37,716 bases of DNA from Cytophagales bacterium (GTDB lineage: Bacteria; Bacteroidota; Bacteroidia; Cytophagales; Cyclobacteriaceae), in the NCBI GenBank assembly GCA_024232835.1, contig JAAEPI010000426.1:1-37716 (forward strand), written 5' to 3'. Under the pieces are notes generated by a model. The model was not told the origin of the DNA and did no database searches. It was given only the letters and a program-made list of their open reading frames with translations. Below, in pieces: positions 1 to 37,716 of the stretch; position 1 is the stretch's first letter; every line of letters begins with the position of its first letter. Position numbers and translations under genes: made by a program.

Positions 1-236
1 AACTAAACAATGATAGAACCCTTCCATATCTTACTGGTTGTCAAGGTTTTGCTAAAAATAAAAATCACGAACAATGCACGTCTAGTTAATAACACTGTCA
101 ATTTTTCGATTTAGAATAGGCATTAAACTGGTACCTTGAAGCCCAGGTGGTTTCGGTAATTCAGTCAGGCTCACATCAGATCGCTCAAAGACATTGATTC
201 ATTATAATTTGCAAGATCACGGAACAAATTGAAAGC

Positions 237-620
237 ATGGAATTAAGTGAAAAAGATTGGAGAGAAAAATTAACTTCAGAGCAGTATCGCGTACTTAGAG
301 AAAAAGGGACTGAGCGTCCTGGAAGGAGTCCATTTTTACTAAATGAAGAAAAAGGAATTTATCAATGTGCTGGATGCGGAAATGACCTCTTCAGCTCTGA
401 TACCAAATTTGATTCTGGATGTGGATGGCCGAGTTTTTATGAAACCATCAACTCAAACGCGGTTGTTCATACAAGAGACACTGCCCATGGAATGATCAGA
501 ACTGAAATAACCTGTGCTAAATGTGATGGGCATCTTGGGCATGTGTTTCCTGACGGACCCGAACCTACTGGAAATCGATTTTGCATGAATGGTGTATCGC
601 TTGAATTCAAGAAAGCTTAG
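237..620 (+). CDS. msrB: Peptide-methionine (R)-S-oxide reductase MsrB
   Basis: 127 aa; two zinc CxxC motifs (CAGC, CAKC), GCGWPSF, GHVFPDGP, and catalytic RFCMNG near the C-terminus. Confidence 0.95.
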   Translation: MELSEKDWREKLTSEQYRVLREKGTERPGRSPFLLNEEKGIYQCAGCGNDLFSSDTKFDSGCGWPSFYETINSNAVVHTRDTAHGMIRTEITCAKCDGHLGHVFPDGPEPTGNRFCMNGVSLEFKKA

Positions 621-702
621 CACAACCACCAACCATTTTTACCACCAGATACAAAAAATTAATTACATTAAGCCGAATTTATCAACAAGCCATTTCTATA
701 AA

Positions 703-3700
703 ATGAAGAACTTACCAGTACTCCTCCTTAGTTTGATCTTACTCTTTTTTGCTAGCCCTGTTTTAGCCCAACGAAAAAAGAATTCAATTCCTGCTCCTTC
801 AATTCTTCCTTCAACCTATGAAGGACTTCAATGGAGACACATTGGCCCCTTTCGAGGGGGTCGTTCTGCTGCAGTGACAGGTATTCCTGGCAAGCCAAAT
901 CTTTATTATATGGGCACTACCGGTGGAGGAGTTTGGCGGACAAATGATGCAGGAAACTCTTGGGAAAACATCTCTGATGGCTTTTTCGGAGGTTCAATTG
1001 GTGCCGTTGCAGTGAGCGAATGGGACAACAATGTGATGTATGTGGGAGGAGGAGAGGTTACAGTACGTGGCAATGTCTCCTCTGGATATGGTATGTACAA
1101 ATCCACAGACGCAGGTACTACATGGGAGTCAATTGGTTTAAAGAATTCTCGTCATATTCCAAGAATCAGGATTCATCCCAAAAACCCAGATTTGGTTTAC
1201 GCTGCTGTATTAGGTGATCTGTATAAGTCGTCAGAGGAAAGAGGCGTATATCGCAGTTCCAATGGAGGAAAGACTTGGCAAAGAATTCTTTTTGCAAATG
1301 ATGCTGCTGGAGCTGTTGATTTGGTAATGGATCCTAATAATCCAAGAATTCTGTATGCTAGTACGTGGCGGATCAGCCGAACTCCCTATAGTCTGGAAAG
1401 TGGCGGTGCTGGTTCAGCATTATGGAAAAGTACAGATGGTGGTGATACGTGGACAAATATTTCAAAAAATGAAGGACTACCAGATGGACTTTGGGGAATC
1501 AATGGCGTAACCGTCTCCCCTCTTAATTCCAATCGAGTTTGGGCAATTATTGAAAATAATAAAGGTGGAGTGTATCGTTCGGATAATGCAGGAAAGACCT
1601 GGAAACTTATCAATAAGGAACGAAAATTACGTCAACGCGCCTGGTACTACACACGCATTTATGCAGACACACAAGATGAGGATCGAGTCTATGTAATGAA
1701 TGTACAATACCACCGATCCAAGGACGGTGGAAAGACTTTTGAAACCTTCAACGCACCACATGGTGACCATCATGATCTATGGATAGCCCCTGAAGATAAT
1801 CAGCGTATGGTCATTGCCGATGATGGTGGTGGACAAGTATCATTCGATGGAGGAGAAAATTGGAGTACGTACCGAAATCAGCCAACAATCCAATTCTACA
1901 GAGTCACCACTGATGATGCATTCCCCTATCGGATTTATGGGGCACAACAAGATAATTCTACGATCAGAATTCCTCACCGAATTGGTGGTGGTGTCATCGG
2001 AGAAGGTGATTGGGAACCTACAGCCGGTGGGGAAAGTGCACATATCGCCATTGACCCAACTGATAACGACGTGGTATATGGAGGAAGTTACGACGGTTTC
2101 TTGACTCGCTATGATCACAAATCGGAGCAAGTTCGAGCAATCAACGTTTGGCCAGATAATCCCATGGGGCATGGAGCTGAAGGAATGAAATATCGCTTTC
2201 AATGGAACTTCCCTATATTCTTCTCACCACACAATGCCAAGAAACTCTACACCACGAGTAACCAAGTGCATATCTCAACAAACGAAGGTCAGTCATGGGA
2301 AATCATCAGCCCTGATTTGACTAGAAACGATTCGGCCAAACTGGTTTCTTCTGGTGGGCCAATCACAAAAGACAACACCAGCGTCGAGTATTACGCAACG
2401 ATCTTTGCAGCGGTAGAATCCTACCACGAAGAAGGCATAATCTGGGCTGGTTCGGATGATGGACTCATCCATGTGACCAGAGATGGAGGTAAGAATTGGA
2501 AAAATGTGATACCCTCAGGAATGCCGGAATGGATGATGATCAACAGTGTAGAAATTGATCCCTTCAACAAGGCAGGATTGTATATGGCAGGCACCAAGTA
2601 TAAGTCAGGTGATTACCGTCCATACCTATATAAAACCAGCGATTACGGAGCGACATGGAAGAAAATAACAAGCGGAATTGACTCTGAGCATTTCACCAGA
2701 GTCGTGAGAGCCGATCCAAAAAGACAGGGCCTGCTTTACGCTGGAACAGAAAGTGGCATGTATGTATCGTTTAATGATGGAGCCAAATGGCAACCACTTC
2801 AAATGAATCTTCCAATGGTTCCGATAACAGATTTGGCCATAAAAAATGATAACCTGATTGCTGCGACCCAAGGACGTAGTTTTTGGCTCATTGATGACCT
2901 CACCGTTCTTCATCAAATGAATGCCGACGTGCAGAAGAAATCTGCTCATTTATTCAAACCTATGGATAGCTATCGTTTAGGTGGAAGTGGAGGAAGAACT
3001 TCTCGAACTGCAGGAACAGATCATGCAGGAGGAGTTCTGGCACATTATTTCCTCAAGGATACTTCTGCGATAGACACACTTCGACTGGAGTTTTTTGATG
3101 CTAATCAACAATTGATCAAGGCTTTCTCAACTCATCCTGACGAAGAAGAAAATGAAAGCAAACTAGAAGTAAAACCAGGACTCAATACCATGAACTGGAA
3201 CATGCGATACAATGGAGCGAAGACCTTCAAAGGTATGATCCTTTGGTGGGCAACTACACAAGGGCCAGTCGCAACACCTGGTACGTATAATGTGAAATTC
3301 ACTGGCAAGAACTTCGAAGAAGCACAAACCTTCAACCTGATAAAAGATCCAAGAAGCGAGACAAGTGAAGCAGATTTGAAAATGCAATTTGATTTCTTGT
3401 TATCTGTCAGAGACAAGCTCACCGAAACCAATCAGGCAGTCATAGACATCCGAAAAGTAAGAGGACAGGTCAACGATGTACTTGGCAAGCTGGAAGATGG
3501 TGACCTGAAAGACTTTGGCAAAGAGATGCTTAAGGAAATGGAAGTCATAGAAGGAGCCTTGTATCAAACCCAGAACGAAAGTGGACAAGATCCTTTGAAC
3601 TTCCCTGTTCGGTTGAATAACAAATTGGGACATTTGGCTTCACTGGAAGGTATGGGCAGCTACATTCCCACCGACCAATCGAAGGCCTATTTTACTGAAG

Positions 3701-3819
3701 TCAGTGGGCTCATTGATTCAGAACTCGGCAAACTCAAAGCCATATTTGAAACAAAAATTCCTGAGTTTAATAAGATGGTGAAAGAAGCTGATGTGGATGC
3801 CGTGAAGTTGGGGGAGTAA
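703..3819 (+). CDS. Secreted VPS10/sortilin-like BNR-repeat (beta-propeller) protein
   Basis: Repeated Asp-box motifs (STDAGTTWE, SSNGGKTWQ, STDGGDTWT, SDNAGKTWK, SKDGGKTF). The ORF track starts at 589, but the signal peptide MKNLPVLLLSLILLFFASPVLAQ starts at 703, so 703 is the likely start. Confidence 0.85.
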   Translation: MKNLPVLLLSLILLFFASPVLAQRKKNSIPAPSILPSTYEGLQWRHIGPFRGGRSAAVTGIPGKPNLYYMGTTGGGVWRTNDAGNSWENISDGFFGGSIGAVAVSEWDNNVMYVGGGEVTVRGNVSSGYGMYKSTDAGTTWESIGLKNSRHIPRIRIHPKNPDLVYAAVLGDLYKSSEERGVYRSSNGGKTWQRILFANDAAGAVDLVMDPNNPRILYASTWRISRTPYSLESGGAGSALWKSTDGGDTWTNISKNEGLPDGLWGINGVTVSPLNSNRVWAIIENNKGGVYRSDNAGKTWKLINKERKLRQRAWYYTRIYADTQDEDRVYVMNVQYHRSKDGGKTFETFNAPHGDHHDLWIAPEDNQRMVIADDGGGQVSFDGGENWSTYRNQPTIQFYRVTTDDAFPYRIYGAQQDNSTIRIPHRIGGGVIGEGDWEPTAGGESAHIAIDPTDNDVVYGGSYDGFLTRYDHKSEQVRAINVWPDNPMGHGAEGMKYRFQWNFPIFFSPHNAKKLYTTSNQVHISTNEGQSWEIISPDLTRNDSAKLVSSGGPITKDNTSVEYYATIFAAVESYHEEGIIWAGSDDGLIHVTRDGGKNWKNVIPSGMPEWMMINSVEIDPFNKAGLYMAGTKYKSGDYRPYLYKTSDYGATWKKITSGIDSEHFTRVVRADPKRQGLLYAGTESGMYVSFNDGAKWQPLQMNLPMVPITDLAIKNDNLIAATQGRSFWLIDDLTVLHQMNADVQKKSAHLFKPMDSYRLGGSGGRTSRTAGTDHAGGVLAHYFLKDTSAIDTLRLEFFDANQQLIKAFSTHPDEEENESKLEVKPGLNTMNWNMRYNGAKTFKGMILWWATTQGPVATPGTYNVKFTGKNFEEAQTFNLIKDPRSETSEADLKMQFDFLLSVRDKLTETNQAVIDIRKVRGQVNDVLGKLEDGDLKDFGKEMLKEMEVIEGALYQTQNESGQDPLNFPVRLNNKLGHLASLEGMGSYIPTDQSKAYFTEVSGLIDSELGKLKAIFETKIPEFNKMVKEADVDAVKLGE

Positions 3820-3824
3820 TCTAA

Positions 3825-3887
3825 ATGCCACTTAACATCGTCCTAATCGAACCCGAAATCCCTATGAATACGGCGTTCAAATCATGA
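3825..3887 (+). pseudogene. Truncated 5' fragment of trmL (MPLNIVLIEPEIPMNT then AFKS*)
   Basis: Encodes MPLNIVLIEPEIPMNT, against MSLNIVLIEPEIPMNT at 4518. By hand count 42/48 nt are identical, with 5 of the 6 differences synonymous. Homology stops about 10 bp before the toxin stop codon. Confidence 0.85.
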
Positions 3888-4235
3888 GAAAAAATTGATC
3901 AATTCTGTTCTAAAACCAGCAATATCTCCTTGACCAAGGTGTCCAAGTTTCTTGACAACAATTGATTTATCAATGGTAGCAAACTTCATTCGTATCATTG
4001 AGGGTTTGGGTAGACTTGCTGCTTTCCAGTTTACGATTTTGTAGTCTCCCTCTCGACTTTGCACATTTACTTGACTCGTGATAAATGCAAGGACCAAATC
4101 AAAGCCTTCATTGTACGTCTTTGGCGATACAACTAGGGCAGGCCGTTTCTTAGAAGTAGATAAATTCGTGAAAGGAAAGGGGACAAGAATAATGTCCCAT
4201 TGATCAAAGGTCATTGTAAATTTCATCTTCATCAT
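3882..4235 (-). CDS. Type II toxin, PemK/MazF family
   Basis: WDIILVPFPFTNLSTSKKRPALVVSP is the typical MazF/PemK N-terminus; overlaps the upstream antitoxin ORF. Confidence 0.85.
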   Translation of the reverse strand: MMKMKFTMTFDQWDIILVPFPFTNLSTSKKRPALVVSPKTYNEGFDLVLAFITSQVNVQSREGDYKIVNWKAASLPKPSMIRMKFATIDKSIVVKKLGHLGQGDIAGFRTELINFFS

Positions 4236-4437
4236 TATCCCATTCTCCGAAGGAGGACTCGGATAACTTCATCAACATTTTAGAATCTTGTGTTAGTGGA
4301 AGGTCATTTTTGTTTGTCTCGATATACTCGTCAATCAACTCAGAAAGAATGCCACCCATGGACTTACCTTGAATTGAAGCCAATATTTTCAACGTCCTAC
4401 GTTTCTGATCATCAATACGAATACTCATCACACTCAT
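4204..4437 (-). CDS. Putative ribbon-helix-helix-type antitoxin of the MazF/PemK module
   Basis: 77 aa, N-terminal MSIRIDDQKRRTLKILASIQGKSMGGILSELIDEYI resembles an RHH domain, with an acidic C-terminal tail; 32-nt overlap with the toxin ORF. Confidence 0.75.
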   Translation of the reverse strand: MSVMSIRIDDQKRRTLKILASIQGKSMGGILSELIDEYIETNKNDLPLTQDSKMLMKLSESSFGEWDNDEDEIYNDL

Positions 4438-4441
4438 AATT

Positions 4442-4479
4442 CTACATGTAGTTTTTACTACATGTAATATACTGTATAT
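4442..4479. promoter_or_regulatory. Candidate TA operator: palindromes CTACATGTAG, CTACATGTAA and ATATACTGTATAT
   Basis: Two TACATGTA cores 16 bp apart followed by a 13-nt odd palindrome (ATATAC-T-GTATAT), immediately upstream of the antitoxin start. Confidence 0.5.
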
Positions 4480-4517
4480 TTATGAATTGGTTATAGATTT
4501 CAAAAAAAACAGAATCC

Positions 4518-4988
4518 ATGTCACTCAACATCGTCCTTATAGAACCCGAAATCCCTATGAACACTGGGAATATTGGACGCTTGAGTTTGGCGTCTGGTTG
4601 CAATCTCCATTTGGTAAAGCCTTTTGGATTTGAATTGGATGATAAGCGATTGAAACGTGCAGGATTGGACTACTGGAAGCACATTTCTTTCCACACATAC
4701 GAGAGTTCAGATGAATTCTTTGAGAAGCATATAGACAAAAAATTGGTCTTTTTTTCTAGTCATGGAGAGAAAGACTTTTGGGATGTTAAGTACCAAGATG
4801 ATTTGTTTCTAATCTTCGGAAAAGAGTCTGTTGGGCTGTCGCCAGAAATCACTGATCATCACAAAGGTCAGCTTTACAAAATTCCAATTTTCAGTTCCCA
4901 TGTGAGAAGCTTGAATCTGGCCAATGCGGTGAGTGTGGTGGTGTATGAGGGGGTGAGGCAACTTGGAAATAGTCATGGAATGACTTGA
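4518..4988 (+). CDS. trmL: tRNA (cytidine(34)-2'-O)-methyltransferase (SPOUT family)
   Basis: 156 aa; NIVLIEPEIPMNTGNIGRLSLASG N-terminus, LIFGKESVGLSPEI and C-terminal SLNLANAVSVVVYEGVRQ. Confidence 0.92.
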   Translation: MSLNIVLIEPEIPMNTGNIGRLSLASGCNLHLVKPFGFELDDKRLKRAGLDYWKHISFHTYESSDEFFEKHIDKKLVFFSSHGEKDFWDVKYQDDLFLIFGKESVGLSPEITDHHKGQLYKIPIFSSHVRSLNLANAVSVVVYEGVRQLGNSHGMT

Positions 4989-5017
4989 GGTCATGCCATG
5001 ACCAGACACATCAATGT

Positions 5018-5260
5018 TTAACGGTCACTTTCTTCTCTCAATTTGTAAGCCGATCCCATATTCATCTCAAAATCAAAACTCAGAAGTGGTTTGACATCAG
5101 GCCCAATTATCTCTCTTAATTTTGGAACAAACTCCTTGAGTTCTGCATACACTCTCTCAACACTTAGCTCTGAGGGATTCAACCCACTACTCTTTGCCCA
5201 GTCTAGAAAATCTGTGGTGTCTTCATACTCTTCACATTCTATCAAAACCAAATGAAACAT
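5018..5260 (-). CDS. Hypothetical protein, translationally coupled to 5260-5463
   Basis: 80 aa; its ATG overlaps the upstream ORF's stop (TGATG). Compositionally plausible; no family recognised. Confidence 0.5.
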   Translation of the reverse strand: MFHLVLIECEEYEDTTDFLDWAKSSGLNPSELSVERVYAELKEFVPKLREIIGPDVKPLLSFDFEMNMGSAYKLREESDR

Positions 5261-5463
5261 CAGGACTGGACGATGGTCTTCGCATCTTCATATTCATCCC
5301 ATGCGGGAAAGATCAATGAAATTTGATTTAGTAAAAGTGTAATTTGAATACGCACATACTGGTCAGATAATTCCTGTTTTGTCTTGGCAATCTCGAATCT
5401 TAGATTGTGCCTTACAATCACCTTTTTCAAGGTCTCAATTCCAGGAAATTCATTATCAGGCAT
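5260..5463 (-). CDS. Hypothetical protein
   Basis: 67 aa; first gene of a two-gene overlapping pair. Confidence 0.5.
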   Translation of the reverse strand: MPDNEFPGIETLKKVIVRHNLRFEIAKTKQELSDQYVRIQITLLLNQISLIFPAWDEYEDAKTIVQS

Positions 5464-5502
5464 AGAGCTAATTTACTTGTTTCATTTCATCTCAATAAAC
5501 AA

Positions 5503-5532
5503 GTAAGGCTACCTCTGATGAAGTAGCCTTAC
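5503..5532 (-). terminator. Rho-independent-like hairpin downstream of DPP III
   Basis: Perfect 10-bp stem GTAAGGCTAC/GTAGCCTTAC with a 10-nt loop; on the minus strand it is followed by TTGTTTATT. Confidence 0.65.
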
Positions 5533-5552
5533 CAACTTGAAAATTCAAATTT

Positions 5553-7583
5553 CTATAGATTACCGTATTTCTTGCTATAGGACAACATTTGCTTTGTGAA
5601 ATTTTTTGGGTACTTAACCTTTACATTGGTAATATTTCCATCCTCATCTCTCACGGGTACCAACCTTGGATTGATAAATCCGCCGTAAGGAGCAGATTTC
5701 AAATCAGCTACTCGATCCAATACTTGCTGATGCAGCTCCTGATCTACTTTCACGCCATAATTCTCAATTAGATTCTTGCCGGCTTCATAGTCGCCCTCAG
5801 ATTTAATACGTTGAATTTCTCGAAGCAATTCTCCAAAAAGTACCCTCAGCTTATCATAATCATTGATTACAAAATAGGTTTTGCCTTCAAGTTCTTCAAC
5901 TTCCTTTCTCTCGATAACATTATCTGCCTGTCCTTTTTCGAACACCCAATTAGAAACCATTTGACGATTACGCATGTGTGCTTGTTCTACATCATCGCCA
6001 ATTTTCAAACGTCGCAGTTGCAACATCAGCCCATTTCTAATGTAGCCGTCATATTGCGTCTTACCTATCTCTAAACTTGGAACCAAGCCCATGTCGACGA
6101 GTTTCTGATCCATTAAATAATATAATGAGACCAAATCAGCACGTGCCTCTTCCAGAGAGGATCGATAATTCTTCAATGTTTCACTAGGCGTTCCCACTCC
6201 TTCATTCAACTTCCCTGACGCATGTCCAATTACTTCATGAAGTGCAGTATGCATTTTACCACTCAATGTACCATGTTCCTTTACTCTTTGAATTTCCTCA
6301 TTGCTAAAAGCAAACTCATTTGTCATTCCTCCACTTGAAGCTGCGCCATAGGCGGCCACTATATTTCCTAAACTCACGGACTTAGATCCATGCTTTGCTC
6401 GAATCCAGTTCGCATTAGGAAGGTTCACACCAATTGGGGTTGATGGAGAGGCATCTCCAGACTCTCCGGCAACACTAACCACCTTATAGGATACGCCTAC
6501 TACGTTTGCTTTTTTATGCTTATCCATAATGGTCGAATTATCCTCAAACCATTGCGCATTTTCGGCTAAAACTTGCATGCGCTCAGATGCTTCAAAATCA
6601 TTTATCTCCACAATTGTTTCATAGGAACCTCGATAACCAAGTGGATCATTGTAAACTTCAATAAAACTATTGATGTAATCAATGTCGCCTTCTGTCGCTC
6701 CGGCCCATGCAATATTATAGGCATCCCAGGTTTCAAGATCACCTGTTTTGTAATACTCAATCAATAATTCCAGTGCTTCTTTTTGTGGTTCATTTTCAGC
6801 TACTGTTGTTGCCTTTTCTAACCAACCAACAATTTTTTCAATAGCCGAACCATATAGACCTCCTACTTTATAAACTTCTTCACGAATGCTACCATCTTCT
6901 GCTCGAATCATTTTGGAATTCAGACCATAAGAAATACGTTCGTCACCTGCATCTTTGGTTGCTTCAGCATAATATGCCTCAACCTCAGCTTGTGTAATGT
7001 CAGGATCGTAGAAGTTAGTTGCGGATCCCAGAAGCAATCCCTTCTCAGGATCAAGATTAACTTTCTTGGCATCAATATTTTCATCGAAAAGAATATTCAC
7101 AATTTCCGCATCAAGTTCTGTACCTGTTGCTGTCATCAATTCCTGCAAATAATCGGCAGAAAAATCAGGCATAATCTTAGCGGTTGAATAGTGATGATGA
7201 ATACCATTTGAAAACCAGATTCGTTTGATATAGACCATGAAATTTTTCCAATCAGCACTCTTTTTATCACCATCAAAATTTCTAACTATGTTTTCCAAAG
7301 CTTTTCTGATCGTCAAATTATGACGATAATTCTGGTCATACATAATGTCTCTGCCTTCCAGACCTGCTTGTGTTAGGTAATACACAAGTTCTTTTTGTTT
7401 TGAAGTCAGTCTGTCAAATCCTAGTATCTGATACCGAATGATCTTCAAATCAGCAAATTGTTCCGTGACATAGCTAAATTCCTCTTCTTCAGCATTAGAA
7501 TCAGCCTCGTCTGCTGGACTCGAGCAACCAATAAGTAAGATGGGTAAAAATAGTACCAATTCATATCGCTTTAATAGTTTCAT
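5553..7583 (-). CDS. Dipeptidyl-peptidase III-like metallopeptidase (M49), lipoprotein
   Basis: HEVIGHASGKL matches the M49 HEXXGH motif with downstream EEARADLVSLYY; N-terminal lipobox LLIGC. Confidence 0.9.
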   Translation of the reverse strand: MKLLKRYELVLFLPILLIGCSSPADEADSNAEEEEFSYVTEQFADLKIIRYQILGFDRLTSKQKELVYYLTQAGLEGRDIMYDQNYRHNLTIRKALENIVRNFDGDKKSADWKNFMVYIKRIWFSNGIHHHYSTAKIMPDFSADYLQELMTATGTELDAEIVNILFDENIDAKKVNLDPEKGLLLGSATNFYDPDITQAEVEAYYAEATKDAGDERISYGLNSKMIRAEDGSIREEVYKVGGLYGSAIEKIVGWLEKATTVAENEPQKEALELLIEYYKTGDLETWDAYNIAWAGATEGDIDYINSFIEVYNDPLGYRGSYETIVEINDFEASERMQVLAENAQWFEDNSTIMDKHKKANVVGVSYKVVSVAGESGDASPSTPIGVNLPNANWIRAKHGSKSVSLGNIVAAYGAASSGGMTNEFAFSNEEIQRVKEHGTLSGKMHTALHEVIGHASGKLNEGVGTPSETLKNYRSSLEEARADLVSLYYLMDQKLVDMGLVPSLEIGKTQYDGYIRNGLMLQLRRLKIGDDVEQAHMRNRQMVSNWVFEKGQADNVIERKEVEELEGKTYFVINDYDKLRVLFGELLREIQRIKSEGDYEAGKNLIENYGVKVDQELHQQVLDRVADLKSAPYGGFINPRLVPVRDEDGNITNVKVKYPKNFTKQMLSYSKKYGNL

Positions 7584-7817
7584 TATTAACTGGTTTTAAG
7601 TTGTTTATTCAATGGCAACATTAAGGCAAGATTATCTGAAAGTCAAAATATTTTCAATCAGCATGTTACAAGACTCAGGTTATGTTCAGATTTTCAGATA
7701 GACAAAATCCCACTTAGAATCACTACTTTTAATAATCCACTTGAACCTACAAATGCTAGGCTTTTATCTACGCTAGTATTATGGAGGGATTTTGATTGAC
7801 CTAAAATTTATGAAACC

Positions 7818-8147
7818 ATGAAAAATCTATTGAGCGTTGCTTTTATCTCCACTATGATGTTGTTGATTAGTTGTGCTGATAAAATTCCTTTGTCTTAGGA
7901 AAACCAAGTTTATGCCGGAAATTGGATGCCTGTGATGGCACTTGGGTTCAATTGTTCAACGATGGAGGAAGAAACTTTGAGCTTCGTAATTGCAAATGTA
8001 ACCAGTGGCAATGCTACCATCACAGACAGTACATTGGTGATTGGACTAATGGGAATAGATGCAACCTTCGCTCTTTCTGTGCCGCCGTACGAAGAGAACG
8101 GACAATGGATATTGGAATTGGATGGTATAGACTATGTAAAGCAGTAA
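7818..8147 (+). pseudogene. Small lipoprotein interrupted by an in-frame TAG
   Basis: MKNLLSVAFISTMMLLISCADKIPLS-TAG(7896-7898)-ENQVYAGNWMPVMALGFNCSTMEEETLSF...GIDYVKQ*; one frame throughout, lipobox LLISC. Confidence 0.7.
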
Positions 8148-8313
8148 TCTCTATTTTATTGGTTTTTTGTAATTAATAAAAATACTACCTGCCGTGAAAT
8201 GACGAATTACAGCGCTACTCTTGATTATTATCGTGAGAACATAGGCGCCATAATTGTGGATGCCTAAAACCATATTAAATTACGTGCAACCCCATAAACC
8301 CTTACTTTGCTTT

Positions 8314-9537
8314 ATGCCCAATACATCGACCCTCCTCTTTCTACTCATTACTTTTCCAATGCTATCATGTCAAACCGGAAATCCCGAGAAGAAAGATGAG
8401 CTGATCCGGATCAATCACATTCGTGCCCCCTCTCCAGATGGAAGTTCCTTGCCCTACTTGACAAGAGGAGAAGACGGGTATACCTACATGTCCTGGACGG
8501 AGGAATTGGATTCAGGCTTGACCATTTTAAAGTATTCAAAACTTGAAAAGAACGAGTGGTCAGTTCCTGAATTGATAATTTCTGGAAATGACTGGTTCAC
8601 TAACTGGGCCGACTATCCTATGATTGCAATAGATGCGCACGGCAATATGATCGCAAATTTCCTTGCCAAGAGTACGTCTGGAACCTATTCTTATGATGTG
8701 AATGTGGTATTAAAATCGGCTAATTCCAATAAATGGAGTAACCCGATTATCCCCCACAAAGATGGAACTCCAACAGAGCATGGCTTTGTCACCATGCTTC
8801 CTCGTAATGATGGTACATTCCTACTGGCCTGGCTCGATGGCCGGAATACAGGTGCCACTCAAAACGGTGAAATGACTATCAGAAGTGCAATAATTGATAT
8901 GGAAGGTAATCTGTCAAAGGAAGTTGAATTAGATAACCAGGTATGCGATTGTTGCCAAACCGGAGGTGTTCAAACCTCAACTGGTTCATTAATCTCCTAT
9001 CGTGATCGGTCAGTATTTGAAGTCAGGGATGTGTCCATAGTTCGGGGTAATAATGGCAAATGGACCGCTCCGGAGATCGTTCATAATGACAATTGGAAAA
9101 TCAAAGGATGCCCTGTTAATGGTCCAAGAATGGATGCAATTGGTAATGCTGTGTCTATAGCCTGGTTTACAGCTGCCAATGGGGTGCCGAAAGTAAGATT
9201 CGCCTTTTCTGATGATGCAGCCAAAACATTTAGGAAACCATTGGAAATTGCAAACACATATACCCTTGGAAGAGTAGATGTAGCCATGGTGGACAATTAC
9301 TCTGCATATGTAAGTTGGCTTGGCTCTTCGGATAGCACTTCTATGATCATGCTTAGAAAGGTCAATGTTAACGGAGATTTAGAAGATCCGATAGCGATTG
9401 CTGAAACCAGTGCTTTACGCGCCAGCGGATTTCCACAAATGGTAAATTCGGGCAAACAATTAATTCTAACATGGACAGATGTTCAACGCGACAAACATGA
9501 AATAAAAATGGCAACCGTTTCTCTGCCTCCAAATTGA
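8314..9537 (+). CDS. Sialidase/BNR-like secreted lipoprotein
   Basis: Lipoprotein signal MPNTSTLLFLLITFPMLSC starts at 8314 (the ORF track extends to 8254). Beta-propeller-like repeats such as ISYRDRSVFEVRD and FSDDAAKTFRKP. Confidence 0.6.
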   Translation: MPNTSTLLFLLITFPMLSCQTGNPEKKDELIRINHIRAPSPDGSSLPYLTRGEDGYTYMSWTEELDSGLTILKYSKLEKNEWSVPELIISGNDWFTNWADYPMIAIDAHGNMIANFLAKSTSGTYSYDVNVVLKSANSNKWSNPIIPHKDGTPTEHGFVTMLPRNDGTFLLAWLDGRNTGATQNGEMTIRSAIIDMEGNLSKEVELDNQVCDCCQTGGVQTSTGSLISYRDRSVFEVRDVSIVRGNNGKWTAPEIVHNDNWKIKGCPVNGPRMDAIGNAVSIAWFTAANGVPKVRFAFSDDAAKTFRKPLEIANTYTLGRVDVAMVDNYSAYVSWLGSSDSTSMIMLRKVNVNGDLEDPIAIAETSALRASGFPQMVNSGKQLILTWTDVQRDKHEIKMATVSLPPN

Positions 9538-9561
9538 AAGAAGTACACTATCTTAGTTTTG
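9534..9561 (+). promoter_or_regulatory. Bacteroidetes-type promoter (TTG -33, TAGTTTTG -7)
   Basis: TTG at 9534-9536, 17-nt spacer, TAGTTTTG at 9554-9561 matching TAnnTTTG, upstream of the 9584 CDS. Confidence 0.45.
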
Positions 9562-9583
9562 TAAACAAATAATTCAATGCGAA

Positions 9584-10219
9584 ATGGGTCAAGCAGGAAA
9601 GTACATATTAGCTCTTTTAGTGGTATTTGGAGGGTTCTATGCAATAAAATTAGTTAACTCTGGGAAGATTATTCCACTGACCGAGCAGGCAACAGACCCT
9701 GATCTTCATTTTGGTAATTCGAGGACCTATTTTAAGGAGAAAGATTTTGGGAGAGGAATGGAACATTTGATCAAAGCAATCAAAGACATTCACAATATTG
9801 AGCGAGATCTGGATCCGGCAAGCAATGCACTTCTTGAAGAATCGATAAAAGATTTAGAAATAGTACAAAGGGAATTACAACATGATTCTCTAGTAGTTGA
9901 AGATATTAATATTTCCTATTCCGAAGCACTTAATGCACTTACAGAGGCAGAGGTAAAAGTGACTAAAGCGTTATTGAAATCAAATCACAAGCATGATGCT
10001 ATGATTGCTCTTAAGTATGGAATGACACATCTAAAAAATACACTAAAATACACAGAAGGAGATGAGAAGGCAAAGGAGAAAGCCATTTACAGCGAACTGG
10101 ATGAGGTCTTGAATAACACATCTTTGACAGATGAGGAAATAATGGAAAGGCTTAACCATATAATCGATGAATTGGATTCTTTGCATGCAGATAATCTACA
10201 TTCTGAAAATAATGAATAA
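9584..10219 (+). CDS. Hypothetical membrane-anchored helical protein
   Basis: N-terminal TM segment YILALLVVFGGFYAIKLV followed by a long helical region; 6 nt upstream of ddl. Confidence 0.7.
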   Translation: MGQAGKYILALLVVFGGFYAIKLVNSGKIIPLTEQATDPDLHFGNSRTYFKEKDFGRGMEHLIKAIKDIHNIERDLDPASNALLEESIKDLEIVQRELQHDSLVVEDINISYSEALNALTEAEVKVTKALLKSNHKHDAMIALKYGMTHLKNTLKYTEGDEKAKEKAIYSELDEVLNNTSLTDEEIMERLNHIIDELDSLHADNLHSENNE

Positions 10220-10225
10220 TATCGT

Positions 10226-11269
10226 ATGACCACTGTCCTGATTCTTTGTGGTGGCCAATCTCCCGAACATGAAATATCCCTGCGCTCAGCTCGTAACATT
10301 GTTGAGACGCTAGACAAAGATCTTTTCAAACTGATCATTGTTGGAATTGACCATGAAGGGAATTGGCATTTACTTGACAATGTGCCAGAGGGTACCAATA
10401 TCGAAGCAAATAACAAAGTCCTTATTGATCCGGGGACTAACAGTTTGATACATGGATCAAACACCATTTCAATTGATGTCGTGTTCCCTGTACTCCATGG
10501 CCCTAATGGGGAAGATGGAGCTGTTCAAGGGCTGCTTACAATGTTGGATGTTCCATATGTAGGGGCTGATGTTCTAGGATCAGCTGCGGCAATGGATAAG
10601 GATATAGCTAAAATTCTCATGACAGCCGTTGGAATTAATGTGGCTAGAGGAATAACGTTAAGACCTACTTCTACCAAAACTTTTGAAGAACTCAAGAGTG
10701 AAATGGGGAGTCCCTTATTTGTCAAACCAGCAAATATGGGGTCATCCGTTGGAGTTCATAAAGTGTCCACCGCAGGAGAGTTTCAAAGTGCACTTAATGA
10801 CGCCTTTCGATTTGATACTAAAGTACTCGTGGAAGAAGCGATTATAGGTAGGGAAATTGAATGTGCTGTAATAGGAATTAAGGATATTCGAGTGACTGCT
10901 CCCGGCGAAATCAAAAGCTCAGAAGAGTATTCTTTCGAAGAGAAGTACAGCGATTCATCAGAAACACAATTAGATATTCCTGCTGAAGGCATAAATGAAA
11001 AATTGCGTATAGAAATTCAAGAAACTGCAGCAGTAGCTTTCAAAACTCTTCAGTGTTCTATTATGGCAAGAGTGGATATGTTCCTATCAGATGAGAAGAA
11101 AATCTATGTGAACGAAATCAACACAATTCCCGGATTCACGAGCATTAGTATGTATCCAAAACTTTGGGAATATGAAGGGCTCTCCTACACTGAGCTAATC
11201 ACCAAGCTGCTTGAGTTGGCAATTGAACGACATGAAGCTAGAGGAGGCCTCAGAAAAACCCGTCTTTAA
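10226..11269 (+). CDS. ddl: D-alanine--D-alanine ligase
   Basis: LCGGQSPEHEISLRSA, VLHGPNGEDGAVQG, FVKPANMGSSVGVHKV, VNEINTIPGFTSISMYPKLWE. Confidence 0.95.
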   Translation: MTTVLILCGGQSPEHEISLRSARNIVETLDKDLFKLIIVGIDHEGNWHLLDNVPEGTNIEANNKVLIDPGTNSLIHGSNTISIDVVFPVLHGPNGEDGAVQGLLTMLDVPYVGADVLGSAAAMDKDIAKILMTAVGINVARGITLRPTSTKTFEELKSEMGSPLFVKPANMGSSVGVHKVSTAGEFQSALNDAFRFDTKVLVEEAIIGREIECAVIGIKDIRVTAPGEIKSSEEYSFEEKYSDSSETQLDIPAEGINEKLRIEIQETAAVAFKTLQCSIMARVDMFLSDEKKIYVNEINTIPGFTSISMYPKLWEYEGLSYTELITKLLELAIERHEARGGLRKTRL

Positions 11270-11609
11270 TTGACCATTTCGATCCTTAATCAGACTCCCA
11301 ACTTCTCGTCTTCATTTACCCAACTAGCCATGATGCTAATGTCAGTTTCATTTGTGAAGGCTAATCACATTCTCTGTGCTATGTCTTTGACCAAATAGCC
11401 TATTTGATGATCCTATTTTGACAATACTCTTACCGCATTTGGATCAAATGGATTATTAGGTTCTAGCTCTAAATTGAAGTAGATTCTCCTCTTCAACTTC
11501 TGTCTTGATTATTTCTTGCCTACGTGTATTATCTGAATTCATCTTTGACACTTCCGCTACTTGGCTATCCATGACGTGAGCTTAGGTCATTTTGATAATT
11601 TTGGCCATT
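11266..11609 (-). pseudogene. HIRAN-domain-like protein, decayed
   Basis: Minus-strand conceptual translation RRQEIIKTEVEEENLLQ-(frameshift)-LELEPNNPFDPNAVRVLSK*DHQIGYLVKDIAQRM*LAFTNETDISIMASWVNEDEKLGV*LRIEMVN*; matches the HIRAN pattern (EPxNPxDPNAVRV...GYLxKDIA) with one frameshift and several stops. Confidence 0.7.
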
Positions 11610-11690
11610 GTTAATTCGAAACGTACAACGTTGCTATTCATTTACAACAGACTACTTCCACTATTGACTACATTCGCCAAAAAATAATCT

Positions 11691-12116
11691 ATGAACATCG
11701 TTTTTCATGCACATTCTGGCCTCAGATGGTTGATCCTTCTACTGATTGTATTTTTAATCCTTAAATCTTTGATTGGATGGTTCTCAGGTGGCATTTATTC
11801 GAAATTTGATAAGATTCTTGGATCAGCAACTGTTGGGCTTCTGGATTTACAATTGATTCTGGGGTTTCTACTCTACTTTTTGCATAGCGCCTTCACTAAA
11901 AATCTCACGTTCAATATGAGCAATACTTCAGAAAGATTCTGGTCTGTTGAGCATTTGATACTAATGATTCTTGCTATCAGTGCTGCGCATATTGGAAAAG
12001 TAAAGGCTAAGAAATCAGAAATTAATAGGACCAAATTTAAGTTTCAGGCAATCTTCTTTTTCATCTCACTTATTTTGATGATTATGGGAATTCCCTGGAA
12101 TCGGATTGGGGCTTAA
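11691..12116 (+). CDS. Small integral membrane protein (cytochrome-b-like family common in Bacteroidetes)
   Basis: 141 aa, four hydrophobic segments; MNIVFHAHSGLRWLILLL. Confidence 0.7.
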   Translation: MNIVFHAHSGLRWLILLLIVFLILKSLIGWFSGGIYSKFDKILGSATVGLLDLQLILGFLLYFLHSAFTKNLTFNMSNTSERFWSVEHLILMILAISAAHIGKVKAKKSEINRTKFKFQAIFFFISLILMIMGIPWNRIGA

Positions 12117-12246
12117 AAAACTCACACTCTCTGGTTCTCATCAGATGGGCTATGATTTCTAATCCAATTACCCCTTTTTAAGGTTTTGAACTACTCGAAT
12201 CAAGCAGTAATTTCAAATTGAATCTAAATCAGCGATAGACTAATTC

Positions 12247-12510
12247 GGGTTTGCTGAAAAGTCTCAGGCGTATTAGATACGAACGGGTGAAGCGAATATG
12301 TATAGGCATATTTTGAACTGAAGTTCGTGAAGTACAATGCCTATGGCTTGGTAGGGATGATGTGCCAGTGGCTAACATGAAAAATGCCGAAGGCGTATTT
12401 CAAAGTGCATGAAAAATCATCAAATACTCTTGAAATGCATGCACTTCAACACTTGAAACAGCTATCCTATTCTTTGATAATCAATTTGTTAAGTGTTTTT
12501 CAGCAGACCC
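12247..12510. mobile_element. IS remnant or MITE-like element with terminal inverted repeats
   Basis: Left end GGGTTTGCTGAAAA (12247) and right end GGGTCTGCTGAAAA (minus strand, ending at 12510), 13/14 identical. The right end abuts the truncated lipoprotein pseudogene. No transposase inside and no clear target-site duplication. Confidence 0.45.
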
Positions 12511-12853
12511 TAAATAGGACGAGCCATTTTCCATCCTCCTTAAATAGCAAAGTCGGATCTTTTTCTTCATTTCCCTCTTGGTCTTTCCACCAAACTCAGG
12601 CATACTCATTCGCAATGGAATCTCGAGAAACGACCATGGTGAATTTTTGACCTCATTCTGTCAAATTGGTCATTATATCAGCCACTGTAACCAATCCTGC
12701 TTGTGTGGAGCTGGTGGTTAATTTTTTAACCCCTTGCATATCATTTGCATTCATTTTGAACATCCATTTCTCAGCAACTTTTACTGGTATATCCATCGTT
12801 TGGCAGGCCACTAGCATGTAAGAAATGAACAATAATATTACTAGTTTTCTCAT
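12511..12853 (-). pseudogene. DUF4878-like lipoprotein, two in-frame TGA stops and 3' truncation
   Basis: MRKLVILLFISYMLVACQTMDIPVKVAEKWMFKMNANDMQGVKKLTT...MTNLTE*GQKFTMVVSRDSIANEYA*VWWKDQEGNEEKDPTLLFKEDGKWLVLF, one continuous frame; stops at 12653-12655 and 12596-12598. Confidence 0.72.
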
Positions 12854-12949
12854 GCCTGAAAATTTACAAGTTGAATTACAAGATTCCTAAACTTCACCCT
12901 GATAGGTTAAAGGTCAATAGGTAGCACTTGGGATGAAAAAGAATTTGGT

Positions 12950-13792
12950 TTAAAGATGAAACGTCCAAACCGGAATTTCTGCATGATTGACCACATCCTC
13001 AGCGATACTGCCCTTTAGAAAATGTCCTACGCCTTTCTTTTGGGTAGTGCCAAGAGCAATCATTTGAGCTCCAATATCTTCCGCATAAGCGACTATTCCA
13101 TCTTCTTCGTTTGAGTAATTGTAAATTTCAGTTGTGTGCTCTCCGAACTCATGTTCTTTAGCAAATTTATCCATCAACTTATTATCAAGTCGACTAGATG
13201 TGAAATTGGCTGGTGTATTTATGATAACAACGCGAAGGCGAGCTTCTAACAGTGAACATACACTCATCAATCTCCGAACAAAATCATCAGTTACATTTTC
13301 AAAATCAGAAGCAAAGACCACTTCTTTAATAATATCCAAGTTGGCGGCTTTATTCATGGTAATTACGGGGCAACTCGCATAGCGAACTACTTTTTCCGCA
13401 TTGGAGCCAACAAAGAATTCATCCAATCCTTCAGAACCACTCGTACCCATAATTATTAAATCGATATTTTCATTCTCGACCTCTTGCGTGATTTCATTGT
13501 CAGGGTTCCCCAGCTTTATTTTTTGCTTCACCTCTACCTGACCTACACTCGCATCATCAATGGTTTGGTTCATCTTCACTTCCACCTGTTCAATAAGTTT
13601 TTTCATGTACATGATCTCCATTGGATTGTAATCATTTACACCCATGGTTTTGAAAGCTGAAGCGGTTGGATGCTCTATGACATGGAATAAGGTGATTGAG
13701 CAAGCTGATGCTTTTTTTGCCATTTGAAGAGCAAAACTCAGAGCACTTTTGGATGATTTAGAAAAATCATACGGGACGAGTAATTTATTCAT
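12950..13792 (-). CDS. Universal stress protein, tandem UspA domains
   Basis: MNKLLVPYDFSKSSKSALSFA; DLIIMGTSGSEGLDEFFVGSNAEKVVRYASCPVI; second domain IALGTTQKKGVGHFLKGSIAEDVVNHAEIPV. Confidence 0.9.
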   Translation of the reverse strand: MNKLLVPYDFSKSSKSALSFALQMAKKASACSITLFHVIEHPTASAFKTMGVNDYNPMEIMYMKKLIEQVEVKMNQTIDDASVGQVEVKQKIKLGNPDNEITQEVENENIDLIIMGTSGSEGLDEFFVGSNAEKVVRYASCPVITMNKAANLDIIKEVVFASDFENVTDDFVRRLMSVCSLLEARLRVVIINTPANFTSSRLDNKLMDKFAKEHEFGEHTTEIYNYSNEEDGIVAYAEDIGAQMIALGTTQKKGVGHFLKGSIAEDVVNHAEIPVWTFHL

Positions 13793-13852
13793 AAGAGTTG
13801 CGATTAAAATTGAGTTGAAAGATACGGTTTCTATTTAAAAAAACTGCAATTA

Positions 13853-15727
13853 TCAGTTTGGCATTTTTATGAAAATTTTGCCAGAAAAATCAGTTGTGGT
13901 CATTTCCTTACTCGTCTCTATCGTTAGATTATCCAGGCGAATTTCGGCTTTCATACTATCATTCGAACCTAGTAATATCAGCTCTCGATTATCGACGATT
14001 ATGGGCGAACCATCTCCCGATTCCATACCTAATTGTTTCATTATATCAGCAAAATCGAAAGTTGCTGTATCAGTATCCAACACCAGTTCAAATCTTGACT
14101 CTGTGACTTTAGAAAATCTAAATAGCTGATTTTCGATATTGAACTCTTGTTTGTAGTCATAAAAATTGACATCCAATATGTAATCATATCCAGTAACCAT
14201 CATAATTCCTGAGTATGCATCCTGCGCTTGGTAGTTTTGACTGTAGCTATCGTCATTAAGACCATTGTATCTATATCTATACTCCAGACCCATGAGTTCC
14301 ATTCTGATCTTCGCCTGGCTCCAATAATAGCTGGAGCTATCGACAAGAACTTTCATTACGCTATCAGGATTTTGTACAAACCAATGATTTAGCTTGTCAA
14401 ACCCATGATGGTCATCTAAATAATCAAGGATGGAATACACTTCATTCTTCAGCGAATCGGTAAGTAAGAGTTCATTCTTATTACTATCCTGCAAGACGTA
14501 GTAATCATTATCGCCCAATTCTAAGACGGGTTCATTTATTATCTGGGCATCAGTTAACAGTCCATTCGCAGATAAAATAGTTTCCAATCTACCTACCTGA
14601 CTACTTTCACTCACGCCGAACATTCCCCAAGGACCAATTGAAGTTATAAGAATCATCCCAGCCAGAGACATTGGAATTACTTTGATGTTCTTTGCCCCAA
14701 CAATGAAATAAAGTGAAACAAATAACAACCATAGCCCCAGCTCTACAATAAGGTATCTATTGACTGTAAGTCCATAATCATCTATTCGAATGACGATTGC
14801 AATAAAAAGCACTGCAGTGAGAGGTAGCAGGGTGTAGTAAAAGAATTTGGAAAACTTAGATATCCAATGTTCTTTCTCTTTTTCCCCGAAAGGGTAGATC
14901 AACAAAAAGGTCAAAATACCCAGCACAGCTACGCAAACTATCAGGTAAGACACAATGCCTTTTGGCCAGTCCCAAAGCCCAACGATCTTCGCTACGTAGG
15001 CATACAAAATAATCAGATATAGGATAAGTAATGGGAGCAATACATATTGTGCAAATGTCTTTAGTCCCTTTGGATAATCAGTCTTCTCCTCAAGGGAATC
15101 CAATTCCCTATCAACACCTGAAATGAAGAACCACGTGTTGAATAGTCCAAATACTATAATAAATAATTGGAAAAATCTCTCGCCATCAATGTCAGCATCA
15201 AACAGCAAATTGAGAGAAACAAGTGCAAGTACAAGCCCAATATAGACGAATCCGGAATACAAAATAGAAAGGCAAAATCGCAGGAACAACATCTTATTAT
15301 ATTGCCAAAACCCATTGATTTCTCCTTTAGAAATAAAAGGCGCGAATGATACCAGCAGATGTGCCACAACATTGTAGATGGTGTATCTTATGTATGGCTG
15401 ACTAATATTGTTGGTTTCTTCAGAGCCCGGTAGGGTGAAATATATCAACAGTAGGAGAATCAAACCAATAAGGCTCAGCAACCAGGATGGGGGGTTAAAT
15501 TTTTGCTTCTTGTCCTTATAAATATTGATGCTAAAGAAGAGCACTAAACCCAGCGCACTTACCAAAAGCAGGTTTACGAAGGGTAGCTGGTTGTCGATAT
15601 CATGGTCAAATTCTACTAGATAAACGGCTACTGACACCCCAATGAGAGCGGATAACAGGGTAAGAGGGAATCTTACGGCTGAACTAACAGCCTCGTCTTT
15701 CAGGTACTTTAATGATGGGATTTTCAT
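13853..15727 (-). CDS. DUF4153 multi-pass membrane protein
   Basis: 624 aa with at least 10 hydrophobic segments; GVDRELDSLEEKTDYPKGLKTFAQYVLLPLLILYLIILYAYVAKI resembles DUF4153. Confidence 0.75.
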   Translation of the reverse strand: MKIPSLKYLKDEAVSSAVRFPLTLLSALIGVSVAVYLVEFDHDIDNQLPFVNLLLVSALGLVLFFSINIYKDKKQKFNPPSWLLSLIGLILLLLIYFTLPGSEETNNISQPYIRYTIYNVVAHLLVSFAPFISKGEINGFWQYNKMLFLRFCLSILYSGFVYIGLVLALVSLNLLFDADIDGERFFQLFIIVFGLFNTWFFISGVDRELDSLEEKTDYPKGLKTFAQYVLLPLLILYLIILYAYVAKIVGLWDWPKGIVSYLIVCVAVLGILTFLLIYPFGEKEKEHWISKFSKFFYYTLLPLTAVLFIAIVIRIDDYGLTVNRYLIVELGLWLLFVSLYFIVGAKNIKVIPMSLAGMILITSIGPWGMFGVSESSQVGRLETILSANGLLTDAQIINEPVLELGDNDYYVLQDSNKNELLLTDSLKNEVYSILDYLDDHHGFDKLNHWFVQNPDSVMKVLVDSSSYYWSQAKIRMELMGLEYRYRYNGLNDDSYSQNYQAQDAYSGIMMVTGYDYILDVNFYDYKQEFNIENQLFRFSKVTESRFELVLDTDTATFDFADIMKQLGMESGDGSPIIVDNRELILLGSNDSMKAEIRLDNLTIETSKEMTTTDFSGKIFIKMPN

Positions 15728-15822
15728 TGTCGCTATGTATTAAGCACAAGATAAATTCTTTATATCAGTATTTTAAAATAACCAGAGTAGTAGGTCCGTC
15801 TCTGATAATTTGCAGAATTGCA

Positions 15823-16716
15823 TCAAATCAAATTCCCAACCACAAATAATACGACAACTAGCAAGGTCGTCAATGCCATTTGTTTTAGATATGGATCGAG
15901 TTTCATTGACTCCTGTTCTCGTTTTACCCCCAACCAATTCTTTACAAACAGTGGTGTTGCTAACAAAAACAACCATTGACTAAGCTTAAAATCAGAGAGC
16001 CATCCAAACAGCACGAGCAGGATCATAGAAGACAAAAGAATAGCCGCATGATAGATGACCGCATTCTTACGTCCAATCCTCACCGGAATGGAGAATTTGC
16101 CAGAGGCTTTGTCGGAATTAATGTCACGAATATTGTTCACATTAAGTACAGCAACCGCCAGCAAACCAAGTGCACTAGCTGGTAACATCACCATTAAATC
16201 CAAGAATTGAGTATGAAGGAAATAGCTTCCTCCAACTCCAACCCAGCCAAAGAATACCAAGACAAAGATGTCTCCAAATCCAGCATAGCCATACGGATTT
16301 TTTCCCATGGTATATTTAAGCGCAGCTGCAATGGATACAACTCCAATTAGTATAAAAGATAAACTGACAACCCAATCAATAAACGTATAGAAAATTAACC
16401 AAAGCCCCAGAGCAAATGCCACTACCGTAACCAGAATAATAGCCTTCTTCATTTGAGAAGATGTGACCAATCCTGACTGAATAGTTCTGCTGGGGCCTTC
16501 CCTATTTTCACCATCTATCCCAGAAGAAGAATCTCCATAATCGTTGGCGAAATTCGATGCAATCTGCAAAGCAAAGGCGGTTAAGAGCGAAAGAAAATAA
16601 ATGCCCCAATCCCATTCACTATTCAGTGCTGCCAACGAACCACCCATGGTGATTGAAGCCCAGGCTAAGGGCAGGGTTCTTAGGCGCATCGCTTTAATCC
16701 ATGCACCCACCATCAC
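15823..16716 (-). CDS. menA: 1,4-dihydroxy-2-naphthoate polyprenyltransferase
   Basis: UbiA-family motifs NFANDYGDSSSGID and NVNNIRDINSDKASGK; multi-TM. Confidence 0.9.
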   Translation of the reverse strand: MMVGAWIKAMRLRTLPLAWASITMGGSLAALNSEWDWGIYFLSLLTAFALQIASNFANDYGDSSSGIDGENREGPSRTIQSGLVTSSQMKKAIILVTVVAFALGLWLIFYTFIDWVVSLSFILIGVVSIAAALKYTMGKNPYGYAGFGDIFVLVFFGWVGVGGSYFLHTQFLDLMVMLPASALGLLAVAVLNVNNIRDINSDKASGKFSIPVRIGRKNAVIYHAAILLSSMILLVLFGWLSDFKLSQWLFLLATPLFVKNWLGVKREQESMKLDPYLKQMALTTLLVVVLFVVGNLI

Positions 16717-18494
16717 ATCCTTTCTGGTACTTGAATACTGAGCATTGCCATGCCACTTTTGAGTACTCTGGCTGTCACCTCAGACAAGGCTATTCTCATT
16801 TTCACCAGCGCTTTAACGTCTTCACTAAATATAGGTACCTCTTGGTAAAACCCATTGTAATCTTTAGCTACATCGAAAATGTACTGTGCCAACAATGCGG
16901 GGGAATAATCTTCTCCAGCATCTTTGATAATTTCAGGGAATTTACTCAGTTGATAAATTAAGTCTGCTTCCCTTTTATGAAATACGATATCATCTTCCAC
17001 TTCTGTCGATATATGCAGTGTTTTCGCTCGTCTTATTATTGCCGAAATACGGGCGTATGTGTATTGAATAAAGGGGCCGGTATCTCCGTGAAAATCGATC
17101 GATTTGATTGGATCAAAAAGTATGCGTTTTTTAGGATCCACTCTGAGAAGGAAATACTTGAGTGCGCCGAGTCCGAGCATCTTGTACAACTCGTTAGCCT
17201 CTTTCGGCTCCAAACCTTCATTTTTCCCAAGATCCGTGGTGTGTCGTTCGGCAGTTTCAAACATTTCCTGCATTAGATCATCAGCATCCACAACAGTTCC
17301 CTCTCTGGACTTCATTTTACCTGTTGGTAAGTCCACCATGCCGTACGATAAATGATGAAGTCCTTCTGCATACGGACGACCCAATTTTTTCATAATTAAA
17401 AAAAGCACCTGAAAGTGATAATCTTGCTCATTACCAACAACATATACTGACTTATCGAAGGGAAAATTTTTGTGTTTCAACTCACATGTGCCCATATCCT
17501 GAGTCATGTACACGGAAGTACCATCTGCCCTGAGAATCAATTTTTCGTCTAAACCATATTCAGTGAGATCAACCCAAACTGAACCGTTTCCCTTTTTAAA
17601 AAAGATACCTTTTTCCAATCCCTCATCTACCAGATTCTTCCCCAACAAGTAGGTCTCTGACTCGTAATAAAACTTATCGAATGTGACGCCAATCGTACTA
17701 TATGTAATATCAAATCCGGCATAAACCCATTCGTTCATCATCTCCCAAAGTGCCACTGTAGCCTCATCTCCCATCTCCCATTTTTTTAGCATTTCCTGGG
17801 CTTCCAAGATCAGTGGAGCTTGCTTCTTCGCCTCGTCGGTATTCATCCCCCCCGATTCTAATTCAGCAATCTCCTTTTTATACTCCTTATCAAATTTCAC
17901 ATAGTAATTTCCGATCAGCTTATCTCCTTTGATCCCTGTGCTATCGGGGGATTCTCCGTTACCATATTTCTGATAAGTGAGCATGGATTTGCAAATGTGA
18001 ATGCCTCGATCATTTACCAGGTTTGTTTTATTTACTTCGTATCCTGCCGTGGTTAAAATTCTAGACATGGAATCACCTAGAAAAATGGTTCTCAAATGAC
18101 CGAGATGCAATGGCTTGTTGGTGTTAGGTGAGGAAAACTCAACCATAACATTTTTACCATTAGATGCTGACTGTCCATAATTGTCAACGGCATAAATCTC
18201 TTTTAGCATTTGCAACCAAGCATCGTCCTCAATTTCCAAATTGAGAAAGCCTTTTACCACATTGTATCCTTTGATTATTGGAGAATGTTGAGTTACAAAT
18301 TCTCCGATTGTCCTACCTGATTCTTCTGGGTTCTTTTGGGTATATTTTAGATAAGGGAAAATAACGAACGTATACTTCCCTTCAAATTCCCTTCGAGTGG
18401 GTTGTAAGCTCAGATCTTCGGCTCCAATTGGGTGGCTGAATACTTCGCTAAATGCCTTCGAGATTTCGCCTGTAATTATCGATTCGATATCCAC
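16713..18494 (-). CDS. argS: Arginyl-tRNA synthetase
   Basis: HLGHLRTIFLGDSMSRIL (HIGH), MKSREGTVVDADDLMQEM, GPFIQYTYARISAI; overlaps menA by 4 nt. Confidence 0.96.
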   Translation of the reverse strand: MDIESIITGEISKAFSEVFSHPIGAEDLSLQPTRREFEGKYTFVIFPYLKYTQKNPEESGRTIGEFVTQHSPIIKGYNVVKGFLNLEIEDDAWLQMLKEIYAVDNYGQSASNGKNVMVEFSSPNTNKPLHLGHLRTIFLGDSMSRILTTAGYEVNKTNLVNDRGIHICKSMLTYQKYGNGESPDSTGIKGDKLIGNYYVKFDKEYKKEIAELESGGMNTDEAKKQAPLILEAQEMLKKWEMGDEATVALWEMMNEWVYAGFDITYSTIGVTFDKFYYESETYLLGKNLVDEGLEKGIFFKKGNGSVWVDLTEYGLDEKLILRADGTSVYMTQDMGTCELKHKNFPFDKSVYVVGNEQDYHFQVLFLIMKKLGRPYAEGLHHLSYGMVDLPTGKMKSREGTVVDADDLMQEMFETAERHTTDLGKNEGLEPKEANELYKMLGLGALKYFLLRVDPKKRILFDPIKSIDFHGDTGPFIQYTYARISAIIRRAKTLHISTEVEDDIVFHKREADLIYQLSKFPEIIKDAGEDYSPALLAQYIFDVAKDYNGFYQEVPIFSEDVKALVKMRIALSEVTARVLKSGMAMLSIQVPERM

Positions 18495-18502
18495 CTTTTT
18501 CT

Positions 18503-19441
18503 CTAATTTTTCTTTGGTAAAAAAACTTCAGACATCATACATCGGGCACTACCTCCGCCTAACATTTCGATTACTTTGAGGTCAGCATAAATCAATTTCC
18601 CGTGAGCTGAGAGTGATCTGATCTGTACTCTGTCTAATGAATGATAGGCCGCTGATGACATGACTATCAATCGGTTCCCATCTTTGCTCTCTACCTGAAT
18701 CATGTTGCCAGCAAACTGCTCTACTTGCTCTTCCGTTATTTCTATTATCTCCTTTCCTGTATCAGCCAGAGAGTCTTCGAGCCTTTCTTTTTCCAAATCA
18801 TCATCGATGCAATCCATGCAAACCACAGCGAATTTCTCACCTAGAGCCATCATGACATTTGTATGATAAATGGGTAATCTGGCCTCACTCACTGTTTGAT
18901 TCGCATGGAAAGTGACGGCTTTATAACCAATTTCATCGCACCACGCATTTAGTGGGTCCTCCATTGTCCTGTCAGAAAGAGCCGCATAGGCAATGTTATT
19001 TTGCCTGTCCAGTAGCAAGCTTCCTGTGCCTTCCAAATAAGCCTTTTTGTCTTCCCACTGAGCATAGCTCTTTACTTTCATTACCTTGAAATTCTTTTTC
19101 AATTTGGCCAGAATATTATCTCTTCTTTCTGCTCGTCTGTTCGGGGCGAACATTGGGTACAACCTTATCATCCCATCTTCATGAAAGGATACCCAGTTAT
19201 TCGGGAAAATGGAATCAGGTGTGGCAGGGTCTGGCGTATCATCAAATATGCTTACTTCAACGCCCTCCTCCTTCAGTTTTGATACCAACCCTTCAAATTC
19301 CATTAGCGCCTTCTCCTGTATCGTCTCCTCGGTACCACCATCCCACGCTTTTTGATAAAAATTATTCACCGCCGTTTGCTCATTCATGTGGAATGCCACC
19401 GGACGAATCATTAATATACTATTTGTTATCTGTTTACTCAT
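18503..19441 (-). CDS. ctlX: CtlX-type arginine deiminase/amidinotransferase-fold hydrolase
   Basis: SILMIRPVAFHMNEQTAVNNFYQ, PDSIFPNNWVSFHEDG, and C-terminal catalytic-Cys region GGGSARCMMSEVFLP. Confidence 0.85.
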   Translation of the reverse strand: MSKQITNSILMIRPVAFHMNEQTAVNNFYQKAWDGGTEETIQEKALMEFEGLVSKLKEEGVEVSIFDDTPDPATPDSIFPNNWVSFHEDGMIRLYPMFAPNRRAERRDNILAKLKKNFKVMKVKSYAQWEDKKAYLEGTGSLLLDRQNNIAYAALSDRTMEDPLNAWCDEIGYKAVTFHANQTVSEARLPIYHTNVMMALGEKFAVVCMDCIDDDLEKERLEDSLADTGKEIIEITEEQVEQFAGNMIQVESKDGNRLIVMSSAAYHSLDRVQIRSLSAHGKLIYADLKVIEMLGGGSARCMMSEVFLPKKN

Positions 19442-20348
19442 ATACTCTACTCAAAGGCATTGTCGAACATCTTAGCAATCCTTCCATTTTTGCTACTTCT
19501 CTAAATTTAACCTCTTCAACAACTAAACCCCAGTTTCTAAATTGATCATTTAGACGCGTGAAACTACTATCCGAGATGACAATATCAGGGCTGATTGAGA
19601 AAAAATTAGAGTTCATGTCATACATTTCCTCTTTGTCAATTTCGAAGACATTATCCCGGCCAAAAAAATCAAATAGAAAGCCCACGTCTTCTTTTTTCTT
19701 GAAACCTTCAGGGTATATCACCGCCTTGTCCCTTCCTACAGCTTGAAAACAACAATCCAGATGAAGTGCATTTTCTCTGGGGCGGTCATCTGACTTGTTA
19801 AGCTCAAATGGTTTTATTTTCCAATCTGGAAAATTTCTCCTCAGAAAATCAACACCAGCTTCATTTGTTCGCGCTACCATGTATTTTTCAAAATCAGCCG
19901 CCCGAGAATAACCTACAAATAGATGCCCTTTCCATGGGATCACATCTCCCCCTTCCATCCGCTCATGATCCTCTGGATAAAAGACATTGCCTATTTGATC
20001 GATAATATACCGGATCCCGTCTACTTCTTTCTGTCGGTTGGCTGTTATTTCTGGAACAATCAACTGATCGCCAATTACGATAGCTACGTCTCTGGAAAAG
20101 ACCTGATTATAATCCGAAATGAGGCTGGGTCTATAGACGGTAACGCCATGTTTCAGTAGCACCTTTTCTACGGTCTCTAATTCTCTTATCAAATCGGTTT
20201 CAATAGGATAGGTTCCTTCAAGAATGTGTTGCCTGGACTTTGGATCATACGTATCCTCAATTTTTGGTACTCCCCCAAAGCTTTCAGCAGTACCCAATAC
20301 AACCGCCAGTAGAGGAGCTGTTTCATCCAAAATATTTGTTGTGATCAT
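19434..20348 (-). CDS. Amidinotransferase/dimethylargininase-family protein
   Basis: EGGDVIPWKGHLFVGYS, HLDCCFQAVG, C-terminal GLLRCSTMPLSR; overlaps ctlX by 8 nt. Track start is 20366; MITTNILDE at 20348 is the preferred start. Confidence 0.8.
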   Translation of the reverse strand: MITTNILDETAPLLAVVLGTAESFGGVPKIEDTYDPKSRQHILEGTYPIETDLIRELETVEKVLLKHGVTVYRPSLISDYNQVFSRDVAIVIGDQLIVPEITANRQKEVDGIRYIIDQIGNVFYPEDHERMEGGDVIPWKGHLFVGYSRAADFEKYMVARTNEAGVDFLRRNFPDWKIKPFELNKSDDRPRENALHLDCCFQAVGRDKAVIYPEGFKKKEDVGFLFDFFGRDNVFEIDKEEMYDMNSNFFSISPDIVISDSSFTRLNDQFRNWGLVVEEVKFREVAKMEGLLRCSTMPLSRVYE

Positions 20349-20451
20349 AGTTTTGAAAATCGACACAAAGTAACATTTATAAAATGAAATTCAAATGCTT
20401 TTTAGATTTCGATTTTTTTGTGATAATTGCACTCTCTAACTGCGACTTTAA

Positions 20452-21843
20452 ATGAAAAAATATGCTGATCTGATCGACCAAACTTTTGACTTCCCCACGA
20501 GGGAGTTCAAGGTTAGAAACAATCAGTTATTTTTTCATAATGTTGATTTGAAGGAGGTGGTTGAGAAATACGGTACCCCCTTGCGGCTTTCATATCTCCC
20601 AAAGATTCAGGATAATATTCGATTTGCTCAGCAGATATTTGAGCAGGCCATTGAAAAGCTGTCGTATGAGGGAATATACAAGTATGCCTACTGCACCAAA
20701 TCTTCTCACTTTCGTTTTGTGCTGGAAGAGGCCTTGGCCTGTGGATCACAAATTGAGACATCTTCTGCATTCGATATTTCCCTGATAAAAAGCCTCCACA
20801 AAAGTGGAAGTCTCACAAAAGATCACCTCATAATTTGCAATGGTTTCAAGCGGCCTCTCTATTTATCCAATGTGGCAAACCTGATCAATGATGGATTCAG
20901 AAATTGTATGCCCATACTTGATACGCTGAATGAACTAAACTCCTATGATGGACAAATCAATCAGCCGTACAAGATTGGTATACGATTAGCCGCTGATGAA
21001 GAACCAAATTTTGGTTTTTATACATCCCGATTGGGTATCAGGTATGATGACGTATTGGATCTTTACAAAAATCGTATTGAGAACCATCCGCACGCCAAGC
21101 TGAAAATGCTCCACTATTTCATCAATACTGGAATAAAGGACACAGCCTATTATTGGAGCGAGTTGAGTCGATTTATCGAAATGTACTGCAGCCTAAAAAA
21201 GCTATGCCCTGATCTTGATTCGGTAGATATTGGTGGTGGGTTTCCTATCAAAACTTCCCTGGCATTCGATTATGATTATGAATACATGGCAGAGGAAATT
21301 GTCAGAAATATTAAAGAAATATGTGATAAGTATAATGTGCCCGTGCCGAACATCGTGACTGAATTCGGAAGCTACACGGTTGGTGAGAGCGGTGCTACCA
21401 TCTACTCCGTGCTTGATGAAAAATTGCAAAACGACAAAGAACTCTGGTACATGATGAATGGATCGTTTATCACCCATATGCCCGATGTGTGGGGAACCAA
21501 TCAGAAGTATATCCTGCTTCCGATTAACTTGTGGGACAATGAATTTCATAAGGTGAATATCGGTGGACTAACCTGCGACAGTCTGGACTACTATGATTCT
21601 GAGATGCACATTGCAGAAGTATTTCTTCCTGTCAAGAAAGAAAAGGAAGACCTATATTTTGGATTCTTTCACAATGGCGCCTATCAGGAATCGTTGGGCG
21701 GATATGGTGGCATTCAGCATTGCCTGATCCCGGCACCCAAGCACGTCATTCTCAAGAAAGATAAAAATGGGGAAATTCAATCCGAACTGTTTGCTGAAGA
21801 ACAGACCAGCGAATCAATGATGAAGATATTGGGGTATGAGTGA
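20452..21843 (+). CDS. PLP-dependent (fold III) arginine/ornithine/diaminopimelate decarboxylase-family protein
   Basis: YGTPLRLSYLPKI, YAYCTKSSHF (PLP lysine), SVDIGGGFP, TEFGSYTVGESG, GGLTCDSLDYYD. Confidence 0.82.
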   Translation: MKKYADLIDQTFDFPTREFKVRNNQLFFHNVDLKEVVEKYGTPLRLSYLPKIQDNIRFAQQIFEQAIEKLSYEGIYKYAYCTKSSHFRFVLEEALACGSQIETSSAFDISLIKSLHKSGSLTKDHLIICNGFKRPLYLSNVANLINDGFRNCMPILDTLNELNSYDGQINQPYKIGIRLAADEEPNFGFYTSRLGIRYDDVLDLYKNRIENHPHAKLKMLHYFINTGIKDTAYYWSELSRFIEMYCSLKKLCPDLDSVDIGGGFPIKTSLAFDYDYEYMAEEIVRNIKEICDKYNVPVPNIVTEFGSYTVGESGATIYSVLDEKLQNDKELWYMMNGSFITHMPDVWGTNQKYILLPINLWDNEFHKVNIGGLTCDSLDYYDSEMHIAEVFLPVKKEKEDLYFGFFHNGAYQESLGGYGGIQHCLIPAPKHVILKKDKNGEIQSELFAEEQTSESMMKILGYE

Positions 21844-21988
21844 ATTACTTTTGTGTGAATCGTTTGACTAGCTTTGAGAAATAAATATCGGATTATCCTG
21901 ACCGTTGATAGGGGTATCCTGATGTTGGTGGCAATCATGAAGATAGTCACCCTTATATTCACAACTAATATTTGAGAGTGATCCGAAA

Positions 21989-24900
21989 ATGACATCAACA
22001 AAAGCAGAAAAAAGTGCCCTTTGTGGAATATGCCCGGCAGGCTGCTGGATCCATGTGTCCTATGACGATGATGGAAAGATCGAAGACGTTCGAGCTGATG
22101 CTTCGTCCGGTAACGGAGTGATATGCAAGATTGGAAAACACTCAAGAGATATCGTCTACTCAGATGACCGCTTGCAATATCCGATGAAGAGAAAAGGGGC
22201 AAAAGGGTCGTATGAGTTTGAGCAAATATCCTGGGATGAAGCTTATGAAATCATCGTTGAAAAACTAGAAGCTATAAAGGACAAACACGGGCCTGAAGCT
22301 ACAGCAATCTACACTGGCAGGGGGAGTTTTGAATTGGCCTTGTGTGATGTTTATCAACCAAAAGAGGTAGCAATTTCGTCAGCATCAAGTGTGCTTTTCC
22401 CTTTTGGTTCGCCAAATACCTTAGGGGTCGGAGCGCTGTGCTATGTTTCATTCGCCATGATAGCCCCGCATGTGACGATGGGTGAGATGTATTTCAATAT
22501 GTTCTCAGATATTGAAAATGCAGAAGTAATCGTTGTTTGGGGAGCCAACCCTGCAACAGACAGCCCCCCCACTGATTTCGAAAGAATAATTAAAGCCCAT
22601 GAGAGGGGAGCAAAAGTAATTGTTATCGATCCAAGACGAACAGCTTTGGCAAAGCTGGAAGGCGCAGAGTGGATTCCTATCCGGTCTGGTACCGATGGAG
22701 CATTGGCCTTAGGGCTTTGTAATGTGCTAATTGAAGAGGAGCTCTATGATGCCCAATTTGTTGAAAACGAGATGATCGGATTCGAAGAGTTTTCGCAATA
22801 TGTCCAGCACTTCACTCCCGTGGATGTTGAAGAAAAAACAGGTGTCCCTGCTGAGACAGTTGTAAGCCTTGCAAGACAAATTGTTTCCGCGGACGGGGCT
22901 GCCCCTGTTATGTACACCGGATTGGAATACACCAACAGTGGAGTTCAGAATATACGGGCAACTTTTGTGCTTTGGGCAATGGCAGGACAGCTGGATGTGC
23001 CAGGCGGGAGATGTTTTTCTATGAAAGAAAATCAGTTTCCGATAAATAAATCCGGGCTCATTCCTAACCCAGACATGAAAAAAGCACTTGGTCAGGATCG
23101 GTTCCCTGTTTATAGCGCTTATCGCGGAGAATCCCATGCTATTTCACTACCAGAGTCAGTTCTGAAAAGTAATCCATACAAAATCCGTTCATTGATTATT
23201 CATGGTGGTTCCATAACTACGTCTTGGCCGGAACCTGATATCTGGAAAGAAACCTTGAATGAGCTTGATTTCTTGGTGTGCATTGATCGATATCTCACCG
23301 CTGATGCTGCATATGCCGACATAGTACTACCAGCAACTACGATGTATGAAATTGAGTCATACATGACCTATGGTTCATTATTTAAAATTCGAGAAAAAGT
23401 GATAGAGCCGGTCGGCGAATCAAGAAACGATTTTTTCATCATGGCAGAATTGGCCGACAAGCTCGGTTACGGACATCTGTATCCTCAAAATGAAGAAGAA
23501 CTGCTGCAACACGTCTTGAAAGGTTCTGGGTTTTCATTGGATGAAGTGAGGAGAAATGGCGGGATGGTTCAAAAAAAGCCGGTCATGCTGCAGTACAAAA
23601 AATGGGAGAAAGGTCTGTTGAGAGAAGATGGAAAAAAGGGATTCGATACTCCTAGTGGAAAATTTGAAATAGCTTCCTCCATTCTTGAAGAAAACGGTTA
23701 CGACGCATTACCTGTGTACACCGAACCTACGGAAGGATTGTCTTCAGATCTTCATAACAACTATCCCCTTATTTTCAATTCAGGAGCACGAGTTACTACC
23801 GATTTCCGTTCGCAACATCATAGCATAGAATCGTTGGTGAAAGAACGAAAGGAGCCAACGGTAACTCTTAACGCTCAAGACGCAAAAGATAGAGGTATCG
23901 AAAATGGTGAGCTTGTCCAAATTGAAACTGCTCGAGGAAAGGTAGAAATGAGGGCCTATGTTACTGATGATATTATTACAGGTGCTATTGATGCCAATAT
24001 GGGAGGAGGTGGGCCGTTAGGTCCTGAAGCTTGGCAAAAGGCAAATGTTAATGCGCTGACCGATTTGCAAAACTATGATCCAATTTCTGGATTTCCAGTT
24101 TACAAATCCCTGCTATGCGAAGTGAAAAAGGTCTCTACAATTACGAATAAACTGGAGATTGATTCAGGGGAAATAAATAGGCAGATCAAATCCAATGGAC
24201 AGAAATCGGGCAAAGAAAAACGCATTTATCTCGATAACAATGCCACCACACCACTGAGTGATGAGGTGAAAAAAGTATTGGTCGAATATTTGGAGAAATT
24301 TGGCAATCCTTCTAGCATTTATTCGGAAGGAAAAGAGGCGAAAATTGCTCTAGATGCAGCCAGGAGGAACCTTGCCAATCTGATAAACTGCACAGCCAGA
24401 AGAATCATATTTACCAGTGGTGGTTCTGAAGCCAACAACAATGCTATCAAAGGAGTGGCCTTTAAAAACAGAAATACCAAAAACCATATCATCACCACGA
24501 GTATCGAGCACCCATCAGTACTAAACACGTGCAAGTGGCTTGAAGAAAATAGTTTTTCTGTCACCTATCTCCAACCAACGGAAACGGGCTTAATAGAACC
24601 TGAGGCATTGCTGGATGCCATTACACCAAAAACATGCCTGGTTAGTATCATGCTGGCCAACAATGAAGTCGGCACCATCCAGCCAATTGCACAGTTGGCA
24701 GCTATCGCAAAGCAACATGAAGTTCTTTTTCACACGGATGCAGTTCAGGCGATTGGCAAGATTCCGGTTGATGTTCAGGAGTTGAATGTGGATTTGCTTA
24801 CAATGTCCGGCCATAAATTGCACGGACCAAAAGGCTGTGGCATACTGTATGTAAAGAAAGGAGTAGTGATTGATCCTCTGATAAACGGCGGTAGTCAGGA

Positions 24901-25372
24901 AGCTAAGCAAAGGGCAGGAACGGAAAATCTAGTCAGCATTGTAGGAATGGGAGAAGCTGCACAATTAGCAGCATCAAATATTGAGTATTCTGTGCGTATT
25001 GCCGCATTGCGTGACAAACTGGAATACGAGATTCTCAACCTGTTTGATGGAGGAAAGATTAACGGGAGTACTGAGCACCGATTGCCCAACACACTCAATG
25101 TAACATTGCCAGAGGTGAGAGGAGAGTCTTTGGTACTGGCGATGGATAAGAGAGGGGTTTCATTGTCCTCAGGTTCAGCTTGTCGCTCAGGGTCACCTGA
25201 TCCTTCGCATGTACTGCTAGCTTTAGGATTAACGGAGGAGGAAGCGCATTGCTCTGTGCGTCTTTCTTTAGGAGTGGAAAACACAGAAGAGGAAATCAAA
25301 AGAACAATTGTCATCCTGAATCAAATAATGGTCGATATGAAGGACAATATACGTTTTGTGTCTTGTCGATAA
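21989..25372 (+). CDS. Fusion protein: molybdopterin oxidoreductase (N-terminal) plus NifS/IscS-type cysteine desulfurase (C-terminal)
   Basis: aa 1-~715: [4Fe-4S] motif C12-x2-C15-x3-C19-x26-C46, candidate Mo-ligand Cys151 in GSPNTLGVGALCYVS, WGANPATDSPPTDFERI, VIDPRRTALA, molydopterin-binding C-terminal domain. aa ~745-1127: RIYLDNNATTPLSDEV, SGGSEANNNAIKG, HTDAVQAIGKIPVD, SGHK (Lys943), SSGSACRSGSPDPSHVL (Cys1065). No Met in the 30-aa linker. Confidence 0.93.
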   Translation: MTSTKAEKSALCGICPAGCWIHVSYDDDGKIEDVRADASSGNGVICKIGKHSRDIVYSDDRLQYPMKRKGAKGSYEFEQISWDEAYEIIVEKLEAIKDKHGPEATAIYTGRGSFELALCDVYQPKEVAISSASSVLFPFGSPNTLGVGALCYVSFAMIAPHVTMGEMYFNMFSDIENAEVIVVWGANPATDSPPTDFERIIKAHERGAKVIVIDPRRTALAKLEGAEWIPIRSGTDGALALGLCNVLIEEELYDAQFVENEMIGFEEFSQYVQHFTPVDVEEKTGVPAETVVSLARQIVSADGAAPVMYTGLEYTNSGVQNIRATFVLWAMAGQLDVPGGRCFSMKENQFPINKSGLIPNPDMKKALGQDRFPVYSAYRGESHAISLPESVLKSNPYKIRSLIIHGGSITTSWPEPDIWKETLNELDFLVCIDRYLTADAAYADIVLPATTMYEIESYMTYGSLFKIREKVIEPVGESRNDFFIMAELADKLGYGHLYPQNEEELLQHVLKGSGFSLDEVRRNGGMVQKKPVMLQYKKWEKGLLREDGKKGFDTPSGKFEIASSILEENGYDALPVYTEPTEGLSSDLHNNYPLIFNSGARVTTDFRSQHHSIESLVKERKEPTVTLNAQDAKDRGIENGELVQIETARGKVEMRAYVTDDIITGAIDANMGGGGPLGPEAWQKANVNALTDLQNYDPISGFPVYKSLLCEVKKVSTITNKLEIDSGEINRQIKSNGQKSGKEKRIYLDNNATTPLSDEVKKVLVEYLEKFGNPSSIYSEGKEAKIALDAARRNLANLINCTARRIIFTSGGSEANNNAIKGVAFKNRNTKNHIITTSIEHPSVLNTCKWLEENSFSVTYLQPTETGLIEPEALLDAITPKTCLVSIMLANNEVGTIQPIAQLAAIAKQHEVLFHTDAVQAIGKIPVDVQELNVDLLTMSGHKLHGPKGCGILYVKKGVVIDPLINGGSQEAKQRAGTENLVSIVGMGEAAQLAASNIEYSVRIAALRDKLEYEILNLFDGGKINGSTEHRLPNTLNVTLPEVRGESLVLAMDKRGVSLSSGSACRSGSPDPSHVLLALGLTEEEAHCSVRLSLGVENTEEEIKRTIVILNQIMVDMKDNIRFVSCR

Positions 25373-25413
25373 ACACTTTTTTATGAGAGGGTTATGGTAT
25401 CCAAAAAAAACCA

Positions 25414-25935
25414 CTAAAAAAAACAATCCATAATCTCCCTAACACTCTTCACTCCATAATCTCCAATTGTCTCCTCCCCTTCCTGGTAATAGCCTTCAAG
25501 AAAAATGCGAATCGTTTTCATACCGAATTTCTTCGCTGGAATCAAGTCCCGCTCCTTATCCCCAATCATCCAGCTTTGTAGGGGATCAATATTGAATTTG
25601 GCCATAGCCTTCTCCCACATAAGTGAATCAGGCTTGCGAGTCAAACTCTCTGAGAAATCAGGATGATTGGGCGCATAATAAAAGTGATCGATCAAGTCAC
25701 CAGATTCTTTTTGGAAGTAATCATGACATTCTTGCATCTGCTCTTGCGTGTATCTGCCTTTAGCGATTCCGGCCTGATTAGTCACAACTATTAGTAAATA
25801 GCTTTGTGATTTCAACTTCTTGAGGACGTCTATAATGCCCGGTACTATCTTGAAATCCTCCAGGAGCCACACGTAATCACCTCTTTCTTCGTTCAATACA
25901 CCATCTCGATCTAAAAAAACCGCCTTTTGTTTCAT
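25414..25935 (-). CDS. gmhB: D-glycero-alpha-D-manno-heptose-1,7-bisphosphate 7-phosphatase-like HAD hydrolase
   Basis: VFLDRDGVLNEERGDYVW, VVTNQAGIAKGRY, FYYAPNHP, KPDSLMWEKAMAKFNIDPLQSWMIGDKERDL. Confidence 0.88.
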   Translation of the reverse strand: MKQKAVFLDRDGVLNEERGDYVWLLEDFKIVPGIIDVLKKLKSQSYLLIVVTNQAGIAKGRYTQEQMQECHDYFQKESGDLIDHFYYAPNHPDFSESLTRKPDSLMWEKAMAKFNIDPLQSWMIGDKERDLIPAKKFGMKTIRIFLEGYYQEGEETIGDYGVKSVREIMDCFF

Positions 25936-25964
25936 TCATTAAAGGTCTAAACACTTGAGGGTCC

Positions 25965-26135
25965 AACCCAGAATAATGATTAGACTTTCTATTACATGGT
26001 AAAATTACTTCAAAATCAGTCGCTTACCACTTGGTTCGCTTGTCATCATAACACAAATTATGATTCCTCGCGAAAGCAACTGATTTTATTATTCTTTAAC
26101 CCTTCACAACAAAACTCTAATCATTATTCTGGGTT
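25965..26135. repeat. Nested imperfect palindrome, about 171 bp, between divergent genes
   Basis: Perfect 20-bp arms AACCCAGAATAATGATTAGA (25965-25984) and TCTAATCATTATTCTGGGTT (26116-26135); inner arms AAAATCAGTCGCTT (26012-26025)/AAGCAACTGATTTT (26074-26087), 13/14; apical ATCATAA/TTATGAT (26045-26051/26058-26064). Confidence 0.85.
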
Positions 26136-26172
26136 AAATTAGCAACGAATTCGGCAAACACAACCAGCAGTC

Positions 26173-26907
26173 GTGACGAAAAGCCTTGTAATCATTCCTA
26201 CGTATAACGAGATAGAGAACATCCGTGACATTGTCAACGAAGTGATATTGCTTGAAACCTACTTTCACGTATTGGTTGTTGACGATAGCTCTCCAGATGG
26301 TACCGCATCTGAGGTAAAAAAACTTCAAGAGGACTGGCCCGAACGGTTGCATCTTTTGGAAAGAGAAGGGAAGCATGGACTTGGAACGGCGTACATAGCT
26401 GGTTTCCATTTTGCACTTGATAATGGCTATGATTTGATCTTCGAAATGGATGCTGATTTCTCTCACAATCCCAAGGACCTTCTGTCTTTAAAAGCGGCTT
26501 GCGAAGGCGGAATGGATATGGTTATCGGATCGAGATACATCACTGGTGTGAATGTAGTGAACTGGCCCATGGGCAGAGTACTGATGTCCTATTTTGCCAG
26601 TTGGTATGTGCGTCTAGTCACTGGAATGCCATTTCGGGATGCTACTGCTGGCTTCAAATGCTACAAAAGGAGAGTTCTGGAAACAATAGACATGGATCAT
26701 ATCAAATTTATAGGGTACGCCTTTCAAATAGAAATGAAGTTTTTGACATGGAAACATGGATTCGAAATCAAGGAAGTACCCATCGTATTTACAGACAGAA
26801 CCAGGGGACAATCCAAAATGTCAAGTGGTATTTTTAAGGAAGCGATTATTGGGGTGATACAAATGAAAATAAGAAGTTGGTTTAGGAAATACGAGCCTGC
26901 CGCTTAA
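26173..26907 (+). CDS. Polyprenol-phosphate mannosyltransferase-like GT2 glycosyltransferase
   Basis: VIIPTYNEIENI, LVVDDSSPDGTA, EMDADFSHNPKDL, GSRYITG, DATAGFKCYKR; GTG start. Confidence 0.9.
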   Translation: MTKSLVIIPTYNEIENIRDIVNEVILLETYFHVLVVDDSSPDGTASEVKKLQEDWPERLHLLEREGKHGLGTAYIAGFHFALDNGYDLIFEMDADFSHNPKDLLSLKAACEGGMDMVIGSRYITGVNVVNWPMGRVLMSYFASWYVRLVTGMPFRDATAGFKCYKRRVLETIDMDHIKFIGYAFQIEMKFLTWKHGFEIKEVPIVFTDRTRGQSKMSSGIFKEAIIGVIQMKIRSWFRKYEPAA

Positions 26908-28121
26908 TCAAACCTTATCGCCTTGATGGGTTCTATAGATGACACCACCCGAATTGGGATAAACAGTGTCAACCCGACCATAACGACGATCATCACATTC
27001 AATCCAATAATCGTAGGCCAATCGAATATCACCGGAACAAAATGCATGTAATAATTAGCCGCATCTAAGGGGATAAGTTGAAACTCATATTGCAACCAGC
27101 AAATCATCAAACCAAGGACATTTCCAATAATCAACCCCTTTGCAATCAATTGCAATCCTGAATACAGAAATACTTTCCTGATCATCTGATCCGCACTACC
27201 CAGAGCTTTCATCATTCCTACCATTCGCGTACGCTCCATAATCAGAATCAGTACCATAGAAATCATCCCAAATGATGCAACAAAAACGATAAGTGCCAGC
27301 AGGACAAGGACATTGCGATCAAGCAACTTCAACCATTCAAAAATCTGAGGATATTGCCGATAGGAACTGATGACATTTAGGTCAATGTCCAACGTGTTGA
27401 ATAGCTCACCCTCCATTGCTTCAATCTGACTCTCATCTTCAAGGAATACTTCTATTCCTCCTGCTTGTTGATCGCTCCAATCATTGATTCTACGAATCAT
27501 ATCAATATCACCGAAAATGAATCTATCATCAAATTCTTCCATACCCGTACTATAAATTCCAGTGACAGTTAAGCGCCGATATCTTGGAGGTTGCTGAGCA
27601 AAAAATATAGTGACTTTCTCGTTAACCTGTAGACGCAGGAGATTTGCAATTTTATCGCTAATCGCCACATCCGTGGAATATTTTTCTCCTTCAAAATCAG
27701 GAAAAACACCGTCAATCATTTGAGTGGAGAAATTAGCCGTGTCAAAGTCTGATCCCACCCCTTTGAGAATAATGCCCTGAACTTCTTCATCCGTTTTTAG
27801 AAGTCCTGCCTTTAACACGAATCGTTGAACGTGGCGAATGTTTTCGTGGGACGTAAGTACATGCATCAAAGAGTCGGAAGCCAAAATAGATGTCTCTTCA
27901 AAGGAATTTGAGAGCGCGTATTTATTCACCGTAAGGTGGCCACTGAGGTTAAAGACTTTATCACGAATAGCTCCCTGGAAACCATACAAAACCATGTATG
28001 CCACAATCAGAGCCATCAAACTGATACTTATGCTGACCACAGCAATCCGATGAATAGTAGACGAAAAGGAACCCGATTCGTTCTTAGCAATTCTTCTCGA
28101 TATGAATAGTGGGAGATTCAA
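26904..28121 (-). CDS. FtsX/LolC-E-like ABC transporter permease
   Basis: FISRRIAKNESGSFSSTIHRIAVVSISISLMALIVAYMVLYGFQ; C-terminal FGMISMVLILIMERTRMVGMMKALGSADQMIRKVF and SIEPIKAIRFD. Confidence 0.88.
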   Translation of the reverse strand: MNLPLFISRRIAKNESGSFSSTIHRIAVVSISISLMALIVAYMVLYGFQGAIRDKVFNLSGHLTVNKYALSNSFEETSILASDSLMHVLTSHENIRHVQRFVLKAGLLKTDEEVQGIILKGVGSDFDTANFSTQMIDGVFPDFEGEKYSTDVAISDKIANLLRLQVNEKVTIFFAQQPPRYRRLTVTGIYSTGMEEFDDRFIFGDIDMIRRINDWSDQQAGGIEVFLEDESQIEAMEGELFNTLDIDLNVISSYRQYPQIFEWLKLLDRNVLVLLALIVFVASFGMISMVLILIMERTRMVGMMKALGSADQMIRKVFLYSGLQLIAKGLIIGNVLGLMICWLQYEFQLIPLDAANYYMHFVPVIFDWPTIIGLNVMIVVMVGLTLFIPIRVVSSIEPIKAIRFD

Positions 28122-28155
28122 GATGTTCTATCTTTAGCGTTTGCAATTTAACTCT

Positions 28156-29316
28156 ATGAACCACATTTTTATTTCGCTTTGCTGGCTTTTATTGTTTGCT
28201 TGCTCACCTATCCTGAATACTGAAGAAGATTCAACAATCAATCAGGAAATTCAGCCAGGAGCCTGGCAAGTTTCGGACTATCTTCCATTACTTAAAGATA
28301 AGAAAGTCGGCTTGTGTGTCAATCATTCATCTAAAATTGGGAAAATACATTTGCTGGACACCTTAATCTCTCTTGGAATTAATATCCCAAAAGTCTTTAC
28401 TCCAGAACATGGCTTCACAGGCACGGCTGATGCGGGTGAACATGTAGCCGATGAACAAACTGAAGGACACCAGTTGATTTCGTTGTTTGGGGAAAAGCGT
28501 GAACCGAGTGATGAAGATGTTAGTGGACTTGATGTGATCATCTTCGATATGCAAGACGTTGGCGTCAGGTTCTATACATACATCAGCACGATGCATTATA
28601 TGATGGAAGCTGCATCCAGAAATAATATTGCATTTATTGTGCTGGACAGACCCAATCCAAATGGAAGCTATGTAGATGGCCCTTTTCTCCATGAATCTCT
28701 ACGTTCTTTTGTAGGTCTACATCCCATCCCAATTGTTCATGGATTGACGATTGGTGAACTAGCGAAAATGATCGTTGGCGAAGCATGGCTCAAAGATGAA
28801 CTGACCGTAGATCTGACTGTGATTCCTGTTCAAAACTGGAATCATGCCACTCCCTACACCTTGCCTCTCAAGCCCTCTCCTAACCTTCCGAATGATATGA
28901 GTATTGCGCTGTATCCAAGCCTTTGCTTGTTTGAGGGAACCATTGCTTCTGTGGGCCGAGGAACGAATGCATCTTTCCAGCATATTGGTCATCCTGACTA
29001 TCCTGACAGCACCTACAGCTTTACTCCCTCACCTCGTGAAGGAGCTAAAACACCCAAGTACAATGGACAATTATGCTATGGTCTTGACTTCCGAACCGAG
29101 ACAATTGATTACAATTTCACGATAGAACCTTTAATTGATTTCTACAATGAAATGGGAAAACCTGATGAGTTTTTTACTCCTTACATTAAGCTACTAGCAG
29201 GAGATCTGGATGATCAAATAAAATCAGGAATGTCTGCTGAAGAAATTAGAGAATCTTGGAAGCAGGAATTGGCCAATTTTAAGGAAATGAGGGAGAAGTA
29301 TCTGATGTATGAATAA
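28156..29316 (+). CDS. namZ: DUF1343 / exo-beta-N-acetylmuramidase NamZ-family lipoprotein
   Basis: FTPEHGFTGTADAGEHVADEQTEG, DVIIFDMQDVGVRFYTYISTMHYMMEAA, VLDRPNPNG, SLCLFEGTIASVGRGT; lipobox LLFAC. Confidence 0.85.
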   Translation: MNHIFISLCWLLLFACSPILNTEEDSTINQEIQPGAWQVSDYLPLLKDKKVGLCVNHSSKIGKIHLLDTLISLGINIPKVFTPEHGFTGTADAGEHVADEQTEGHQLISLFGEKREPSDEDVSGLDVIIFDMQDVGVRFYTYISTMHYMMEAASRNNIAFIVLDRPNPNGSYVDGPFLHESLRSFVGLHPIPIVHGLTIGELAKMIVGEAWLKDELTVDLTVIPVQNWNHATPYTLPLKPSPNLPNDMSIALYPSLCLFEGTIASVGRGTNASFQHIGHPDYPDSTYSFTPSPREGAKTPKYNGQLCYGLDFRTETIDYNFTIEPLIDFYNEMGKPDEFFTPYIKLLAGDLDDQIKSGMSAEEIRESWKQELANFKEMREKYLMYE

Positions 29317-29372
29317 CAGGATACCACCCCCATGGAATAACAGCTTTCACTTTTAATCAATTCCTTTGCTTG

Positions 29373-32300
29373 ATGCGAAAGTCAATTACACTAATACTTT
29401 TTCTGTTTTCTCTCCTAAAATCGCAGAGTCAGGAACTACAAATGCTCGTTGACAGCAGCACCTACTATTGGAGCTCAGAGCAGTTCACCAAAGCGTATAA
29501 TGCCCTAAATACGGCTGTAGAAATTTCTAAAAAGGCCTATGAAGCGGGTGAAGAAAATGGTGCCACCAACTACGCCTACATTCTCAACCAAATGGGCATA
29601 AGATTATATCAAGGAGAGAATTATGAAACGGCAATCAGTTACTACGATGTGGCCATCACACTGTATAAAGAACTCGAAGGTGAAAATGGCTCATCCCATG
29701 TCACAAGCCTTGAGAATCTTGTCTTGTGCTACAATGCGTTGGACATGTACCAGGAAGCTCTTCAACTCTATTCGTATTTATTGACCAATGAAAAATATCA
29801 AGCTTCTACTGGTGCCAACATTTATCAAACCTATAACACAGCTGGAATTTGTGCTTTTCAGGTAGATAATTATGAGGTATCCAAAGAGTATTACGAAAAG
29901 TCTTTGAGCCTTATAACCGAGGCTTCTCCAGATTACTGGGTAATTGTTGAGAACCTGCTGGAGCTTGAGAAATACTGGAGCAAATATGCTGAGGGGTATA
30001 AATATCTGGAATCCTTTCTGGAAAAATTTCCAAACAAGACGGCCTACTATTCCAACCTTAAGGCTTACTATTATCGAGATTTGGGAAATGCTACCTACGG
30101 TGAGAGTAATTATCTGGAAGCCATTCCTCACTTCAAAACCATGCTTGAATTCCTTATCGAAGAAGACAGCATCGATAGAATTTCAAGGGTTTATGCGCTG
30201 GAAGGTTTGAGTGCTTCATTCATCAACACGAAGAATTTTAGCATTGGACTTCCCTATCTTCTTGAAAATGAAAAGGCAGCTAGAGGTCATTATTCTGAAA
30301 GTAGCGACGAGTATTTGTACTCTTTAAATTACTTGTCCGTTGCGTATTCTGAGTTGGGTGATTATAAGAATGCCAATCGTATTTATAAGAAAGCTTACAG
30401 GATTATTGAAAGATCAGAAGAGGCCAATGCTGGAGAAATGCAAGCGTTGTTTGATACTAACTATGTAGACTATTTGCGAAAGCTGGGTAAATATTCGGAT
30501 GCCCAAACCTACGCTAAACGAGCTTTTGAATTCTATTCCAAGGATGAAGAAAAATACGCTGATGATCTGATCTATTCAATGAATCAAATCGCATTGCTTC
30601 TAACCATTTCGGGTGAATATGAAAAGGCAGAAGCTCTCTTCAAACAAACACTCAACATTCAAAAAGAGAAGCACGGCTTAGAAAGCCCGATGAGTACGGT
30701 AGTCGCTTCAAATCTTACCAGCCTCTACATCCAGACTGGTCGGAATTCCAGAGCACTTCAATTTCTGGATTTCATTCTCTCAAATGACCTGAAACTACAT
30801 GGTGCTAATAGTCATGAGTACTCGTTTTCTCTACAAGTAGCTGGCGTTCTATACACCGCTATTGGGAAGAATGAATGGGCTATTGAGGCACTACAGAAAT
30901 CCTATGATATTAGGAAAATCCTGGTTGGAGATGATAATCGGGAGGTGTTGCGACTCAGGCAAAGCCTAGGTACAGCTTACTTCAAAGCTGGCAAATTAGA
31001 TGAAGCTGAAAAAATCTTGTTGGAAGTACTGGAAGGACAAAAAGCCTCCATTGGTACGAATAATTTCGACATCACGCTCACACAAAATGATTTGGCTCTG
31101 GTACAATTTGGCCGGAAAGACTACCCAAAAGCCTTAAAATTATTCCAACAATCCTACGAACTAAAAAAGAAGATTCTGGGCTCGTACAACCAGTTCACGG
31201 TTACCTCCTTGTATAACATCGCCTGCACAAACTTACTCAGCGGCCAAGCCGATAAGGCAGTTGAGAATTTCAAACAATCCATGGATGATTATTTGTATAT
31301 ACTGGATGAATATTTTCCCTACCTAAGTGAGAAGGAACGTCTTGAATATTACCATACAATAAAAGGACAATTAGGGGCATATTTTTCCTTCCTCAATGAC
31401 GAATTGGACGAACATCCGGTATATGCAGCGTTGCTTTATGATACGCAAATCAAGACCAAGGCCATGCTGCTGAGCGAAAGCATGAAGCTTCGAAACTTCC
31501 TGAACACACATAAGGATTCCAACATTCAGCTTGCTTACATGCAATGGATTTCGATCAACGAAGAAGTGGCCAAATTGGAGCAAATCAATCCACAGGGCGC
31601 TCAGCGGGTGTATCTCGACAGTATAAAGGTAGTTGGTGAAGAATACGAGCGGGTACTGAATTCCCTACCGGGAATCTCCGCCAAGACCAAACCAACAAAA
31701 TGGCAGGACATTGCCAGCTCACTGAAAGATGGCGAAGTAGCGATTGAGGTGATTCGAATAGTTTCGTTCGATTTTGAGAAAAATGAATTGATCAAAGAAA
31801 AGGTAAGCTATCTCCTGTTGATCATAGACAACAAGACAACTGACCATCCCAAATATGTACGATTGGAAGACGGATATCTGATGGACTCCAAGCATTTCAA
31901 CGGCTATAAAAACAAAATCAAATTCAAGCTAGTAGACGCCAATTCGTACGACCTTTTCTGGAAGCCAATTGCAGATCAACTTGCTGGTTATGACAAAATC
32001 TACTTCTCCTCCGATGGCGTGTATCACCTGCTCAATCTTAATACTTTACTTAATCCCGCCACATCACAATACGTACTCAACGAATCGGAAATAGTACTAG
32101 TTGGAAATACGAACGAACTATTGAACAGGTCAACGTCTGCTGAAAAAGCCAAGAGCGCTATTCTCTTTGGATTTCCCAATTTCAACACACAACCAGACGA
32201 AACTTCAAACGATTCACTACGAACAAGTACGTTTCGAGACATCTTCACAAATGGGGTATCTGACTTGCCAGGCACCAAAGTTGAGGTTGAGAACATCAAT

Positions 32301-32852
32301 AAATTGATGGAAACATCGGGGATTGATGCCTCGATCTATCTGGCAGATCAAGCACATGAGCAACAATTAAAAACGGTTGGTTCAACAGATATTTTACACA
32401 TTGCCACGCATGGGTTCTTTGAAGAATCTTCTGAGAACATAATTCAAGATGATCCCCTCACCCACTCGGGTTTGTTGCTGGCCAATATTAAAGAAGCCGC
32501 CAATGTGCAGGAAGAAAATGGGATCATCACCGCCAAGGAAGTAGCTCAGCTCAATCTGCAGGGCAACAGACTTGTCGTTCTTTCAGCGTGCGAAACAGGT
32601 CGAGGAAAAGTGGTGGATGGTGAGGGTGTTTATGGCCTGCAACGAGCCTTTCAGGTAGCTGGTGCTGATCATGTGATTATAAGTTTGTGGAAGGTTGATG
32701 ATACGGCGACTCAACTGCTGATGACCAATTTCTATGAACTCTATCTCCAATCCGGCAATCCACGAACAGCACTCAAGCAAGCCCAAATCAAACTCCAAGA
32801 GCAGTATCCACATCCGAATTATTGGGGAGCTTTTTACGTGGTTGGGGGGTGA
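29373..32852 (+). CDS. Secreted TPR-repeat CHAT-domain protein
   Basis: N-terminal signal, multiple TPR units (AIEALQKSYDIRKILVG, AEKILLEVLEGQKASIG), C-terminal CHAT domain with DILHIATHGFFEE and VVLSACETGRGKVVDGEGVYGLQRAF. Confidence 0.88.
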   Translation: MRKSITLILFLFSLLKSQSQELQMLVDSSTYYWSSEQFTKAYNALNTAVEISKKAYEAGEENGATNYAYILNQMGIRLYQGENYETAISYYDVAITLYKELEGENGSSHVTSLENLVLCYNALDMYQEALQLYSYLLTNEKYQASTGANIYQTYNTAGICAFQVDNYEVSKEYYEKSLSLITEASPDYWVIVENLLELEKYWSKYAEGYKYLESFLEKFPNKTAYYSNLKAYYYRDLGNATYGESNYLEAIPHFKTMLEFLIEEDSIDRISRVYALEGLSASFINTKNFSIGLPYLLENEKAARGHYSESSDEYLYSLNYLSVAYSELGDYKNANRIYKKAYRIIERSEEANAGEMQALFDTNYVDYLRKLGKYSDAQTYAKRAFEFYSKDEEKYADDLIYSMNQIALLLTISGEYEKAEALFKQTLNIQKEKHGLESPMSTVVASNLTSLYIQTGRNSRALQFLDFILSNDLKLHGANSHEYSFSLQVAGVLYTAIGKNEWAIEALQKSYDIRKILVGDDNREVLRLRQSLGTAYFKAGKLDEAEKILLEVLEGQKASIGTNNFDITLTQNDLALVQFGRKDYPKALKLFQQSYELKKKILGSYNQFTVTSLYNIACTNLLSGQADKAVENFKQSMDDYLYILDEYFPYLSEKERLEYYHTIKGQLGAYFSFLNDELDEHPVYAALLYDTQIKTKAMLLSESMKLRNFLNTHKDSNIQLAYMQWISINEEVAKLEQINPQGAQRVYLDSIKVVGEEYERVLNSLPGISAKTKPTKWQDIASSLKDGEVAIEVIRIVSFDFEKNELIKEKVSYLLLIIDNKTTDHPKYVRLEDGYLMDSKHFNGYKNKIKFKLVDANSYDLFWKPIADQLAGYDKIYFSSDGVYHLLNLNTLLNPATSQYVLNESEIVLVGNTNELLNRSTSAEKAKSAILFGFPNFNTQPDETSNDSLRTSTFRDIFTNGVSDLPGTKVEVENINKLMETSGIDASIYLADQAHEQQLKTVGSTDILHIATHGFFEESSENIIQDDPLTHSGLLLANIKEAANVQEENGIITAKEVAQLNLQGNRLVVLSACETGRGKVVDGEGVYGLQRAFQVAGADHVIISLWKVDDTATQLLMTNFYELYLQSGNPRTALKQAQIKLQEQYPHPNYWGAFYVVGG

Positions 32853-32875
32853 AAGAGAGAGTTGTGATAGTCACG

Positions 32876-33000
32876 AACGAGTCGTTTAAGCCAGGTAGAT
32901 TCTTGTCCTCCCCTTTTCATCATCCCATATGAGGGAATTACACACGCTGCTGTATAATTGGAAGGTAGATCACACGCACAGTGGGTGTTAACGACTAGTT
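32876..33000 (+). repeat. attC-like imperfect inverted repeat ending at a GTTAACG core
   Basis: AACGAGTCGTTTAAGCC (32876-32892) against GGGTGTTAACGACTAGTT (32983-33000); 32944-32996 is also similar to 35410-35460. Confidence 0.4.
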
Positions 33001-33015
33001 ATGTATTATTCGGCA

Positions 33016-33657
33016 ATGAAAGTTCTGTTCAGTTTTTTCTTAAGTGTTTTTTCAATCTTGAACCTTTTTTCGCAAGAGAATGACGACCTATATTTCAAAA
33101 AAAATGACAGAAAATCGAATCAGTTTCCGACGCAGTTAGTAATAAATACTGACCCAAATGTTCCAAACGGAATTTACCCTTCACTTAGCGCATTGGTAAA
33201 GGAACAAATATTACCAGGCTATAAAATTGACTACAAAAACTTCCCTGATTCAAGTAAACAATGGATAAATCTCAATCAAATAGTAATAACCCCAAAACTG
33301 AAGAACGCAAAAAAGTTTATGTGGGGTTTTTCAGATGGAACAAACTATTACATTAATTCCAAGTTATATGATCCATCTGGCGCTTTACGTTATTCGAAAC
33401 TTCTATATAAGGGAAAAAAATATAGTGTTTTTAGAGCAGTAACAAGGCTTGCACTACCACATCAGAAATCACTTGCTGGACTCGATATGCAGAATGGAAA
33501 GATGTTTCCAATTTCTAAAAGCATGGTGAGAGAGTTAATTAACTCAAATAAAGAATTGCTCACAGAATTTGAGAAAAATGCTATAACCAAAAATGATTTC
33601 ATGGCTTATTTAATAAGATTTGATTCCTATCTACAACAACTACATAACAGTCGTTGA
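33016..33657 (+). CDS. Secreted hypothetical protein
   Basis: Signal peptide MKVLFSFFLSVFSILNLFSQ; about 213 aa; no domain recognised. Confidence 0.65.
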   Translation: MKVLFSFFLSVFSILNLFSQENDDLYFKKNDRKSNQFPTQLVINTDPNVPNGIYPSLSALVKEQILPGYKIDYKNFPDSSKQWINLNQIVITPKLKNAKKFMWGFSDGTNYYINSKLYDPSGALRYSKLLYKGKKYSVFRAVTRLALPHQKSLAGLDMQNGKMFPISKSMVRELINSNKELLTEFEKNAITKNDFMAYLIRFDSYLQQLHNSR

Positions 33658-33855
33658 TCAGGCATGTGCCATGGTGCTCTCTTCAAGCTCCTGAGTAAAC
33701 AAGTAGCACCAACAACCATTCTGAAATTTCATCTCTTTGATCAGCTTTCTTCTTTCTGGACTTAGACTTTCCGAACGCAGCACTTCGTAGTTACAGTTGT
33801 TGGTTTTGGGCAGTTTCGTTACATTAGTGTTTTTTACAAGCTGGTGGGGGCGCAC
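33658..33855 (-). CDS. Small hypothetical ORF, tail-to-tail with 33016-33657
   Basis: 65 aa; no family recognised; weak. Confidence 0.25.
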   Translation of the reverse strand: MRPHQLVKNTNVTKLPKTNNCNYEVLRSESLSPERRKLIKEMKFQNGCWCYLFTQELEESTMAHA

Positions 33856-33882
33856 CTGTTAGCTTGGCGTTAGCAAAAATGA

Positions 33883-35124
33883 ATGACCACCAAATCCCAA
33901 ATTAATAAACTAGGCAAACAACTTCGAACAACCATACGAGAAGGGAATAGCATTGACGCGGACAATTTAGAACAATTACAAGGCTACAGAACCTCTTTCA
34001 AGGAGGACATTTCCCCTGTTTTCGAAAACGTTGCAAGAGTCGCAAAACGCATAAGAAGAGACAGCTTGATATCTCTAAGAATTAAGCGCATTGAATCAAT
34101 CCTTTCAAAGATTAGAAGAGAACCAACTATGTCTCTAGGCAATATGGGTGACATTGCTGGCTGCAGAGTAATTTGTCATTCCAAATCAGCTCTCTCTTTA
34201 ATTAGAAATGAAATTTCAAAACTATATACTGTCACAAAGGTTAAGGACTATGTCACCGACCCAAAACCTGATGGATATAAAGGATATCACATATATATAA
34301 AAAGTCCTGTTAATGAACATAAGCAAGTAGAAATTCAGCTCAGACATGTGAGAACCCATAAATGGGCCTCCTTGGTTGAAATTATAGACATTATCTATGA
34401 TCTGAAATTAAAAGAAGGTGAAAATCATCCCGAACTACAAGATTTTCTATACCTACTTTCATTGGAAAAACAAAAACTTGACATAACCCAGATCGCTAGA
34501 ATCCTAGAAATAGATTCGAAGTACGAGATCTATAAAAAATTAAATCAAGTGTTCATCCAAAATCATATTCCAATAAGGAGATCCTGGTTAGATGCAAGCG
34601 ATGCAAATTCCCATAGCTATTTCATCATTGAAGTTGACAAAGACAAAAAATCTAATATTAAGGCTCTAGATAACTATCAAACAGCTGAATTAGAATACTT
34701 TAAAATGTTCCTAAGCAATCAAACATCCAACTTCGTTTTAGTATTTATTGAAAACCCAAAATTTAAAGAGATATGTGTCGCATATGCTAGCTACATGATG
34801 ATAAAACACGACTACTTAGATGATTGGAATTTCTTCGCAAATAAAATTTTGAAAAGCGAGTCAAAACATGGTGTTATAAAATCCTATAATACTTACAAAG
34901 ACTTTATAGATAGAAACCTTACTGATCAACAAGATCTCATTAATTCAGAACTTGATGAGATAAACAATCATGTGGGTAAAAACGGAGATGTTAGCGGAAT
35001 AGCCATCCAGGATTGGATTAATGAGCTAACCGAAAGGAGCACAAGGATAGGGAAATTCATCGATGAATTGAGTCAATTAAAACCACCAAAGACTCCATCA
35101 TTTTTTCAAAGAATATTTAAATAG
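33883..35124 (+). CDS. RelA/SpoT nucleotidyltransferase-domain protein
   Basis: RIKRIESILSKIRREPTMSLGNMGDIAGCRVIC, VKDYVTDPKPDGYKGYHIYIKSP, VEIQLRHVRTHKWASLVE fit (p)ppGpp synthetase-domain motifs; no HD hydrolase domain; long C-terminal extension. Confidence 0.85.
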   Translation: MTTKSQINKLGKQLRTTIREGNSIDADNLEQLQGYRTSFKEDISPVFENVARVAKRIRRDSLISLRIKRIESILSKIRREPTMSLGNMGDIAGCRVICHSKSALSLIRNEISKLYTVTKVKDYVTDPKPDGYKGYHIYIKSPVNEHKQVEIQLRHVRTHKWASLVEIIDIIYDLKLKEGENHPELQDFLYLLSLEKQKLDITQIARILEIDSKYEIYKKLNQVFIQNHIPIRRSWLDASDANSHSYFIIEVDKDKKSNIKALDNYQTAELEYFKMFLSNQTSNFVLVFIENPKFKEICVAYASYMMIKHDYLDDWNFFANKILKSESKHGVIKSYNTYKDFIDRNLTDQQDLINSELDEINNHVGKNGDVSGIAIQDWINELTERSTRIGKFIDELSQLKPPKTPSFFQRIFK

Positions 35125-35145
35125 AACCTTTCTCCCTTATCCCCG

Positions 35146-35327
35146 CTCAGAGTCACTCGCAGAGGGCTCTGAGTTCTTTTGTTTTTTGTCTATTCTTCAT
35201 TCTCATTCTTATTCATCTCAGAGCCCTCTATTCCTCCCTTTATCCTTCCCACCCCAATGAACTTTGAGGAGAGTTGACGAAACCTCTGGACTCAGACTTC
35301 CTACCAAAGGCTGGGAATCAAGTGGAT
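35146..35327 (+). repeat. Direct repeat copy A (about 182 bp) flanking the Xre-Fic module
   Basis: CTCAGAGTCACTCGCAGAGGGCTCTGAG...GAACTTTGAGGAGAGTTGACGAAACCTCTGGACTCAGACTTCC...GGCTGGGAATCAAGTGGAT; near-identical to 37274-37440. Confidence 0.92.
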
Positions 35328-35362
35328 GCCTTATCAATAAAATGGATACGATCATGAATGCT

Positions 35363-35461
35363 TTGTTGTTAGTAACCGTCCATTACCACGCTATAAGGAT
35401 AGATATCATGCACCGCTGTATTTGAAGGGTAGATGACACGCACAATGGGCGTTAGCAACAA
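35363..35461 (+). repeat. attC-like imperfect inverted repeat with GGGCGTTAGC core
   Basis: TTGTTGTTAGTAACCGTCCATT (35363-35384) against AATGGGCGTTAGCAACAA (35444-35461), imperfectly complementary; lies between the RelA/SpoT gene and the Xre-Fic pair. Confidence 0.45.
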
Positions 35462-35550
35462 GTTGTGTTTCATTACACTTCATAGAGATAATCCGACTTT
35501 AAATAGCAAATCACTACTTTGTTTCATATATTTAACTCACCAAATGAGAT

Positions 35551-35751
35551 ATGAATAAAATCAAAGTAATTCTGGAAGAAAAGGGCATCAAACAAACATG
35601 GTTAGCTACTAAACTGGGGAAAAGTTATAATATGATCAATTCTTATGCCCAGAACAGAAGACAACCTTCAATTGAAGATTTGTATAAAATAGCTGACATT
35701 TTAGATGTTGATATTAAAGATCTTTTAGAATCTAGCATAAAGAATAAATGA
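35551..35751 (+). CDS. Xre-family HTH regulator
   Basis: 66 aa; KGIKQTWLATKLGKSYNMINSYAQNRRQPSIEDLYKIADILDVDIKDLL. Confidence 0.88.
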   Translation: MNKIKVILEEKGIKQTWLATKLGKSYNMINSYAQNRRQPSIEDLYKIADILDVDIKDLLESSIKNK

Positions 35752-37154
35752 AAGAAATGCTATACAGCACCAAGAACATAGATAAAATAAATAATTTAAA
35801 AAAAGATCTGGATAAACTCGCACCAATTAGTAAAGAGTTTGCTAATAATCTCAAAAAGAAATTTCGTTTGGAATTCAACTACAACTCAAATCATTTAGAA
35901 GGTAATACATTAACATATGGTCAAACCCAATTACTATTACTATTTGATAAAAGTTCAGGGGATGTTCCCGTAAGTGATATTGAAGAAATGAAAGCCCATG
36001 ATGTCGCTCTTGCACAAATTGAGGAGTTGGCAAAAGATGAAGAACGTCCTTTGACCGAGCAATTTATTTGCGAACTAAACAAGACAATTTTGGTTAAAGA
36101 TTTTTGGAAAGATTCAATTGACCTTAACGGAAATCCATCACGAAAAAAAATAGAGATTGGTAAATACAAGTCTCTTCCAAATAGTGTTCTTCTAAGAAAT
36201 AGTGAGATTCATGAATATGCCTCACCAGAAGAAACACCTTTATTGATGAATGGACTTATTATTTGGTATAGGACCAATATAAACATAATCCACCCAGTAC
36301 ATTTAGCGGCAGAGTTTCATTACAAATTCGTTTGCATTCATCCATTTGATGACGGGAATGGAAGAGTCGCAAGACTAATCATGAATTATATTCTTCTAAG
36401 AAATAATTACCCACCAGTAATAATCAAATCAGATGATAAAGAAAGCTATTTAACAGCACTACAAAAAGCGGATTTAGGAGATAAATTAGGGCTAGTTGAA
36501 TACATCGAAAAACAACAAGTTTGGTCTCTAGAATTAAGCATTAAGGCAGGAAAAGGAGAAGATATGGAGGAATATGGTGATATAGAGAAAGAGATTGAAA
36601 TTCTAAAAAGAAAAAAACTTACAAAATCAACGATATTTAGAACTCCTAAAATCTCTTATGAAATCTACCTCCACATTAACGATGATATATGGGAGCCACT
36701 GGAAAAATTCTTTCTTAAGTTCCAAGATTTTTTCCCTGAAGTAAAAACTGAAAATCATGTTGACCATCTTAAAGTAGAAAAAACTAAGACTATACGAAAC
36801 CCTCTTTCAGCGTTTGGGGATCGTGAAGTAACGATCAAACCATATGAAGTTTTTGGACACAATCTTGAGGAAGAAGATGTTTCCAACATTTCTTGGATTA
36901 AACGATTTTTGTCCTTAAAGTCAGCGTCTAAAAAAATTGATTTCGACATTGATTGCTCAGTTGAATTTGGTGATTCTCAATACAAACTTCTAATTGTAGG
37001 CAGAAGTACTAACACCGATAATTTTCTAAAGAGAAAAACGATATTGTTTGAAAGTGAGAATGATTATAAGACGTTATTTATGACTGAAAGTGTAAACGAT
37101 ATTATTAGAGTAGTTTCAAACTACCTAGTAAAAAACATCCAACTAAACGACTAA
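35748..37154 (+). CDS. Fic-domain protein with N-terminal inhibitory motif (class II-like)
   Basis: HPFDDGNGRVARLIMN matches HxFx(D/E)GNGRxxR; N-terminal SNHLEGN matches (S/T)xxxE(G/N); 4-nt overlap with the HTH gene. Confidence 0.9.
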   Translation: MKEMLYSTKNIDKINNLKKDLDKLAPISKEFANNLKKKFRLEFNYNSNHLEGNTLTYGQTQLLLLFDKSSGDVPVSDIEEMKAHDVALAQIEELAKDEERPLTEQFICELNKTILVKDFWKDSIDLNGNPSRKKIEIGKYKSLPNSVLLRNSEIHEYASPEETPLLMNGLIIWYRTNINIIHPVHLAAEFHYKFVCIHPFDDGNGRVARLIMNYILLRNNYPPVIIKSDDKESYLTALQKADLGDKLGLVEYIEKQQVWSLELSIKAGKGEDMEEYGDIEKEIEILKRKKLTKSTIFRTPKISYEIYLHINDDIWEPLEKFFLKFQDFFPEVKTENHVDHLKVEKTKTIRNPLSAFGDREVTIKPYEVFGHNLEEEDVSNISWIKRFLSLKSASKKIDFDIDCSVEFGDSQYKLLIVGRSTNTDNFLKRKTILFESENDYKTLFMTESVNDIIRVVSNYLVKNIQLND

Positions 37155-37164
37155 AAACGAAAAC

Positions 37165-37245
37165 ACAATCGAGGCAACCTTGAGCCATAAGGCCCATGGT
37201 GCACCTCTCATACCACCTGCGTACGAGTATCGTATACGGCGGTTC
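37165..37245 (-). mobile_element. Possible group II intron 3'-end relic (domain V/VI-like)
   Basis: Minus strand GAACCGCCGTATACGATACTCGTACGCAGGTGGTATGAGAGG has a domain-V-like ACCGCC/GGTGGT stem and CGTA inner helix; followed by a second hairpin GAGGTGCACCATGGGCC-TTAT-GGCTCAAGGTTGCCTC. No reverse-transcriptase ORF. Confidence 0.4.
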
Positions 37246-37273
37246 AATTAGTATTGGAGAAACTTTTCTCGTA

Positions 37274-37440
37274 CTCAGAGTCACTCGCAGAGGACTCTGA
37301 TCTCTTTTGTTATTCTTCATTCTTATCTATCTCAGAGTCCCCTACTCCTCCCTTTTTCTTCTCGCCCAAGTGAACTTTGAGGAGAGTTGACGAAACCTCT
37401 GGACTCAGACTTCCCACCAATGGCTGGGAATCGAGTGGAT
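37274..37440 (+). repeat. Direct repeat copy B (about 167 bp)
   Basis: Aligns with 35146-35327 across its full length, with small indels in the T-rich central part. Confidence 0.92.
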
Positions 37441-37446
37441 TACTTA

Positions 37447-37470
37447 GGGCCTGCTGAAAAACACGTATCT
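37447..37470 (+). mobile_element. IS-type terminus GGGCCTGCTGAAAAACACGTA
   Basis: Matches the right end of the 12247-12510 element (GGGTCTGCTGAAAAACACTTA on the minus strand) at all but two positions. Confidence 0.4.
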
Positions 37471-37616
37471 CCTTATCTAACAAACAATAAGATATCTATC
37501 TAAAGTTTTTACTATGTTGAAGGTGCAGATTACAATTTATCTGAAAACTCATATGAAAAAACGTCGATTATTTATGTTTACAAATCTTAAAAAGAGTGCA
37601 CTATTACTCTTGGCTA

Positions 37617-37660
37617 TTTCGGAGTGACCATGCCAGTGATTTCGGAGTAATGGTGCCACT
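37617..37660 (+). mobile_element. IS21-like terminal tandem repeats
   Basis: TTTCGGAGTGACCATGCCAGT (37617-37637) and TTTCGGAGTAATGGTGCCACT (37640-37660), period 23 nt; resembles multiple terminal transposase-binding repeats of IS21-family elements. Rest of the element is outside the window. Confidence 0.4.
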
Positions 37661-37716
37661 TTAGAAGACCTGCAATTATAGCATTAAATTTCATTCATTT
37701 TTCAATATTCCTTTTC

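What the first reader, a model, noticed from the sequence alone, without database searches (positions are those of the whole stretch)
21989..25372. Single-chain fusion of a molybdopterin oxidoreductase with a cysteine desulfurase
Seen directly: one 1127-aa ORF with a complete DMSO-reductase-family half (C12-x2-C15-x3-C19-x26-C46 Fe-S motif, Cys151 in the GSPN...ALCY context of Cys-ligand enzymes such as PsrA/PhsA/FdhF, C-terminal molydopterin domain) joined through a ~30-aa polar linker to a complete NifS/IscS half (Lys943, Cys1065 intact). The linker has no Met, so separate translation of the desulfurase from a nearby ATG is not possible. Established knowledge: E. coli FDH needs IscS-derived sulfur passed through FdhD to form the Mo-sulfido ligand, and R. 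capsulatus uses a NifS-like protein for xanthine dehydrogenase. Inference: the fusion either sulfurates its own Mo centre in cis, or couples L-cysteine desulfuration to Mo-dependent reduction of the persulfide (polysulfide/thiosulfate-reductase-like chemistry). No TAT signal is visible, and no FdhD, MobA, Fe-S electron-transfer or membrane subunit is encoded in the window, so it looks like a stand-alone cytoplasmic enzyme. I am not aware of this architecture being characterised.
Basis: partly seen in the sequence, partly recalled or inferred. Interest (0 to 1): 0.92.

Follow-up and report, generated by a model that had tools for sequence, protein, structure and literature searches.

The report
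Known anaerobic-type ergothioneine synthase (MES)
This large two-part protein is real, but it is a relative of an enzyme described in 2022 that takes sulfur from cysteine and puts it on trimethylhistidine to make the thiol ergothioneine; here it seems to have been picked up by gene transfer in a bacterium that also has genes for breathing oxygen.

Summary
The fusion is real. Window 21989-25372 encodes one 1127-aa chain with a bis-MGD molybdopterin module (about residues 1-714) and a NifS/IscS-type cysteine desulfurase (about 744-1120). It is not a one-off: 19 other full-length homologues (58-69% identical) and several partial ones lie in anammox planctomycetes, Nitrospirota, Zixibacteria, Calditrichota, Methanomicrobiales and others. 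In 21 loci a neighbouring same-strand gene is egtD (histidine N-alpha-methyltransferase), which identifies the pathway. The enzyme is metallopterin-dependent ergothioneine synthase, MES (Beliaeva & Seebeck 2022, PMC9516567). A Caldithrix abyssi homologue fetched here reproduces the published length and residue numbers, and every published catalytic or relay residue is conserved in the window: four Fe-S cysteines, metal ligand C151, PLP lysine K943, relay C1065/C1126, and C1088. The genome has an above-cutoff EgtD on another contig, MoeA, and no above-cutoff EgtB. The gene occurs in 1 of 59 related genomes and sits between two genes that are adjacent in relatives, so it was probably acquired horizontally. 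Side finding: ANME-1 archaea carry the Mo module next to egtD without the desulfurase.

The parts
21989..25372 (+). MES (metallopterin-dependent ergothioneine synthase), single 1127-aa chain
   Evidence: ORF and Pfam domains; 67% identical over full length to the 1136-aa Caldithrix abyssi homologue whose residue numbers equal the published CaMES
21989..24130 (+). N-terminal bis-MGD molybdopterin module (residues 1-714); nearest solved structure by sequence is acetylene hydratase 2e7z
   Evidence: in ANME-1 archaea the same stretch is a stand-alone protein
22022..22126 (+). 4Fe-4S cysteines C12, C15, C19, C46
   Evidence: aligned with CaMES C14, C17, C21, C48; conserved in every sequence that covers them
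22439..22441 (+). C151, metal-ligand cysteine
   Evidence: aligned with CaMES C153; C153S abolishes activity (PMC9516567)
24131..24217 (+). polar linker, residues 715-743, no Met
   Evidence: variable in the alignment
24218..25369 (+). C-terminal NifS/IscS-type cysteine desulfurase module (residues 744-1127)
24815..24817 (+). K943, PLP-binding lysine
   Evidence: aligned with CaMES K952
25181..25183 (+). C1065, desulfurase persulfide cysteine
   Evidence: aligned with CaMES C1074
25250..25252 (+). C1088, conserved non-essential cysteine
   Evidence: aligned with CaMES C1097
25364..25366 (+). C1126, C-terminal relay cysteine, second to last residue
   Evidence: aligned with CaMES C1135; invariant in 20 full-length sequences
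20452..21843 (+). upstream flank: SpeA-like decarboxylase, native to the host order
   Evidence: present in 34 of 39 related genomes
25414..25935 (-). downstream flank: GmhB-like phosphatase; adjacent to the SpeA-like gene in relatives that lack MES
   Evidence: empty site in L082 and L083

Best explanation
The ORF is a metallopterin-dependent ergothioneine synthase (MES). The C-terminal PLP desulfurase takes sulfur from L-cysteine (K943) onto C1065. The persulfide is relayed via C1126 at the C-terminus to the Mo/W bis-MGD centre of the same chain (C151 ligand). The metal sulfido group is then attacked by the imidazole of N-alpha-trimethylhistidine, giving ergothioneine and a reduced metal that is recharged by the next persulfide. 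Trimethylhistidine is supplied by the EgtD encoded on another contig of the same genome. Shown here: the architecture, conservation of all published essential residues, family-wide egtD linkage, and EgtD plus MoeA in the genome. Shown in the paper for C. abyssi and homologues: ergothioneine production, need for each residue, cis transfer. Inferred: that this particular protein does the same, and the Mo=S chemistry, which the authors call tentative.
For: Full-length homology to the C. abyssi protein, 66.8% identity over residues 7-1127, whose length (1136) and C14/17/21/48/153/1074/1097/1135 and K952 match the published numbering exactly. All these residues are conserved in the window and invariant in 20 full-length rows. 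egtD nearby and on the same strand in 21 loci from several phyla, with three tested examples over the TIGR03438 cut-off. Own genome: one EgtD over cut-off, 292.5 vs 290.9 bits, matching solved EgtD structures; MoeA; no EgtB over cut-off. Best sequence match of the Mo module to a solved structure is acetylene hydratase, as in the paper.
Against: egtD is not adjacent in this genome and passes its cut-off only narrowly; the genome is a 1521-contig assembly with 3.95% estimated contamination. The genome carries haem-copper oxidases, whereas the paper reports homologues only from anaerobes. Only one Mo-cofactor gene was looked for. No assay exists for this protein.
Confidence: 0.93

Rival explanations
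1. The fusion is a polysulfide/thiosulfate-reductase-like or formate-dehydrogenase-like enzyme whose desulfurase only matures its own Mo centre or feeds it persulfide.
For: The Mo module scores on FDH (303 bits) and PhsA (286 bits) models; the metal-ligand Cys fits such enzymes.
Against: Both scores are far below the curated cut-offs of 666 and 694. Closest solved sequence is acetylene hydratase. The egtD linkage and the published product of close homologues point to ergothioneine. No electron-transfer or membrane partner was seen among the window ORFs scanned.
Confidence: 0.03
2. A MES-derived enzyme that has moved to another heterocyclic substrate in this host, not trimethylhistidine.
For: egtD is unlinked here and only 41% identical at best to the MES-linked EgtDs examined; the host is rare in carrying MES.
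Against: All catalytic and relay residues and most of the Mo module are conserved at about 70% identity, as among homologues that sit beside egtD; EgtD is present in the genome.
Confidence: 0.03
3. Assembly or binning artefact: chimeric ORF, or a contig from another organism.
For: Fragmented assembly; absent from 58 of 59 related genomes.
Against: Colinear full-length homologues in many genomes. The flanking genes are native to the order and are adjacent without MES in relatives, so one contig joins native flanks to the insert.
Confidence: 0.01

Closest known systems
CaMES, metallopterin-dependent ergothioneine synthase of Caldithrix abyssi (Beliaeva & Seebeck 2022, PMC9516567)
   Same: Same two-module architecture, same length class, all essential residues, 66.8% identity to the C. 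abyssi homologue fetched here.
   Different: Gene not next to egtD; host genome has haem-copper oxidases and is probably a Bacteroidota-type bacterium (by gene content only, not tested).
Acetylene hydratase of Syntrophotalea acetylenica (2e7z)
   Same: Closest solved structure for the Mo module by sequence; 4Fe-4S and Cys metal ligand (paper).
   Different: No desulfurase; different reaction (hydration).
EanB (rhodanese-like) and EgtB (iron, O2-dependent) ergothioneine synthases
   Same: Same step of the pathway, sulfur onto trimethylhistidine (paper).
   Different: Unrelated proteins. EgtB matches in this genome are all below the cut-off. EanB was not searched for.
IscS/NifS with FdhD (FDH maturation), Aba3 moco sulfurase
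   Same: Cysteine-derived persulfide sulfur moved to a Mo centre.
   Different: One-time maturation there; in MES the sulfur is consumed each turnover and supplied in cis (paper).

Membership tests
MES | Mo/W bis-MGD module fused N-terminally to a cysteine desulfurase in one chain | tested here: met
MES | 4Fe-4S cysteines (CaMES C14, C17, C21, C48) | tested here: met
   C12, C15, C19, C46
MES | Cys metal ligand (C153) | tested here: met
   C151
MES | PLP lysine K952 and relay cysteines C1074 and C1135, each essential in CaMES | tested here: met
   K943, C1065, C1126
MES | EgtD-type histidine methyltransferase in the genome | tested here: met
   one hit, 292.5 bits against a cut-off of 290.9, on another contig; matches solved EgtD structures
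MES | No EgtB in the genome | tested here: met
   four matches, none over the cut-off
MES | No EanB in the genome | not tested
   no specific model was used
MES | Molybdenum cofactor genes in the genome | tested here: met
   MoeA_N over cut-off; other Moco genes not searched
MES | Strictly anaerobic host (as reported in the paper) | tested here: not met
   three COX1-family matches over the cut-off. This is a correlate of the hosts known so far, not a defining property of the enzyme.
MES | Ergothioneine produced from trimethylhistidine and cysteine | not testable with these tools
   needs expression
Formate dehydrogenase alpha (TIGR01591) / thiosulfate reductase PhsA | Score over curated cut-off | tested here: not met
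   303.4 vs 666.25; 285.6 vs 694

The most novel reading that the evidence does not exclude
MES is modular. In ANME-1 archaea the Mo module alone, encoded with egtD, makes ergothioneine with a different sulfur donor (sulfide, polysulfide or a SufS-type protein). In the window's host the fused form works in a cell able to respire oxygen. Together these would break two generalisations of the 2022 paper: that the desulfurase is always needed in cis, and that only anaerobes have the enzyme.
Probability: 0.35. Interest if true: 0.45.

Novelty: new member of a known kind. Interest (0 to 1): 0.2.

Why it matters
It places a rare C-S-bond-forming molybdenum enzyme in a lineage where it is otherwise almost absent, by insertion of a single gene, and shows its wide horizontal spread (anammox planctomycetes, Nitrospirota, methanogens). 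The finding as given is not a new enzyme type. The ANME-1 desulfurase-less form is the part that raises a testable question.

Tried and rejected
AlphaFold model of the fusion from 20 sequences: mean pLDDT 57.8, poor over the Mo module, so nothing was concluded about the relay path. A 1685-aa homologue (L023) looked like a triple fusion, but the extra part lies beyond a run of unread bases that joins it to a downstream gene. Paper searches that combined the architecture with anammox, or ergothioneine with Methanophagales or anammox, found nothing in the held library. Rooting the MES tree on L041/L042 failed because of very long branches, so gain or loss of the desulfurase is not settled.

Full report
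Observation. The ORF at 21989-25372 is a single 1127-aa frame. Pfam places the molybdopterin oxidoreductase domain at 61-490, the molydopterin dinucleotide-binding domain at 601-707 and a class-V aminotransferase (cysteine desulfurase) at 746-1105.

Recurrence. One scan of named genomes gave 37 loci. Most carry the same fusion, including full-length proteins in Scalindua, Brocadiaceae, Jettenia, Loosdrechtia, Nitrospira and other Nitrospirota, Zixibacteria, Calditrichota, a spirochaete, Myxococcales and Methanomicrobiales. Twenty full-length proteins including the window's align end to end; the others are 58-69% identical to it. The fusion is therefore an established protein family, not an accident.

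Identity. Clustering neighbour genes showed one gene family beside the fusion in 21 loci, always on the same strand and mostly within about 150 bases. It is EgtD, histidine N-alpha-methyltransferase: the three members tested exceed the TIGR03438 cut-off. That pointed to ergothioneine, and the literature search found the enzyme already described: metallopterin-dependent ergothioneine synthase, MES, of Caldithrix abyssi (PMC9516567), also covered in a 2023 review (PMC10903977). The paper reports four homologues producing ergothioneine in E. coli, loss of activity on mutating C153, K952, C1074 or C1135, and obligatory sulfur transfer within one chain.

Residue test. The protein of the C. abyssi MAG in L015 is 1136 aa long and has cysteines at 14, 17, 21, 48, 153, 1074, 1097 and 1135 and lysine at 952, which are the published numbers. 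The window's equivalents are C12, C15, C19, C46, C151, C1065, C1088, C1126 and K943. All are invariant across the 20 full-length sequences, as are C119, C710, C801 and C848.

Genome context. The window's genome has one EgtD above the cut-off on another contig, similar to solved EgtD structures. From my own memory of the EgtD literature, the histidine-contacting Tyr, Asn, Tyr, Glu and Ser also look conserved in that alignment; this list was not checked against a paper. MoeA is present. EgtB-like matches are all below the cut-off. Three haem-copper oxidase matches exceed the cut-off, so the host probably can use oxygen, unlike the anaerobes in the paper.

Origin. MES occurs in 1 of 59 related genomes and 1 of 398 sampled from the phylum, in both cases the window's own. 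The upstream SpeA-like gene is in 34 of 39 related genomes. In L082 and L083 the SpeA-like gene and the GmhB-like gene that flank MES here are next to each other without it. MES has 43.9% GC against 40.0% for the window. A single-gene horizontal acquisition into a native contig fits best; the donor is unresolved in the tree.

Side findings. In three ANME-1 genomes (L030, L031, and G496 read as L067/L090) the Mo module is a separate 728-729-aa protein, about 70% identical to the window's, with egtD overlapping or directly following and no fused desulfurase. The two of these genomes that were searched for desulfurases hold only one match each, about 31% identical. In the tree they group with fused methanogen MES (100/99), but the root is unsure. 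Because the C. abyssi enzyme needs its desulfurase in cis, the donor in ANME-1 is open. In six other loci (anammox and Zixibacteria) egtD-MES lies beside a betaine-type ABC importer, an ATPase plus a permease fused to its binding protein. The binding part matches osmoprotectant ProX best and the ergothioneine-binding EgtUC less well, and a permease-binding protein fusion specific for ergothioneine is known (PMC9732360), so uptake of ergothioneine or trimethylhistidine is possible but its substrate is unproven.

Verdict. Interest 0.2.

Noticed in passing
L030:7099-10297, L031:3123-6324, L090:4409-7602: ANME-1 (Methanophagales) MES Mo module without desulfurase, in an apparent operon with egtD and followed by a flavodoxin/FMN-reductase-like gene; sulfur donor unknown.
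   Followed up: partly
L041:6813-8978, L042:7977-10202: Stand-alone Mo proteins about 52-53% identical to the MES module in genomes without an EgtD match; very long branches, possibly a different function.
   Followed up: partly
L068 / L047, L069 / L091: Further ANME-1 copies of the module that are broken by stops or frameshifts or run off the contig.
   Followed up: no
L013, L043, L046: Short contigs labelled Fermentibacteria, Patescibacteria and Chitinophagaceae; the L013 copy nests inside Scalindua, so it may be a binning contaminant. The other two were not placed.
   Followed up: partly
L012:4563-6858 and L017, L020, L022, L023, L025: A betaine-type ABC importer (ATPase plus permease fused to its binding protein) lies beside egtD-MES in six loci; binding part matches ProX best and ergothioneine-binding EgtUC less well. 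Perhaps uptake of ergothioneine or trimethylhistidine.
   Followed up: partly
window 18503-20366 (-): Citrulline-utilisation hydrolase CtlX next to an arginine-deiminase-like gene, beside the SpeA-like decarboxylase; conserved cluster in relatives.
   Followed up: no
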